From the NCBI GenBank assembly GCA_001627925.1, contig LUQC01000102.1, forward strand, positions 2,152 to 66,151: a DNA stretch of 64,000 bases, given 5' to 3'. Under the pieces are notes generated by a model. The model was given only the letters and a program-made list of their open reading frames with translations, ran no database searches and was not told where the DNA came from. Both the position numbers and the translations under genes were made by a program. Each line of letters starts with the position of its first letter. Position 1 is the first letter of the stretch. Below, in pieces: positions 1-64,000 of this stretch. This DNA is from Rhodobacteraceae bacterium REDSEA-S34_B6. GTDB taxonomy: Bacteria > Pseudomonadota > Alphaproteobacteria > Rhodobacterales > Rhodobacteraceae.

Positions 1-923
1 ATTTTCGTATGAACGATGAAGCCGTCCTCTCCTTTTTGGAAAACAGAGGGTATCTCCTACCGCTCCCGGTTAAATATGGCGAATGGTTAGGAGTATATCC
101 AGGGTACGTTATAGAGGGCTCAGACGGAGAGATACGAGGGAGATGTTTTAAAAGTGATCAAATTCCATCTGATGCCCCCAGGTATTGTGGCATATTACAG
201 GGTTATTGGGGTTACTCCACCCGCTTTAAGAGTGATGTGTGGGGTATAGTCACAACCCGATTAGGCCTAACTGGAATTTTAATGTTTTGGGTCATGGCCC
301 TGATGGTGCCAAGCGCTTTAATCATTGGAATATTAGCAGGAATGCGCGAAGGAAGCCGTACCGACAGATCCTTATCAACTTTTTCAATTGTCACGACTGC
401 GACCCCGGAATACGTATCTGGGGTCATTCTAATAGCAGTTTTTGCATCAAGCGCATTTGGACTTAAATGGTTTAAAGGCACTGCCACAGCAGCGATGGAC
501 AATCCAAATTTGGAAAACTTTTTTCTACCAGTCGTTACAATAGCCATCTATGGCATGGGTTACATTGCTCGAATGACCCGAGCCTCAATGGCTGAGGTAA
601 TGACAGCTCAATATATCAGAACAGCCCGTCTGAAAGGTGTGTCTTTTCCAAACATAGTTTTAAAGCATGCGCTAAGAAACGCACTGATTGCTCCATTCAC
701 AGTTATAATGCTTCAATTCCCATGGCTTCTAAATGGTGTTGTAATTGTTGAGACCCTATTTAACTATAAGGGTTTTGGATGGGCTCTTGTGCAAGCGGCT
801 GGTAACAATGACATAGAACTTTTGCTGGGCGTATCTGTTGTATCAGTATTCGTCGTTTTAGTTACACAACTTATATCTGATATTGGGTATGTCTACTTAA
901 ATCCCCGCATCAGTGTCACTTAG
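1..923 (+). CDS. Oligopeptide-type ABC transporter permease (DppB-like), 5' end outside window
   Basis: Inner-membrane permease of a peptide/nickel-type ABC importer. The reading frame is open to the left edge of the window, and the usual first membrane segment and periplasmic loop start of DppB-type permeases are not complete, so the gene begins upstream. An in-frame ATG at position 9 is unlikely to be the start. Visible are several hydrophobic segments and the cytoplasmic EAA loop (YIRTARLKG followed by HALRNALIAP), which contacts the ATPase. A second permease and a fused double ATPase follow on the same strand with short gaps, so the three form one operon; the substrate-binding protein is presumably upstream. 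Substrate cannot be told from sequence. Confidence 0.88.
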   Translation, partial: FRMNDEAVLSFLENRGYLLPLPVKYGEWLGVYPGYVIEGSDGEIRGRCFKSDQIPSDAPRYCGILQGYWGYSTRFKSDVWGIVTTRLGLTGILMFWVMALMVPSALIIGILAGMREGSRTDRSLSTFSIVTTATPEYVSGVILIAVFASSAFGLKWFKGTATAAMDNPNLENFFLPVVTIAIYGMGYIARMTRASMAEVMTAQYIRTARLKGVSFPNIVLKHALRNALIAPFTVIMLQFPWLLNGVVIVETLFNYKGFGWALVQAAGNNDIELLLGVSVVSVFVVLVTQLISDIGYVYLNPRISVT

Positions 924-934
924 GGATTATTGGT

Positions 935-2128
935 ATGGATTTGTTAACTTGGAGTGACATAATTATCCAGATAGTACTTAGACTAGGACCAGTTTGGGTT
1001 GCCTTGGTTATTCTGTTTCTTGTTTCATTTAGATTTAAACGTTCACTTGGCCTCTATGGAAAAGTATTTGACTCAACAATCGGAATGATTGGCTTTGCGA
1101 TAGTGATGTTCTGGGTTTTCGCAGGTTTTTTTGCTGGAGCTCTGGACTGGATTATAACACACGATCCATTAGCACAATTCTCTGGTATGAAAAATAAAGT
1201 TCCTGGGACACCACTTCGCGGCGCCGAAGATGGCGACTACAGTCACTTCTTATTCGGAGGCGATCATCTCGCTCGGGATGTTTTCAGCAGAATGATTGCA
1301 GGCTCAACTATAGTTATCATTATTGCTCCCATGGCGACATTATTTGCTTTTATGGTGGGTATAACTTTAGGCGTTCCTGCAGGATATTACGGTGGGCGCC
1401 TTGATACAACAATTTCGTTTATAGCTAACTTAATATTAGCATTTCCAGTTATTTTGCTATTCTATCTTCTGGTCACACCCGAAATTCGGTTAACTGGTTT
1501 ACCCCAATATATGGCTGTCGTCCTTTTCCTATTTCCTCTGATATTTTATACTGTGCTCGTGAATTCACGCTTTCACATAGTCCCTACTAAAAGAAACGCA
1601 TTACTCGGTATTGGCCTCGCTGTCCTGGGTATTTTATATATTTCATTGATTAATGAAGCCGGCAGCAAAATTTCCTTTTTATCATCTATCGATCTATTCG
1701 ATGTCGACGCGGGACTACTGACTGTGTTTGTCTCAGTTGTTTTTGTAAATGCTCCAACAGTTTTTCGTATTGTGAGGGGTTTAACGATGGACATAAAAAC
1801 GAGAGATTATGTGGCAGCAGCTCAAACCCGAGGCGAAGGTGCTTGGTATATAATGCTGTGGGAAATATTACCGAATGCTAGAGGCCCTCTTATCGTCGAT
1901 TTTTGCCTCAGAATAGGATACACAACTATACTTTTGGGAACTCTAGGTTTTTTTGGCCTTGGGCTTGCACCAGAGGATCCAAACTGGGGTGCTACTATTA
2001 ACGATGGTCGTAAGTTGCTTTCAATTTACCCCCACCCTGCTCTAGTGCCATCGATTGCTTTGCTAAGTTTGGTCCTAGGATTAAATTTACTCGCAGACGG
2101 CTTAAGAGAAGAAAGCCTAAAAGATTAA
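935..2128 (+). CDS. Oligopeptide-type ABC transporter permease (DppC-like), enlarged
   Basis: Second inner-membrane permease of the same importer, starting 11 bases after the first permease. The C-terminal half carries the EAA loop (YVAAAQTRGEG, then LPNARGP) and the family ending in which the last helix precedes a short cytoplasmic tail (LNLLADGLREE). At 397 residues it is about 100 longer than typical DppC. The extra length lies at the N-terminus (an additional hydrophobic helix at residues about 15-30) and in a hydrophobic insertion at roughly residues 185-270, between the conserved helix ending ILLFYLL and the segment FVNAPTVFRIVRG. Membership of the BPD_transp_1 fold is clear; substrate is unknown. 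Confidence 0.9.
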   Translation: MDLLTWSDIIIQIVLRLGPVWVALVILFLVSFRFKRSLGLYGKVFDSTIGMIGFAIVMFWVFAGFFAGALDWIITHDPLAQFSGMKNKVPGTPLRGAEDGDYSHFLFGGDHLARDVFSRMIAGSTIVIIIAPMATLFAFMVGITLGVPAGYYGGRLDTTISFIANLILAFPVILLFYLLVTPEIRLTGLPQYMAVVLFLFPLIFYTVLVNSRFHIVPTKRNALLGIGLAVLGILYISLINEAGSKISFLSSIDLFDVDAGLLTVFVSVVFVNAPTVFRIVRGLTMDIKTRDYVAAAQTRGEGAWYIMLWEILPNARGPLIVDFCLRIGYTTILLGTLGFFGLGLAPEDPNWGATINDGRKLLSIYPHPALVPSIALLSLVLGLNLLADGLREESLKD

Positions 2129-2175
2129 AAATAAGTTTGTGCTATTCACAACAAGAGGTCTAAACAGAGAATATA

Positions 2176-4263
2176 ATGTCAAAAATTAGCTACGATGGAC
2201 CAATTCTAGAGATCGATCAACTTTCCATTTCGTTCTTCACACGTCTTCGGGAAATCCCTGCCGTAATGGACTTCTCCGTAGTTGTACAACCTGGGGAAGC
2301 GGTTGGTTTGGTAGGTGAATCTGGCTGTGGAAAATCAACAGTTGCATTAGGAGTTATGCAAGACTTAGGAGTAAATGGCAGCATTGTTGGAGGAAAAATA
2401 AAATTTAAAGGGCAAGACCTCAGTAAGATGAGCCCCGAACAGTTGCGAGATATTCGCGGCAACGAAATTGCGATGATTTATCAAGAACCCATGGCGTCTT
2501 TAAACCCAGCCATGAAAGTTGGAAAGCAGCTTATAGAAGTTCCTATTATTCACGAAGGTGTATCGGAAGAGGAAGCTTTGCGCAGAGCAAAAGAAGTTCT
2601 TGTCGATGTTAAGCTACCCGATCCAGAGAGAATTTTAAAGTCATATCCTCATCAGCTTTCAGGTGGCCAACAGCAGCGCATAGTCATCGCTATGGCTCTA
2701 ATGTCCAAGCCAGCACTTTTGATTTTAGATGAGCCAACGACAGCATTGGATGTGACAGTCGAAGCCGCCGTGGTAGATCTAGTTAAAGACTTAGGCAAAA
2801 AATATGGCACTTCTATGCTGTTTATCTCGCACAATCTGGGATTAATTCTAGAAACTTGTGATCAAATTTGTGTTATGTATTCTGGTGAAGCTGTAGAAAC
2901 AGGTTCAATATCAGATGTTTTTGATAAAATGCAGCATCCCTACACTCAGGCTTTATTCCGATCCATCCCTCTTCCAGGCGCTGATAAAAATAGTCGTCCC
3001 CTGGTAGCAATTCCAGGCAATTTTCCATTGCCTCATGAGCGACCAACCGGATGCAATTTTGGTCCAAGATGTAATTATTTTAAAGATGGCTTATGTAACA
3101 TCCAAGCTATACCAATGAACAAAATCAAAGGTTTTGAGAGACACTTCAGTCGATGTTCAAGAATAGAGGAAATAAATTGGGACACACCAATTTCGAGTTC
3201 GTCACAGTTCGAAAGTCTACCACCGGGGGATGTGGTCCTAAAAATAGATAATCTGAAGAAATATTACGAAGTAGCAGCTAATGCATTATTTGGCTCAAGC
3301 GGCACATATAAAACAGTGAAGGCAAATGAGACACTTTCGTTTGAAGCTAGGGAAAGTGAAACATTAGCGATAGTTGGCGAATCTGGTTGTGGGAAATCTA
3401 CATTTGCAAAAGTATTGATGGGTCTGGAGACCGCAACGGACGGCGATATTCTTTTAGACAAGGACAACATAGAATCTACACCGATAGAAGCTCGGGACAC
3501 TCAAACGGTCGCAGATATTCAAATGGTTTTTCAAAACCCATTTGATACGCTCAATCCATCAATGACAGTAGGCCGTCAGATCGTACGAGCACTGGAAGTA
3601 TTTAAATACGGCGAAAGTGATGACGAGAGACATGACCGCATGCTTCAGCTACTTGATTTGGTTAAGTTACCCCGTGCATTTGCAACCAGAATGCCTCGCC
3701 AACTTTCAGGAGGTCAAAAGCAGCGGGTTGGAATAGCGCGCGCTTTTGCTGGTGGCGCTCGGATTGTAGTTGCAGACGAACCAGTATCAGCGCTGGATGT
3801 ATCTGTGCAGGCTGCTGTAACTGATTTACTAATGGAAATTCAAAGAAAAGAAAAAACAACTCTGCTCTTTATAAGTCATGATCTGTCGATTGTACGTTAT
3901 CTTTCAGATAGGGTTATGGTCATGTACCTTGGTCACGTTGTTGAGTTGGGAACAACGGACCAAGTCTTTTCACCGCCCTATCATCCATATACGGAGGCAC
4001 TACTTTCTGCGGTTCCAATTGCCGATACGAGTATTGAGAAAAAACATATAGTGCTAGAGGGAGATATTCCGTCCGCCATGAACCCACCTTCTGGTTGTCC
4101 ATTTCAAACTAGATGCCGTTGGAAAAAAGACGTTCCTGGTTCACTATGCGAAACAGAAATACCACCAATAAAAACTTTAGACGGCGGACACCAAATCAAG
4201 TGCCATTTAGCAAAATCTAAATTGGAAAAAATGGAACCAGTTATCAAGATTGCAGCTGAATAA
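2176..4263 (+). CDS. Fused DppD-DppF-type double ATPase of peptide ABC importer
   Basis: Energises the upstream permeases. Two complete ABC ATPase domains are joined in one 695-residue chain. The first has a Walker A (GESGCGKST) at about residues 47-55, signature LSGGQQQR and Walker B LLILDEP. The second has Walker A at about residue 401, signature LSGGQKQR and Walker B IVVADEP. Each domain is followed by the cysteine-containing oligopeptide-transporter C-terminal extension (PTGCNFGPRC and PSGCPFQTRC). Separate DppD and DppF subunits are the more common layout, but fused versions are well known. The gene lies 47 bases after the second permease and ends the operon; aacS converges on it. Confidence 0.93.
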   Translation: MSKISYDGPILEIDQLSISFFTRLREIPAVMDFSVVVQPGEAVGLVGESGCGKSTVALGVMQDLGVNGSIVGGKIKFKGQDLSKMSPEQLRDIRGNEIAMIYQEPMASLNPAMKVGKQLIEVPIIHEGVSEEEALRRAKEVLVDVKLPDPERILKSYPHQLSGGQQQRIVIAMALMSKPALLILDEPTTALDVTVEAAVVDLVKDLGKKYGTSMLFISHNLGLILETCDQICVMYSGEAVETGSISDVFDKMQHPYTQALFRSIPLPGADKNSRPLVAIPGNFPLPHERPTGCNFGPRCNYFKDGLCNIQAIPMNKIKGFERHFSRCSRIEEINWDTPISSSSQFESLPPGDVVLKIDNLKKYYEVAANALFGSSGTYKTVKANETLSFEARESETLAIVGESGCGKSTFAKVLMGLETATDGDILLDKDNIESTPIEARDTQTVADIQMVFQNPFDTLNPSMTVGRQIVRALEVFKYGESDDERHDRMLQLLDLVKLPRAFATRMPRQLSGGQKQRVGIARAFAGGARIVVADEPVSALDVSVQAAVTDLLMEIQRKEKTTLLFISHDLSIVRYLSDRVMVMYLGHVVELGTTDQVFSPPYHPYTEALLSAVPIADTSIEKKHIVLEGDIPSAMNPPSGCPFQTRCRWKKDVPGSLCETEIPPIKTLDGGHQIKCHLAKSKLEKMEPVIKIAAE

Positions 4264-4286
4264 GCCTATATTTTTATTAGCAAAAG

Positions 4287-6221
4287 TTACTCCAATGCCA
4301 GTTCGGGCCGATCTTTAAAGTAATCAAGGGCTTCCGGGTTGGCGAGCGCTTCTTTATTTTTTACCTCCCTTCCATGAACAATATCCCTAACAGGTATTTC
4401 AACGATCTTACCTGACTTTGTTCTTGGTATATCTTCTACCTGAAGTATTTTTGATGGCACATGACGACTGGTGCAATTATTTTTTATTAATTTTTTAATA
4501 GTATCAGCCAAAGTTTCAGTTAAATTAATTCCCTCTCTTAACTTAACAAACAAGACTATTCGCGTATCACTTTCCCATATTTGTCCTATGACAATACTTT
4601 CTAAAACCTCTTTGACCCTATCGACTTGTCTGTATATCTCAGCAGTCCCAATCCTGACGCCTCCCGGATTTAAGGTTGCATCGGATCTGCCATAAATAAT
4701 GTATCCACCATCAGGTGTTTGCTCGGCAAAATCACCATGTGCCCACACTCCCTCAAAACGATCAAAGTAGGCTGCATGGTATTTCCTACCATCGATGTCA
4801 TTCCAGAATTTAACTGGTCTGGATGGAAATGGCTTTGTGCAAACTAATTCCCCTCTTTCTCCTCGATTAACCCTGCCACTGTCATCCCAAATTTCTACTG
4901 CCATACCTAAGCCAGCACCCTGAATCTCTCCACGTCTTACCGGAATATTGGGAACTCCCAAAACAAAACATGATACGATGTCTGTTCCGCCAGAAATGGA
5001 AGCTAAATGAACATACCCTACGTTGTTGTAAATATAATCATAACACTCTGCACTAAGGGGTGAGCCCGTGGAACAAATAACCTTCAAATTACTCAGTTTA
5101 AAAATTGCACTTGGATTGACGTCATCTTTCATTAACGTTTCGATGTATTTTGCCGAAGTGCCAAAGTGGCTGAACTCCTCTTCATCTGCAAACTGCCAAA
5201 GAACGGTATTATCTGGATATGTGGGAGATCCATCATAGAGCATAATGGTTGCTCCGGTTCCAAGAGCTGAAACCAGCCAATTCCACATCATCCAACTGCA
5301 TGTTGTAAAATAAAATACTCTATCACCCGAAGAAATGTTTGTTTGAAGCTGATGTTCTTTCAAATGCTGGACAAGAGTACCTCCATGCCCATGTACGATG
5401 CATTTTGGCACACCAGTTGTACCAGAAGAATACATTATATATAAGGGATGATCAAAACCAACACGCTCAAAACCAATTTCGATTGCTTCATAGTTTTCTA
5501 AAATTTCCTGATAGGAAATTGAATTATTAATAACAATATTACTCAGAGACGCATAATCGAATATAACTACCTGCTTTAAAGAGGGTAATCGAGCCGTGAA
5601 GGACTTTATTTTATCTAAACAATTATGTGTTTTTCCATTATAGAAATATCCATCGACGCAGAAAAGGACTTTAGGCTCAATTTGTCCAAACCGATCAATC
5701 ACTCCCTGTTCCCCAAAATCAGGGGAACAGCTAGACCAAATTGCCCCAACTGAAGCAGTAGCCAGCATTGCCACTATTGATCCTGCAAAATTTGGTAGAA
5801 AACCTGCCACTCGATCACCTTTAGTCACGCCGAGTTCTTTCAGATGCTGTGCTGTCTTACTTACTTGATTATATAGTTCAGCAAAACTAAGTGTTTTTGA
5901 AATACGATCTTCGCACCGGAAAATCAAAGCCTCATTATCACTTCGATTTTTTAGCATATTTTCAGCAAAATTTAATTTTGATTGAGGAAACCATTTCGCA
6001 GAAAATATGTTTTCTCCCTCGTATATAGGCCCATTCCATTCACCTTCTACTTTGCAAAACTCAATTATAAATCGCCAAAACTCAGGATTTGATATGGAAA
6101 AATGATGTAGCTCATCATACGACTTGAAGTGTTTGCCGGTATTTTCTTCAACAAATTCAGTAAATTTTTTTAAGTTTGAATTCAAAATTTGATCTTGTGA
6201 GGGTGTCCAAACAACCGCCAT
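4287..6221 (-). CDS. aacS: Acetoacetyl-CoA synthetase
   Basis: Activates acetoacetate with ATP and CoA to acetoacetyl-CoA, feeding ketone-body or polyhydroxybutyrate metabolism. The 644-residue length is typical of AcsA/AacS-type ANL ligases. The N-terminus has the acetyl-CoA-synthetase-like cap region (WNGPIYEGENIFSAKWFPQS), the AMP-binding P-loop is YSSGTTGVPK at about residues 260-269, and the C-terminal domain has GRSDATLNPGGVRIG and the catalytic lysine in TKSGKIVEIP near residue 602. The C-terminal context PRTKSGKIVEIPVRDIVHG and the overall arrangement favour acetoacetate over acetate. An MFS carrier lies 37 bases upstream on the same strand, possibly co-transcribed. Confidence 0.9.
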   Translation of the reverse strand: MAVVWTPSQDQILNSNLKKFTEFVEENTGKHFKSYDELHHFSISNPEFWRFIIEFCKVEGEWNGPIYEGENIFSAKWFPQSKLNFAENMLKNRSDNEALIFRCEDRISKTLSFAELYNQVSKTAQHLKELGVTKGDRVAGFLPNFAGSIVAMLATASVGAIWSSCSPDFGEQGVIDRFGQIEPKVLFCVDGYFYNGKTHNCLDKIKSFTARLPSLKQVVIFDYASLSNIVINNSISYQEILENYEAIEIGFERVGFDHPLYIMYSSGTTGVPKCIVHGHGGTLVQHLKEHQLQTNISSGDRVFYFTTCSWMMWNWLVSALGTGATIMLYDGSPTYPDNTVLWQFADEEEFSHFGTSAKYIETLMKDDVNPSAIFKLSNLKVICSTGSPLSAECYDYIYNNVGYVHLASISGGTDIVSCFVLGVPNIPVRRGEIQGAGLGMAVEIWDDSGRVNRGERGELVCTKPFPSRPVKFWNDIDGRKYHAAYFDRFEGVWAHGDFAEQTPDGGYIIYGRSDATLNPGGVRIGTAEIYRQVDRVKEVLESIVIGQIWESDTRIVLFVKLREGINLTETLADTIKKLIKNNCTSRHVPSKILQVEDIPRTKSGKIVEIPVRDIVHGREVKNKEALANPEALDYFKDRPELALE

Positions 6222-6258
6222 TTTATTTATAACTCCATACTAACATCCAATAAAAAAA

Positions 6259-7437
6259 TTAGTTCGAAAAATATGGCTCTTTTTTAATCATAATCAGAAG
6301 CATTAAACAGCTTAAAATTAGTAAAGGAATACAAAGGGAAAAAGACCATCTCAGACTATAAGCCTCCCCAACAAAGCCAAGAATGGGAGGTCCTAAAAGA
6401 AACATTCCAAAGGCAAACTGGGTAAGAGATGCCACATTAGTTTCTGCCGGACGATCACTTCTAGAAGCAGCTATTGAAATCGCCATCGGGAAAATTACCG
6501 CACTACCAGCTCCCAAAAATAAGAACCCCAATATTGCCAATGTACTTGAGTTTGATAAAACAACTAAAAATATGCCTAAGAACATGAAAAAAAGGCTCGC
6601 AACGCTTATCAAAATGGGTCCAAATTTATTTAGTAAATTATCGCCAAAAAATCTTACCAAAGCTTGAGAAAAAGCAGCCATTGCGAGAGAAAAGCCAGAA
6701 ATAAAAGGAGAAGCAGAATGTATCTCCCTCATAAATATTACTGACCAGTCAATACTAGCACCCTCCACCAGCATTGCTGACATGGTGAATAGGACCATAA
6801 CAAAAATAGGGCCAGTTGGAAGTGAAAACTTTTTTATCTTTGTAACATTGGTGTGCCTTGGAGAGGCAACGATATAATCCTCGAAAATTATTTTCGATAT
6901 AAGAAAAGCTATTCCACAAACTAACAAAAAATGGATTTCTAACATCACTTTAAATTGAGAAAATAATGCACCCACTACGGCGGCGGAAAAAAATCCTATA
7001 GACCAAAATGCATGACTTCTATTCATGATACGGCTGCCCAAAGCATGCTCAACTCGATCAGCCTCAAGGTTAATCGCCACTTCCACTACAGCCACAAAGG
7101 CACCACATATGATCAGAAAAAAAGCAAAAAATGCGATTTGATTTACTGCAACTGCCGCAAATTGTGTAAAGCAAATTGATGGAATACCTAAACAAATAAC
7201 ATTTTTTAATGAAATGGCTCTAACCAACCTATCAGCGAATAAAAGTGTGATCTGAAGCCCAAGAGGAATGCAAAGAAGCAACAAACCCAGTTCGGCTTTA
7301 TCAATCTCTAAAGAAGTTTGAATATCATCCAAACGAGGAAACATTGCACCCAGGGAAAATGCATAAATAAAGAAACCCACAAAAACTATTTGATGAGGGT
7401 TTCCCTTTATCGTCTGTATTATTTTTGGATTATTCAC
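6259..7437 (-). CDS. MFS transporter, YbjJ-like
   Basis: Polytopic inner-membrane carrier of 392 residues with about 12 hydrophobic segments and a charged central loop (IVASPRHTNVTKIKKF). The first helices (GFFIYAFSLGAMFPRLDDIQ) and the segment LGSRIMNRSHAFWSIGFF resemble the YbjJ-like branch of the major facilitator superfamily; this assignment is from memory of the family and not a search. Substrate is unknown. It lies upstream of aacS on the same strand, so uptake of an acid or ketone metabolite is conceivable but is inference only. Confidence 0.8.
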   Translation of the reverse strand: MNNPKIIQTIKGNPHQIVFVGFFIYAFSLGAMFPRLDDIQTSLEIDKAELGLLLLCIPLGLQITLLFADRLVRAISLKNVICLGIPSICFTQFAAVAVNQIAFFAFFLIICGAFVAVVEVAINLEADRVEHALGSRIMNRSHAFWSIGFFSAAVVGALFSQFKVMLEIHFLLVCGIAFLISKIIFEDYIVASPRHTNVTKIKKFSLPTGPIFVMVLFTMSAMLVEGASIDWSVIFMREIHSASPFISGFSLAMAAFSQALVRFFGDNLLNKFGPILISVASLFFMFLGIFLVVLSNSSTLAILGFLFLGAGSAVIFPMAISIAASRSDRPAETNVASLTQFAFGMFLLGPPILGFVGEAYSLRWSFSLCIPLLILSCLMLLIMIKKEPYFSN

Positions 7438-7495
7438 ATTTATTCTATTATCAGACTATTTCTCAAAATGAGAAATGTCATAAATGTATCGAGAA

Positions 7496-8044
7496 CTAAA
7501 GAGTATTTATGCCTAAATAGTTTTTAAGCGTGATAATCTTTTGAACTGCATCAGCATTACTTGGAAAAATATTTACTAAATCTTCGTATGCTTTGAGAGC
7601 TCTTTCGGGATCTCCCAACCGAAGGTGTATCATGCCAAGACCAGATAGCGCCCCAAAATGTCTCGGTTCCAAAGTTAGAACCTTTTCGACATCCTTAAGC
7701 GAACCTTCAAAGTCCCATAACATGAATCGAAGGGTTGCCCTTTTATTCCAAGCCTCAGTAAAACTTGGATTTACTTCTATTAATTTTGTGAAAATATTTT
7801 CAGCTCGATCCAAGTTTCCTTCTGACATCGCGACTAAACCCTCAGACATCAAAGCCTCTTCATCACTATTCTTATGAGCGCTAGTCCATTCTCTCCAAAG
7901 CTTTTCGACAATTGGACCCGCTTCATCCATGGACTGCGCACGCTCAAGTTGGTCTAAAAGTGTTTGTGTTGTGGAGCTCGCATTTAATATAGAGGCTATC
8001 ATCAGCCAAAGGAAGCCAGAGAATATTACTATACTGCTCTTCAT
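7496..8044 (-). CDS. Exported TPR-repeat protein
   Basis: Periplasmic or secreted protein of about 182 residues with tandem tetratricopeptide repeats. The likely start is the ATG at 8044, because it opens a signal peptide (MKSSIVIFSGFLWLMIASILNASS); an in-frame start 51 bases further upstream would put 17 polar residues before it. The TPR units run from about residue 60 to the end, with typical spacing of alanine, leucine and glycine residues (AWNKRATLRFMLWDFEGSL, LSGLGMIHLRLGDPERALK). No catalytic motif is visible. TPR proteins of this kind act as scaffolds, and no partner is evident from neighbours. Confidence 0.82.
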   Translation of the reverse strand: MKSSIVIFSGFLWLMIASILNASSTTQTLLDQLERAQSMDEAGPIVEKLWREWTSAHKNSDEEALMSEGLVAMSEGNLDRAENIFTKLIEVNPSFTEAWNKRATLRFMLWDFEGSLKDVEKVLTLEPRHFGALSGLGMIHLRLGDPERALKAYEDLVNIFPSNADAVQKIITLKNYLGINTL

Positions 8045-8202
8045 AAAATAGAAATAGCTCTCTAAATCTTTGTAGCAAGTGAAAGTAGAAAGCATCGATT
8101 AAAAAGATTGAATGGATAATACTGATTGATCAATTTTACTCTTTCATTATCACTGAGAAATGCTGTACTATTTTTCTTATTTGGATTGGAAAGGTAAGTA
8201 TT

Positions 8203-8682
8203 ATGGCAGGGTCAGTAAATAAAGTAATCCTATTAGGAAATTTAGGTCGTGACCCAGAAGTCCGTAACTTTCCAAATGGTGGAAAAGTGGCAAATTTCAG
8301 TATTGCGACATCTGAGACCTGGAAAGACCGAAATACTGGCGAACGACGAGAGAGAACTGAATGGCACAATATTTCGATTACGAATGAAGCACTTGTACGT
8401 GTTGCTGAACAATACCTAAAGAAAGGTTCTAAAGTTTACGTGGAAGGACAGTTAGAAACACGTAAATGGCAGGATCAAGCTGGAAATGATCGATATACTA
8501 CCGAAGTAGTTCTAAGGCCATATAGAGGCGAACTAACAATGTTGGATAGCAGAAACTCAGGTTCAGATATAGAAGGTTCAGATTACTCACAACTTGAAAA
8601 TAAATCTCAAAATAGTGATTTAGCAAATAATGATCAGACGAGTTACGCCTCTAATGATCTCGATGATGAAATACCATTTTAA
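8203..8682 (+). CDS. ssb: Single-stranded DNA-binding protein
   Basis: Binds single-stranded DNA during replication, repair and recombination. The first 105 or so residues form the OB fold with the family opening [18 protein letters not shown] and the core RTEWHNI; a polar, disordered linker rich in Ser, Asn and Asp follows, then the acidic tip DDEIPF that recruits partner proteins. Length (159 residues) is normal. It is transcribed alone and converges with aroB, only 7 bases separating the stops. I see no alphaproteobacterial LexA box (GTTC-N7-GTTC type) in the 150 bases upstream. Confidence 0.97.
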
Positions 8683-8689
8683 GATATAC

Positions 8690-9796
8690 TTAACGTTCCA
8701 AGGACTGTTGTAGAACTTCTAATATTAGGGCTTTGTCTATATTCTCGTGGACCATCGCTTTTCCTATGTCACTGGCTAATATGAACCGTATCACTCCATT
8801 CACGACTTTTTTATCTTGGGCCATTAAATCATATATTTGATCTGCGTTCCCCACAAAACCATTTATTTGAGAAATATCAGTCGCTACGTTGATGGAATGA
8901 TAATGCTCCCTAACTCTGCTAGGCACCTCCTGAGGGCATAGCCCAAGTCTAGAAGAGACTTCAAATGCTAAATTACAACCAATAGAGACACCTTCTCCAT
9001 GCAATAATATGTCACTGAAGTTTGTGACTGCCTCCAATGCATGACAAAAGGTATGTCCTAAATTTAGAAGTGCCCGCTCACCGTATTCTCGCTCATCATT
9101 TTCAACAATTTGTGCTTTTATTTGACAAGACCTTTTAATAGCTTCCATGCGGAGCTCAACATTCCCATCTATCAAAGAGGCAGCGTTTTCTTCTAACCAT
9201 CTAAAAAATTTCTCATCGCCAAGCAATCCGTATTTGGCCACCTCTCCATAACCAGATAAAAAATCCCGATGAGGAAGTGTATCCAACGCCTCAGTGTCTG
9301 CAATAACAACTACCGGTTGATGGAATGCACCAACTAAATTTTTACCGAAACTCACATTAATACCTGTTTTACCTCCAATGGAACTATCGACTTGAGCAAG
9401 CAAAGAAGTAGGAATTTGCGCAAATTGTACCCCACGTCTTACGGTTGCGGCTGCGAAACCCACTAAATCACCTATCACTCCACCACCAAGAGCAACCACC
9501 AGATCGTTACGCTCTACTTTTTGCTCTAAAATCCATTCCACAACTCGAATTAAGTACTTCCAGGACTTTGTACTTTCACCACCAGGAACAACTAATGAGG
9601 AAACGGATACTCCTGCTGATTTCATCGAACTTTCAAAATAATGTAAATGTAGTGGTGCAACATTCTGATCTGTGATTACAACAACACGATTTTTAGATAG
9701 CAACGGTGCAATAATTTGACCAGAATTTTTGATTAAACCGTGGCCAATTAATATGTCGTAGGAGTGTTTCTCTAAACCTACCTTTACCTTTTGCAT
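8690..9796 (-). CDS. aroB: 3-dehydroquinate synthase
   Basis: Second step of the shikimate pathway: cyclises DAHP to 3-dehydroquinate using NAD and a divalent metal, in the cytoplasm. Diagnostic motifs are GGGVIGDLVGFAAATVRRG, PTSLLAQVDSSIGGKTGIN and the metal-ligand region LLNLGHTFCHALE. I place the start at the ATG at 9796, preceded by GAGGA with good spacing; an in-frame start 15 bases upstream would overlap aroK. It follows aroK in a two-gene operon, the standard alphaproteobacterial order. Confidence 0.96.
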   Translation of the reverse strand: MQKVKVGLEKHSYDILIGHGLIKNSGQIIAPLLSKNRVVVITDQNVAPLHLHYFESSMKSAGVSVSSLVVPGGESTKSWKYLIRVVEWILEQKVERNDLVVALGGGVIGDLVGFAAATVRRGVQFAQIPTSLLAQVDSSIGGKTGINVSFGKNLVGAFHQPVVVIADTEALDTLPHRDFLSGYGEVAKYGLLGDEKFFRWLEENAASLIDGNVELRMEAIKRSCQIKAQIVENDEREYGERALLNLGHTFCHALEAVTNFSDILLHGEGVSIGCNLAFEVSSRLGLCPQEVPSRVREHYHSINVATDISQINGFVGNADQIYDLMAQDKKVVNGVIRFILASDIGKAMVHENIDKALILEVLQQSLER

Positions 9797-9800
9797 CAAA

Positions 9801-10343
9801 TTATTCCTCAAATAAGTTAGGAAATGCTCTTAGCTTATTTATTACTTTATGGGCCATATCTTCAACTGTGTAGTGCGATGAAGCCTTAACCGAGATATCG
9901 GCCTTCTTATATATGGGCTGCCTTTCAAGGTGAAGCATTTTTAAAGTTTCAAAAGGATTTGAAGATTTGAGGAGAGGCCTGGTGTCTTTGTTTTTTACTC
10001 GGGACCATAGCAAATCAATCTCGACATCCAGCCATAAGGATACACCAAGCGAACTTATTGCCTGTCTATTGGCTTCTTGTATAAATGCACCTCCTCCCGT
10101 GGATAGAATACTTGGGGAACCCTTCATCAAACGTAAAATTACTTGAGCTTCCCTTTTTCTGAAAAAATCTTCCCCATCACGGATAAAAATTTCTTGAATT
10201 GACATATTAGCTGCTTTTTCAATCTCAGCATCAGCATCAAGGAATGGAACGTTTAGTTTTGATGCAACTACTCTTCCCACAGCAGTCTTACCTGCCCCCA
10301 TCATACCAATAAATGCGATGGTTTTTTTTAATTGTTCTTTCAT
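9801..10343 (-). CDS. aroK: Shikimate kinase
   Basis: Phosphorylates shikimate with ATP in aromatic amino-acid biosynthesis. The P-loop GMMGAGKTAVG is at residues 13-23, the substrate-binding DADAEIE follows at about residue 36, and the shikimate-binding glycine stretch STGGGAF is near residue 80. Length of 180 residues is normal. It is the first gene of the aroK-aroB pair and is divergent from the small membrane gene at 10456. Confidence 0.95.
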   Translation of the reverse strand: MKEQLKKTIAFIGMMGAGKTAVGRVVASKLNVPFLDADAEIEKAANMSIQEIFIRDGEDFFRKREAQVILRLMKGSPSILSTGGGAFIQEANRQAISSLGVSLWLDVEIDLLWSRVKNKDTRPLLKSSNPFETLKMLHLERQPIYKKADISVKASSHYTVEDMAHKVINKLRAFPNLFEE

Positions 10344-10455
10344 AGCTCCTTTATCAAGAAACTAGGTTCAAATTTCAATGACTGTTTGTTATTAGATTAA
10401 CTTGACAATACTTCCAGTCCGAAATTCAATAATGTATGAATAGCAGGTGTAGAAT

Positions 10456-10605
10456 ATGGGTAAAATTATTAAGTGGCTTTTCTATTTTTCCGCATTAGCA
10501 GCGGTAGCCTTAATTATCTTTGCCTATATTGGACCTTTCTTGGGATTTGATTTCACTCCAAAACAAAAAATTATAAATATACCAGTGGAGCTTCATGAGA
10601 ACTAA
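10456..10605 (+). CDS. Small single-pass membrane protein, 49 residues
   Basis: A short reading frame opens with ATG at 10456 and ends with TAA at 10605. The protein is MGKIIKWLFYFSALAAVALI followed by IFAYIGPFLGFDFTPKQ and a short polar tail, so one membrane helix spans roughly residues 6-26 with a basic N-terminus. It overlaps the next gene by 11 bases, the kind of coupling seen in real operons. It lies divergently from aroK and ahead of an exported protein and a xerC/D gene. Function is not recognised. Confidence 0.7.
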   Translation: MGKIIKWLFYFSALAAVALIIFAYIGPFLGFDFTPKQKIINIPVELHEN

Positions 10606-12115
10606 AGCGAGCTTCATTTTTACTGCAATTGCAGCTACCGTAGTTTTTACTGGAACAGTATCATCAAAGTTTCTCGAAAATAATTATTATGTGTATAATA
10701 GCCACGAGTTGATTAATTCTCATAATGTGGTCCAGGTAAGTCAAAATGCTCTGCCAGAGATAGAAGTAACCAAATTAGATGATGTCCCGCGGAGCTCTGT
10801 TGGCCTTTTACCTCCAACGGTTACGGGCTTTCCTGCTAGTATGTGGAAGGAAAGCCAAGCAGACGATTTAGTGCGATTATTACGGGAACTTGGTTCGCCA
10901 ACCTCCCCAGCCGTACAAAAGTTACTTTTTCAAATGCTTTTAGCGGAAGCAGAGGCACCTTTATCACTAGATGACACAGAAGAATTTCTATCCGAAAGGA
11001 TAGCCATTTTAATTAGTTCAGGAGCAATTGATCCAGCGATTGCGCTTTTAGAGCGCGCTTCACCATTACCTCCGCAGCTGGTGCCTAAATTGTTCGAAGC
11101 ATCGTTGTTAGGCAGTCAGTACGAACCAGCGTGTAAACAAGTATTGAAGCTTGGTGCTAATTATAAAGATGATGCTGGTAGAATTTACTGCCATGCACTT
11201 GAAGGTGATTGGCTAACTGCAGCGATGATTTACAACACATCGAAAGCTCTGGGCAGTACTGAAACTTCTACTTTGCTATTATTAGGTGAATTTTTGGAAA
11301 TTGATGAACCAACGCAAAAATTTATACCAATACCAGACATAAACCTTACTCCATTAGATTTCAGATTATACGAAACACTGGGCTACCATATTGTCAGAGA
11401 GGATTTAGCTAACGCATTTATTTTTGGTGATTTATCTGGCGACAATGGGTGGTATGCACAACTAGCCGCAGCTGAAAAGCTAGCAGAAAATGGCGTTATT
11501 GACGCTAACAGGTTTTTGGGAATCTTTACAGCCTATGAACCTCCTTCATCCTCTGGCATTTGGGAAAGAGTAATCGCCATACAACGTCTTGATAAAGCTC
11601 TTTCCTCATCAACTAGCACTAAAGAAGTAGACTCAGCACTAAGGAATGCATGGCAATTATTTCGATCCACTGCAAATTCTTCAATTTTTGCGGAAATATT
11701 TACCCCAAGACTTCTAGAAACAAAACTCACTCCAAATTCAGAAATTATGGCTATAAAAATTGGAATGCTTTCTTCAAACTATAATACCATAATATCCAAC
11801 CCAATGGCAATTAATGCTTTAGAACCAATTATTTTTGCTTTCACAAACCGCCAGGCACAGTTTGTCAAACCAAAGAATGCTCTTGAAAAAACTCTTATGG
11901 ATGCATTTTATCGCCCAAGAGTACCCAGTTATGTGAGATTACAACTGGCAGACGGAAAACTAGGGGAAGTTATTTTGAATGCATTAATACAATTAGAGCG
12001 AGGCATATCCGGTGACATGCAAGATTTACTTGAGTCAATATCCACGCTTCGACATGTTGGGTTGGAAAGAGTATCACAGCAAACTGCCTTATGGTTATTA
12101 CTGAGCGAAACTTAA
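10595..12115 (+). CDS. Exported helical-repeat protein of unknown function
   Basis: A 506-residue protein with an N-terminal signal sequence or anchor (MRTKASFIFTAIAATVVFTG). The remainder is predominantly alpha-helical with irregular Leu/Ala-rich repeats reminiscent of degenerate TPRs (for example the region LSERIAILISSGAIDPAIALLERA). No catalytic motif or named domain is recognised. It is sandwiched between the aroK-divergent small membrane gene, which it overlaps by 11 bases, and the recombinase gene, whose ATG follows its stop by 2 bases, so the three are probably co-transcribed. A periplasmic role is inferred from the signal sequence only. Confidence 0.8.
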   Translation: MRTKASFIFTAIAATVVFTGTVSSKFLENNYYVYNSHELINSHNVVQVSQNALPEIEVTKLDDVPRSSVGLLPPTVTGFPASMWKESQADDLVRLLRELGSPTSPAVQKLLFQMLLAEAEAPLSLDDTEEFLSERIAILISSGAIDPAIALLERASPLPPQLVPKLFEASLLGSQYEPACKQVLKLGANYKDDAGRIYCHALEGDWLTAAMIYNTSKALGSTETSTLLLLGEFLEIDEPTQKFIPIPDINLTPLDFRLYETLGYHIVREDLANAFIFGDLSGDNGWYAQLAAAEKLAENGVIDANRFLGIFTAYEPPSSSGIWERVIAIQRLDKALSSSTSTKEVDSALRNAWQLFRSTANSSIFAEIFTPRLLETKLTPNSEIMAIKIGMLSSNYNTIISNPMAINALEPIIFAFTNRQAQFVKPKNALEKTLMDAFYRPRVPSYVRLQLADGKLGEVILNALIQLERGISGDMQDLLESISTLRHVGLERVSQQTALWLLLSET

Positions 12116-12117
12116 GA

Positions 12118-13041
12118 ATGAGCAAAGATCTTATTTTTACTTTTTTGGAAGCTAAATCTGTAGATATAGATGCATCCGAAAATACAATTAAATCTTATAG
12201 CCAAGACTTAGACAAATATATTGATTGGCTAGCGCCCTTTAAAATTCAAATCCTAGATGCACAACTTAAGCATATTGAGCAATACCTTGTTCACCTGAAA
12301 AATCGAGAGCTATCAATAGCAAGCCGGGCTAGGCATTTATCATCAATAAAACAATTTTATAGATTTGCTGTTGAGGAAGGATGGACACAGACTAACCCAG
12401 CGCTTCAGATCTCGGGCCCAGGTAGATCAAAAAAGATTCCTCAGTCAGTAACTTTAGAGACAATAGAGCGACTTTTAGAAGCGGCTGGAAAAGAAGCAAA
12501 AAACAAAAGTTTAAAGGCTCGTAATATTTGCTTGATGACACTCCTATATGCTACTGGAATGCGTGTTTCCGAAATGATGTCACTTCCACTAGACGCTGTT
12601 AAAGGCAATCCCAACATGGTTTTAGTCTCAGGTAAGGGGTCGAAAGAACGTCTTGTTCCTGTATCAAAAGTAGCACGATCCTCAATTAATATCTGGCTCA
12701 AACACCGAGAAATTTTACTTAAAGCTTCGAACAAGCACCATAGCTTTGGTTCGAAATATTTATTTCCATCTAACAACAAAAGTGGTTATTTAACACGTCA
12801 GTGGTTATTTAAAAAATTAAAAAAGTGGGCAATTCTTGCCGAAATAGAACCAAAAAAGGTTAGTCCACATGTCATTCGGCATGCATTTGCCACACACCTT
12901 CTGGCAAATGGAGCAGATTTGAGAGTAATCCAAACTTTACTAGGCCATTCAGATTTGGGTACCACTGAGATATACACACATGTTGTAGACGACAGCCTTA
13001 ATAATTTGGTATTCAATCATCACCCGCTATCAGATAAGTAG
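12118..13041 (+). CDS. xerD: Tyrosine site-specific recombinase, XerC/XerD family
   Basis: Resolves chromosome dimers at dif near the division site. The N-terminal SAM-like core-binding domain covers about residues 1-100. The catalytic set is present: Arg at about residue 149 (ATGMRVSE), Lys in GKGSKERLVP, His-x-x-Arg in HVIRHAFATHLL, His in LLGHSDLGTTEIYTHV and the nucleophilic Tyr in that last motif. I start at the ATG at 12118, two bases after the preceding stop; an alternative in-frame start at 12091 would overlap the previous gene. Length and location beside aroK suggest the chromosomal Xer protein and not a phage integrase; XerD over XerC is a judgement. Confidence 0.9.
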   Translation: MSKDLIFTFLEAKSVDIDASENTIKSYSQDLDKYIDWLAPFKIQILDAQLKHIEQYLVHLKNRELSIASRARHLSSIKQFYRFAVEEGWTQTNPALQISGPGRSKKIPQSVTLETIERLLEAAGKEAKNKSLKARNICLMTLLYATGMRVSEMMSLPLDAVKGNPNMVLVSGKGSKERLVPVSKVARSSINIWLKHREILLKASNKHHSFGSKYLFPSNNKSGYLTRQWLFKKLKKWAILAEIEPKKVSPHVIRHAFATHLLANGADLRVIQTLLGHSDLGTTEIYTHVVDDSLNNLVFNHHPLSDK

Positions 13042-13178
13042 TTATGCTTTGGAGACTCTCAATATTTACAGCAAAATTATCGTTAAATTATTTATCTTTT
13101 GGAATCTTCTTTGATTTTTATTGGTAATTTACTATAACACTCTTTTTGTAGTGCAGGACTTTTAACTTAGGAAAAGAT

Positions 13179-14486
13179 ATGGAGAGCGATTTAACGTTTA
13201 TAGATCAAAGTTTTTGGATAACGATTGGGGCAGTTTTTTTTCTTTTGCTTCTTTCCGCTCTATTTTCTGGTAGCGAAACTGCTCTCACCGCAGCTTCACG
13301 CGGCAAGTTGCGCACGCATGCGGATAAAGGCTCAAGAGGTGCTGCGAAAGCGTTAAAAATAACTGAAGACACAGAAGGGTTAATTGGATCTGTTCTCCTA
13401 GGTAACAACTTAGTAAACATTTTAGCTACCTCCCTAACAACAGCATTATTTACGCAAACTTTTGGGGAGAGTGGCATCGCCCTTGCTACATTAATTATGA
13501 CAATCCTCGTCTTAATTTTTGCTGAGGTATTGCCCAAAACATATGCTATTACAAATGCCGAATTAGCTGCTGCCAAAGTTGCTGGTTTTATCAATCTGAT
13601 CATTAAAGTTTTATCTCCAATAGTAGCCTCTGTTAGATTTCTTGTAAGATTAATCTTGCGGGTCTTTGGAGTGAAAACAGATCCTAACAGTCATATATTA
13701 GCTGTACGGGAAGAAATTGCTGGAGCAATTCAACTCGGGCATTCGGAGGGTATTGTTGAAAAAGAGGACAGAGACCTGATTCTGGGGGCCTTAGATTTGT
13801 CCGATAGAACCGTGGAAGAGATAATGCTCCATCGGTCGAACATTGAAATGATTGATTCAAATGACGAACCAACCAAAATTCTAACGCAATGTTTGGAGAG
13901 CATTCACACCAGACTTCCAGTATTTCTAAATGATCCAGATAACATAATCGGCGTAATACATGCCAAAGATTTAGCGAGGGAAATGTATAAGGTTATAAAT
14001 GAAGAGTCTCCAAGCATAAACCAGCTGAATAACTTCGACATCAGCCATGTCGCCATGAAACCATATTTCATACCAGACACAACTTCTTTAGATGATCAAA
14101 TGAGGCAATTTTTGCATCGTAGAACGCATTTTGCACTCGTTGTTGATGAATACGGTAGTCTGCAAGGCTTGATTACACTTGAGGATATTTTGGAAGAAAT
14201 CGTGGGTGAAATATCTGATGAATTTGACCCAAAGGACACAAACGACATAAAGCAGTCACATGACGGATCATATATATTGGAAGGATCAACAACGATTAGA
14301 GATATTAATAGAGCGAACGATTGGTCACTGCCTGATGATGAAGCAAATACCCTCGCAGGATTAGTAATCCATGAAGCGCAAATGATACCAACCGTTGGGC
14401 AAGTATTTAGTTTCCATGGTTATCGCTTTGAGGTAGTAGAAAGGAAAGCAAATAGAATAACTTCAATTAAGGTAATTCCTATCTAA
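13179..14486 (+). CDS. CNNM/CorC-HlyC family membrane protein with CBS pair
   Basis: Integral membrane protein of 435 residues. The N-terminal CNNM (DUF21) domain covers about residues 1-190 with the family opening ALFSGSETALTAASR and three to four helices. A CBS pair follows at about 205-330 (TRLPVFLNDPDNIIGVIHAKDL; FALVVDEYGSLQGLITLEDILEEIVGEI). The C-terminal CorC_HlyC transporter-associated domain (about 345-435) ends with FEVVERKANRITSIKV. Relatives are called hemolysin-like, but the family is linked to magnesium/cobalt efflux. It is alone on its strand and converges with uvrA. Confidence 0.93.
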   Translation: MESDLTFIDQSFWITIGAVFFLLLLSALFSGSETALTAASRGKLRTHADKGSRGAAKALKITEDTEGLIGSVLLGNNLVNILATSLTTALFTQTFGESGIALATLIMTILVLIFAEVLPKTYAITNAELAAAKVAGFINLIIKVLSPIVASVRFLVRLILRVFGVKTDPNSHILAVREEIAGAIQLGHSEGIVEKEDRDLILGALDLSDRTVEEIMLHRSNIEMIDSNDEPTKILTQCLESIHTRLPVFLNDPDNIIGVIHAKDLAREMYKVINEESPSINQLNNFDISHVAMKPYFIPDTTSLDDQMRQFLHRRTHFALVVDEYGSLQGLITLEDILEEIVGEISDEFDPKDTNDIKQSHDGSYILEGSTTIRDINRANDWSLPDDEANTLAGLVIHEAQMIPTVGQVFSFHGYRFEVVERKANRITSIKVIPI

Positions 14487-14505
14487 TTTTATTAATCAAA
14501 GGGTT

Positions 14506-15576
14506 TTACTCGGCCGCTGAAATTTCTTTTTTGAAAACCAACTCATTTAAGTAATGTGCGGTATAGCTTTTTGGGTTTAACGCTACATCTTCCGGCCGGC
14601 CCTCGGCAACAATCTGTCCTCCTTTATCACCACCTTCAGGACCTATATCTATTATCCAGTCCGCTGTTTTTATCACGTCAAGATTGTGTTCAATAACTAC
14701 GATCGTATTTCCTTGATCAACTAACTCATGAAGTACTTCCAGAAGCTTGCGCACGTCATCAAAATGTAATCCAGTCGTTGGCTCATCTAAAATATACAAA
14801 GTGCGACCGGTTGCCCGCTTAGATAACTCTTTAGATAACTTAACTCTCTGTGCCTCACCTCCAGATAACGTTGTAGCTTGCTGACCAACCTTTATATAGC
14901 CGAGGCCAACTCTCATTAAAGCATCCATTTTTTCTCTTATACTGGGAATAGCACTGAAAAATGATTGAGCATCTTCGACGGTCATATTTAGAACATCAGA
15001 AATAGATTTTCCCTTAAATTTTATCTCTAACGTTTCTCGGTTATATCTAGCACCTGCACATGTTTCACAAGTTACATAAACATCGGGCAAAAAATGCATT
15101 TCAATTTTGATAACCCCATCCCCTTGGCATGCCTCACAACGACCACCTTTCACATTGAAAGAGAACCTTCCAGGCTTATATCCCCTTGTTTTTGCCTCCG
15201 GCAAACCTGAAAACCATTCTCGAATGGGGGTGAATGCCCCTGTGTATGTTGCTGGATTTGATCTTGGCGTACGACCTATTGGCCTCTGATCAATATCGAT
15301 TACTTTGTCCAAATATTCTAAACCAATAATTTTTTCGCAGGGGGCAGGCGTTTGCTTGGCTCCATTTAGTCTCAGTGATGCAACTTTAAACAATGTTTCT
15401 ATGACTAACGTTGACTTGCCTCCACCTGAAACACCCGTCACACAAAGAAACTTACCCAATGGAAATTTTACATCCAAAGATTTCAGATTATTGCCAGTAG
15501 CTCCATTAATTGTAATGTTTTTACCATTACCTTTTCTTCTAACAGATGGTACTGCTATACTTTTCTCACCTGACAA
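14506..15576 (-). pseudogene. uvrA: UvrA, C-terminal part of a disrupted gene
   Basis: Carries the second half of the excinuclease ABC subunit A: Walker [10 protein letters not shown], the zinc-binding module with CEAC and CETC, the ABC signature TLSGGEAQR and Walker [16 protein letters not shown]. In this frame a TGA lies immediately before the residues [13 protein letters not shown], which in intact UvrA follow the end of the first ATPase domain. The nominal TTG start at 15576 has no ribosome-binding site in front of it. It is therefore the downstream remnant of one gene together with 15555-17240, offset in frame and missing about 42 residues between the two parts. Confidence 0.88.
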
Positions 15577-17240
15577 GTATCATCATGTTCAACTACAATT
15601 ACCGTATTCCCCTGATCACGCAGGGTTTTTAAGGTCTGCAATAGTCGACCGTTGTCTCGTTGGTGCAACCCGATAGATGGTTCATCCAACACGTAAAGAA
15701 CACCCGTTAGTCCGCTTCCAATCTGACTGGCAAGTCTTATTCGCTGGCTTTCACCGCCCGAAAGCGTTCCTGAGCTCCTAGATAAAGTCAAATACTCTAG
15801 TCCTACATTGTTCAAAAACCCAAGTCGCTCGATAATTTCCTTCAAAATAGAATTAGCGATTTCCTGTTTTTGTAGTGAAAGCGAGCTTTGCACTTTTGAG
15901 AACCAGTGTAGAGCGTCTTTAATTGACATCTCCACAATTTCTCCGATATGCAAATCATTAATCTTGACAGAACGTGCTTGCAGATTGAGACGATAACCTT
16001 CACACGTTTCACACGGCCGTTTGTTTTGAAAACTTTCAAATTCCTCACGTATCCAACTGCTATCAGTTTCTTTATAACGGCGTTCCATATTTGGAATAAC
16101 ACCCTCGAATGTTCTCTTTACCTGATATACTCGGCCGCCCTCATCGTACCTAAATAGGATTTCCTCCTCTCCGGAACCATATAGAAATACTTGCTGTACA
16201 GATATTGGTATTTCTTTCCATTTAGCGCTAAATTCAAAACCATAATGATTGGCGAGCGCTTCAATAGTTTGCAGAAAGTAAGGACTTTTACCCTTTCTCC
16301 ATGGAGCAAGAGCGCCATCACTTATTTTTAATTCTTTATCAGGAACCACTAAACGCTCATCAAAGAATAGCTCAGCACCCAACCCATCACAGTCAGGACA
16401 AGCGCCGAAGGGAGCATTAAATGAAAAAAGCCGAGGCTCTATTTCTGGAATAGTGAAGCCACTGACCGGACAGGCGAAATTCTCCGAAAAAGTATGGCGT
16501 AGTGGCTCTCCATTTTCAACCAATGTTTCCAATATTGCAATGCCATCAGCCAAATCTAAAGATGTTCTTAAACTATCGGCGAGACGTGTCTCTAAACCCT
16601 CTTTGATTACTAATCGATCGACCACAACATCTACGTCATGCCTGTATTTTTTATCTAATTCAGGGGGCTCATCAAGATCGTAGAAATTACCATCAACCTT
16701 TACTCTTTGGAACCCTTGTTTTTTGAGCTCCAAAAATTCTTTTTTGTATTCACCTTTCCGATCACGAACAATGGGGGCTAGGAGAAATGCTTTAGTTCCA
16801 GACTCTAGCGACATAATTTTATCAACCATTTCCTGAACTTGTTGAGCTTCTATCGGAAGTCCGGTGGCCGGACTATAAGGTGTTCCAGCTCGGGCAAAAA
16901 GTAATCGTAAATAGTCATAGATTTCTGTAACGGTTCCAACCGTTGATCGGGGGTTTTTTGAGGTAGTTTTTTGCTCAATAGAAATTGCTGGAGATAAGCC
17001 CGAAATATGATCCACGTCAGGCTTTTCCATCATATCCAGAAATTGTCGAGCATATGCTGATAAGCTCTCAACATATCTCCTTTGACCCTCAGCATAAACT
17101 GTATCAAAGGCTAAAGAAGACTTACCAGAACCAGAAAGACCAGTAATAACAACAAGCTGATCCCGTGGAATATCGACGTCAACTGACTTTAGATTGTGCT
17201 CTCTAGCACCACGAACTTCAATGAATTTAAGTTCAGCCAT
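15555..17240 (-). pseudogene. uvrA: UvrA, N-terminal part of a disrupted gene
   Basis: First half of UvrA, the damage-recognition ATPase of nucleotide excision repair. It begins with [20 protein letters not shown] behind a GGAG site, has Walker [10 protein letters not shown], the UvrB-interaction region, signature TLSGGESQR and Walker [13 protein letters not shown]. It reads normally up to VVEHDD, then runs into seven unrelated residues (TCQVRKV) and a stop. In intact UvrA about 42 further residues (the segment after the switch histidine up to YLSG) precede the part found at 14506-15576. The two pieces add up to the usual 940-960 residues only if that segment is restored. No other lesion is visible, so this is a recent deletion or an assembly error. 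Confidence 0.9.
15576..15586 (-). other. uvrA: Deletion junction inside uvrA
   Basis: On the coding strand the first-domain codons GAA CAT GAT (Glu-His-Asp) run straight into TAC TTG TCA GGT (Tyr-Leu-Ser-Gly) in a different frame. The residues that normally connect these two conserved motifs in UvrA are absent. The frame offset shows that the number of bases lost is not a multiple of three. The exact breakpoint cannot be fixed without an intact relative. Confidence 0.8.
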
Positions 17241-17480
17241 AAAGAAACTCCGCTCTTGTCTGAAGACATAGCTTCTTTCATGAAACTCTCCAATACAAAT
17301 TTCAAATATTCTGGTTTTTACAACTTTTGAGTTGACTATATGTAATGCATAGCTTTCAGCGATATTGGCAAAAGTGGGCTAGGTGCATAAATAATTGTTT
17401 TAATTGCTTTATTTATTGTTGCAGCAGTAAAGAAATAGACTTAATGGATTATATTATACGATAAATTAAGAAAGCCTGTG

Positions 17481-18428
17481 ATGAAAAACCAGCTATGTCT
17501 CGCCGCTGATATCGGAGGTACAAATACAAGAATTGCGTTGTTCGATAGTGAGGTACTTCTCAAAGACACTTGTGTGACATACTCAAACAATAAGTATGAC
17601 TCATTTGAATCCATTCTAGCTGAATATTTGGACCGGGTCAGCATTAGTTCTGTAACGCATGCAGGAATTGCGGCCGCAGGGCCCATCGAAGGTACGACAG
17701 CAAAAATGACTAATCTCTCGTGGAGTTTCAGCGAAGGCTCAATAGCCTCAATAACAGGCGCTGCACATGTAGGAATAATTAACGACTTACAAGCTCAGGG
17801 ATATGGGCTGAAAAGTCTAGATAGTTCTCAGGTAGAATCTGTCAGAATTGGAGATCACAATTCAAATCCAAACGAAACAAAACTCGTGTGTGGCATGGGT
17901 ACAGGATTCAATGCTGCTCCAGTATTTAAAGTGGGACAAAAAACCTTTGTTCCACCTTCAGAAGCTGGTCATTCACAAATATCTTTAGCAGATAAAAATT
18001 ATCGATCAATTTTCAGTAATATAGCCTCAGAAAATTCTTTTGTATCAGTTGAAGATATTCTTTCAGGGCGCGGGATTGAGAATGTAGGAAAGGCCTTAAA
18101 TGGAAGAACGGAAACTGCAGCTCAGATAATGCAGAAGGCATCTCAAGGTGATGAAAACTCAAAAAAAGTTGCTCAGTTTATAGCGATTTCTGCCGGATCA
18201 TTTTTTGGAGACCTTGCCCTCATATTATTGCCATTTGGCGGTATATTTTTAATTGGAGGCGTTGCACGATCTTTGAAAGAACATTTAAACTCAGAAGACT
18301 TTACCAAAGCTTTTTGCAATAAAGGACGGTTCTCAAAATTTAACAGCAGATTTTCAATCTACCTAGTATTGGATGACTTTGCAGCCTTAAAGGGGTGCAA
18401 CAATTTTATGATGCAAAATAACCATTAA
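17481..18428 (+). CDS. glk: Glucokinase family protein
   Basis: Phosphorylates glucose (or a related hexose) with ATP in the cytoplasm. The N-terminal phosphate-binding motif is AADIGGTNTRIALFD, the catalytic aspartate lies in INDLQAQGYG, an ATP-site glycine motif is GMGTGFNAAPVF, and PSEAGHSQIS matches the glucokinase sugar-binding segment. About 315 residues is right for the bacterial Glk (COG0837) family. The ATG at 17481 is chosen over an adjacent GTG at 17478. It is divergent from uvrA and its stop overlaps by 4 bases the stop of a converging MFS gene. Confidence 0.85.
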   Translation: MKNQLCLAADIGGTNTRIALFDSEVLLKDTCVTYSNNKYDSFESILAEYLDRVSISSVTHAGIAAAGPIEGTTAKMTNLSWSFSEGSIASITGAAHVGIINDLQAQGYGLKSLDSSQVESVRIGDHNSNPNETKLVCGMGTGFNAAPVFKVGQKTFVPPSEAGHSQISLADKNYRSIFSNIASENSFVSVEDILSGRGIENVGKALNGRTETAAQIMQKASQGDENSKKVAQFIAISAGSFFGDLALILLPFGGIFLIGGVARSLKEHLNSEDFTKAFCNKGRFSKFNSRFSIYLVLDDFAALKGCNNFMMQNNH

Positions 18429-19636
18429 TTGTTAACCAGTATTTTTCGAGTGCACGCAAATAATAAAGCGGAACTCAGAATAAAATAGGTGGCAAACAAA
18501 ATATATTGCGAATTTAAATTAAAACCCACATCGATTAAAACACCGCTTATTAAGGGACCTAGCGCTGAACCAATTACCATTATCCCAGCAGCTAAAGACT
18601 TTATGCGACCTAAATGAGACGTACCAAAACACTCTGCCCAAAAAGCGTTCGGAATTATATTGTTCGAACCAACTGTTACCGCAAATAAGATCAGTCCAAT
18701 TGAGAAACCCATTACAGTCTCACAAATAGAAAAGACGTAAAATCCAAAAACTGCCGGTATTTGGTACAAACCTATTAATTTAGTTGCCCCATGCCTGTCG
18801 ATTAATGATCCAGATAAAAACGAAACTCCAACAGCCATAATCGTAAAGAGCGGGTATGCTTTAACCATTGAAAGATGGTCCCAACCTTTGAGAGCAGCAT
18901 AATTGACTTGCTGAAAAAAAAGAACCGTTCCGAAGGCTGGTAAGCCTAGTAACCCAGGAAAAGCAAACCAAAAGATACTACTTTTTAGAACCTGGGATCT
19001 AGACCAATGCCGCCCTCCAATACCAAAACAAACTTTATCCTCTTTGAAAGACTTAGGAGATCTCTCATCCTTAAGCGCACAATATATAGCTACAGCAATA
19101 ATTAAAGGAAATATCGCGGAAAACAACCAAACTGACCTCCATGGTAGCCACACTAAAATTGCAACAAAAAACATTGGAAGGAAGGACTCTCCGAGCGAAT
19201 AACCCAAATTTGCAACTGAAAGGGCACGACCTCTGTATCTAGAAAACCATCTGGACATAGCTACATGAGCTAAGTGTGTAGACATACCCTGACCCATCAG
19301 TCTCAGTAGAAAAATAGTAACAATTAGGCCCACTACAGATCCTGTATTAGCCATAGTCAACATGGCTACAGTTAAAGTTCCTAAAACTAAGACCGAAATA
19401 TATCTAGTTTTGTAATAATCCACTAGCCCACCAAAATAAATCATTGCCGCAGCGGACAAAAGAGTTCCTGACGCATAAATCGTACCCCACTCAGAATTTG
19501 AGAGATTAAAGCTGTGCATTATTTCAACAGCAAAGATTGAAATAAAAAAAGTTTGACCAAAACTGGAAGACAAAGCCAAAAGAAACCCTGCCGATAACCA
19601 TAATTTATTAGCTATTAAAAAAGATAAAAAATTCAT
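18425..19636 (-). CDS. MFS transporter
   Basis: Inner-membrane carrier of 403 residues with about 12 hydrophobic helices. The loop between helices 2 and 3 carries the MFS A-motif form GGLVDYYKTRYIS, and a conserved MSRWFSRYRGRALSVANLG segment follows helix 4, as in monocarboxylate/oxalate-type carriers. Substrate unknown. It lies downstream of the ketosynthase gene on the same strand (about 110 bases away) and overlaps the 3' end of glk, but nothing links it functionally to either. Confidence 0.82.
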   Translation of the reverse strand: MNFLSFLIANKLWLSAGFLLALSSSFGQTFFISIFAVEIMHSFNLSNSEWGTIYASGTLLSAAAMIYFGGLVDYYKTRYISVLVLGTLTVAMLTMANTGSVVGLIVTIFLLRLMGQGMSTHLAHVAMSRWFSRYRGRALSVANLGYSLGESFLPMFFVAILVWLPWRSVWLFSAIFPLIIAVAIYCALKDERSPKSFKEDKVCFGIGGRHWSRSQVLKSSIFWFAFPGLLGLPAFGTVLFFQQVNYAALKGWDHLSMVKAYPLFTIMAVGVSFLSGSLIDRHGATKLIGLYQIPAVFGFYVFSICETVMGFSIGLILFAVTVGSNNIIPNAFWAECFGTSHLGRIKSLAAGIMVIGSALGPLISGVLIDVGFNLNSQYILFATYFILSSALLFACTRKILVNN

Positions 19637-19745
19637 GTGAATAACCTTTTATAGCCATCTGAACGAATTGAGATTATACTTTGATTTTCAATAAAAAAAT
19701 TACATCGCAAACGAAAATCAAAATATTTACCACTGCAGGTTAATC

Positions 19746-20954
19746 TCATACTTTTTGCAATACAAGGACCGCATTGAGACCGCCAAAGGCAAATGCATTG
19801 GAAATAGCAAACTCAACTTTTGCTTCTCTTGCTTCGTTAGGTACAACATCAAGTGCACATTCCGGATCTTGCTCCTCGTAGCCAATAGTTGGCGCTATTA
19901 TCCCGTCTCGAAGTGCAAGGATACAGGCCACCAGTTCGACAGCACCCGTTCCGCCTATTATGTGCCCATGCATAGATTTGGTTGACGAAATCATTATCTT
20001 GTCAGCATGATGGCCAAAGACGTCGGCAACTGCAGAGCATTCTGTTTTGTCATTTGCGGCTGTACCAGTACCATGAGCATTAATGTAACCAACATCCTCC
20101 ACATTTACTTGAGCATCCTGCAGTGCATTAGAAATCGCGCGGGCGGCACCTTGCTTAGACGGATTTACTATATCAGCAGCATCTGAGGACATCGCAAAGC
20201 CCTTTACTTCACAAATAATATTTGCTCCCCTACGTTTTGCATGCTCTAGCTCCTCAAAAACAAAAATTGCCGCTCCCTCACCCTGTACCATTCCGTTTCT
20301 ATTCAACGAAAAGGGACGACAGGCATCCTTACTCATCACTCTAAGCCCTTCCCACGCCTTTACGCCACCAAAACATAACATGCTCTCTGAACCTCCAGTG
20401 ACCATAACTGGGCTTTGGGCGGATCGTACAATTTGGAAGGCTTGGGCCATTGCATGATTCGAGCTGGCACAGGCAGTTGAAACAGTAAAGGTTGGACCTT
20501 TGAGGTTATATTTCATTGATAGATGGCTTGTGGCAGCGTTGTTCATGAGTTTAGGGACTACGAATGGGTGCACTCTGTTTTTCCCTTCTTCGTAGACAGC
20601 TCTATAATTATCGTCCCAAGTACTGACCCCTCCACCCGCAGTACCTAGAACAACACCAGTTGAGGCTGCAAGCTGCCCATTGAAGATTAAACCAGATTCT
20701 TCAATTGCTTCATTAGCGGCAATTAGCGTTAATTGCGTATAACGATCATAAAGAGACAACTGCTGGCGATTAAAATGTTTATCTGGCTCGAAATCATGAA
20801 TCTGGCCACCAATTTTAATCGATAAACGTTCTACATCTTTAAATTTGAGATCAGAAATGCCACAACGGCCCTCTTTAAACGAATTTATTGTTTGTGAAAC
20901 ATTTTGACCGATGGAATTAATTGTACCGGCACCCGTTATGACGACCCGTTTCAC
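19746..20954 (-). CDS. Beta-ketoacyl-ACP synthase (KAS II/FabF-like)
   Basis: Condensing enzyme of fatty-acid or polyketide-type chain extension. The thiolase-fold catalytic triad is intact: nucleophilic Cys in TVSTACASSNHAMAQ (about residue 160), His in NAHGTGTAANDKTE, and His in SMHGHIIGGTGAVE. Length 402 residues is typical of FabF. It overlaps by 4 bases an acyl carrier protein gene, which itself follows a LpxD gene, so the trio forms a dedicated acyl-chain module. Because it has its own ACP, it is more likely an accessory synthase than the housekeeping FabF; that is inference. Confidence 0.88.
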   Translation of the reverse strand: MKRVVITGAGTINSIGQNVSQTINSFKEGRCGISDLKFKDVERLSIKIGGQIHDFEPDKHFNRQQLSLYDRYTQLTLIAANEAIEESGLIFNGQLAASTGVVLGTAGGGVSTWDDNYRAVYEEGKNRVHPFVVPKLMNNAATSHLSMKYNLKGPTFTVSTACASSNHAMAQAFQIVRSAQSPVMVTGGSESMLCFGGVKAWEGLRVMSKDACRPFSLNRNGMVQGEGAAIFVFEELEHAKRRGANIICEVKGFAMSSDAADIVNPSKQGAARAISNALQDAQVNVEDVGYINAHGTGTAANDKTECSAVADVFGHHADKIMISSTKSMHGHIIGGTGAVELVACILALRDGIIAPTIGYEEQDPECALDVVPNEAREAKVEFAISNAFAFGGLNAVLVLQKV

Positions 20955-21208
20955 GATTGTTCCTGAATTAACTTTTCAATTCCCTGTACGATTGTTGCAA
21001 CAGATGACAAATCAAACGAACTTTCATTCGGTTGATTTGCGTTGAAAGGCACCTGAATATCGAAAGCCTCTTCAATGGCGAAAATACTTTCGACTAAGCC
21101 AAGACTATCTATGCCGAGACCTTCAAGAGTACTTTCATCACTTACATCGGAAGTCTCAATTATCGCTTGATCGGCGATAATTTCTATAACTTTGCTTCGA
21201 ATATCCAT
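20951..21208 (-). CDS. Acyl carrier protein (specialised)
   Basis: Carries acyl chains on a phosphopantetheine arm attached to the serine of GIDSLGLVESIFAIEE (about residue 40). The ATG at 21208 is chosen over a GTG at 21244: it has GTGGAAA upstream and gives an 85-residue protein of normal ACP size. The C-terminal part contains an Asn/Ser-rich insertion (FNANQPNESSFDLSS) not usual in the housekeeping AcpP. It is translationally coupled to the downstream ketosynthase by a 4-base overlap and lies 46 bases after lpxD. Confidence 0.9.
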   Translation of the reverse strand: MDIRSKVIEIIADQAIIETSDVSDESTLEGLGIDSLGLVESIFAIEEAFDIQVPFNANQPNESSFDLSSVATIVQGIEKLIQEQS

Positions 21209-21254
21209 GATTTTTTCCACTGATTTGAGCTTCTCAATTAGCACTTATTATTTT

Positions 21255-22340
21255 TTATCTTTTTTTTGAAATAGTTTTTTTCAGATCCGCAAACTGCTTA
21301 ACTAAATTTGGTAATTTTCTTAGAGCTTTGTAACTTTCTATTTGTTTATCCATACTGGTAGCAGGATAACCGAGCATTATTTTACCTGATGGCACATTCG
21401 ACAAAACCTTCGTGGCCCCTCCGGTAATTACATTGTCTCCAATTACAATATTGTCGCTTATACCTGTCTGACCTCCTAAAACTACATTATTTCCTAATCG
21501 AGAGGACCCAGCTATCCCAACCTGAGCGCAAATTAAACAATTATTTCCTATCGATACATTATGTCCTATCTGCGAAAGGTTATCAGTTTTGACATTATTT
21601 CCAATTCTGGTTGCTCGCACAGTGCCACGATCAATAGTACTGTTTGCGCCAATCTCTACATCATCGCCAAGAACCACTCCTGCCAGAGAATGAATTCTTA
21701 CCCATTTATTGTCATTATTTGAACTTTGAGCTTTACCTAAACTTTCTCGAGCCATTTCTGCGTCAGACACGTCTTTTGTTACAAAGGAAAAACCATCGCT
21801 GCCTATGACGGCGCCAGATTGAGCTATGAACCTTTTACCAATAATGACATCGGAGCCGATCTTTACTCCTTCACGGAGGTACGCATTATCACCAATTTTT
21901 GTGTCTACGCCTACAAAACACATTGGGCCAATGACCGAACCCTCACCGATATCAACACCATCAGATATTATGGAATATGGACCTATACTCACGTTTTTTG
22001 CGATCTTAGACTTTTTAGAAACAATAGCTGTACTATGAATTCCTGTTGGGTAGCGCTGACCTTGATCAAAAATTTTAGTTAAGCCTGACATGGCAAAACG
22101 AGGCCTATCTACAATTAAAGCCCCATCTAATCCATAATCCCTAAAGTTCATACCCGGCGACAGAATTGCAACTTTGGAGGCACCATCTTTAATTTGATTG
22201 GCAAAATTAATTTCAGCTGCGAAGGCTAAATCGATCTCACTGGCCAGACCAGGTTCTGCTACAGAATTCACTATTATAGTTGCGTCACCCTCAGTATATC
22301 CGCCTACTGCTTCACAAATTTCTTTTAAAGTAAAACCCAT
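21255..22340 (-). CDS. lpxD: UDP-3-O-acylglucosamine N-acyltransferase (LpxD-like)
   Basis: Transfers a 3-hydroxyacyl chain from ACP to the glucosamine amine in lipid A assembly. The N-terminal LpxD domain (about residues 1-100) precedes a long left-handed beta-helix of hexapeptide repeats (about 100-320). The presumed catalytic His is in [15 protein letters not shown] low-complexity insertion ([14 protein letters not shown]) lies around residue 205. AGGA precedes the ATG. It is not next to bamA, fabZ or lpxA, the usual lpxD neighbours, but next to an ACP and a ketosynthase, so it may be a second LpxD with its own acyl donor. Confidence 0.9.
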
Positions 22341-22364
22341 AATAATCCTGTGAGGTATTTTGTA

Positions 22365-23981
22365 CTATATGTTTTCACTTAGTTCTAAGCCCAGCTCTAC
22401 AAGAGCATCATATATTTTTTGGTCACGTCCGTAGATATCTCTGCGAAATTCTATACCTCCACCAGCTTTAGTAAAAGCGGTTCTGTAAGTAATATGAACA
22501 GGAACGCTTTTCGATAATAGGATAATAGTTTCTTCTTGACTTTTCAAAGCATTCTGAAATTCACTTTGAGGTTCATCCGTTTGCTTTTCTAATAAAGCAT
22601 AAGCGAAGTCAAAAGGCTCGTGCAACCTAATACAGCCATGGCTAAAGTCTCGGACTTCTTTCATAAATAAATCTTTAGCAGGGGTGTCGTGTAAATAAAT
22701 ATTGTGAGGGTTAGGAAACATGAATTTAACTAATCCCAAAGCATTAGTTGTGGACGGTAACTGTTTCATTTCATATGGAAAATAATTTTTACCTAAAATA
22801 GAAAAATCTATGCTTTCCCGATCAACAAGAGATCCTGAGCTGTCAAATAGCTTTAAAAATGGCAAAGCCTCAGGATCCTTTTTCAATTCCGGCAAGTATT
22901 CATTTTTAGCGATTGAAACAGGAATGTGCCAAGTAGGGTTCACTACCATATACTCCATTTTATCCGAGAATTCAGGACTGCGCATACTTCCATCGTTAAC
23001 TCCAAGCACAGTTCGGGTTTCAAAAACCACCGCATGATCTTCAATTATCTTTGCCTTAAAATCAGCTAAATTTACCCAAATATATCTTTGGCCGAGAGTA
23101 TCACCTAGCCAACGTTCACGCTCCAAAGCTACAATTATGGAAGATAATCTTTGCTCTGCGGTAATATTTAGCTCTAGAATTGTACCTGCACCGATAATTC
23201 CATCCGGAATCAAACCATGATCAGATTGGTATTTTTGGACAGCTTTTAGCAGTTTTTTATCAAATTTGGTTGATATTGAGTTGGGCATGTAGCCTTGGTC
23301 AAACAAACGATTTCGAATGGCAACCACATCATCACCTGAGTCACCAAACCGCACAATTCTATCTGTGGCGATATTTGACCAACCTCCATTTCTGATTATT
23401 TCAGATAATTTCTGGTATTCTACTAAAAGGCGAGCATATTCACTCGACTGAGGACCAAGCGACCGAAAATAGTCGTAGGGATTTCGCGAAAGAAGACCTT
23501 GAATATAAAAATCCGTGTCTTTGAAGTTAATCTGCCTTACAATATCAGTGTCAACTTCCGATGGGATCAATACTCCAGTATCTAAGTCGGAAGCATATTC
23601 GGTAAAAGCAATCATAAATAACCCTTCTAGCAACCCAATTTCAAATAGACTGTCGCTGGTGGATAACTTGCTTAGTAGGCTATTTACTTGATACTTTTTT
23701 CCGGGAAGGCCATGAAATGAAGCCGACTGAAGTGAATTGACTAATTCAGCTCTTCTTTGACTTGCTAACGCATTATTTCCAAACCAAATGAGTTCATAAT
23801 CGTTTTCCGTATAAAAATCTAGGATCAACGGGTGATGCTGAAGTGCAGAAATCAGGCCGGCTCTTAGATTAACTTGTGAGAATGGATCCGCAATTAATTT
23901 TTCTGCAAATGTAGACCAAGCAATAAATGATATAATAAGAATTCGAGTGATTATTTTCATTTTGTTATAATAATGATTCAT
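22365..23981 (-). CDS. Periplasmic L,D-transpeptidase (YcbB-like)
   Basis: Cross-links peptidoglycan stem peptides by 3-3 bonds in the periplasm. The 538-residue chain has an N-terminal signal segment (MKIITRILIISFIAWSTF), a helical region, a PG_binding_1 domain at about residues 205-265 (LLKAVQKYQSDHGLIPDGIIG) and a YkuD catalytic domain whose nucleophile is the Cys of SHGCIRLHEP at about residue 450. The start may be the first Met or the one 7 residues later. It lies 24 bases ahead of lpxD and is divergent from a YcbK-like gene, an arrangement also familiar from ycbB-ycbK in E. coli. Confidence 0.92.
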   Translation of the reverse strand: MNHYYNKMKIITRILIISFIAWSTFAEKLIADPFSQVNLRAGLISALQHHPLILDFYTENDYELIWFGNNALASQRRAELVNSLQSASFHGLPGKKYQVNSLLSKLSTSDSLFEIGLLEGLFMIAFTEYASDLDTGVLIPSEVDTDIVRQINFKDTDFYIQGLLSRNPYDYFRSLGPQSSEYARLLVEYQKLSEIIRNGGWSNIATDRIVRFGDSGDDVVAIRNRLFDQGYMPNSISTKFDKKLLKAVQKYQSDHGLIPDGIIGAGTILELNITAEQRLSSIIVALERERWLGDTLGQRYIWVNLADFKAKIIEDHAVVFETRTVLGVNDGSMRSPEFSDKMEYMVVNPTWHIPVSIAKNEYLPELKKDPEALPFLKLFDSSGSLVDRESIDFSILGKNYFPYEMKQLPSTTNALGLVKFMFPNPHNIYLHDTPAKDLFMKEVRDFSHGCIRLHEPFDFAYALLEKQTDEPQSEFQNALKSQEETIILLSKSVPVHITYRTAFTKAGGGIEFRRDIYGRDQKIYDALVELGLELSENI

Positions 23982-24018
23982 TTCAATCTTTTGAAGTCTT
24001 CATCAAATTATTCTGCAG

Positions 24019-24043
24019 TTTTTGTGCTCATGTCGCACAAAAA
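24019..24043. promoter_or_regulatory. Perfect 9-bp inverted repeat between divergent cell-wall genes
   Basis: TTTTTGTGC, a 7-base spacer, then GCACAAAAA: the arms match without error. It lies between the divergent L,D-transpeptidase and YcbK-like genes, 38 bases before the former and about 110 before the latter. The position suits an operator serving both promoters, or a hairpin in a leader. No regulator is recognised. Confidence 0.45.
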
Positions 24044-24155
24044 TATTAAATTAATGAAACAAAATTTTTTATTAAATATTTTTTGTTGGATTAACATGAT
24101 ATTTATGTAATAAACCAGCCGTTAGATATTAAATAGTACAAAAGAGTTATCTAAA

Positions 24156-24737
24156 TTGCAGGCAGATTATTTTTCTGAAAAAGATTACTTTTTTTCTCGC
24201 CGTAGTCTACTTGGGGTCTTTGGTGCCTCTGTGATCTCTGCAGCACCAGTTTTTGCGAATGCCTCTGGTTTTATAAGAGGCGCAGGTGATATTCGGAAAC
24301 TTAAAATGGTCTCTCACAAAACTGGAGAGAGAACCGATACGATTTACTGGATAGATGGCGAATACATTCCAGAAGCGCTGCATGAAATAGACGTGTTAAT
24401 GAGAGATTGGCGTAGGAATGAAATAAAACCAATTGATCTCAGAACTATAGATATATTGGCTGCTTCTCACTCGATGCTTGACACAGGTGAACCATTTCGA
24501 CTGATGTCTGGCTATAGGAGCGCTAAAACCAATGCTATGCTACGTAGACAGTCCCGGTCTGTATCTAAAAACTCTCTCCACATTACTGGTCAGGCAGCAG
24601 ATGTGAGACTTGGCACACGTTCTGTTAGACAATTAGCTAAAGCCGCTCAGGCATGTAAATCTGGAGGAGTCGGCAGGTACAGTAGGTCGAACTTTGTGCA
24701 TTTAGATTGCGGACCTGTAAGAATCTGGGGCAGATAG
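24156..24737 (+). CDS. Tat-exported DUF882/YcbK-like M15-fold peptidase
   Basis: Probable murein peptidase-fold protein of about 193 residues exported folded. A twin-arginine signal (SRRSLLGVFGASVISAAP) is at residues 14-31. The mature part has the M15/DUF882 pattern: LMSGYRSAKTNAMLR, metal-binding HITGQAADVRLG and FVHLDCGPVR near the end. No ATG is in frame upstream of the signal; the start must be the TTG at 24156, about 9 bases after AAAGAG. It is divergent from the L,D-transpeptidase, and both act on peptidoglycan. Confidence 0.86.
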   Translation: MQADYFSEKDYFFSRRSLLGVFGASVISAAPVFANASGFIRGAGDIRKLKMVSHKTGERTDTIYWIDGEYIPEALHEIDVLMRDWRRNEIKPIDLRTIDILAASHSMLDTGEPFRLMSGYRSAKTNAMLRRQSRSVSKNSLHITGQAADVRLGTRSVRQLAKAAQACKSGGVGRYSRSNFVHLDCGPVRIWGR

Positions 24738-24745
24738 AACTCCGA

Positions 24746-25417
24746 TCAGAAGATACTCATTATATCTCTTAGTGGCTTTTTGTTTGTAGAGGCCTCAGGG
24801 ATTGTTGCCGCTTCACTCGCGTATCCTACCGGTAATATCATAATCGGCTTTTCATTTGCGGGCCGCTTACACATCGCATTCAGAAATTTCATCGGGTTTG
24901 GTGTATGCGTCAAGCAAACAAGGCCAGCATTATGAAGCGCTGAGATGAGAAACCCCGTCGCAATACCAACACTTTCATTAACATAATAATTTTTTCGTCT
25001 TGAGCCATCTTTATTAAAGCCATAGCGTTCTGCAAATATAACAATTAACCAAGGCGCATCTGTCAAATGTGGCTTGGATGCATTGGTGCCTATTGGTTCC
25101 AATGCGGCTATCCATTCATCATGCCCCCTGCCGGAATAAAATGCTTGTTCTTCATGTTCAGCAGCAGCTCTGATTTTAGCTTTCTTTTCAGGATCCCTAA
25201 TAGCTACGAAATGCCAAGGCTGCTGGTTTGCACCGGACGGTGCTCTACCCGCCGTTTCTATAATTTTTTCTATAATGGCATTAGACACCGGTTCTTTTGA
25301 GAAATCTCGTACCGAATGCCGTTTACACATGTGGATATAGTAATCACTGACTACTTTTATCGCCTCATTTTTTTGTATTTTTACACGATTGGGCAGTGGG
25401 ATTGGAACGTAGGTCAT
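24746..25417 (-). CDS. Nitroreductase-fold flavoprotein resembling iodotyrosine deiodinase
   Basis: FMN-dependent reductase of 223 residues. FMN-binding motifs are RHSVRDF and PSGANQQPWHFV, typical of the nitroreductase superfamily. The middle has the lid pattern of the iodotyrosine deiodinase branch: a Glu and Tyr in EEQAFYSGR, then EWIAAL, GTNASKPHL with a Lys, and the segment RRKNYYVNESVGIATGFL. In characterised deiodinases this Glu-Tyr-Lys set holds the amino-acid end of halotyrosine. Length and C-terminal LPVGYASEAATIP also match. Reductive dehalogenation of halotyrosines is therefore plausible, but generic nitroreductase activity is not excluded. It converges with the YcbK-like gene. 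Confidence 0.82.
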   Translation of the reverse strand: MTYVPIPLPNRVKIQKNEAIKVVSDYYIHMCKRHSVRDFSKEPVSNAIIEKIIETAGRAPSGANQQPWHFVAIRDPEKKAKIRAAAEHEEQAFYSGRGHDEWIAALEPIGTNASKPHLTDAPWLIVIFAERYGFNKDGSRRKNYYVNESVGIATGFLISALHNAGLVCLTHTPNPMKFLNAMCKRPANEKPIMILPVGYASEAATIPEASTNKKPLRDIMSIF

Positions 25418-25482
25418 TTATTCCTCTAAAATTTTTAAAATATAATAAAACTCAGTAGATATTGCCTTTATGCATAGCCACA

Positions 25483-26553
25483 TCAATTAAAAAAATGAAC
25501 ATCTTCTAACCGAATTCGATCGGAAAAGGTAACGCAAGCAGTAAATTCAGATTTACAATTCTCAACAACAAATTCTTTAAGTGCCCACCAATATTCTCCT
25601 TCATTCCATCGGGCAAAATGATGGCCTATTTGAATAGGAGCATTTCCTTTTTTTCTCGCATGCGAAAAATAACGCCTATACTCATTGAGCATCCTGGCGC
25701 CTGCTCCTAATTCTCTACCTTGATCTAGCATGAAAAAATTATAATCCATTGAAATGGTTTTACCATATTCTGTATTAAGTGAATTCAATGGAAATACAAT
25801 TACATCTTCATATCGATATCGGTACTTGGCGGAAAGTGCTAGGACTAAGGAAGTATCATAGATATACCCCATATCTTTTAAGGCTTTATACATTTCTTTA
25901 TTATTAATAAGCAGCGGAGCCCGAAAACCAACTATACTATCAGCAATAGCCTTCCATTCATTTGGATCAGGGTCTAAAATCTCATTTATTTGATAAGCAT
26001 TTCGAAAAAAATACTCAAATTGGCGTAACTCTGAAATCCAGTCTTCATACGTAAATTCACTACCATCCCAGTGACCGTTCCCATGTCCTGCAATCTCGTG
26101 CCCTTCCCTGAAAGCTCTTCGAAGCATATTTAATCTACTTTCAACCCTAGTTTTATTCCCCCCAAAACCTACATCCGATCGTCCACGCTCGCGCCTCGGA
26201 GGATTATATAAGTTTGCCAATGAATCTTGCAGCAGATGAACTCCGACGATGAAAAAGGTGAATTTAACATTATTTTCCTGCGCAAAATCTAAGGTTTCCT
26301 CCCAAACCGCTATATTTTCGCTACCATCTAACGCTATATTTACAACTAGTTTGGAACTTGATCTTGAATTGGGGTCGTAGTTAGGTTTTATTTTTGTCTC
26401 AACTTCCATAAAAGAAATATTCTTTGCAGAAATATAATTATCATCTTTCTGGTTTTCGCTTTTTTCACTAACTCCTGTTATTCTGCATGAAGCCAACATC
26501 AGAAAAGTAAAAAATACCAAACCTCGCAATAAATATCTCAGAGTCATATTCAT
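25483..26553 (-). CDS. Lipoprotein with NodB-like (polysaccharide deacetylase) fold, altered active site
   Basis: A 356-residue protein with a lipoprotein signal (LASC lipobox at about residue 23), so it is lipid-anchored outside the inner membrane. The NodB region includes NVKFTFFIVG, HEIAGHGNGHWDG and GFRAPLL. Motif 1, normally TFDDG, reads IALDGSE: the first aspartate, the catalytic base, is replaced by Leu while the metal-binding one remains. The HEIAGH and GFRAPLL forms resemble the metazoan-type chitin-deacetylase-like branch. A deacetylase role is thus uncertain; it could be an atypical enzyme or a carbohydrate-binding relative. Neighbours give no clue. Confidence 0.75.
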   Translation of the reverse strand: MNMTLRYLLRGLVFFTFLMLASCRITGVSEKSENQKDDNYISAKNISFMEVETKIKPNYDPNSRSSSKLVVNIALDGSENIAVWEETLDFAQENNVKFTFFIVGVHLLQDSLANLYNPPRRERGRSDVGFGGNKTRVESRLNMLRRAFREGHEIAGHGNGHWDGSEFTYEDWISELRQFEYFFRNAYQINEILDPDPNEWKAIADSIVGFRAPLLINNKEMYKALKDMGYIYDTSLVLALSAKYRYRYEDVIVFPLNSLNTEYGKTISMDYNFFMLDQGRELGAGARMLNEYRRYFSHARKKGNAPIQIGHHFARWNEGEYWWALKEFVVENCKSEFTACVTFSDRIRLEDVHFFN

Positions 26554-26620
26554 ATTTAACGGCCAATCAAATTTCGATAATCACGAGTTACTATCTAGAC
26601 TTGACGAGATAGATTCTAAA

Positions 26621-26929
26621 TTAAAAATTGTCTAAATTATTGAAAAAATTGAATTTTGGAAAACCACTCAGACAAAGCTGAATTTGAGATAATGTGCCAT
26701 TTTCAGTAAGCTCCATGATATATTTTTCTTGGTCTTTTTTACTTTTCCAAATTTCAAAAGTAACGGCTACGTTTGGATTATTATCGGAAATTGAAAAATA
26801 GATTTTTTCACATCCATTCAATTTTCTGGCAATAGGTAACGATTTATGAAAGATAGCTATCAGTTCATCAATTTTACCTGGCGCACAGGGGAATTCAGAG
26901 ACGCACGTTATACCCAAATTAACCTCCAT
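26621..26929 (-). CDS. ABM-fold (antibiotic biosynthesis monooxygenase-like) small protein
   Basis: A 102-residue protein of the dimeric alpha/beta barrel type. The pattern is an initial beta strand (LGITCVSEFPCAPGKIDELI), a helix (FHKSLPIARKLNGCEKIYF) and the typical FEIWKSKKDQEKYI with the strand-helix turn common to ABM-domain proteins. Such proteins include quinol monooxygenases and heme-degrading enzymes, but no specific activity can be assigned. The C-terminal 20 residues are not typical of the domain. It lies between the NodB-like lipoprotein and a DMT carrier on the same strand. Confidence 0.65.
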   Translation of the reverse strand: MEVNLGITCVSEFPCAPGKIDELIAIFHKSLPIARKLNGCEKIYFSISDNNPNVAVTFEIWKSKKDQEKYIMELTENGTLSQIQLCLSGFPKFNFFNNLDNF

Positions 26930-26963
26930 AAAACTTAAAATTAGTTAATTTCCAGATAATTGC

Positions 26964-27854
26964 TTAACTCCTGTAAATTAAAATCAGGAGTCCAAAAGCA
27001 ATTAACATCGCACCCACAGTCATACTCATATTAGGAGCAATTTTAAAAAACACAAAATCATTTAATATAACCCAGAACGGAACCAGCAATGTGTACGCAC
27101 TCACAACAGGGGCTGAAAGTCTTGGCGAAGCATAATTTAGGCAAGTAATCGAACCTATACTTGCAAAAATAGCAAGATAAAATATCACCCAAAAAACTTC
27201 GAAAGTAATTTTATGTACGACGAATGATGACTGCTGTAAAATTAAAGATAGTGCGAGGATTATCGAACCTGCGGCTAGCACTCCGAGTGTAGTCACATAA
27301 ATATTTTCACCTTCGAATAATTTAGGCTGTATGATTGCATATGAAGCGTAACAAATGGTTCCAAGTAGAAAAATTGCTTCGCCTTCCTCAAACCTGAATT
27401 GCAAAAGTCCGTTAATCGATCCCTCAAATATTATCCAAAGAGCCCCCATGCCGCTCAAACTAAAAGCGGTCCAAATAAGAGCGGGAGACGATTTTTTAAG
27501 GAATAGCCGTTCTAAAAGTGCTGCAAAAAGTGGAAGTAGCGTAAAAATCGCAGCAGTTGACACAGTCGTTGTATATTTTAAAGCCACAAACATAAAAACA
27601 AAATATATGGAATAAATTGCGCCCAATACAAAGTAACGCCAGATATTTTTCAAATGATGCGAATAAATACTTTTATTGAAATATAGTATTACTCCCAGAA
27701 TTATAGTCGCTAACAAAAACCTATAGAATGTTAATAATTCAGGACTTATTTCATTTGCAATCAAACTTCCAAAAGTAAATGATCCAGAGACAAAGATAGA
27801 AAAGGCAAGCATTGAACAATGACTAAATATCTTTTCTTTCAACAAGTAATTCAT
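26964..27854 (-). CDS. EamA/DMT-family transporter
   Basis: Inner-membrane protein of 296 residues with ten hydrophobic segments arranged as two five-helix EamA halves. Family-like features are FTFGSLIANEISPELLTFYRFLLA in the first half and the glycine/proline-rich second-half helix ending LSAPVVSAYTLLVPF. These carriers export metabolites or amino acids; substrate unknown. Start at the ATG at 27854. Confidence 0.85.
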   Translation of the reverse strand: MNYLLKEKIFSHCSMLAFSIFVSGSFTFGSLIANEISPELLTFYRFLLATIILGVILYFNKSIYSHHLKNIWRYFVLGAIYSIYFVFMFVALKYTTTVSTAAIFTLLPLFAALLERLFLKKSSPALIWTAFSLSGMGALWIIFEGSINGLLQFRFEEGEAIFLLGTICYASYAIIQPKLFEGENIYVTTLGVLAAGSIILALSLILQQSSFVVHKITFEVFWVIFYLAIFASIGSITCLNYASPRLSAPVVSAYTLLVPFWVILNDFVFFKIAPNMSMTVGAMLIAFGLLILIYRS

Positions 27855-27955
27855 TGATTTACGTTAGAAATATCGCCTAATTTTCTGTATTCATGCAAGT
27901 AGCTATAACCATATGCCAGCCAAGAGAAAAATAGATTTTTCTTTAGCTATAGGCT

Positions 27956-27994
27956 GTTACAGGGCCAACCTAAGCTGGCCTTGTAACCTTTTTT
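27956..27994 (+). terminator. Hairpin followed by a T run, on the strand opposite the flanking genes
   Basis: GTTACAGGGCCA and TGGCCTTGTAAC form a 12-bp stem (one G-T pair) around an 8-base loop, followed by CC and six T. This looks like an intrinsic terminator for rightward transcription, yet both flanking genes run leftward. On the leftward transcript the hairpin is preceded by A residues and not followed by U, so it would be a poor terminator for the ABC operon that ends at 28020. Confidence 0.5.
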
Positions 27995-28019
27995 AAAAAA
28001 CTTTTAACACGCAAAATAG

Positions 28020-29000
28020 CTAGTTTAGAGCTGCGTCTGTTATTTCGTGTGTCCACGCACCCTCAGGCTTTTTAGTGATAACTGGATCAGATCCGCCTGC
28101 AAGAAGTGTTGCTACAGTTCTATCGAAGTCTGCAGGATCTAAACTTCCATTGGATCCGGCTGTCAGTTTTGCAATCTCACCCATCATGCGCTTCTGGTGT
28201 TTCTCAGTTTGTGCACCTGATGCATCATTATCTAAAACTATTTCAGCTGCTTCGTCTGGATTTGCCTCCGCATGCTTCCATCCTTTCATAGATGCACGTA
28301 CAAATCTGACCATTTTATCTTTGAATGCAGGATCTTTAAGGTTTTCCTCGAGAGCATAGATGCCATCTTCTAGGGTTGCTACGCCCTGCTCTTCATATTT
28401 AAAAGTCACTAACTCATCTGGCGAAACTCCAGCGTCTATTACTTGCCAGTATTCATTGTATGTCATGGTCGAAATACAGTCAGCTTGCCTTTGAAGCAGA
28501 GGATCCACATTGAACCCCTGTCTCAAAACAGTAACCCCGTCGGCTCCACCGTCTGTTTTTATTCCCTCTTGGCTCATCCAACTTAAGAACGGATATTCAT
28601 TTCCATAAAACCAAACCCCAATGGTTCTACCCTTAAAGTCGGCTGGGCTTTTTATCCCGGTATCTTTCCAACAGGTTAACATTAAACCAGAAGATTTAAA
28701 GGGCTGAGCTATATTGACCACTTGCAAGCCTCTTTCCCTAGCAGCTAATGCTGACGGCATCCAGTTAAGCATCACATCCGCTCCGCCTCCTGCTAATACT
28801 TGTGGAGGAGCAACATCAGGACCTCCCGGAAGGATGGTGACGTCCAAACCTTCATCCTTGTAATAGCCCTTATCCAGAGCGACATAGTATCCAGCAAATT
28901 GTGCCTGGGTAACCCATTGTAGTTGAAGCTTCACCTCGTCGGCAGCACTTGCCACAGAGGCCATCATAGCGGCAACAATGCCAATTAATAATTTTTTCAT
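28020..29000 (-). CDS. ABC transporter substrate-binding protein, Thi5/NMT1 family
   Basis: Periplasmic solute-binding protein of 326 residues with a clear signal peptide (MKKLLIGIVAAMMASVASA, cleavage before ADEVKL). The NMT1/THI5-like fold is shown by LQLQWVTQAQFAGYYVALDKGYY, DVTILPGGPDV and DFKGRTIGVW. Relatives bind pyrimidine-type ligands such as thiamine precursors, or riboflavin. It is the last gene of a run with two permeases, an ATPase, dihydropyrimidinase and the carbamoyl amidohydrolase, which suggests that it delivers a pyrimidine base or dihydropyrimidine to that pathway. Confidence 0.88.
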   Translation of the reverse strand: MKKLLIGIVAAMMASVASAADEVKLQLQWVTQAQFAGYYVALDKGYYKDEGLDVTILPGGPDVAPPQVLAGGGADVMLNWMPSALAARERGLQVVNIAQPFKSSGLMLTCWKDTGIKSPADFKGRTIGVWFYGNEYPFLSWMSQEGIKTDGGADGVTVLRQGFNVDPLLQRQADCISTMTYNEYWQVIDAGVSPDELVTFKYEEQGVATLEDGIYALEENLKDPAFKDKMVRFVRASMKGWKHAEANPDEAAEIVLDNDASGAQTEKHQKRMMGEIAKLTAGSNGSLDPADFDRTVATLLAGGSDPVITKKPEGAWTHEITDAALN

Positions 29001-29002
29001 AT

Positions 29003-29734
29003 TTATGCTAAACGACCAACTGAAGTTGATATCCTGAAACCCATTCCAACGGTAGGCGATCCAAAGAATTCCGCAACTATAGCCCCGATCAGAGCCAAAG
29101 TAGTAGAAATTTTAAGACCATTAAAAATAAAGGGCATAGCAGCAGGAAGCCGCAACTTTATAAAAGCCTGCCAATTACTAGCCGCATAGGTCGTCATCAA
29201 ATCGTTTTGAATTTGAGAACTTTCTCTAAGGCCAGCAACAGTATTAATGAGCATGGGAAAGAAAACCATTACAACTACAACAGCCGCCTTTGACTGCCAA
29301 CCAAAACCAAACCACATAACCAATATTGGTGCCGTTCCAACTATGGGGAGTGCTGCCATAAAGCTGGCCACTGGCATTAGCCCTAGACGTAAAAACTCAA
29401 ACCGTTCAAGCAAAATCCCCACAAAAATTGCGCTCATACAACCTATAACATATCCTCGAAAAGCGCCCTTAATAAAAGTTTGAACTAAATCTTTCCATAA
29501 TATTTCCAAATTCTGTGAAGCAGTTTCAATAACCAGGCTTGGCGGTGGAAGGATTACTAAAGGGACACTGAGGCCACGCACTAATAACTCCCAAACTCCA
29601 ATAATGGTCAATCCAAAAATTAGAGGAACTAATAGCTTAACAAACCTCGTTTCAGCTAGTGCACTATCTGCCAGCCTTGCATTTAAAATCCATGCAGAAA
29701 CCCAAAAAATCAAAGCACCAAGGATCAGTGTCAT
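29003..29734 (-). CDS. ABC transporter permease (SsuC/TauC-like)
   Basis: Inner-membrane permease of 243 residues with five to six helices of the BPD_transp_1 fold and the cytoplasmic coupling loop YAASNWQAFIKLRLPAAMPFI. It partners the permease at 29731-30597, which it overlaps by 4 bases, and lies 2 bases ahead of the binding-protein gene. Two non-identical permeases form the channel. Confidence 0.9.
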   Translation of the reverse strand: MTLILGALIFWVSAWILNARLADSALAETRFVKLLVPLIFGLTIIGVWELLVRGLSVPLVILPPPSLVIETASQNLEILWKDLVQTFIKGAFRGYVIGCMSAIFVGILLERFEFLRLGLMPVASFMAALPIVGTAPILVMWFGFGWQSKAAVVVVMVFFPMLINTVAGLRESSQIQNDLMTTYAASNWQAFIKLRLPAAMPFIFNGLKISTTLALIGAIVAEFFGSPTVGMGFRISTSVGRLA

Positions 29735-30597
29735 GTCATACCCATCCTATTTAGTGTAAATCTTTGCAGTAATGCCAAAATGCCAACGAGCACTGCAGCC
29801 AACATCGCAGCCATTATCAAAGCTGACCATATTTGAATCGTTTGGCCGTAATATGAACCAGCCAATAACCTTGCCCCAAGACCGCGCACTGCACCAGTTG
29901 GAAGCTCTCCTACAATGGCTCCGACTAAACTGGCTGATATGCCAACTTTTAAAGAAGCAAACAAAAAGGGCATGGAAGTTGGCAACCTCAATTTCCAAAA
30001 TTTTTGAAAGTTAGTAGCATTATAGGTATGCATCAAATCTTTATCTATTTTATCTGGACTTCTAAGACCTTTCACCATTCCGACAACGACTGGAAAGAAA
30101 CAAAGGTAGGAGCTTATTATAGCTTTTGGCAATAAACCCTGAACGCCGATAGAATTGAGCACAACTATAATCATTGGAGCTATAGCTAGAATGGGGATAG
30201 TTTGGGACGCGATTGCCCACGGCATAATACTCATATTCATTGCGTTATTATGAACAATACCGATTGCTAACAATATTCCCAAAGAGGTTCCGATTAAGAA
30301 CCCAACTAAAGTAGAAGATAAAGTGATCCAACTGTGAAAAATCAAACTTCTTTTAGAAGTAATCTTTTTTTCTACCGTCGTTTTCCAGATTTCTAAACCA
30401 ACTTGGTGGGGAGCAGGTAGTTTAGGTTTTTCTTGTGACCATGTATCGAGTATTAATTCTTTCGAGCTTATCTCGATACCTGCTCTTTTTGCCTTATCCA
30501 TTGCCCAAGGTGTATTCAGCACAAATGCCGATAGATACCAGACCACGATCAATGCAAAAATGACAACACATATTGAAGCTAAAGAACGCATTAACAT
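29731..30597 (-). CDS. ABC transporter permease (SsuC/TauC-like)
   Basis: First permease of the pair, 288 residues. An N-terminal hydrophobic helix (SICVVIFALIVVWYLSAF) is followed by a polar periplasmic stretch of about 60 residues and then the BPD_transp_1 core. The coupling loop is YNATNFQKFWKLRLPTSMPFLF, closely similar to that of its partner, pointing to an old duplication. It sits between the ATPase gene (42 bases upstream) and the second permease (4-base overlap). Confidence 0.9.
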   Translation of the reverse strand: MLMRSLASICVVIFALIVVWYLSAFVLNTPWAMDKAKRAGIEISSKELILDTWSQEKPKLPAPHQVGLEIWKTTVEKKITSKRSLIFHSWITLSSTLVGFLIGTSLGILLAIGIVHNNAMNMSIMPWAIASQTIPILAIAPMIIVVLNSIGVQGLLPKAIISSYLCFFPVVVGMVKGLRSPDKIDKDLMHTYNATNFQKFWKLRLPTSMPFLFASLKVGISASLVGAIVGELPTGAVRGLGARLLAGSYYGQTIQIWSALIMAAMLAAVLVGILALLQRFTLNRMGMT

Positions 30598-30639
30598 CTC
30601 ATAGTGATCAAATGTAAAACTAACATATTAGAACAAGTT

Positions 30640-31416
30640 TCATTCATACGAATGCCCCGAACGTAGCCCCTCTCGTACTCTTTGAGCTATTGCTATGAAT
30701 TCCGAAGACTCTCTGATATCCAAAGGTCTTTCATTTGGAAGTGTGCTTTCAATAACATCAATGATCCTTCCCGGGCGGGGTGACATGACTACTATTTTTG
30801 TGGACAGATAAACAGCCTCGGGTATCGAATGGGTCACGAAGCATATTGTTTTGCTCGTTGTTCGCCACAAGTCTAATAACTGTTCATTAAGATGATCTCG
30901 AACAATTTCATCCAAGGCACCAAAAGGTTCATCCATAAGCAATATATCGGCATCAAATGCTAAAGCCCTAGCAATTGATGCTCGCTGCTGCATGCCCCCA
31001 GATAATTGCCAAGGAAATTTGTTTTCAAAATCTTGTAAATCGACAAGCCTTAAAACTCTTTCAACACGATCATTTTGCTCCTGCTTACTCAATCCAATTA
31101 TTTCGAGGGGAAGCTTGATATTTTTACCTATTGTTCGCCATGGATAGAGACCAGGAGCCTGAAAAACGTAACCGTATGCTCTGCTCTTTCTTGCATCCGT
31201 CGGAGAAACCCCATTAATCTGAACTTTGCCACCAGTTGGTTTTTCTAGATCCGCAAGAACTCTTAGAAAAGTAGTCTTACCACAACCTGACGGCCCTATA
31301 AAACTAACAAAATCACCCTCATTAATATCAAGATTAACATCTTTGAGGGCATGAACTGGCCCATCATTTGTCGAAAATGTTAAATCCAGTGATTTGGCAA
31401 AGATTTTAGGGCTCAT
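30640..31416 (-). CDS. ABC transporter ATP-binding protein (SsuB/TauB-like)
   Basis: Cytoplasmic ATPase of 258 residues energising the Thi5-type importer. Walker A GPSGCGKTT is near residue 41, the Q-loop follows in YVFQAPGLYPW, the signature is LSGGMQQR, Walker B DILLMDEPFGALD and the switch His is in ICFVTHSIPEAVYLS. This belongs to the nitrate/sulfonate/taurine class of ATPases that pair with NMT1-like binding proteins. It lies 24 bases after the dihydropyrimidinase gene, supporting co-transcription. Confidence 0.93.
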   Translation of the reverse strand: MSPKIFAKSLDLTFSTNDGPVHALKDVNLDINEGDFVSFIGPSGCGKTTFLRVLADLEKPTGGKVQINGVSPTDARKSRAYGYVFQAPGLYPWRTIGKNIKLPLEIIGLSKQEQNDRVERVLRLVDLQDFENKFPWQLSGGMQQRASIARALAFDADILLMDEPFGALDEIVRDHLNEQLLDLWRTTSKTICFVTHSIPEAVYLSTKIVVMSPRPGRIIDVIESTLPNERPLDIRESSEFIAIAQRVREGLRSGHSYE

Positions 31417-31440
31417 TTTATAAATCGCCGGCTTGCCAAA

Positions 31441-32895
31441 TCAAACACCACTGGCGGGTATGCCAGTTCTCTTGATTGGACGTGGCGCATTTAATTCCTT
31501 CCAATTGGATAGTGCTTTATTAACTGGCGTATTTCCTGATCTAGCCACAAATTCTCCATGGCCTTCCTGAGTATTGATTTCTCCATCTGTGACAGCCACT
31601 TGTCCTCTGGTCAAAGTGTAGCGTGGCAAACCAAAAACTTTTTCTCCCTCAAACACGTTGTAGTCAATGGATGACTGTTGACTACCTGCCGAAATAACCT
31701 TTGTTTTATTTGGATCCCAAACTATTAAATCTGCATCAGCTCCTACTGAAACGGCACCTTTTTTAGGATAACAATTCAGTATTTTAGCAATATTTGTTGA
31801 TGTTACAGCAACAAATTCATTCATGGTCAGCCTGCCGGTGCGAACACCATGTGTCCACAGCATGGGCAAACGGTCCTCCAGACCGCCAGTCCCATTTGGG
31901 ATTTTTGTAAAGTCACCGACACCATACCTCTTTTGCTCTGTAGTAAATGCACAATGATCTGTTGCAACGACACTTAAAGATCCAGATTGAAGGCCCGCCC
32001 AGAGACTGTCTTGGTGCATTTTATTCCTAAATGGCGGAGACATTACACGTCTAGCTGCGTGATCCCAGTCCTTATTGAAGTACTCACTCTCGTCTAAAGT
32101 TAGATGTTGAATTAGGGGCTCTCCCCACACTCTTTTGCCAGCCTGCTTTGCACGCCTTATAGCTTCGTGGGCCTCTTCACATGAAGTATGGACAACATAA
32201 AGAGGTACGCCGGCCATATCTGCAATCATGATTGCTCTGTTGGTTGCCTCTCCCTCTACTTGTGAAGGACGAGAATAGGCATGTGCTTCTGGCCCCGTAT
32301 TTCCTTCTGCTAATAATTTTGCACTTAATTCAGCTACCACATCACCATTTTCAGCATGGACCATGGCAGTGCCACCTAGTTCAGCCAATCGGGAGAAAGA
32401 CGCGAAAAGCTCATCATCGTTCACCATAAGTGCACCTTTATAAGCAAGAAAATGCTTAAATGTATTTATCCCTTTTGTTTCGATAACAGTTTTCATGTCA
32501 TCAAAAACTTTTTCTCCCCACCAAGTAACAGCCATATGGAACGAATAATCACAATTTGCTCGTGTAGATTTATTATCCCACCTTTTTATTGCATCTAAAA
32601 GGCTCTCACCGGGACTGGGAAGGGCGAAATCTACGACCATAGTTGTTCCACCAGCGAGTGCTGCCCTTGTCCCACTTTCGAAGTCATCACTCGAGTAAGT
32701 CCCCATAAATGGCATTTCAAGGTGGGTGTGAGGATCTATTCCACCTGGCATTATGTAACAACCAGATGCATCCAACTCATTATTTCCTTTTAAGTTGGCA
32801 CCAATCTCCGCAATAGCAGAGCCCTCAATCAAAATATCTGACTTATAAGTTAGATCATGTGTTACGATGGTTCCATTTTTTATAACTGTAGACAT
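31441..32895 (-). CDS. Dihydropyrimidinase (D-hydantoinase)
   Basis: Hydrolyses 5,6-dihydrouracil or dihydrothymine to N-carbamoyl-beta-amino acids, the second step of reductive pyrimidine breakdown. The binuclear zinc site is visible: GGIDPHTHLEMPFMG (His-x-His), the carboxylated Lys in FKHFLAYKGALMV, His residues in MVHAENGDV and YVVHTSCEEAHEAI, and Asp in VATDHCAFTTEQK. Length of 484 residues fits. The gene lies 18 bases downstream of the carbamoyl amidohydrolase gene and upstream of the ABC importer, and the dehydrogenase for step one is nearby (preT-preA). Confidence 0.94.
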   Translation of the reverse strand: MSTVIKNGTIVTHDLTYKSDILIEGSAIAEIGANLKGNNELDASGCYIMPGGIDPHTHLEMPFMGTYSSDDFESGTRAALAGGTTMVVDFALPSPGESLLDAIKRWDNKSTRANCDYSFHMAVTWWGEKVFDDMKTVIETKGINTFKHFLAYKGALMVNDDELFASFSRLAELGGTAMVHAENGDVVAELSAKLLAEGNTGPEAHAYSRPSQVEGEATNRAIMIADMAGVPLYVVHTSCEEAHEAIRRAKQAGKRVWGEPLIQHLTLDESEYFNKDWDHAARRVMSPPFRNKMHQDSLWAGLQSGSLSVVATDHCAFTTEQKRYGVGDFTKIPNGTGGLEDRLPMLWTHGVRTGRLTMNEFVAVTSTNIAKILNCYPKKGAVSVGADADLIVWDPNKTKVISAGSQQSSIDYNVFEGEKVFGLPRYTLTRGQVAVTDGEINTQEGHGEFVARSGNTPVNKALSNWKELNAPRPIKRTGIPASGV

Positions 32896-32913
32896 CTTGT
32901 TCCTCCGGTTTTT

Positions 32914-34158
32914 CTATTGAATAATGGCTGTATTAAGCACAGCATGTAGAAGTACGTCAGTGCCAGCTTGAGCCCACTCTTTTGAGATTTCTTCAGCCTC
33001 GTTGTGGCTGAGGCCATCAACACAAGGACACATGATCATTGCAGTTGGCGCTATGTCGTTTATCCAGCATGCATCATGGCCAGCTCCAGAAACTATATCC
33101 ATATAACTGTAGCCAAGTTCCTGAGCAGCACTTCGAACTGCATTAACACAATTTTCATCAAAAGCAGGAGGATCAAACTGACCTACTATTGAACATTCAA
33201 AATCCACTTCAATATCTTTGCAGATCTTAGGTGCTCTCTCCTGAAATTCAGAAACCATTCCGTTCAACTTATCCAAGAGATGTGTTCTCATATCAACCGT
33301 GCATACTACTTGGCCAGGAATTATGTTTCTAGAGTTTGGATACACATCTATATGACCAATCGCACCCACCGCATTTGGCTGATTAGCCATTGCGATTTCA
33401 TGAACAAGTTCTGTAATTAATGCTAGACCTCTACCAGCATTCTTTCTCATCGACATAGGTGTTGACCCAGTATGGCTCTCCTTCCCGGTGATTTTACATT
33501 CGATCCAACGCAACCCTTGACCATGTGTAACCACCCCGATATCTTTTTTCTCGGCTTCCAATATCGGACCTTGTTCGATATGTAGCTCAAACATCGCATG
33601 CATGTCTCTTGAACCAACTTCTTCTTCGCCGACCCAACCAATGCGATTTAGTTCGTCGCCAAATGACTTTCCCTCACTGTCAACGCGGTCATAGGCCCAA
33701 TTTAATTTGTGCTTTCCTGCAAAAACACCGGAAGCAAGCATAGCAGGAGCAAAACGGGTTCCTTCCTCATTCGTCCAATTTACGACAGTAATTGGATGTT
33801 TGGTTTTTATATCTAAATCATTCAATGTGCGTATTATTTCAAGCCCACCTAACACACCTAAGACACCATCGTATTTTCCTCCAGTGGGCTGTGTATCAAG
33901 ATGAGAGCCCACATATACTGGAAGTGCTGTCGGGTCCGTTCCTGGACGAGTCGCAAACATATTGCCAATTTTATCCACACCCATCGTCATTCCTGCATCT
34001 TTGCACCAAGTTTCAAATAAGGCCCTGCCTTCCGCATCCTCATCTGTTAAAGTCTGGCGATTATTTCCACCCGCAACACCTGGGCCTATTTTTGCCATTT
34101 CCATTAAGCTGTCCCAAAGCCGATCAGGATCGATTCTGAAATTTTTAACGCCATTCAT
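32914..34158 (-). CDS. N-carbamoyl amidohydrolase (beta-ureidopropionase/HyuC family)
   Basis: M20-family zinc amidohydrolase that removes the carbamoyl group in the third step of reductive pyrimidine catabolism, releasing beta-alanine or beta-aminoisobutyrate, CO2 and ammonia. Metal and substrate motifs are GSHLDTQPTGGKYDGVLG, NWTNEEGTRF, ELHIEQGPILE, TGKESHTGSTPM and SHNEAEEIS. I start at the ATG at 34158, which follows the strong site GAGGGAG; an open frame extends 99 bases upstream but has no such site. It is the first gene of the operon running to 28020. A RutR-type operator lies 92 bases upstream. Confidence 0.92.
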   Translation of the reverse strand: MNGVKNFRIDPDRLWDSLMEMAKIGPGVAGGNNRQTLTDEDAEGRALFETWCKDAGMTMGVDKIGNMFATRPGTDPTALPVYVGSHLDTQPTGGKYDGVLGVLGGLEIIRTLNDLDIKTKHPITVVNWTNEEGTRFAPAMLASGVFAGKHKLNWAYDRVDSEGKSFGDELNRIGWVGEEEVGSRDMHAMFELHIEQGPILEAEKKDIGVVTHGQGLRWIECKITGKESHTGSTPMSMRKNAGRGLALITELVHEIAMANQPNAVGAIGHIDVYPNSRNIIPGQVVCTVDMRTHLLDKLNGMVSEFQERAPKICKDIEVDFECSIVGQFDPPAFDENCVNAVRSAAQELGYSYMDIVSGAGHDACWINDIAPTAMIMCPCVDGLSHNEAEEISKEWAQAGTDVLLHAVLNTAIIQ

Positions 34159-34249
34159 ACTTATACTCCCTCTGATGCCCAGTATGCCGATGCGATTCCA
34201 AGATACATTAAAACAGTTGATCATATACAGTAACTGGGTCAATATTTTT

Positions 34250-34265
34250 TTGACCAAATGGACAA
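34250..34265. promoter_or_regulatory. RutR-type operator between hyuC-family gene and rutR
   Basis: TTGACCAAATGGACAA matches the RutR consensus TTGACCA-N2-TGGTCAA at 13 of 14 fixed positions. It lies in the 220-base region between the amidohydrolase start and rutR, so it can control the leftward catabolic operon and rutR itself. A further half-site, TGGGTCAA, lies about 10 bases to the left. Confidence 0.72.
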
Positions 34266-34378
34266 CTATTTAACAAATCTGCTTGATTGCAAAGAAAATG
34301 TTCGAACATAGTGCATAAAGAAAATTAATTAGTTCGAAAATTTGCGTGAGAGCAACTTTAGTTTACTAAAAAATAATT

Positions 34379-35005
34379 ATGACAAAGATTGTACAGATTA
34401 AACAAACTAGAATTCAGCGTGAAAAACGCCTTTTAATACAAAAGGCTGCGCTTCAGGTCTTCTCAGAATTTGGACTCAGGGGTGCAACTCTTGACAAAAT
34501 CGCAAAAGCTTGTGGGCTAACAAAACCTAATATTTTATATTATTATTCCAGCAAAGATGAAATTTACGCAGAAGTTTTGCAGAGTTTACTTGAGGAATGG
34601 ATTAGACCGTTAAAAGATATTTCAGAAAATGGAGATCCACTTACTGAAATACTAAAATATGTTAAAAAAAAGCTGACAATGTCCAAAACAAAAAAACAAG
34701 AAAGTAAACTTTTTGCTACGGAGATATTACACGGCGCTCCTCTCACACAAAATATACTTGCTGGAAGTCTAAAAGAAACAGTAGACGATAAGGTCAAACT
34801 TTTAAATAAATGGATCTCGGAAGAAAAAATTGCTCCCGTAGATCCTTATCATCTTATTTTCTCAATTTGGTCTATGACGCAGCATTACGCAGATTTTGAT
34901 GTTCAAGTATATTCTCTTTTAAACACCAAGAAACGAAGCAGGATATTTCAGGATGCAGAAGATTTCTTGCTAACTTTTTTTACCAGATGTCTAAAGCAAG
35001 ATTAA
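34379..35005 (+). CDS. rutR: TetR-family regulator of pyrimidine utilisation, RutR
   Basis: Pyrimidine-responsive repressor; in E. coli RutR binds uracil or thymine and releases its operators. The N-terminal helix-turn-helix is FSEFGLRGATLDKIAKACG with LTKPNILYYYSSKDEIY. The ligand-binding half matches RutR closely by eye: FATEILHGAPLT, KVKLLNKWISEEKIAPVDP and HLIFSIWSMTQHYADF. Length 208 residues fits. It is divergent from the catabolic operon and converges with preA, that is, it sits in the middle of the genes it should control. Two near-consensus operators flank these units. Confidence 0.92.
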   Translation: MTKIVQIKQTRIQREKRLLIQKAALQVFSEFGLRGATLDKIAKACGLTKPNILYYYSSKDEIYAEVLQSLLEEWIRPLKDISENGDPLTEILKYVKKKLTMSKTKKQESKLFATEILHGAPLTQNILAGSLKETVDDKVKLLNKWISEEKIAPVDPYHLIFSIWSMTQHYADFDVQVYSLLNTKKRSRIFQDAEDFLLTFFTRCLKQD

Positions 35006-35034
35006 TTCTCTAAAGATCGCAATTTAAAAAAGTA

Positions 35035-36342
35035 CTATTCTGCTGCAACCTTACTAGGATTATTAGGGTGCTCGGTCCAGTTACCGTATTCCTCAGCAAC
35101 AACTTGTCCTGTTCTTTCGTCTATTTGACCAGGTAGTAGCTGAACCATAGTAATACAATCATCCACTGGGCATGTATTAACGCATAAATTACATGCAACG
35201 CACTCATCATCCTTTACATCAAATACGCGATCCTCACTCATTGTAATTGCCTGATGCGAAGTATCTTCACAAGCCGCATAGCAACGCCCGCATCCAATAC
35301 ATTTTTCCTGATCTATACGAGCTTTCGTAATATAGTTTAGATTTAAATATTGCCAATCAGTAACGTTGGGAACTGCCTTTCCTACCAATTGATCAACTGA
35401 AGTATATCCATTTTCATCCATCCACGAAGACAAGCCAGAAGTCATTTCATTAATTATGTTAAAACCATACGTCATAGCCGCAGTACAAACCTGAACATTT
35501 CCAGCGCCTAACGCCATGAATTCAGCAGCGTCTCTCCAGGTTGTAATACCGCCTATTCCAGATATTGGAAGACCTGCGGTGACATCTGTTCGTGCTATCT
35601 GAGCAACCATATTTAGAGCAATAGGCTTTACCGCTGGGCCACAATATCCACCGGCAGTGCCTTTACCATCAATGGTCGGATTTGGCGCCATATTCTCCAA
35701 GTCTACAGAGACAATTGAGCTTATTGTATTAATCAAGCTAACCGCATCTGCTCCACCATTCTTTGCAGCAGTAGCTGGGTATATTATATTAGTGATATTC
35801 GGTGTCAACTTTACTATTACAGGCAAATCTGTTGACTCTTTACACCACCTGGTTACCATCTCAATATATTCAGGAACCTGACCGACGGCGGATCCCATAC
35901 CACGTTCAGACATTCCGTGCGGGCAGCCAAAATTTAGTTCAAAGCCATCCACGCCTGTTTCAGCAATCTGAGGAATAATGTCTTTCCAGTACATTTCCTC
36001 ACAAGGCACCATTACCGAAGCAACCAGCGCTCTATCTGGAAAATCTTTTTTAATTTGCTTCATTTCCTTGAGGTTAATTTCTAATGGCCTATCAGTGATC
36101 AATTCAATATTATTCAATCCCAACAACCTTCTGTCGGCGCCCCATATTGCTCCATATCTTGGGCCATTGACATTTACTATTGGCGGCCCCTCTACACCAA
36201 GTGTTTTCCACACTACACCTCCCCACCCTGCTTCGAAAGCTCTACGAACATTATATTCTTTATCCGTAGGGGGTGCTGAAGCCAGCCAAAATGGATTGGG
36301 TGATTTTATTCCACAAAAACTACTTGTTAAATCTGCCATCAT
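35035..36342 (-). CDS. preA: NAD-dependent dihydropyrimidine dehydrogenase subunit PreA
   Basis: Reduces uracil or thymine to the 5,6-dihydro form, step one of reductive catabolism. The N-terminal dihydroorotate-dehydrogenase-like FMN barrel (FWLASAPPTDKEYNVRRAFE) has the active-site cysteine loop NFGCPHGMSERGMG. The C-terminal region, about residues 335-400, has two 4Fe-4S clusters (CIGCGRCYAAC and CVACNLCVNTCP). Length of 435 residues is longer than E. coli PreA (about 410) but normal for this branch. It overlaps preT by 4 bases, consistent with a two-subunit enzyme. Confidence 0.95.
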   Translation of the reverse strand: MMADLTSSFCGIKSPNPFWLASAPPTDKEYNVRRAFEAGWGGVVWKTLGVEGPPIVNVNGPRYGAIWGADRRLLGLNNIELITDRPLEINLKEMKQIKKDFPDRALVASVMVPCEEMYWKDIIPQIAETGVDGFELNFGCPHGMSERGMGSAVGQVPEYIEMVTRWCKESTDLPVIVKLTPNITNIIYPATAAKNGGADAVSLINTISSIVSVDLENMAPNPTIDGKGTAGGYCGPAVKPIALNMVAQIARTDVTAGLPISGIGGITTWRDAAEFMALGAGNVQVCTAAMTYGFNIINEMTSGLSSWMDENGYTSVDQLVGKAVPNVTDWQYLNLNYITKARIDQEKCIGCGRCYAACEDTSHQAITMSEDRVFDVKDDECVACNLCVNTCPVDDCITMVQLLPGQIDERTGQVVAEEYGNWTEHPNNPSKVAAE

Positions 36343-37655
36343 ATTTCTCCACTCAATGAAGCATGAATATTTATTGCTGCATCACGACCTTGTGCTACAG
36401 CAGTTACAGTCAAATCTTCGCCTATACTGGTGCAATCTCCACCCGCCCAGACATTGGCTACATCTGTTTTAAAATTTTCATCAACTTTTATCTTGTTATT
36501 CTCACGAGAAAGTTCAAGCGGCAACTCATCCATTATTTGGCCAATAGCTTTCAAAAGATGATCGGCTGGCAACGAGAATTCCGTGTCATGTTGAGTATTC
36601 TGGAACTTAATACTGCTTATTCCTTCAGTACCTACAATTTGGACTGGACGTGAATTGTAAATAAATTTAACACCCTTGGACTTTGCTAGTTCTTGCTCAT
36701 ATAAAGAGGCTGGCATTTCTTCCATGCTGCGTCGATAAACAACGGTAACGTCATAGGCACCAAGTAGCTTTGATTGAACTGCAGCGTCTATTGCTGTCAT
36801 TCCTCCACCAATCACAACCACATTCGATCCTACTTCTAGTTCAGCCAAATCTTTCGCTTGCCTCAATGATGATATGAATTCAACTGCATCTTGCACATTT
36901 CTTAAACTTTCACCATCAATATCCAAACTACGTACATTACCTAATCCAGCTCCGATAAAAACAGCATCATATTCATCTCTTAACCCAGATAAACTAAAGT
37001 CACGGCCAAGCAATTTACCATAATTGATTTTAATTCCTCCAATTTTTAATAGCCATGCCACCTCTTTCTGGGCAAAATCATTTGTGGACTTGTATGCGGC
37101 TATTCCAAACTCATTCAAGCCACCAGGTTTTTCTTTTGCATCTAATATAACAACGTTATTGCCCAAAAGGGCCAACCGATGGGCCGCCGCCAATCCAGCT
37201 GGCCCTGCTCCTACAATCGCAATTTTTTTGTTTGTAGACGGAGCTCGCTCAAAGGGGTGATCATCAACATTCATCAAGACGTCGGTTGCATAACGTTGCA
37301 AAAGACCAATCTGTACAGGCTTACCTTCCGCTTTTTCTCTAACGCATGCTTCTTCGCACAGAGTTTCCGTGGGGCAGACTCGCGCGCACATACCTCCCAA
37401 TATATTTTGATCCAATATCGTTTTCGCAGAGGCAACAGGCATCCCAGTTGATATTTGTCTTATAAAAAGCGGAATATCAATATCCGTTGGGCATGCAGTA
37501 ACGCAAGGAGCATCATAACAAAAATAACATCGGTCCGCTGCAACTGCCGCCTCATGGCTATCTAATGGCGGATGCAAATCAGAAAAGTTTTTTTTCAGCG
37601 ATATCGGGTCAAGTCTGCCAGCGAGTGGGCCTCCAACCTCTGAGTTATTGGGCAT
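36339..37655 (-). CDS. preT: Dihydropyrimidine dehydrogenase subunit PreT (NAD(P)H/flavin subunit)
   Basis: Passes electrons from NAD(P)H through FAD and iron-sulfur clusters to PreA. The N-terminus has the GltD-like cysteine patterns CYFCYDAPCVTACPTD and CARVCPTETLCEEAC; the FAD Rossmann motif is VGAGPAGLAAAHRLALLG (near residue 140) and the NAD motif VVIGGGMTAIDAA. I start at the ATG at 37655, preceded by GGAG at normal spacing, not at the in-frame ATG 21 bases earlier. A RutR-like operator lies 37 bases upstream. The next gene on the other side (DUF1330) is divergent. Confidence 0.94.
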   Translation of the reverse strand: MPNNSEVGGPLAGRLDPISLKKNFSDLHPPLDSHEAAVAADRCYFCYDAPCVTACPTDIDIPLFIRQISTGMPVASAKTILDQNILGGMCARVCPTETLCEEACVREKAEGKPVQIGLLQRYATDVLMNVDDHPFERAPSTNKKIAIVGAGPAGLAAAHRLALLGNNVVILDAKEKPGGLNEFGIAAYKSTNDFAQKEVAWLLKIGGIKINYGKLLGRDFSLSGLRDEYDAVFIGAGLGNVRSLDIDGESLRNVQDAVEFISSLRQAKDLAELEVGSNVVVIGGGMTAIDAAVQSKLLGAYDVTVVYRRSMEEMPASLYEQELAKSKGVKFIYNSRPVQIVGTEGISSIKFQNTQHDTEFSLPADHLLKAIGQIMDELPLELSRENNKIKVDENFKTDVANVWAGGDCTSIGEDLTVTAVAQGRDAAINIHASLSGEI

Positions 37656-37691
37656 TCTAAAATCTCCACATTTCAATAATCAATAAAATAT

Positions 37692-37707
37692 TTTACCAAC
37701 TGGTCAA
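37692..37707. promoter_or_regulatory. RutR-type operator upstream of preT
   Basis: TTTACCAACTGGTCAA matches the RutR consensus TTGACCA-N2-TGGTCAA at 13 of 14 fixed positions. It is 37 bases before the preT start codon and about 110 bases before the divergent DUF1330 gene. A second half-site-like TTGGTC lies about 13 bases to the right. Confidence 0.72.
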
Positions 37708-37819
37708 TTTTTAAATATTTGGTCTAATTTTTTTTAAGAATGCAAATAAAAAATTTTACTTTATGAATCTAAATTAAAAATGTTAGACTATTTGTAACAA
37801 AAATAGACAAATATTAAGA

Positions 37820-38125
37820 ATGAAAGGCACTCTAGTGACGAAAGTTTATCAAGTTGTGGTATACCATAACGTTACCAACCCAGAAAAATTAGCAGCTTAT
37901 GCAGAATTAGCTGGGCCAGCCATGAAAAGCGCCGGAGCAACATTTTTGGCTCGAGGTGTTCCCTACCTAGTACGTGAAGAAGGGGTTGCTACAAGAACAG
38001 TGTTGATAGAGTGGCCGTCTAGAGAAGCTGCAGACGCAGGCTATAATAGTCCTGAATACCAAGAGGCCATAAGGGTTTTAGACGGTTCCGCTACAAGAGA
38101 ATTTCGCTACATGGAAGCATTGTAG
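37820..38125 (+). CDS. DUF1330 family protein
   Basis: A 101-residue protein of the DUF1330 group, a ferredoxin-like alpha/beta fold that dimerises. Recognisable are YHNVTNPEKLAAYAELAGPAMKSAG, GATFLARG, TVLIEWPSREAADAGYNSPEYQEA and a C-terminal strand. The start may be the ATG at 37820 or, more likely for spacing, the GTG at 37835, which follows AAAGG. No biochemical role is established for the family. Divergence from preT across a RutR operator suggests a part in pyrimidine catabolism; this is inference. Confidence 0.82.
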   Translation: MKGTLVTKVYQVVVYHNVTNPEKLAAYAELAGPAMKSAGATFLARGVPYLVREEGVATRTVLIEWPSREAADAGYNSPEYQEAIRVLDGSATREFRYMEAL

Positions 38126-38275
38126 ATTAAGAGCCAGCCAACCACTTAAATATGTGTATTTAAACCCCAAACTTTTATTAAATCAACTTATCTTCCAATC
38201 GTTCAAAACTAAAATTTAACGACTACCACCAATATCTCATAATAAATTTACTTGGTTAATAACGTTTGGGAATAT

Positions 38276-38533
38276 TTAGAATTTGGACCAAGGAAAAGGC
38301 TTGTATTCACTCGAAGCTAACAGAAATTCTGAGGCCTCCCCAAACCAATTTTTCATAGATGTACCAAGATCAGCGATAAAGTTATTCTTCTCTTTTGCAA
38401 AAAGCATCCAGAAAAACTGAATCAGGGCCAATACGCCAATAATTGTTACACCAAGATTAAAAATAAAGCCTATAACTAACATTTGGAAGCCACGTAAAAC
38501 TAACGTTTTTCTGTATTCCGATTTAATAGACAT
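38276..38533 (-). CDS. DUF4389 family small membrane protein
   Basis: An 85-residue protein with one or two hydrophobic helices (LVIGFIFNLGVTIIGVLALIQ then FFWMLFAKE) and a conserved C-terminal tail (SSEYKPFPWSKF) that matches the DUF4389 pattern of a membrane part followed by a PFPF/PFPW motif. Function unknown. It lies 55 bases downstream of a gene for a tail-anchored protein on the same strand. Confidence 0.72.
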   Translation of the reverse strand: MSIKSEYRKTLVLRGFQMLVIGFIFNLGVTIIGVLALIQFFWMLFAKEKNNFIADLGTSMKNWFGEASEFLLASSEYKPFPWSKF

Positions 38534-38588
38534 CTCGCTACTCCAAGAAAGTTCAGATTGCCCGATATTTAAAATAAAGCATTCATAA

Positions 38589-39455
38589 TCACAATGAGTT
38601 TATAAAATACCACAGCCCTACCGCAAAAGCAGACATTGCGATTGCCCAAAAAATGCTATCATAACGAGGCTCTGGGCTTCGGCTTTTTTTTCTCTCAGCT
38701 ATTTCTCTAGAACGCTGAAAATCACCAGATTTTTCGGCGACAGTAAGTTTCTCAATAATTTTTGACTCATCACTTAATTCTTCTTTGTTGAGTTTATCTT
38801 CAATTATTCCAGAATTAATAATCTCTTGGCAGATAAAAGTGGCAAGCTCATTTTGTATAAATCCACCTCGTAAGCCATTAACTATTCGAAATAAAAGAAT
38901 TCGTTTTTCTTCTTCTACTGCAATTAAATCTTCTTGAAACTCTTCAAGGCCTATACCCAAATCTGTACCCAGCAATTTATCACTGGACGGATCGTAAGAA
39001 GTCTTTAACCGTTGTAATAAATCTGTAATCATTTTCGACTTACCTAACGATGAATGCTGAGACGGCTCTGCAATATCAGAATTCAAGAATTCGATGATCC
39101 GTGACTTCTTTAAAATGTTCTCATCGCGGTATAGAGTAATTATTTTTTGCTCCTTTTCGTTTAACTCTTCGTCGAGAAAATCATCCGTTAAACCCATTTT
39201 TGAAACCTGAGTTTCGAAATCTAAAAGAAATGATCTGTAGTCTTGGCGTTTCACTCCCCTTTTCACTTGGGGAAACGCACTTAAAACTCGCAATAGCAGT
39301 CTAACCTTTTCTTTTTCAGCAGACTGTGCATAGTCAAGTAATCTATTCATGGCATTTGTATAATGTTGATCGGAAGAGCTGAAATTAGACACAATATTTT
39401 GGAGACCCGAAATCTCTTCTACAAATGCTTTTCTATTTTTTTTACCCTTGATCAT
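38589..39455 (-). CDS. Tail-anchored protein of unknown function
   Basis: A 288-residue mostly helical, highly charged protein with Glu/Lys-rich segments and a single C-terminal hydrophobic helix (FWAIAMSAFAVGLWYFINSL), so probably membrane-anchored with a cytoplasmic body. No named domain or catalytic motif is recognised. Repetitive mentions of LLLRVL and LLFRIV flank two similar helical halves (about residues 50-120 and 175-235), which could be a weak internal duplication. It precedes the DUF4389 gene. Confidence 0.65.
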   Translation of the reverse strand: MIKGKKNRKAFVEEISGLQNIVSNFSSSDQHYTNAMNRLLDYAQSAEKEKVRLLLRVLSAFPQVKRGVKRQDYRSFLLDFETQVSKMGLTDDFLDEELNEKEQKIITLYRDENILKKSRIIEFLNSDIAEPSQHSSLGKSKMITDLLQRLKTSYDPSSDKLLGTDLGIGLEEFQEDLIAVEEEKRILLFRIVNGLRGGFIQNELATFICQEIINSGIIEDKLNKEELSDESKIIEKLTVAEKSGDFQRSREIAERKKSRSPEPRYDSIFWAIAMSAFAVGLWYFINSL

Positions 39456-39579
39456 GCATTTCTTAAATCAAAAAGTTTGAATCTAAGTTATTTTACAATA
39501 ATAATTTGATTAGTTTTGACGAAAAGATACTATCTATTTTCTGGAATAGTTGCAATAAAAACGGCAGTAAAGCTTATCA

Positions 39580-40800
39580 TTAAGACAGCAGATCACGAGC
39601 CAGCTCTAAACCCGACAGTAATTTGTCAACTTCCTGTTTAGTATTATAAAAGGCAAATGACGCCCTGCATGATGCATTAATTCCCATGTGATGCATCAAA
39701 GGACCCGCACAATGTTGACCGGCCCTAACTGCAATGCCTTGCTTGTCTAGGATGGTAGAAATGTCATGAGCGTGAGCAGAGCCTTCCAAAGTAAAGGCAA
39801 AGATTGCCCCTTTCTTACTCGGCTTACCTTGTATATTTAACCAATTTAAACCTTCCAATTTTTGACGCGCGTAGAGTGTTAACTCGCTTTCATACGTTTC
39901 AATATTATCCATACCAATACTCATCATGTATTCCAAAGCGACACCAAAACCGATGGTCTGGACAATGCCTGGAGTACCAGCTTCAAACTTCATTGGTGGA
40001 TCATTATAAATTACTTTATCCGTAAAAACGTCCTTAATCATATCTCCACCACCAATGAATGGTCGCATTGTTTTTTGAATTTCTTGTTTAATATAAATTG
40101 CACCTGAACCTGAGGGACCACATAATTTATGCCCCGTGATTGCGTAAAAATCACATCCTATATCTTTAACATTGACTGACATGTGAACCGCAGCTTGCGA
40201 GCCGTCTACCAAGGATACAATTCCTCGCTTTCGTGCTTCATGACATATCGTTTTGACATCAACTACAGTTCCTAAAACATTAGACATATGCGTTATTGCA
40301 ACCAATTTGGTTTTATCAGAAAACTGATCAATAATAGCCTGTGGGTCGAGATTGCCACTCGCATCACAATCAACCCATTTGATTTTCACACCGAAGCGCT
40401 CACGCAAAAAATGCCAAGGAACTATGTTAGCATGATGCTCCATAATACTCAAAATGATTTCATCATCATTTTTTAGATGCCCCATTGCCCATGCATAAGC
40501 CGCAAGGTTAATGCCCTCTGTTGTTCCAGATGTGAACACTATCTCTTCTTCATGCTCAGCACGCAAAAATTTTTGTACAATAGATCGGACATTCTCATAG
40601 TTATCAGTCGCTAAATTTGAAAGATAATGGAGTCCTCTATGAACATTGGAATACTCGTTTGAATATGCGTTCGAAATAGCATCAATTACTACCTTAGGTT
40701 TTTGAGAGGAAGCACCGTTATCTAAATATACTAATTGCTTCCCGTTAACTTCCCGCGAGAGTATTGGAAATTCTGATCGTAATTTGTTTACGTTTATCAT
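39580..40800 (-). CDS. sufS: Cysteine desulfurase SufS
   Basis: PLP enzyme that mobilises sulfur from cysteine for Fe-S assembly by the Suf system. The N-terminal family motif is YLDNGASSQKP, with FTSGTTEGINLAAYAW, the PLP lysine in AITGHKLCGPSG and the active-site cysteine in RAGQHCAGPLMHHMG (group II, SufS type). Length is 406 residues. It is the last gene of the suf operon and overlaps the second Yip1-family gene by 4 bases. Confidence 0.95.
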   Translation of the reverse strand: MINVNKLRSEFPILSREVNGKQLVYLDNGASSQKPKVVIDAISNAYSNEYSNVHRGLHYLSNLATDNYENVRSIVQKFLRAEHEEEIVFTSGTTEGINLAAYAWAMGHLKNDDEIILSIMEHHANIVPWHFLRERFGVKIKWVDCDASGNLDPQAIIDQFSDKTKLVAITHMSNVLGTVVDVKTICHEARKRGIVSLVDGSQAAVHMSVNVKDIGCDFYAITGHKLCGPSGSGAIYIKQEIQKTMRPFIGGGDMIKDVFTDKVIYNDPPMKFEAGTPGIVQTIGFGVALEYMMSIGMDNIETYESELTLYARQKLEGLNWLNIQGKPSKKGAIFAFTLEGSAHAHDISTILDKQGIAVRAGQHCAGPLMHHMGINASCRASFAFYNTKQEVDKLLSGLELARDLLS

Positions 40801-41366
40801 GATAACATCCTGTTTATAACACCGCCAAAAATTATGCCGGTGCCCAAAAAGGCAAATAGAGACGCTAATATAACTATAATACCGGACATCAGCAAACTCG
40901 TTAATCCATGCGCTGCCTTAACAAATGAAATAAGAATGTAGACTCCCAAAATCACAAATCCAATTTGCACAATCCCCGCAAGTGGGGCCAGAATAAATAG
41001 CACACCAACCACTATCGTTTGAAAGATTACTTGTAATACCTGGGTCCAAGCCATAACTGACAAAATCTGACCGAAATTTGCTACGCCGCCAAACCAAGCG
41101 CCACCTCTAGAAATAAAAAATGCTGCTAAGTAAGAGGATATAAGTACTATAATCGCTGTGCTGATTGGCGAAAACATTAATCCATTTGCCCGGATCTCTT
41201 CCGAAACATCAGGGTTTGGGATAAAAGCTAAAATTGTGCTTATACAAGTCGCTGCAGTCAGAACCATAGCAGCTACTGTCAAGCTCCAACCTTTCGAAAA
41301 TAGAATGCTCGTTGCTTCTTCAGGATTTAAAATGCTTATTTTAGCCAGGTAATAAATCTGGTTCAC
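40797..41366 (-). CDS. Yip1-family membrane protein in suf operon
   Basis: A 189-residue integral membrane protein with about five hydrophobic segments and the YIP1-like pattern GGAWFGGVANFGQILSVMAWTQVLQ. It overlaps both neighbours by 4 bases (sufS downstream, another Yip1-like gene upstream), so it is tightly coupled to the suf operon. Its role in Fe-S assembly is unknown. Confidence 0.78.
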   Translation of the reverse strand: MNQIYYLAKISILNPEEATSILFSKGWSLTVAAMVLTAATCISTILAFIPNPDVSEEIRANGLMFSPISTAIIVLISSYLAAFFISRGGAWFGGVANFGQILSVMAWTQVLQVIFQTIVVGVLFILAPLAGIVQIGFVILGVYILISFVKAAHGLTSLLMSGIIVILASLFAFLGTGIIFGGVINRMLS

Positions 41367-41854
41367 TGAGCAGCACCCCCAACCTTAGCACGAACCACTG
41401 CGCAAAGGATAAAATAAGATAGAGCCATAAACCAAAAAAACCCAACAACATTTTCGGCAGTTCCGCTACCTAGGAACCCTTTTACGAGTCCGAAAAGCAT
41501 CATCATTGGGGTTGCCGCAAAAAACGACCAGAAGAGACCCACTCTGATTTGTCCAGATGTCTTACCACCCCCTAATACTCTGTGCAGAAAGTACACTAAT
41601 ATGGCAACGCAATATAATAAAAGTGGTGCGATCAACAACCAAGCCAACAAACTTGCAGCTAAACTAGTTTGTAAATTAAAGTCCTCTAAATGCGCTTGCC
41701 GCGCAAGATACGGCCATTGCGCAACGTAAGTAAGAAAGCATGCACCCATTAAATAACCTAGAGATGTTGCCTCATTGGTTGGGCGACCATACATGAACTC
41801 AAATGCTTTTGAGGGTGATCGATAGGTATATATAAGATTTGAAACTACAGACAT
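41363..41854 (-). CDS. Yip1-family membrane protein in suf operon
   Basis: Integral membrane protein of about 163 residues with four to five hydrophobic helices and the segment RSPSKAFEFMYGRPTNEATSLGYLMGA near the N-terminus, followed by VYFLHRVLGGGKT. I start at the ATG at 41854, which lies just past the sufD stop; an in-frame start 24 bases earlier would overlap sufD. It overlaps the next Yip1-like gene by 4 bases. Function unknown, but its place between sufD and sufS is typical of a Suf-linked accessory gene in this group. Confidence 0.75.
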   Translation of the reverse strand: MSVVSNLIYTYRSPSKAFEFMYGRPTNEATSLGYLMGACFLTYVAQWPYLARQAHLEDFNLQTSLAASLLAWLLIAPLLLYCVAILVYFLHRVLGGGKTSGQIRVGLFWSFFAATPMMMLFGLVKGFLGSGTAENVVGFFWFMALSYFILCAVVRAKVGGAAQ

Positions 41855-41856
41855 TA

Positions 41857-43137
41857 TTATCGACGCCGTTCTAACCAACCACTTAAAAGCTCAAGTATAA
41901 CATCTTTTAAATTATAGTTATCAATTTCGTCGACTGCCTCTGCTAAGAAGGCCATTGTAAGCATATCTATTGCAACTGGTTTCGAAATACCTCTAGACGT
42001 AAGATAAAATAAGGCGTCTTCGTCAATTGCACCAGAAGTAGAACCGTGTGAGCAGGCAACATCATCTGCGTATATTTCAAGTTCTGGCTTTGCTAAGAAC
42101 TGACTGTCCTCATCCAAAAGTAACGACTGACTAATTTGATACCCATCTGTTTTCTGAGCATCTGGTTTTACAAGAATCTTCCCTTGAAATACCCCAGTAG
42201 CACCATTCCTCAAAACTTTCTTGAAAACCTGCCTACTCTCTGAGCCGACCGCATCATGAGTTACAAATACAGTATCATCGTGATGGAAATCACCGTCACC
42301 TACGCAAGCACCAGAAATATGTGCCATTGCATCGTCGCCGGCAATATTAAGGAAACACTCATTTCTAGTTAAAATACCATTTACAGTAAGAGTGAAAGAC
42401 TTAAGTGTTGAACCTCTACTTAGTTCGCCAAAGATATGAGTGGCAGCTCGGCGCTCATGATCCCGACCTAGAACTCGAATATGGTTGAACTTTGCATCCT
42501 CGTTAACTTCAACTTCTAATACCTGGTTTAAACGTGCAGCAGCTGCTCCACTTTCAAGCAATGTCAACTCAGCATTGCTATCAATTTTGATGACATGGTG
42601 GAGAATTACATCTGAATATTCATCTTCATGTTCGTAAATAATGTTTATTGGGCACTCAACCCGATCCGTTACATGGATAATAAGACCTTCATTTGCATAA
42701 GCTGTGTTATAGGCGGCCAAAGGACGAGAAACAGACAGTTGACCTAACTTTTCATATCTGCCGTACAGCTCTTTAGCCCAATGCAAATCTAATTTTTTTA
42801 TAGTATCTAACCGCTCTATTGAGAGACCGGAAAGTATAAATTCATCCGATTTTTCGGGAGAAAACTTACCATCAACAAAAACAATTTTAAGTGGGCTTAC
42901 ACTTTTAAAAATATCACTCTCATGCTCAGGTAAAAGTGATGCTTTCTCAACTATTTTATTCGTTAAGGTTTTTGGGTTTGTGTATTTCCAGTATTCATCA
43001 CGAACAGTCGGCAAACCTGATTTTGCTAATCGTTCAAAAGCGTCAATGCGCGCCTTGGCACTCCAACCAGAATTTAAAACAGTTGATTTTTTAATTTCAA
43101 GTTCTGCGTCGTTATTATGCTTTGACAGTTCCATCAA
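41857..43137 (-). CDS. sufD: Fe-S cluster assembly protein SufD
   Basis: Scaffold subunit of the SufBCD complex. The C-terminal half has the beta-helix core with FQGKILVKPDAQKTDGYQ and the conserved DDVACSHGSTSGAIDEDALFYL-type motif (the key His is in CSHGST). Length of 426 residues is normal. It overlaps sufC by 4 bases and is followed within the operon by two membrane proteins. Confidence 0.95.
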   Translation of the reverse strand: MMELSKHNNDAELEIKKSTVLNSGWSAKARIDAFERLAKSGLPTVRDEYWKYTNPKTLTNKIVEKASLLPEHESDIFKSVSPLKIVFVDGKFSPEKSDEFILSGLSIERLDTIKKLDLHWAKELYGRYEKLGQLSVSRPLAAYNTAYANEGLIIHVTDRVECPINIIYEHEDEYSDVILHHVIKIDSNAELTLLESGAAAARLNQVLEVEVNEDAKFNHIRVLGRDHERRAATHIFGELSRGSTLKSFTLTVNGILTRNECFLNIAGDDAMAHISGACVGDGDFHHDDTVFVTHDAVGSESRQVFKKVLRNGATGVFQGKILVKPDAQKTDGYQISQSLLLDEDSQFLAKPELEIYADDVACSHGSTSGAIDEDALFYLTSRGISKPVAIDMLTMAFLAEAVDEIDNYNLKDVILELLSGWLERRR

Positions 43138-43889
43138 GAAGCCTCGTCCAATAAGTCTGAATAACCATTATTCTCAACTTCAAGGGCTAGCTCTGGACCA
43201 CCACTTTTAATAATCTTACCATCTGCCATAATGTGCACTACGTCAGGTTTGATATGATCTAATAAGCGTTGGTAATGTGTTATTACCAAAAATCCTCTTC
43301 CTTCATTACGAAGAGCGTTGACTCCGTTAGCAACTAGTTTCATTGCGTCCACATCAAGCCCTGAGTCTGTTTCATCAAGAATACAAATTTTAGGCTCAAG
43401 CATAGCCATTTGTAGAATTTCATTGCGTTTTTTTTCACCACCCGAAAATCCAACATTCACAGGCCGTTTTAACATATCAGAGTCAATTTTTAACGTAGCG
43501 GCTTTTTCTCTAACCAGACGCAAAAAATCGGTCGCGCTGATCTCATCTTCACCGCGGGCTTTCCGTTGCGCATTTAAAGCTGTTCGCAAAAACGTCATAT
43601 TGCCCACGCCCGGAATTTCAATAGGATACTGGAATGCCAAAAAGAGACCAAGAGCAGCCCTTTCTTCGGGTTCCAAATCCATTATATTATCGCCATTTAA
43701 CTCAACCGAGCCATCCGTCACATTATAGCCCTCTTTACCAGAAAGCACATAAGAAAGCGTGGACTTTCCAGACCCATTTGGCCCCATAATGGCGTGAACC
43801 GTACCCGCGTCCACAGTTAAATCCACTCCCTTCAAAATTTCCTTATCTTCATCTTCCAAAGAAACGTGTAAATTATTAATTTTTAACAT
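43134..43889 (-). CDS. sufC: Fe-S cluster assembly ATPase SufC
   Basis: ABC-type ATPase of the SufBCD scaffold, 251 residues. Walker A is GPNGSGKST, the Q-loop FLAFQYPIEIPG, the signature FSGGEKKRNEI (FSGGE form typical of SufC) and Walker B ICILDETDSGLDVD, with switch His in FLVITHYQRLLDHI. It lies between sufB (about 60 bases upstream) and sufD (4-base overlap). Confidence 0.97.
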   Translation of the reverse strand: MLKINNLHVSLEDEDKEILKGVDLTVDAGTVHAIMGPNGSGKSTLSYVLSGKEGYNVTDGSVELNGDNIMDLEPEERAALGLFLAFQYPIEIPGVGNMTFLRTALNAQRKARGEDEISATDFLRLVREKAATLKIDSDMLKRPVNVGFSGGEKKRNEILQMAMLEPKICILDETDSGLDVDAMKLVANGVNALRNEGRGFLVITHYQRLLDHIKPDVVHIMADGKIIKSGGPELALEVENNGYSDLLDEAS

Positions 43890-43951
43890 TTTTTTCCACC
43901 ATTAGTGACACAATTCGCCGTTTACTTCTGACATTGTAAATATAATCGCAA

Positions 43952-45472
43952 TTACCCAACTGATCCCTCGAGGGATATTGCAACAAGTTGCTGAGCTTCC
44001 ATCGCAAATTCCATCGGCAATGCCTGCAAAACATCTTTGCAAAAGCCATTAACCACTAAGGCTACTGCTTCTTCCTCACCCATGCCTCTTTGCCTACAAT
44101 AGAAAAGCTGATCGTCATCGACTTTCGAAGTCGTGGCTTCATGTTCTACTCGAGAAGAATTATTTTTAACCTCAATGTATGGAACGGTGTGAGCACCACA
44201 CTTGTCACCTATTAGAAGACTATCACATTGAGTATAATTCCTACTATTTTTTGCCCTAGGGTGCATATTAACCTGACCTCTATAGGTATTTTGAGCCACA
44301 CCGGCCGAGATTCCCTTAGATACGATGCGAGACTTAGTATTTTTGCCAAGATGCAGCATCTTGGTACCAGTATCGGCCTGCTGATGATTGTTCGCGATAG
44401 CAATCGAGTAGAATTCACCCTGACTTTCATCACCCCTTAATATGCAGCTCGGGTATTTCCAAGTGACGGCCGACCCCGTTTCGACCTGCGTCCACATCAC
44501 CTTTGCTCTGTCACCCCGACAGTCAGCCCTCTTTGTAACAAAGTTGTAAATGCCACCATTTCCATTTTCGTCGCCTGGAAACCAATTTTGAACGGTTGAA
44601 TACTTAACTTCAGCGTCTTCTTCCACTACTATTTCAACAACTGCGGCGTGTAGCTGAGCCGTATCTCTTTTCGGCGCGGTACACCCTTCTAGGTATGAGA
44701 CATATGACCCTTTATCTGCAATTATTAAAGTTCTCTCAAATTGCCCAGTATTCTCGGCATTGATACGAAAATATGTTGATAATTCCATGGGGCATTTAAC
44801 TCCCGGAGGAATGTAAACAAATGAACCATCAGAGAAGACAGCACTGTTCAAAGTTGCGTAAAAATTATCAGAAACAGGAACTACTGAACCTAAATATTTT
44901 TTAACTAAGTCCGGATGTTCCTTAATAGCCTCAGAAATGGAGCAAAATATTACTCCAGCTTTCTTTAATTCAGACTTGAAAGTTGTACCTACTGAAACGC
45001 TGTCAAAAACAGCATCAACCGCAACCTTTCTCTCACCATCAGGTTTGTCTGCTGCACCTTCTACTCCAGCAAGTATCATCTGTTCTTTTAAAGGAATCCC
45101 CAGCTTCTCGTACGTTGCCAAAAGCTTAGGATCAACCTCATCGAGAGATTTTGGTTTTTCAACCATAGATTTTGGTCTTGCGTAGTAGTATTGATCCTGA
45201 AAATCAATTTCCGGATAATCTACCATAGCCCATTTAGGCTCTGTCATTTTTTTCCATCGTTCTAAAGCTTCTAATCGCCAGCTAGTCATCCATTCGGGTT
45301 CTGAATTTTTTTCCGATATCAGCTTTACAATGTCTTCATTTACGCCTTTTGGAGCATACTCCATTTCGATGTCAGTATCCCAACCATACTTGTAAGTACT
45401 GACCTCCTTTACAGCATCTATTGTTTCCTGATCGACGCCGTCTTTAACCTGTAATGTATCCCCTGCTTCCAT
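43952..45472 (-). CDS. sufB: Fe-S cluster assembly protein SufB
   Basis: Main scaffold subunit of SufBCD, about 506 residues. Recognisable stretches are [20 protein letters not shown] near the N-terminus, [18 protein letters not shown], and the C-terminal [22 protein letters not shown] with [20 protein letters not shown]. Translation probably starts at the third codon of the open frame, the ATG at 45472, because AGGAG lies 6 bases before it and directly abuts the first ATG at 45478. It follows the iscS-like gene by a few bases. Confidence 0.96.
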
Positions 45473-45485
45473 AACCATCTCCTAA

Positions 45486-46532
45486 TTAAGCACTTCTTCG
45501 GCTTATAAATTTCTTACCTGCTTTACAGTATGCTCCTACAAAGCCATTTATGTCTTCAATAGTTGTACTCACACCTAAACTAACCCTTAGAGCGCTTTTT
45601 GATTGTTCATCATCATAACCCATGCTTTGCAAGACAGCCGATCCCTTGACTTTTCCGCTGGAACAAGCAGATCCGGCAGATACTGCGTATCCAGCCAAAT
45701 CTAACTGCATTACCTGAGTTTCACCTTGCCATCCGGCATTAATTATTAAGCTAGTATTAGGTAATCGCTTTGTCCCTCTCCCAACAAAAATAGTTTCGTT
45801 AAAAGATTCTTCAATCGAATTTTCTAGAATGTTTCTAAGTTCTTCAATACGGCTCCAAACACCTTTCTCTAAATCAACCAACGCTGCTGCAGCAGCGGCA
45901 GCCATACCTACCGCGCCGACAATATTTTCTGTCCCAGATCTTCTACCCATTTCTTGACCGCCACCAACTACTAGCGGTGACAAAGGTATATTATCCTCCA
46001 ATAAAAGAGCACCAACCCCTTTTGGACCTCCAAACTTATGTGCAGAAACGATTGCTCTTTTTGCTCCTAGCCATTCGAATGAAAACGGTATTTTTCCAAT
46101 TGCTTGCGTCACATCACTTAAAAAAATATCTCTGGGTAAATCTTGAATAATGCCGGTCTCCGAATTAGCCAATTGAACAGCAGACGTTAAAGGATCATCA
46201 ATTAAGACTTGACCCGAACGAAAAGTACTCAAAGTTATTTCGCACAAATTCTTCACGGCATCATGTTCAACCTCAGAACACCTTATTTTATGAGCGTTTA
46301 GAGCCAACGAAGCAGCCTCTGTAGACCCAGATGTAAAGACAATAGATTGGGGCTTACAGCCAAGTGAGCCAGCAAGACTATCTCGAGCATTTTCTAACAA
46401 AGATTTCGCCATGCGACCCTCAAAGTGAACAGATGAAGGATTACCTAAAACATTCATCGCATCAAGCATTGCCCTGCTCGCTTCTGGTCTCAAATCGGTA
46501 GTAGAATTATGATCTAAATATACTCTTTGCAT
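45486..46532 (-). CDS. Cysteine desulfurase, NifS/IscS type
   Basis: A PLP cysteine desulfurase of group I (348 residues). The N-terminal motif is YLDHNSTTDLRPEA; the PLP lysine is in SAHKFGGPKGVGAL and the active-site loop is VSAGSACSSGKVKGSAVL. It is distinct from the SufS (group II) at the other end of the operon, so the operon encodes two sulfur donors. It lies between iscR and sufB on the same strand. Confidence 0.92.
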   Translation of the reverse strand: MQRVYLDHNSTTDLRPEASRAMLDAMNVLGNPSSVHFEGRMAKSLLENARDSLAGSLGCKPQSIVFTSGSTEAASLALNAHKIRCSEVEHDAVKNLCEITLSTFRSGQVLIDDPLTSAVQLANSETGIIQDLPRDIFLSDVTQAIGKIPFSFEWLGAKRAIVSAHKFGGPKGVGALLLEDNIPLSPLVVGGGQEMGRRSGTENIVGAVGMAAAAAAALVDLEKGVWSRIEELRNILENSIEESFNETIFVGRGTKRLPNTSLIINAGWQGETQVMQLDLAGYAVSAGSACSSGKVKGSAVLQSMGYDDEQSKSALRVSLGVSTTIEDINGFVGAYCKAGKKFISRRSA

Positions 46533-46575
46533 TGTATCACATCAAATAAAGCACACACTTAGAGAGATCTATAAA

Positions 46576-47040
46576 TCAATCTGCTGGTTCTACGATAGAG
46601 ATTAGGTCTGGAACAGCTGGGCAAGGAGCCAATTCATTTTCAATTACATCTGAAAGTCTCGTTTGATGTAAAAATACATAAACATGTGCACTTAAACCCT
46701 CCCATAGCCTATTGGACAAAGACTGTGCTTTACTGCCAGAAACAGCGCCCTTGGCCCCTGCTCCGGTATGCAAAGCGTTCAACGACTCATCAACCGCCTC
46801 TAACACATCTGAAACTCTAATTTCATGAACAGTTTTACCCAATTTGTAACCACCGCCGGGACCGCGAGAAGCAATAACTAACTCTGCCCGTCGAAGTTTT
46901 ACGAATAGTTGTTCAAGATAGGCTAAGGAAATCTTCTGCCTCTTAGAAATATCTGACAGAGTTACTAAGTCAGAACCACCGTGGAGAGCAATATCGCATA
47001 ATGCTACCATCGCGTAACGCCCTTTCGTGCTTAGCTTCAT
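46576..47040 (-). CDS. iscR: Rrf2-family regulator, rhodobacterial IscR type
   Basis: First gene of the suf operon. The Rrf2 winged-helix is clear from MKLSTKGRYAMVALCDIAL, ISLAYLEQLFVKLRRAELV and ASRGPGGGYKLG. Enterobacterial IscR binds a 2Fe-2S cluster with three cysteines in the linker; here that region (ALHTGAGAKGAVSGSKAQSL) has none. The only cysteines are near the N-terminus and in APCPAVPDL. This matches the rhodobacterial IscR form, for which an unusual cluster ligation has been proposed. The promoter is overlapped by an Irr-type palindrome. Confidence 0.93.
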   Translation of the reverse strand: MKLSTKGRYAMVALCDIALHGGSDLVTLSDISKRQKISLAYLEQLFVKLRRAELVIASRGPGGGYKLGKTVHEIRVSDVLEAVDESLNALHTGAGAKGAVSGSKAQSLSNRLWEGLSAHVYVFLHQTRLSDVIENELAPCPAVPDLISIVEPAD

Positions 47041-47116
47041 CGACCGGCCTTTCTAAATTCATTGACGTTAACTCAAACAACGCTTAAGTGCACTGTAAGA
47101 TGGCGCATCAGTCTAG

Positions 47117-47133
47117 TTTAGAATAATTCTAAA
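47117..47133. promoter_or_regulatory. Irr box (iron control element) ahead of iscR-suf operon
   Basis: TTTAGAATAATTCTAAA is a perfect palindrome (8-base arms around a central A) and fits the alphaproteobacterial ICE/Irr-box pattern TTTAGAA-N3-TTCTAAA. It lies 77 bases upstream of the iscR start codon and covers the -10 element of the promoter described separately. The divergent hydrolase gene begins 54 bases to the right. Confidence 0.85.
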
Positions 47134-47154
47134 GTTTATGCCGAACACTGTCAA
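47126..47154 (-). promoter_or_regulatory. Sigma-70-type promoter of the iscR-suf operon
   Basis: On the minus strand TTGACA (47154-47149) is followed after exactly 17 bases by TAGAAT (47131-47126). The -35 is a perfect consensus and the -10 matches 5 of 6 positions. The -10 lies inside the Irr palindrome, so a bound regulator would block polymerase. Confidence 0.72.
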
Positions 47155-47186
47155 CGTAATAGAACGCTTATTTGGAGTATTAGTGT

Positions 47187-47840
47187 ATGCCTGAGGTAAT
47201 TTTTCCCGGACCTGAAGGGCGTCTCGAGGGACGTTACCACCCACAAAAGGATAGGGATGCCCCAATCGCTATTGTATTGCACCCTCACCCACAGTTTGGG
47301 GGCACGATGAACAATAAGCTTGTCTATAACTTGCACTATACATTTTACAATATGGGTTTTACGGTCTTAAGATTTAACTTCAGAGGCGTTGGCCGTTCTC
47401 AGGGAGAATATGACCAAGGCGTGGGAGAGTTATCGGACGCAGCCTCTGCCCTAGACTACTTGCAGTCAATGAATAACAATTCGAAACATTGCTGGGTTGC
47501 TGGATTTAGTTTCGGTGCATGGATAGGGATGCAATTATTAATGCGCAGACCTGAAATAACTGGTTTTATATCAGTGTCTCCGCCCGCAAACATGTATGAT
47601 TTTTCTTTTCTAGCTCCCTGCCCATCCTCAGGGATGATTATAAACGGCGCAGCTGACAGAATTGCCCCACCTGCAGCAACTGTTGAGCTAGTCGAAAAAC
47701 TAAGAGAACAGCGCGGTATTACAGTAACGCATAATGAAATGGAGGGAGCAGGCCATTTCTTTGAAGATCCTTATATGGACGAAATGTTAGACACAGTAAC
47801 CTCGTACGTTAAAAGACGTTTAACTGAGACTACACGTTGA
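47187..47840 (+). CDS. Alpha/beta hydrolase
   Basis: Cytoplasmic serine hydrolase fold of 217 residues. The oxyanion region is HPHPQFGGTMNN, the nucleophile elbow GFSFGAWIG (about residue 113), the acid is in GAADRIAPP and the His in GAGHFFEDP. This pattern is that of the COG2945 group of short hydrolases; the substrate is unknown. It is divergent from the iscR-suf operon and converges with mfd. Confidence 0.88.
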   Translation: MPEVIFPGPEGRLEGRYHPQKDRDAPIAIVLHPHPQFGGTMNNKLVYNLHYTFYNMGFTVLRFNFRGVGRSQGEYDQGVGELSDAASALDYLQSMNNNSKHCWVAGFSFGAWIGMQLLMRRPEITGFISVSPPANMYDFSFLAPCPSSGMIINGAADRIAPPAATVELVEKLREQRGITVTHNEMEGAGHFFEDPYMDEMLDTVTSYVKRRLTETTR

Positions 47841-47869
47841 TCTATCTAAAAAATTGACAGGCTTATTGC

Positions 47870-50800
47870 TTAATTTTTAGCCTGAGCCAATTTGGCTAGA
47901 TCTTTCGCCAAATTGAAAGAGCCTCTAATTCGATCACGATCTTTTGCCCAACTTCGAATAACCACCAGTTTGTTATCACGAATTTTTGCATAACCATTTT
48001 CGTTATCTATAAATGCAACCAAACCTGAAGGTGATTTAAATTTGTTATTGTAAAATTGAATAGTTGCTCCCTTCGGACCGCCATCAAATTTAGAAATTTG
48101 AGCCCTTTTACACATCGCTTTTATTCTAACAACCAGAAGCAATGTATTCACCTCTCTAGGTAACTCCCCAAATCGATCAATAAGTTCTGCAGCAAATCCT
48201 TCAAGTTCAACTTTTGAAGTCAAACCTGATAATCTACGATACAATCCAAGTCTTGTATCAAGATCTGAAACATATTTGTCAGGGATTAAAACCGGCACAC
48301 CCAAATTTATTTGCGGTGCCCAATTATCGTCAAAATCCGACAAACCCTCGAGTTTACCAGATCTCATTTTACTGAGAGCATCTTCCAACATAGACTGGTA
48401 CAGTTCATAGCCAACTTCGCGTATTTGACCTGATTGTTCGTTACCCAGCAAGTTGCCTGCTCCTCTAATATCTAAGTCTTGACTAGCTAGAGTAAAACCA
48501 GCTCCCAATGTGCTTAAAGACGCTATTACCTTCAATCTTTTTTCTGCTTCAGTTGTAAGTTTTTTTCTGGGCTTTGTGGTTAAAAATGCAAATGCTCTGG
48601 TTTTAGAACGACCTATTCTACCCCGGATCTGGTATAATTGAGCCAGCCCAAACATATCAGCATTACTTACAATTAAAGTATTAGCTCTTGGAATATCTAA
48701 CCCAGATTCCACAATTGAAGTTGCGACTAGAACATCAAACTTTCCATCATAAAATTTGTTCATTCGTTCATCTAACTCTGATGAAGACATCTGGCCGTGA
48801 ACCTTAGTAAATCTTATTTCTGGCACTTGCGCCGTAAGAAAATTTTCTATTTCTTGTAAATCAGATATGCGCGGAGCAACAAAAAAAGACTGGCCACCTC
48901 TGTAGTGTTCTCTAAGTAAAGCCTCCCTTACAACTATGGCATCGAATTCACTTACATAAGTTCTAATTGCAAGCCGATCGACTGGTGGTGTCCCAATAAT
49001 TGAAAGATCGCGAACTCCCGAAAGTGATAACTGTAAAGTCCTGGGTATAGGAGTAGCCGTCAGTGTTAGAACGTGAATGTCAGATTTTAGTTGCTTTAAT
49101 CGCTCTTTATGTCGCACGCCAAAATGCTGCTCTTCGTCAATTATCAGCAAACCAAGATTTTTGAATTTCACAGAGTTTGCCAGAACAGCATGTGTCCCTA
49201 TTACTATGTCAGCATGGCCCTCCGTAAGTTCCTTTCTAGTTCGCTCATTCTCTTTTAAATTTTCAAACCTACTCAATCCGCGAACTTCAACAGGGAAGCC
49301 CCTGAACCTCTCTTCAAAACTCCTTTTGTGCTGTCGGGCAAGCAGTGTAGTCGGTGCGATCAATGCAACCTGGAAACCAGACATAGCAGCGACAAAAGCT
49401 GCCCGCATCGCTATCTCAGTTTTACCAAACCCTACATCGCCACAAATCAACCGATCCATTGGCTTGCCAGATCCAAGATCACTAATTACTTCTTTTACCG
49501 CCACCAATTGGTCATCTGTTTCTTCATATGGAAATCTTGCAGCAAAAGCCTCCCACATGCCACTAACAGGTTCACATATTTGACCACGACGCAGCGATCT
49601 CTCTGCTGCTACACGAATAAGTTTTTCGGCTATGTCTTTTATTCGGTCCTTCAATTTGGATTTTTTAGCTTGCCAGGCTCCGCTTCCTAATCGATCCAAA
49701 AGGCCCTCATCGTGGCCATAGGATGTTAAAAGTTCTATGTTTTCGACTGGCAAATAAAGTCTAGAATTCTCAGCATATTCGATCAGCAAACATTCATGTG
49801 CAGCCGCACCGATATCTAACACTTCTAAACCCATGTAGCGGCCAACGCCGTGATCAATATGAACAACAAGCCCACCAATAGAGAGACTTTGAGCGTCTGT
49901 AAGAAAATTTTCTGGTCTTCTCTTTTTCGGCCTCCTTATTAACCTCTCACCTAAAATGTCCTGCTCTGATATCACTGTAAATTCAGGAGTTTGAAAACCT
50001 TGATCTAGTGGCCAAACGCTCATGTGTACGACGGGGCTCGTAACCATACTCCAGTTTGACACGGCTACTGGCCGATCAAGCCCCTCATCTGTTAAAAGTC
50101 CTGATAGCCGCTCCAGCGATCCTTCCGAATAGGATGCAATTAGTACTGGCCCATACTGCAATCTAGTTTTCAAATGATCAGCCAAACTGCTAAAGAGATT
50201 AAGATTATTAGATTGCCTCTCAGGCGCAAAATTCCTTCCAGCCCGCCCGCCCGAGTCTATAATGTTCGGCCCCAAAGGTTGTGGAAGAGGATCAAAAATC
50301 AAGGTTCGACGCGTTTTAATCAAATTGACCCAATCAGCCTCATCGAGATACAATGCTGTGGGTTTTAATGGCTTGTATGCGTAGTCTTTTGTGGGCTTAT
50401 TATCATTTGCAAAATTCCTGGCCTCATATTGATCAGCCACTAACTTGCAACGTGAAGAGAGATCCGTTTCGAGACTCTTGTACATCGTTACTGTTGCCGA
50501 GGGAAAATAAGAAAAGAAAGTATCAAGTTTTTCATAGAATAAAGGTAGCCAATGTTCTAGACCTTGATACTTCCGACCCGCACTAACAGACTCATACAAA
50601 GGGTCATTACTCAGAGATGATCCGAATTCAGCTCTGTAAGATTGCCTAAAATTTCTAATAGAAAATTCATCAAGAACAACTTCTGAAACGGGTGCTAATT
50701 CAATTTCATGCAGTTTTTTAATTGTCAGTTGAGTTTCTGGATCGAAAAGACGAGCACCATCCAAAATTGTTCCAAAAAGATCTAAGCGAACTGGGTTCGA

Positions 50801-51301
50801 ATATCTTGGAGGAAATATATCAATAATTCCTCCACGAATTGCATATTCACCAGCCTCCCTAACTGTCGAGGATTTGGTGAAACCCATCCTCACAAGAAAT
50901 TCTCTTAAATTACTTTCATTAATATTTCGCCCCACCACTGCTTTGAAACCATAACTTTTAACTACGGAACTACACGGCACTTTCTGTAAAACAGCGTTTA
51001 AAGTGGTTAAAACAACATACTCTTTGGCTATATTATTTGCAAATTTAGAAAGTATTCCCATTCTGGCCGATGATATCTCTAAGTTTGGAGAAACCCGATC
51101 ATAGGGTAAACAATCCCAACTGGGAAACTCGAAAACCGCAAGGTCAGGTTGAAAAAATTTAAGCGCATCGCTCATAGCGCGCATGCGTTTGTCATCTCTA
51201 GCGATATGAATCACTGAGTTTCCTTGATGCTTTATTTCATTCAAAATTATTTTGGCATCGTACCCTTCTGGGGTGCCGCTCACCAGTATTTCAGTAGACA
51301 T
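47870..51301 (-). CDS. mfd: Transcription-repair coupling factor
   Basis: Removes stalled RNA polymerase and recruits excision repair. At 1143 residues the length is normal. The N-terminal UvrB-like region (FPSWDCLPYDRVSPN) is followed by the CarD-like RNA-polymerase-interaction domain (GGLVVHIDHGVGRYMGLE, about residue 490), the helicase core with Walker A GDVGFGKTEIAMRAAF and the DEEQHFG box, motif VI QIRGRIGRSKTRAFAFL, and the C-terminal TRCF domain. Its partner UvrA appears disrupted in this same window (14506-17240). Confidence 0.96.
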   Translation of the reverse strand: MSTEILVSGTPEGYDAKIILNEIKHQGNSVIHIARDDKRMRAMSDALKFFQPDLAVFEFPSWDCLPYDRVSPNLEISSARMGILSKFANNIAKEYVVLTTLNAVLQKVPCSSVVKSYGFKAVVGRNINESNLREFLVRMGFTKSSTVREAGEYAIRGGIIDIFPPRYSNPVRLDLFGTILDGARLFDPETQLTIKKLHEIELAPVSEVVLDEFSIRNFRQSYRAEFGSSLSNDPLYESVSAGRKYQGLEHWLPLFYEKLDTFFSYFPSATVTMYKSLETDLSSRCKLVADQYEARNFANDNKPTKDYAYKPLKPTALYLDEADWVNLIKTRRTLIFDPLPQPLGPNIIDSGGRAGRNFAPERQSNNLNLFSSLADHLKTRLQYGPVLIASYSEGSLERLSGLLTDEGLDRPVAVSNWSMVTSPVVHMSVWPLDQGFQTPEFTVISEQDILGERLIRRPKKRRPENFLTDAQSLSIGGLVVHIDHGVGRYMGLEVLDIGAAAHECLLIEYAENSRLYLPVENIELLTSYGHDEGLLDRLGSGAWQAKKSKLKDRIKDIAEKLIRVAAERSLRRGQICEPVSGMWEAFAARFPYEETDDQLVAVKEVISDLGSGKPMDRLICGDVGFGKTEIAMRAAFVAAMSGFQVALIAPTTLLARQHKRSFEERFRGFPVEVRGLSRFENLKENERTRKELTEGHADIVIGTHAVLANSVKFKNLGLLIIDEEQHFGVRHKERLKQLKSDIHVLTLTATPIPRTLQLSLSGVRDLSIIGTPPVDRLAIRTYVSEFDAIVVREALLREHYRGGQSFFVAPRISDLQEIENFLTAQVPEIRFTKVHGQMSSSELDERMNKFYDGKFDVLVATSIVESGLDIPRANTLIVSNADMFGLAQLYQIRGRIGRSKTRAFAFLTTKPRKKLTTEAEKRLKVIASLSTLGAGFTLASQDLDIRGAGNLLGNEQSGQIREVGYELYQSMLEDALSKMRSGKLEGLSDFDDNWAPQINLGVPVLIPDKYVSDLDTRLGLYRRLSGLTSKVELEGFAAELIDRFGELPREVNTLLLVVRIKAMCKRAQISKFDGGPKGATIQFYNNKFKSPSGLVAFIDNENGYAKIRDNKLVVIRSWAKDRDRIRGSFNLAKDLAKLAQAKN

Positions 51302-51389
51302 CAGGAGGTTTGGCCACTTATAGTTTGGTATACATTATTGTTATCTTGCATTGTCGACGCGCAATAGCGGATCTTAAAATAGTGTAATT

Positions 51390-51896
51390 TCAAATAGTTT
51401 GATGCTTGATAATTGTAAATATAAACCAGCAAAAAATAGTAATTAAGGATAAAAATCCTAAAATTTTTGTTTTCCGCCTGTGTAAAAAAATTTGAACATG
51501 TAATTCTGAGGGCGTTAATTGTTGTTTAACAAACTTTTTTGCTAAATTTAACCTAAAGTGGATTAAGGCTATAATTGGAACAAATACGAACAGTGATAAT
51601 TGTAAGAATTCACTCTCATAAAGAAATCCTGTTAGTGCGATAAAAGTGATTAAAAAAGCAATAAGCAAGATGTAACACCAATGGTTCAGAATTCGATACT
51701 TTTTAGTGAAATGAGCAGCAATAAATCGTGTAAAACGGCAAAGATCTGCTAGTTCGTCTTCATTATTTGATGCGATAAACCAGGCTCTATAAGGTACACC
51801 AAACACATTGCTCATTGAAAAGTACCAGATCATAGCTAAAAATAACCAAAACCAAATGGAACTGACTGATGTTAAAAAAAAATATTCAAATGGCAC
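51390..51896 (-). CDS. Membrane protein of unknown function
   Basis: A 168-residue polytopic membrane protein with about four hydrophobic helices (near residues 10-30, 75-95, 97-112 and 140-162) and a polar loop with NNEDELADLCRFTRF. No family is recognised. It lies 88 bases upstream of mfd on the same strand and is divergent from hemB. Confidence 0.65.
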   Translation of the reverse strand: MPFEYFFLTSVSSIWFWLFLAMIWYFSMSNVFGVPYRAWFIASNNEDELADLCRFTRFIAAHFTKKYRILNHWCYILLIAFLITFIALTGFLYESEFLQLSLFVFVPIIALIHFRLNLAKKFVKQQLTPSELHVQIFLHRRKTKILGFLSLITIFCWFIFTIIKHQTI

Positions 51897-52039
51897 CGTT
51901 TATATCCGTTTATAGTATTCATCAAATAAAGTGTATGTTACCCAAAAGACAAGTTAACTGTTAAGATATTTAATCAAGCTTGTTACGAGTCCCAAAGCGT
52001 GACACTTTTCAGGAACTAAGTTTAAGAGAGGACCTATGA

Positions 52040-53038
52040 ATGCATCTTCGACAGACACCTTATCCTAAAACTCGACATAGACGTTTAAGAAAATCTCCTG
52101 AAATTAGAGGCTTATCGCGAGAAAATAAACTTAGTGTTGAGGATTTGATTTGGCCAATATTTGTTTGCGAGGGTAAAAACCTTGAGGTCCCCGTCGAGTC
52201 TATGCCGGGCGTTTTTAGATATAGTGTAGACCTTTTAGTCGAAAAAGCTAAACTTGCAGCAGATTTGGGTATTCCTGCTATATGTATATTTCCATACACA
52301 GATCCAAAGCTCAAAACCAAGGACTGTGCTGAAGCTTGGAATCCAGAAAACCTATCCAATAAGGCCACGAGGGCAATAAAGAAGGCGGTACCAAATATAG
52401 CTGTAATGACTGATGTCGCTTTGGATCCATATAGTATAGACGGACATGATGGGTTTGTAGAAAATGGTCGTATCGTTAACGATAAAACCGTTGAGGCGTT
52501 AGTAAAACAGGCACTATCTCAAGCAAAAGCAGGCGCAGATATAATCGGCCCGTCAGACATGATGGATGGGAGAATTTCAGCGATACGGACTGCTTTAGAA
52601 ACGGAAGGATTTCATGATGTAATTTTACTTTCTTATGCTGCCAAATATGCAAGTGGTTTTTATGGCCCATTCAGAGATGCAGTTGGTGCTTCCGGGGCAC
52701 TCAAGGGAGATAAAAGCACCTATCAAATGGATCCAGCCAACGGAGAAGAAGCACTCCGAACAATAGCGCGAGATCTTGATGAAGGCGCAGACATGATTAT
52801 GATTAAACCTGGAATGCCTTACTTGGACATTTGTAGGCGAGCAAAGGATATGTTTGGAGCTCCAACATTTGCTTACCAAGTTTCAGGAGAGTATTCGATG
52901 CTTCAAGCGGCCATAAAGAATGGTTGGCTCAACGGGAATAAGGTTATTATGGAAAGTCTATACTGCTTCAAAAGAGCAGGATGTGATGGTATTTTGACTT
53001 ATTTTGCCCCAATAGCTGCCAAAGAGCTTAATAATTAA
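52040..53038 (+). CDS. hemB: Delta-aminolevulinic acid dehydratase (porphobilinogen synthase)
   Basis: Condenses two aminolevulinate molecules to porphobilinogen in haem/tetrapyrrole synthesis. Active-site lysines are visible in LSYAAKYASGFYGPFRDAVG and MIMIKPGMPYLD. The metal-site loop around DVALDPYSIDGHDG lacks the zinc-type cysteine triad, so the enzyme should be the magnesium-dependent form, as in other alphaproteobacteria. The ATG at 52040 follows AGAGGA; an ATG 4 bases earlier is out of frame. Confidence 0.96.
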   Translation: MHLRQTPYPKTRHRRLRKSPEIRGLSRENKLSVEDLIWPIFVCEGKNLEVPVESMPGVFRYSVDLLVEKAKLAADLGIPAICIFPYTDPKLKTKDCAEAWNPENLSNKATRAIKKAVPNIAVMTDVALDPYSIDGHDGFVENGRIVNDKTVEALVKQALSQAKAGADIIGPSDMMDGRISAIRTALETEGFHDVILLSYAAKYASGFYGPFRDAVGASGALKGDKSTYQMDPANGEEALRTIARDLDEGADMIMIKPGMPYLDICRRAKDMFGAPTFAYQVSGEYSMLQAAIKNGWLNGNKVIMESLYCFKRAGCDGILTYFAPIAAKELNN

Positions 53039-53109
53039 CACTACATCTAGCGTCGAGACCTAAGTACTGCTATAATATGTTCCGTGGGTACATTTGGAGC
53101 AGTAAATAA

Positions 53110-53685
53110 ATGAAAAATATAACACGTAGAAACGCACTAATACTGGGATTGTTGTCAGCAACAATCAGCGCTTGTTCTCTACGACCATTTAGTGGATCAC
53201 GTGACCGACAAGATGGTGCTGATAAAATAGACGCACGTGTTTTGCAAACAATTCAGCAAATGCAGGCGGAATTCCCAGAAACTTTAGAGTTAAAAAATCA
53301 AGCAGCAGGAATGCTTATAATGCCATTGATTACCGAGGGAGGCTTTGGTTTCGGTGTTGGGTATGGACGAGGTGCGCTGTTAATTAACGAAGCGACGGTT
53401 GATTATTATTCTGCAGCTAATGCAAGCTACGGGTTGCAAATTGGAGCAAGTCAATACGCTCATGTTCTATTTTTCATGACAGAAAGCGCATTGAACGAAT
53501 TTAGAAATTCTAGTGGATGGTCAGCTGGAGGTGACATTGAGTACGCATACAGGCGATCAGGAGAAAGTTTCAGAGCCAATACAACAGAAGCAAACTCACC
53601 AATCATCGGCTTGGTTTTTGGTGAGGCCGGCTTCAAAATTGGAGCAACTATTGAAGGCACAAAGTATACAAAAATAATACCGTGA
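53110..53685 (+). CDS. SYLF-domain (Ysc84-like) lipoprotein
   Basis: Periplasmic lipid-binding-type protein of 191 residues. The N-terminus reads MKNITRRNALILGLLSATIS then AC, so a lipoprotein cleavage before the Cys is likely, with paired Arg giving a possible Tat route. The SYLF (DUF500) domain covers about residues 60-190 with AAGMLIMPLITEGGFGFGVGYGRG and a C-terminal GLVFGEAGFKIGATIEGTKY. Function in bacteria is not established. It lies between hemB and gyrA on the same strand. Confidence 0.82.
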   Translation: MKNITRRNALILGLLSATISACSLRPFSGSRDRQDGADKIDARVLQTIQQMQAEFPETLELKNQAAGMLIMPLITEGGFGFGVGYGRGALLINEATVDYYSAANASYGLQIGASQYAHVLFFMTESALNEFRNSSGWSAGGDIEYAYRRSGESFRANTTEANSPIIGLVFGEAGFKIGATIEGTKYTKIIP

Positions 53686-53820
53686 CAAATTTTATAGCCT
53701 TTTGATCACAGCAAAAGAGTAGAGTTTAACATTGATCAAGATCGATATTAAAGAAGATGAATTTGTAACTAGCATGCTAAATTTACTGATGGCCTTTACA
53801 TATAAAAAAGTGGAAAAAAC

Positions 53821-56583
53821 TTGACCGACGAGACTCAAAATACAGATACCTCAACCGATGATGAAAAGCCTATCAGCATCTATCACGGTCCTAGCGTTTC
53901 AATAACGAAGGAACTGAAAACGTCGTATTTGGATTATGCGATGAGTGTTATCGTTAGTCGTGCGATACCTGACCTGCGAGACGGCTTAAAACCGGTACAT
54001 AGACGCATTTTATACGCAATGCACGATAGTGGTAACACACACGACAAAGGTTATCGAAAGTCTGCCCGTCCCGTTGGTGACGTTATGGGTAAGTTCCACC
54101 CTCATGGAGATAGTGCGATTTATGACGCACTTGTCCGGATGGCCCAACCTTTTTCTATGTCTCTTCCGCTATTAGACGGACAAGGTAATTTTGGATCAAT
54201 GGACGGAGATAATCCTGCCGCAATGCGATACACAGAAGTTCGCATGGATAAACCCGCAAGTTTTCTACTCGCAGACATTGAAAAAGATACTGTTGATTTT
54301 CAAGATAATTATGACGGAAAAGATAGAGAACCAACGGTTTTACCAGCCCGATATCCAAATATGTTGGTTAATGGAGCTGGGGGAATCGCGGTTGGGATGG
54401 CTACCAATATTCCACCACATAATCTTGGTGAAGTGATCAATGCTACATTGGCTTTGATTGAAAACCCAGACTTAACTAGTGAAAACCTTGTAGAGTTTGT
54501 ACCTGGCCCCGATTTTCCAACAGGAGGCATAATTCTTGGCAGAACTGGCGCACGGAAAGCTTACACTGACGGTCGTGGCAGTGTCTTAATACGGGCAAAA
54601 ACTAAAATAGAGGAAATTAAAAAGGACCGTTATGCAATAATTGTGGATGAGATCCCGTACCAAGTCAATAAAGCGTCAATGATTGAAAAAATAGCTGAAC
54701 AGGTTAGGGAAAAGAAAATTGAAGGGATTTCCCATGTACAAGATGAAAGCGATCGAAATGGTGTGCGTGTCGTTATTGAACTAAAGCGTGATGCTACGCC
54801 CGATGTAGTATTAAACCAGTTATTTAGATTTACGCCCCTGCAAACATCCTTTGGTTGCAACATGCTAGCTCTCAATGGCGGCCGCCCGGAACAACTCACA
54901 CTACGAACATTTCTAACGAATTTTATCGCATTTCGTGAGGAGGTAGTTGCTCGAAGGACTGCATTTGAATTGAGGAAGGCCCGAGAGCGAAGCCATATTC
55001 TTTGTGGGCTGGCAGTTACGGTTTCTAATGTTGACGAAATAGTTGCAACTATAAGAGCGTCATCCGACGCATCAGAAGCGCGTGAAAAGTTAATGCAACG
55101 AAGTTGGCCAGCTAACGAAATTCAAGAATATATTGCCTTGATTGATGATCCAACACACAAAATAAATGATGATGGAACCTATAATTTATCAGAAGCTCAA
55201 GTCAGAGCTATTTTAGAGCTTCGCCTGCAACGTCTCACGCAGATCGGCGTGAAGGAAGTTACAGATGAATTGGAGGCGTTATCTTCGAAAATAAAGGAAT
55301 ACCTAGAAATACTCGCATCAAGATCAAAAATAATGGCGATAATATCATCTGAGCTCAATGAAGTAAAAGATCAGTTTTCCACAAATCGCAGAACTGAAAT
55401 AATCGATTGGGCTGGCGATATGGAGGATGAAGACCTGATTGAGCGAGAAGACATGGTCGTTACTATTACATCTGGCGGCTATATAAAAAGAACGCCCTTG
55501 GCAGATTTTAGAGCTCAAAGACGCGGTGGCAAAGGTCTAGCTGGAATGCAAACAAAAGATGAAGATGTTGTGACTACTTTGTTTGTAGCAAATACGCATA
55601 CGCAGCTATTATTTTTCTCTACTGATGGAATGGCTTACAAGCTTAAGACTTGGAGATTACCACTCGGTGCCCGCACTGCCAAAGGAAAAGCAATTGTTAA
55701 CATTTTACCAATACAAGCAGGCGTTTCTATAGCAGCAGTAATGCCCGTAGATGCACCAGAGGAAGAATGGGAAAAGCTTCAAATAATTTTTTCCACGTCT
55801 TCAGGCGATGTTAGAAGAAATGCACTGTCAGATTTTACAAATGTTAGATCAAATGGAAAGATCGCAATGGATCTTCCAGAAGATATAACATTGGTTAATG
55901 CTAGGATTGCAAATGAAGATGATGATGTGATGTTGGTTACAGATAGTGGCCGGGCTATTAGATTTTCAACTACGGCTGTGAGAGTATTTAAAGGAAGAAA
56001 GTCTACAGGCGTAAGGGGGATTAAACTTCTGGGAGATGACAAAGTAGTTTCGATGTCAATAATTCGGCATTTTGAGGCTTCACCAGACGAACGATCTGCA
56101 TATCTAAAAATGAGGAGAGCAGTGGCAGTAATGTCAGATGATGCAGTGGGCTCACCAGAAGAAGAAGACGAGGAAATTAATGCCAACGCAACAATAACAC
56201 CGGAAAGATATGCAGAGATGTCAGCTGCTGAAAATTTAATACTTACTATAACCGCAAATGGGTCGGGTAAACTTTCATCAAGCCATGATTACCCTGTTAG
56301 AGGTAGAGGGGGTATGGGTGTATCGGCGATAGATAAAAAAATGCGAGGCGGTCTTTTGGTTGCCAGTTTTCCAGTAGAAATAGAGGACCAAATTATGCTC
56401 GCTACATCAAATGGACAATCAATCCGTGTGCCAGTAGAAGGGATTTCGTTTCGCTCTCGTTCTGCCGGGGGGGTAAAAGTATTCAACACTGGCGAAGAGG
56501 AACAAGTAGTGTCGGTCGCTTGGATTGCCGAAAAGGGAGAAGATGCTGACGAAAACGAACTAGAAGCAGAAGACCCTACCTAA
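53821..56583 (+). CDS. gyrA: DNA gyrase subunit A
   Basis: Breakage-reunion subunit of the topoisomerase that introduces negative supercoils. The start is TTG at 53821; no in-frame ATG occurs before the conserved [20 protein letters not shown]. The catalytic tyrosine is in [10 protein letters not shown]. The quinolone-resistance region [17 protein letters not shown] keeps Ser and Asp at the two main resistance positions, the susceptible form. The C-terminal beta-pinwheel repeats ([43 protein letters not shown]) are intact. Length 920 residues is usual for alphaproteobacteria. Confidence 0.97.
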
Positions 56584-56619
56584 GAAAACAAACAAAAAAG
56601 ATTTACAAGTTCGGAAAAG

Positions 56620-58116
56620 TTATCCTAAACAGTAAATTGAACTGTATTTTTTCTCGATATAGGAGATTAGCGGTTTCGCAGTTATTTCAAATCCACTAGC
56701 GTCTCTGATTAACTCAATTGGCGAGTACAACGAACCATGCTGATGCACTGAGCTTGAAAGCCATTCGGTAGCTTCTGATAAATTACCAATTTTTAAATTT
56801 TTGTTTAATGAAGGCAGTTGATTTTGCATAGCTTCAAACAAACATCCAGCATAAACATTACCTAACGAGTAGGTAGGGAAATAACCGAAAAGCCCCTCAG
56901 ACCAATGTACGTCCTGCAAAACACCATCACTGGGGTATTTTATGGATAATCCAAAATCCTTTTCAAACTCCTCGTTCCAGACATATTCAAGATCATCAGC
57001 ATTCAGGTGACCATCAATTAACCATTTTTCGAGCCTATACCTCAATAGGATATGGAGATTATATTGTAATTCATCTGATTCAGTTCTTATAAAACCGTTT
57101 TTAACAGAGTTGATAGATTTATAAAAAGAAGCACTGTCCTCAATGCCAATATCACCAAAATAATCCAAAAACTTTTTAAATAGCCATTCAGAGAACGCTT
57201 CAGATCGACCAAGCTGGTTTTCCATAATTCGGCTCTGGCTTTCATGAACGCCCATCGACACACCTCGACCAATACTGGAAAAGTTATATTCTTTTTCAAT
57301 GTTTTGCTCATACAAGGCATGTCCAACTTCATGAATGGTAGAATATATACTACCCAAAGGATCATTTACATCAAAGCGTGTGGTGATCCTTACATCATTA
57401 CCACTGCCTGAACAAAAAGGATGAACAGCAGTATCTATGCGCCCTCTCGAGAAATCATATCCAAAAGTAGCAGCAACTTCGTTACATAATGCCCTCTGAT
57501 TATCTACAGGAAAATGGCCATTTATTTCTTGGACAGGTGGTCGATCAAGCACTTGAGCCCTCAAGTCGACTAGCGCCGGTCTCAGTGTATCAAAAATAGT
57601 ATCAATATAATCAGATTTTATATCTGGTTCATAGTTTTGCAACAAAGCATCATACCTTGATAAATCAGTATCCTGCCTGATTGAATCAGCTTCTTCTTTT
57701 CGGAGTTCCAATACTTTGGAAAATTGTGGCAAAAATCTTTGAAAATCGTTATTTTTCCGAGCATCAACCCATACAGAATGAGCTAGAGTAGTGTGCTTTG
57801 CCAAGGCTCCAATCAAGTCATTTGGGACGCTAAGAGCACGTTTTAACTCTTTTTTCATTAAAGAAATTTGTCTCGATTCATTTTTTGACAAATTTTCTAT
57901 CTTGATGGAGTTTAGTAAATCTGAAAATTCATTAGATGTCTGTCGCTTATGTGCAATAACCATTAGACATGCTTGTTCTTCTGCTCTATCAACCAATGCA
58001 CCAGAGGGCATAATAGCCTCCTGATCCCAGCTATTTCTCTCAATAACTTTATTTAAGGCTATAGTAATTTTGTTAAACTCAAATAATTTATCAAGGGCAC
58101 TAGAAGTTTTATTCAA
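56620..58116 (-). CDS. Carboxypeptidase Taq (M32 metallopeptidase)
   Basis: Zinc carboxypeptidase of family M32, 498 residues, cytoplasmic. The zinc motif is TIHEVGHALYEQ (HExxH) and is followed by the family motif GVHESQSRIMENQLGRS that supplies the third ligand and substrate-side residues. Also typical is DVRITTRFD ahead of the zinc motif. It converges with gyrA and lies 15 bases downstream of ctaA on the same strand. Confidence 0.95.
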   Translation of the reverse strand: MNKTSSALDKLFEFNKITIALNKVIERNSWDQEAIMPSGALVDRAEEQACLMVIAHKRQTSNEFSDLLNSIKIENLSKNESRQISLMKKELKRALSVPNDLIGALAKHTTLAHSVWVDARKNNDFQRFLPQFSKVLELRKEEADSIRQDTDLSRYDALLQNYEPDIKSDYIDTIFDTLRPALVDLRAQVLDRPPVQEINGHFPVDNQRALCNEVAATFGYDFSRGRIDTAVHPFCSGSGNDVRITTRFDVNDPLGSIYSTIHEVGHALYEQNIEKEYNFSSIGRGVSMGVHESQSRIMENQLGRSEAFSEWLFKKFLDYFGDIGIEDSASFYKSINSVKNGFIRTESDELQYNLHILLRYRLEKWLIDGHLNADDLEYVWNEEFEKDFGLSIKYPSDGVLQDVHWSEGLFGYFPTYSLGNVYAGCLFEAMQNQLPSLNKNLKIGNLSEATEWLSSSVHQHGSLYSPIELIRDASGFEITAKPLISYIEKKYSSIYCLG

Positions 58117-58131
58117 ATCTAATTTTTCCGT

Positions 58132-59277
58132 CTAATTTATTGATTGTTGAGGTGGATAAGCTGCTAAAAAACGAGCTCTCATGACAACATACCACAGAAC
58201 AATTGCACCAAATTGATGAAAAATGGCAATATGCCACGGCGCCGAGTACATTACCGTGATAATCCCAATCAACATTTGCAGGAACATAAATAAAATAACA
58301 ACATTAAAAGCTTGTCGTATTTTAAAATTCCCAGATTTCCGTGCATTATACCAAACGAATATTCCAAATAGAAATAAAATGTATCCGGACATCCTATGCA
58401 TGAACTGAACTAATCCGTCATCTTCAAAAAAGTTTCTCCAGACGGGTTCCAATGCAAATAGATCCGGCGGCAAAAATCCACCAGCCATTAAAGGCCAATC
58501 AACATAGTTTCTTCCAGCATCAATCCCAGCCACCAAAGCGCCAATTAAAATCTGCAAGAAAACAAAATGCATCAATCCTGTACTTTTACCAAAAATTGAC
58601 TGGTCTCTTGTTCTTTGACGCGCAAGTATTTCGGCTTCAGATAAGCTCATCATGAAAATGTACCAAAGAATAAAACCTAATATGATAAAAGCTAGACCCA
58701 AATGGGTGGCGAGGCGATAGCTTGCTACATCAAGCATATTTTCCGAGAGACCGGAGGATACCATCCACCATCCTATTGCGCCTTGAAAACCACCTAATAT
58801 ACCCAGCAATAATAAACGTATTGTCCAACCGTTTGGAATCTTTTTTGACAGTAAAAACCAAGAAAACCCCACAAGCCAAACTAACCCAATAATTCTTCCA
58901 AGCTGACGATGCCCCCACTCCCACCAATATATTACTTTAAATTCACTCAAAGACATTCCAGAATTCTGCAATCTATACTCAGGAATAAGCTTGTATTTCT
59001 CAAACTCAGTATCCCATGCTTGTTCAGAAATGGGAGGGAGCGCCCCTAAGATTGGTTTCCATTCCGTAATTGAAAGCCCACTATCAGTTAAGCGGGTCAA
59101 GCCTCCAACTAAGATCATAAAAACTAATAAAATGAATAAACAGATCAACCAAGATCTCACATGTCTTCGATCTGAAATATGTTCAGACTGCTCGATTATT
59201 CCAGTTTTAATCTCTGAATTAGAAACTTTTGTTTCAGACCCAGAAACTTCTTCAAATATATTACGCTTGGATCCCAT
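58132..59277 (-). CDS. ctaA: Heme A synthase
   Basis: Oxidises haem O to haem A for cytochrome aa3 oxidase, in the inner membrane. Eight helices can be counted. Conserved features are ILVGGLTRLTDSGLSITEWKP and histidines in WWEWGHRQLGRIIGL, ATHLGLAFI, QFMHRMSGYI and AIFHQFGAIV, typical haem ligands of the CtaA family. I use the ATG at 59277 (preceded by GGGAAAAAAG) and not an in-frame GTG 21 bases earlier. It precedes the carboxypeptidase gene on the same strand. Confidence 0.95.
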   Translation of the reverse strand: MGSKRNIFEEVSGSETKVSNSEIKTGIIEQSEHISDRRHVRSWLICLFILLVFMILVGGLTRLTDSGLSITEWKPILGALPPISEQAWDTEFEKYKLIPEYRLQNSGMSLSEFKVIYWWEWGHRQLGRIIGLVWLVGFSWFLLSKKIPNGWTIRLLLLGILGGFQGAIGWWMVSSGLSENMLDVASYRLATHLGLAFIILGFILWYIFMMSLSEAEILARQRTRDQSIFGKSTGLMHFVFLQILIGALVAGIDAGRNYVDWPLMAGGFLPPDLFALEPVWRNFFEDDGLVQFMHRMSGYILFLFGIFVWYNARKSGNFKIRQAFNVVILFMFLQMLIGIITVMYSAPWHIAIFHQFGAIVLWYVVMRARFLAAYPPQQSIN

Positions 59278-59340
59278 CTTTTTTCCCAAAATCTGCACCG
59301 CTAGTAAAGTTGATCTTAATGATAATACTCTACTTCTTTA

Positions 59341-60081
59341 TTACAAATTGCGTGACTTTAACAAGTGACGCAAAATTCCGTGAAACGCTCGTACATCAGA
59401 CACGGTCAACGGCAACCTTGACCAAATATTTCTTAGACTACTCTTCATTGAGATAGCTTTTTCTTCAGGAAAGAAAAAACCAATTTTGTCTAATTCAGTT
59501 TCATACTGCTGGGAGAGTTTTTCAATCTCCATGATTGAAGCCATTTCGGTTTTTTTCTCATAAGAAAAATTCTCTGCTTGACTGTGCTGGGCTAAGAACC
59601 ATTCATAAGATAAAAGCAATACACTTTGCGCAAGGTTTATAGATGAAAAGTTGGGGTTGACCGGTACGGTAATCAATGCATTTGATCGGACTACCTCCTT
59701 ATTCTCTAATCCAGCTCTTTCAGGGCCGAAAATAATACCAACGTTGTCTCCCTCTGAAATTTTTTCTGAAGCTATTATCATCGCTTCCTTTGGGCCATAA
59801 ACGGGTTTGGTGATATCACGGTTCCTTGCAGTTGTTGCAAATACATAATGACAATCGCTTACCGCATCATTGAACACCGGAAAATGTCTTGCGTGGTCTA
59901 GTATTCTACCCGCTCCAGAGGCCGTCGCTACGGCACTTTGACTCGGCCAGCCATCCCTTGCAGCAACAATTCTCATATTTTCCAATCCAAAATTTAACAT
60001 TGCCCTCGCTGCTGATCCAATATTTTCACCCATTTGCGGCTTTACCAAAATTATTACTGGTTGTTTGTTACTTGCATGCAT
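59341..60081 (-). CDS. trmJ: tRNA (Cm32/Um32) methyltransferase, TrmJ-like
   Basis: SPOUT-class 2'-O-methyltransferase acting on tRNA position 32. Motif 1 is ILVKPQMGENIGSAARAMLNFG, motif 2 VGIIFGPERAGLENKEV and motif 3 PVNPNFSSINLAQSVLLLSYEW, all SpoU type, with the C-terminal extension typical of TrmJ. Length 246 residues. It is divergent from the ThiE-like gene. Other SpoU methyltransferases are alternatives, but the length and motif 3 favour TrmJ. Confidence 0.9.
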   Translation of the reverse strand: MHASNKQPVIILVKPQMGENIGSAARAMLNFGLENMRIVAARDGWPSQSAVATASGAGRILDHARHFPVFNDAVSDCHYVFATTARNRDITKPVYGPKEAMIIASEKISEGDNVGIIFGPERAGLENKEVVRSNALITVPVNPNFSSINLAQSVLLLSYEWFLAQHSQAENFSYEKKTEMASIMEIEKLSQQYETELDKIGFFFPEEKAISMKSSLRNIWSRLPLTVSDVRAFHGILRHLLKSRNL

Positions 60082-60171
60082 ATTTTAAATCCTGTTCTTA
60101 TCAAAAGATTTAGGATAGAAGTGTACAGATTAAAACCTTTATATTCCCGCAAATTTTGAATTTTAAGACGA

Positions 60172-60801
60172 ATGCCAATTAGTAAAAAAATAAACCATAA
60201 TAATCCAAAAATATATTTGATTACACCCTCTGAATTTGAACTAAGGATCTTTTCAGAAACATTGAAACGAATTCTGGATAATCATGAGGTGGCATGCATT
60301 CGCTTGGAGCAGTCATCGAGAGATGAACTGCTTATTGGTAAATCAGCAGACACTTTACGAGAGATTTGTCATAAGCGTGACATACCAATTATTATAGATA
60401 GCCATTTTATGTTAGTTGAAAAATTCGGGCTTGATGGAGTGCATTTAAAGGATGGCTCTAAATCGGTTCGAACTGCCAGAAAAGTTCTTGGTAAAGATCT
60501 CATAGTTGGAGCTTACTGTTTTCAATCTAAACATCATGGAATTAATGCTACAGAAGCTAGCGCCGATTATGTTAGTTTTGGCCCTATGTCTGGAGATTTG
60601 GGAGATGGGAAACATGCCGACCCTGACTTGTTCACATGGTGGAGTGAAATGATAGAATTTCCTGTAATTGCAGAAAATGGCCTGACCTCGCAGCTGGTTA
60701 GACAAATACAGAATAACACGGATTTTTTTGCGTTTAGAGAGGAAATTTGGAATACAGAGAACCCATCCAAAGCTCTAGAAAAAATTTTAAATAAAACCTG
60801 A
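60172..60801 (+). CDS. Divergent thiamine-phosphate-synthase-like (ThiE/TenI fold) protein
   Basis: A 209-residue TIM-barrel protein of the ThiE family by overall pattern: KIYLITPSEFEL, DGVHLKDGSKSVRTARKVLG, DLIVGAYCF, ADYVSFGPMSGD and FPVIAENGLTS. However, residues that bind magnesium and pyrophosphate in true ThiE seem changed: the ND-R motif reads IDSH and the HLGQxD motif reads HLKDGS, and the T-x-T-K loop is missing. It may be a TenI-like or inactive relative. It is divergent from trmJ and converges with olsA. Confidence 0.75.
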   Translation: MPISKKINHNNPKIYLITPSEFELRIFSETLKRILDNHEVACIRLEQSSRDELLIGKSADTLREICHKRDIPIIIDSHFMLVEKFGLDGVHLKDGSKSVRTARKVLGKDLIVGAYCFQSKHHGINATEASADYVSFGPMSGDLGDGKHADPDLFTWWSEMIEFPVIAENGLTSQLVRQIQNNTDFFAFREEIWNTENPSKALEKILNKT

Positions 60802-60802
60802 T

Positions 60803-61645
60803 TTAATCAAACTCATCAAACTTACCGTGGTGTACATGGCCACTCCTGACGTCTGATTCCAATAGTTTTGCCAGTTGCTTTCGGTTTTGCTGATCGGCAA
60901 TCGCTCGAGGCTTATGGAATATTAGTTCTATCCATCCTTGCTTGGCACTTGCGAGTGTGTGTACTAAATGAGCACCAAAACTCATTTCTCCCCACCAACC
61001 GTAAAACCATGGATTTGAGCCCATAGGTGCATGATAAATCACGGTAACTGGTTGAATAAATAAGTTTCGAGGCACATTAGTTTCAAAAAAAGCCGCAAAT
61101 AGACTGCTTTTGAATGGCAGTACACGTAAACTGTCCGTTGAGGTACCCTCAGGAAAAAACAATAGTTTCTGACCAGCTAGCAATCTTTCAGTGAAGATAT
61201 TTTTTTGCTTATGAGCTTGAAGTGCTTTTCTTTGGATAAATACTGTGCCAGTAGCTCTGGCCAACCAGCCTATTCCTGGCCAATTCGCAACCTCAGATTT
61301 CGCTACAAAATAAATTTTCTGTGTCGCGTTTAAAGCAAAAATATCAAGCCAAGATGAGTGATTAGCAACTACCGCTCCTCTCTCCTTCATGGGGAAACCT
61401 TCCACAGTTATTGAAATACCCAGAAGAAATAAAGATGTCTTGCATACGAGCTGCGTAACATATTGTGTGAGCGGCCGCCGAGAGCCCAGAAATGGATATT
61501 CAAAAATACGTAAAATTGTGTGAAGGATTAGCCCACCAAAAACAACGATGGCAACTGGAATACCACGCAAAAGAACGAGTACCCAGTTGACCAATAAAAG
61601 CTCTCCAGCTGTTGGTTCTTTTCTGCCTCGCCACGAAGTACTCAT
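60803..61645 (-). CDS. olsA: Acyltransferase of PlsC family, likely OlsA
   Basis: Adds a second acyl chain to lyso-ornithine lipid (or to lysophosphatidate). The acyltransferase motifs are NHSSWLDIF (HX4D), FIQRKA and FFPEGTSTD. An N-terminal hydrophobic helix anchors it to the inner membrane (LLVNWVLVLLRGIPVAIVVFG). Length 280 residues. It overlaps the olsB-like gene by 4 bases, and this coupling is the reason for preferring OlsA over a general PlsC. Confidence 0.82.
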   Translation of the reverse strand: MSTSWRGRKEPTAGELLLVNWVLVLLRGIPVAIVVFGGLILHTILRIFEYPFLGSRRPLTQYVTQLVCKTSLFLLGISITVEGFPMKERGAVVANHSSWLDIFALNATQKIYFVAKSEVANWPGIGWLARATGTVFIQRKALQAHKQKNIFTERLLAGQKLLFFPEGTSTDSLRVLPFKSSLFAAFFETNVPRNLFIQPVTVIYHAPMGSNPWFYGWWGEMSFGAHLVHTLASAKQGWIELIFHKPRAIADQQNRKQLAKLLESDVRSGHVHHGKFDEFD

Positions 61646-62484
61646 CGAAAATAAGTTTCTTTTCTATATGCGGACAGCTTTTTCAAATTCGCCCTCTCAA
61701 TATCAAGAACCATACATACATCTATTGTATTGAATGCGTGATCTATATAAGCGTCTTTACCAACAAAGCCACCGATCCGAAGATACGCTTTTATTAATGA
61801 TGGAATTTGCTTCATAGCAGCGACACGGTCGACTTTATGCATATCAACTAAATCCATCCTTTGCTTGTTTGGTGATTTTGCCGTTACCATCAGATCCGGC
61901 GGAGCAAGATATTTACTATGAAGTAAACTTAACGAAGGCGCAATTTTTGACGGATTAGTTCCATGAAAACTTGCAACGCCAAACAAAATTTCAATACCAT
62001 TTTGGTACACATACTCTGTCAGCCCAGTCCACAGATGCGTCAGAGCTGTTCCTCCACGATAGGACTTATGAACGCAAGACCGTCCCAATTCCATAATTTT
62101 TCTGCCCGAATTCTTTAACTTTTTTAGATCGTACTCTTCCTGTGAATAGTACTCCGCACATATTGGAAGCTTATGGTCTGGTAACAAGCGATAAACACCA
62201 ACAACTCCCATATTTATTTCCCGTTTATTGTGGTCAAATAAAAGTAGATGATCAAAATATTCATCAAACTTGTCGCTTTCTAAACGAGCATTATGATCAA
62301 CTAGGTCAGAAGTTGCTCCCATCTCTTCAATAAAAACCTCGTACCGTAGTCGTTGAGCTGCTTTAATTTCATTCAAATTGCGAGCGAGCCGTACCGTGAA
62401 GTTATCAAAACTGTATTTGTCCCACATCAAAAATAATACATCTTTCAACTTATAGAAAGGGCGCTTAGAACTATTTATAAGCAC
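61642..62484 (-). CDS. olsB: L-ornithine N-acyltransferase, OlsB-like
   Basis: Transfers a 3-hydroxyacyl chain from ACP to ornithine, the first step of ornithine-lipid synthesis. The GNAT-type fold shows FTVRLARNLNEIKAAQRLRYEVF, GVVGVYRLLP, MELGRSCVHKSYRGGTALTHLW, and ILFGVASFHGTNP, all as in OlsB/hemolysin-type acyltransferases. The open frame begins at a GTG at 62484; an ATG at 62427 is an alternative start that gives a more usual N-terminus. It lies 13 bases after a DUF3553 gene. Confidence 0.88.
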   Translation of the reverse strand: MLINSSKRPFYKLKDVLFLMWDKYSFDNFTVRLARNLNEIKAAQRLRYEVFIEEMGATSDLVDHNARLESDKFDEYFDHLLLFDHNKREINMGVVGVYRLLPDHKLPICAEYYSQEEYDLKKLKNSGRKIMELGRSCVHKSYRGGTALTHLWTGLTEYVYQNGIEILFGVASFHGTNPSKIAPSLSLLHSKYLAPPDLMVTAKSPNKQRMDLVDMHKVDRVAAMKQIPSLIKAYLRIGGFVGKDAYIDHAFNTIDVCMVLDIERANLKKLSAYRKETYFR

Positions 62485-62497
62485 ACAATATTAGCAG

Positions 62498-62686
62498 TCA
62501 ATTTACCATTTCCAACGCAATTAAGGATCCATCGATAACTAACTTTCCCATATCTTCAAAATTCACTGTAACTTTATTGCCTATTTTTGATTGCACTTGG
62601 CCGTTTCCCCACTCGGGTGCGTTTGGATTGAAAACAATGGCTCCAGGCTCTAGAAAAGGGTTTAAATCAATATTCTCTTTAACCAT
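62498..62686 (-). CDS. DUF3553 family small protein
   Basis: A 62-residue protein matching the DUF3553 pattern: FLEPGAIVFNPNAPEWGNGQ, then QSKIGNKVTVNFEDMGKLVI. This is a small all-beta fold of the type found as an add-on to UvrD-like helicases and as a stand-alone protein in alphaproteobacteria. Function unknown. It lies between proA (96 bases upstream) and olsB (13 bases downstream) on the same strand. Confidence 0.85.
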   Translation of the reverse strand: MVKENIDLNPFLEPGAIVFNPNAPEWGNGQVQSKIGNKVTVNFEDMGKLVIDGSLIALEMVN

Positions 62687-62781
62687 ATCTTGCTTCCAAA
62701 CATTTTTAAGATTTCAGATCAACAAATCACGATGTAAATATAGAGCCAAAATAAAACTCATAAAAACAATTGACACTATTT

Positions 62782-64000
62782 TTAATCACGGACGGCACCA
62801 TTACCTTCAACTAAGTATTTAAAAGAAGTTAACTGGTTTACACCCACCGGTCCTCTTGCATGCATTTTGCCAGTTGCAATCCCAATTTCGGCTCCTAAAC
62901 CAAACTCCCCACCATCAGCGAACTGAGTAGACGCGTTGCACATAACTATTGCACTATCTATTTTCGAAAAGAAAAGATCTTTTGCAGAAATATCCTCAGT
63001 AATTATACAATCCGTATGACTTGAAGAATACATGGTAATATGTTGAATTGCCTCACTTATATCCTTTACCTGTTTGACAGCCATGATAGGGGCAAGATAT
63101 TCTCTCCCCCAATCGCCGTCCGTCGCTAACTTTATACCATTTATTTTAGAAAACTCTGGGCTAACTCTCAATTCAACGTCGTGCTGACCAAGTGAGTTTA
63201 TTATTTCAACACCCAATTCTTGAGATATATCTTGATGAAGTAACAGGCATTCAGCAGCACCACAGATACCGTACCTTCTTGTTTTTGCATTCAAAACAAC
63301 ATCTAAGGCCTTTTTTGCATCTGCCATCTTATCAACATAGATATGAACGACTCCCTCCAAATGGGCAAAAACAGGAACCCGAGCCTCTTCTTGAACTAAA
63401 CCAACAAGACCTTTTCCACCACGAGGCACTATAACATCGACAAATTCCGTCATGCGTAGCAAATATTTTACGGCTTCACGATCTTGAGTAGGCACCATTT
63501 GAATCGATGAGACGGGTAAGTTTGCCAGTTGCAAACCATAGAGTAGACAGTCAAAAATTGCTTTTGACGAATAAGAGCTCTCAGATCCCCCTCTAAGGAT
63601 CGTTGCGTTGCCCGCCATTAAACACAAAGCACCAGCATCTGCTGTTACATTCGGCCTACTTTCATAAATTACCCCAATAACTCCAAGGGGAGTCGTTACA
63701 CGCCTGATTTTGAGACCAGATGGCCGCTCCCATTGGCTTAAAACCTTGCCAAGTGGATCTGGTAACTCAGAGATAGCTTGAAGACTGCTTGCAATGGACT
63801 CAACGCGCGTTCTGTCTAAATATAGACGATCTAACATTGCATAGTCCAATCCTTGGTCGCGCGCATTCGACATGTCAATTTCATTTGCTGATAAAATTAA
63901 GTCGATTTGATTTGAGATAGACTTCGCACACTCTGAAACGGCCAAGGACCGCTGTTCAAACGTCGAAAAAGCAAGAGTTTCCGCAGCGGCCCTAGCCTGC
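62782..64000 (-). CDS. proA: Gamma-glutamyl phosphate reductase, 5' end outside window
   Basis: Reduces gamma-glutamyl phosphate to the semialdehyde in proline synthesis with NADPH. The reading frame continues from an apparent TTG at 63945 to the right edge without a stop, and the residues there ([19 protein letters not shown]) match the normal N-terminal helix of ProA, so the start lies beyond position 64000. Conserved features are [50 protein letters not shown], the active-site cysteine in [15 protein letters not shown] and [19 protein letters not shown]. Confidence 0.95.

Follow-up and report, generated by a model that had tools for sequence, protein, structure and literature searches.

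A putative Irr operator over the -10 element of the iscR-iscS-suf promoter in a Rhodobacteraceae bacterium, and its conservation across the family

Do haem and iron status, through Irr, set the expression of Fe-S cluster assembly genes in this marine Rhodobacteraceae bacterium, as well as Fe-S status through IscR? The question is raised by a 17-bp perfect palindrome, TTTAGAATAATTCTAAA (47117-47133), upstream of an iscR-iscS-suf operon in the window, by which we mean the whole stretch of 64,000 nucleotides that was analysed. The host genome is AT-rich, 2.41 Mb in size and 95.5% complete. Judged by iscR, its closest named relatives are the isolates AH-326-E22 (94% IscR identity) and AG-447-P15 (91%). 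In our view the palindrome is probably an Irr operator at P2, the operon's main promoter, through which Irr would repress P2 when haem or iron is low.

The palindrome has the form of an Irr box (iron control element, ICE) and is embedded in a promoter. On the minus strand, a -35 element TTGACA (47154-47149) is followed, after 17 nt, by a -10 element TAGAAT (47131-47126) that lies wholly within the palindrome, exactly as the sequence-only reading had described. That reading called the promoter near-consensus, and a promoter scan bears this out with an 11/12 match to the sigma-70 consensus, although by itself this match is not significant, as shuffles lead one to expect 0.7. P2 is the sole sigma-70-like promoter within 46900-47300, and it carries the TTAGAA-N3-TTCTAA palindrome by which an Irr-regulated promoter is recognised. 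From the geometry of P2 in R. sphaeroides, where the Irr box spans -13 to +1 (Nie et al. 2019, PMC6956336), transcription would start near 47118. The exact 15-bp core of the palindrome, TTAGAANNNTTCTAA, occurs once in the 64-kb window and four times across the 2.41-Mb genome. With up to one mismatch, Irr boxes are found genome-wide at chance level (21 sites vs 22 for the reversed control pattern), and these one-mismatch matches are left uninterpreted except for a site in iscS, which rests on conservation. A divergent alpha/beta-hydrolase-like gene (47187-47840, plus strand; ORF and profile scan) starts 53 bp from the box. We rejected a shared use of the box by a promoter of this gene, as the plus strand has neither a good -35 element nor a good promoter.

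Downstream of P2 and all on the minus strand lies the suf operon that had been proposed from the letters of the DNA. It begins with an iscR of the Rhodobacteraceae type (46576-47040; 142 bits to TIGR02010, below the equivalog cut-off of 207.55), followed by an iscS-like cysteine desulfurase gene (45486-46532), sufB (43952-45478) and sufC (43134-43889), the last three assigned from ORFs and a profile scan. The operon continues with sufD (41857-43137; best match TIGR01981, 212.6 bits vs a cut-off of 222), two ORFs for small membrane proteins (41363-41878 and 40797-41366) and a sufS-like cysteine desulfurase gene named from its sequence (39580-40800). The IscR has just two cysteines, in CDIALH and, near the C-terminus, in APCPAVP. 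It does not have the usual three cluster-ligand cysteines, a trait already known of IscR in the Rhodobacteraceae (PMC4618611).

The sequence-only reading depended on the presence of an irr gene, and the genome has one, a single gene (140 aa) with a fabA-like gene in divergent orientation. Its product is a true Irr at equivalog level (192 bits to IrrA NF045678, cut-off 150; 185 bits to Irr NF045677, cut-off 170). The protein carries an HXH motif, HPH within YDHPHFYW. The Irr of R. sphaeroides is also of the HPH type and binds haem (PMC3413700), and by analogy the Irr described here would sense haem through HPH. As in Bradyrhizobium and Rhizobium, the ICE would be read by a haem-responsive Irr, and the position of the box sets repression or activation in those systems (PMC7762939). 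However, Bradyrhizobium Irr is degraded via a haem regulatory motif (PMC7762939), and this Cys-Pro motif is absent from the Irr here, whose only two cysteines are in RLCLAE and TFCDAG. The window also contains, at a distance of 5 kb from suf, a hemB-like gene (delta-aminolevulinate dehydratase; 52040-53038, plus strand). Bradyrhizobium hemB is an Irr target, whereas the hemB-like gene of this genome has no upstream Irr box at up to one mismatch.

The identification of the box as an Irr site is borne out by its conservation and by its distribution with irr. Within 260 bp 5' of iscR, an Irr box matching at least 12 of 14 positions occurs in 75 of 108 Rhodobacteraceae loci, vs 0.1% of Markov shuffles. 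In named loci and relatives, the conserved unit at iscR is TTGAC, 18 nt, TAGAA(C/T)NNTTCTAA, and its TTGAC-N18-TAGA portion is present in 95 of 110 iscR upstream regions. The named loci were chosen by close IscR, so the sample is not even. Of the 12 P2 promoters in the host genus, 11 have a perfect box and one has a box scoring 13/14. Across the family, the composite of -35 element and Irr box is found in 217 of 243 genomes with irr vs 6 of 17 without it, counted in genomes at least 90% complete (Fisher P = 8e-7, the Fisher tests including all genomes). Irr was confirmed in 47 of the 48 named genomes searched, about 30 named genomes lying outside the search, and in most relatives.

Two of the six irr-less genomes with the composite have chance-like matches with one mismatch (G029, G258), a third (G146) has no box at its iscR, and the other three are assemblies of 270-470 contigs. 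Where a good box does occur in an irr-less genome, the assembly is either fragmented (at least 270 contigs) or incomplete (71-76% complete). The absence of irr is uncertain where assemblies are fragmented, and in these genomes the gene may exist but have escaped assembly, a judgement of assembly quality made post hoc with the data already seen. In the better assembled irr-less genomes, there is no box of at least 11/14 at the iscR promoter. The site is thus kept with irr and mostly absent without it, as expected of an Irr-regulated promoter. Since the composite unit follows irr in this way (217/243 vs 6/17), the P2 palindrome is no chance match, and at the level of sequence we regard its conservation as conclusive evidence for an Irr box at P2.

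A second Irr box, overlooked in the sequence-only reading, lies within iscS. This intragenic box, CTTAGAAACATTCTAGA (45823-45839, minus strand; identified from sequence and conservation), is formed by the codons CTT AGA AAC ATT CTA GAA. It sits at the same codons as the P3-type box of the family, the place homologous to the P3 Irr box of R. sphaeroides. Once loci known to lack irr are set apart, an intragenic iscS box of at least 11/14 occurs in 74 of the other 101 vs 3 of 14 irr-less loci (P = 3e-4). Where irr is not known to be absent, the arginine codon at this place is AGA in 74 of 100 loci and the leucine codon is CTA in 74 of 96, counts taken regardless of the presence of a box because counts conditioned on it would be circular. 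Elsewhere in the box-bearing genes, AGA makes up 5.4% of arginine codons and CTA 2.2% of leucine codons. Such rare codons argue for selection on the DNA and not on the protein alone. The pattern points to the iscS box being maintained as DNA, and it is a clear example of an operator kept within a coding sequence.

Outside the genomes known to be irr-less, both regions could be read in 99 loci, 85 of which have a P2 box and 72 a P3 box. The two occur together in 58 loci, P2 alone in 27 and P3 alone in 14, and none of the 99 lacks both. This suggests a rule by which Irr control of Fe-S assembly is near-universal in irr-bearing Rhodobacteraceae, exerted via P2, P3 or both.

The arrangement at P2 is not new. 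Irr and IscR boxes at P2 of R. sphaeroides iscR were predicted by Rodionov (2006), as cited in PMC6956336, and the arrangement is widely conserved in relatives. The proposal made for this locus from the sequence alone therefore stands in that the Irr box is real, with Irr as the strongest candidate for its regulator, but not as a novel prediction. A prediction from 2006 that was unconfirmed at P2 of R. sphaeroides becomes, with the present counts, a testable rule for the family. The R. sphaeroides and present operons share an Irr box over the start region of P2 at the operon start, the place of an IscR box over the -35 element (-36 to -19 in R. sphaeroides; Nie et al. 2019, PMC6956336) and a second Irr box inside iscS. 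In R. sphaeroides, P2 is mainly and strongly controlled by IscR, and its activity in an irr mutant is about twofold lower under iron repletion (PMC6956336). Gel shifts revealed no Irr binding to P2, whereas Irr bound TTAGAAATATTCTAGA in vitro, 5' of P3 and within iscS (PMC6956336). Peuser et al. (2012) likewise found no binding of Irr to an iscR upstream fragment, and without Irr the induction of suf under iron limitation was stronger (PMC3413700).

These negative results seem to concern a degenerate box. One family genome (G138) matches both iscR primer sites of Peuser et al. (2012) at 23/24 and 22/24 positions, and the mismatches coincide with the HincII sites of the primers, HincII being the enzyme used in that study. 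It appears to be R. sphaeroides sequence. Its P2 box, ATTAGAACCATTCCACC, scores just 10/14 vs 14/14 for the box described here, and this degeneracy probably explains why the gel shifts were negative. Because the box is perfect in our genome, the R. sphaeroides result may not transfer to it.

The two systems also differ in the IscR site at P2, which the sequence-only reading did not consider. From 81 family promoters, we derived in the present analysis a consensus for the IscR box over the -35 element, TTGAC-N8-TCRG, or TGA-N9-TCR. It is present in 54 of the 81 promoters and in 11 of the 12 low-GC ones. In the host genus it is absent from all 12 promoters. In the window, the corresponding place, TTGACAGTGTTCGGCATA (47137-47154, minus strand), retains the left half and has lost the right half, reading TGA-N9-GCA, so that the TGA-N9-TCA/G at -36 to -19 that marks an IscR-regulated promoter is absent from P2. 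The right half is GCA in one subclade of the genus and AAA or GAA in the other. The 12 promoters all belong to one lineage and two of them duplicate the same genomes, and the loss of the half-site, confined to one genus, may represent one or two events. IscR binding at P2 looks weakened rather than excluded. A search of the genus for a strict palindrome of the IscR (Iron-Rhodo) type, TTGAC-N7-GTCAA, gave no excess over the reversed control (34 vs 42 sites), an outcome that carries little weight.

With the right half of its box lost, IscR probably contributes less to P2 in the genus, and its share would fall below the R. sphaeroides level. Taken together, the second Irr site and the decayed IscR site suggest a greater importance of Irr here than in R. 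sphaeroides, the one species tested.

How would Irr act at P2? In relatives, haem-free Irr binds the ICE, and haem stops this either by reducing the affinity of Irr or by causing its degradation (PMC7762939). The overlap of the box with the -10 element argues for repression. When haem or iron is low, haem-free Irr would occupy the -10 element and exclude RNA polymerase from P2, and haem, bound at the HPH site, would release Irr from the box. Irr would in this way act as a brake on Fe-S assembly, against derepression of the IscR type, at times when there is too little iron to use. Repression of P2 by Irr at low haem or iron is the best reading, and we infer both the binding and its sign from the layout of the site. 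The Irr box at the R. sphaeroides mbfA promoter likewise lies over the transcription start. Irr binds this promoter and expression is up in an irr mutant (Peuser et al. 2012, PMC3413700), although mbfA encodes a membrane-bound ferritin and not a component of Fe-S assembly.

Other explanations of the palindrome have to be weighed against an Irr operator that acts at P2. Irr might bind the P2 palindrome with little weight, with IscR as the real switch of P2 and the intragenic P3 box as the effective Irr operator. The R. sphaeroides data are of this kind, with a strongly IscR-dependent P2 and Irr bound at P3 and not at P2 (PMC6956336), and the P3 box also exists in this genome. However, R. sphaeroides has a degenerate P2 box where this genome has a perfect one, P2 is kept without P3 in 27 loci, and it is the IscR half-site at P2 that has been lost in the host genus. 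We therefore judge this explanation unlikely.

It is far less plausible still that the palindrome serves another regulator, such as Fur/Mur, IscR itself or OxyR. A palindrome alone names no protein and the genome encodes further Fur-family proteins, yet the presence of the box tracks irr across the family, Irr binds in vitro to a sequence of the same type at P3 of R. sphaeroides, and the IscR box there is a distinct motif at -36 to -19 (PMC6956336). We give hardly any credence to the idea that the palindrome is merely a good -10 region without operator function. In an AT-rich genome TAGAAT is a fair -10 element, and the other half of the palindrome, TTCTAAA, extends into the start region, but in GC-rich relatives TTCTAA is conserved symmetrically beyond the -10 element, with column information of up to 1.8 bits, and irr-less genomes of better assembly have no box at iscR.

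An Irr operator at P2 may be one of several in Fe-S assembly. Besides the P2 site, exact boxes occur upstream of nfu, between katG and an oxyR-like gene, and on a 4-kb contig. The nfu box (L008:1501-1515; G000:C93:10801-10815) lies 4 nt 5' of the TTGACA of nfu (MFIQTESTPNPATLKFLPG). In the genus, 14 of 16 members have it with the same 4-nt gap to TTGAC, and it also occurs in other genera of the family. The pattern of box plus TTGAC occurs in 60 of 295 family genomes, and 20 of 30 inspected matches precede nfu. In the literature searched, we found no mention of an Irr box at nfu. Unlike the P2 box, which lies over the -10 element, the nfu box is 5' of the -35 element, and whether Irr represses or activates can depend on where its box lies (PMC7762939). 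At R. sphaeroides ccpA, the box lies about 40 nt 5' of the start, and deletion of irr raised expression under iron limitation (PMC3413700).

With the iscS and nfu boxes, Irr would be a main iron input to Fe-S assembly. Taking this further, we tentatively propose that Irr took over from IscR as the chief iron signal to Fe-S assembly in this pelagic genus, where P2 has a decayed IscR operator and a perfect Irr operator. Irr would then act at iscR-suf, iscS and nfu, its effects on iscR-suf and on nfu might be opposite in sign, and rare synonymous codons would keep the iscS operator across the family. This broader proposal is possible but doubtful. Beyond the conserved operator at P2, the parts worth following are the box within iscS, the one at nfu and the loss of the IscR half-site.

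The remaining two exact boxes are in other settings. The box between katG and the divergent oxyR-like gene (L006:1501-1515; G000:C14:15425-15439) recurs in three genomes of the genus (G006, G012 and G013) and was not seen in its remaining members. The fourth exact box (L007:304-318) is on a contig of 3951 bases (G000:C60) whose small ORFs are phage-like, and it may be a chance match, or the contig may be foreign to the genome.
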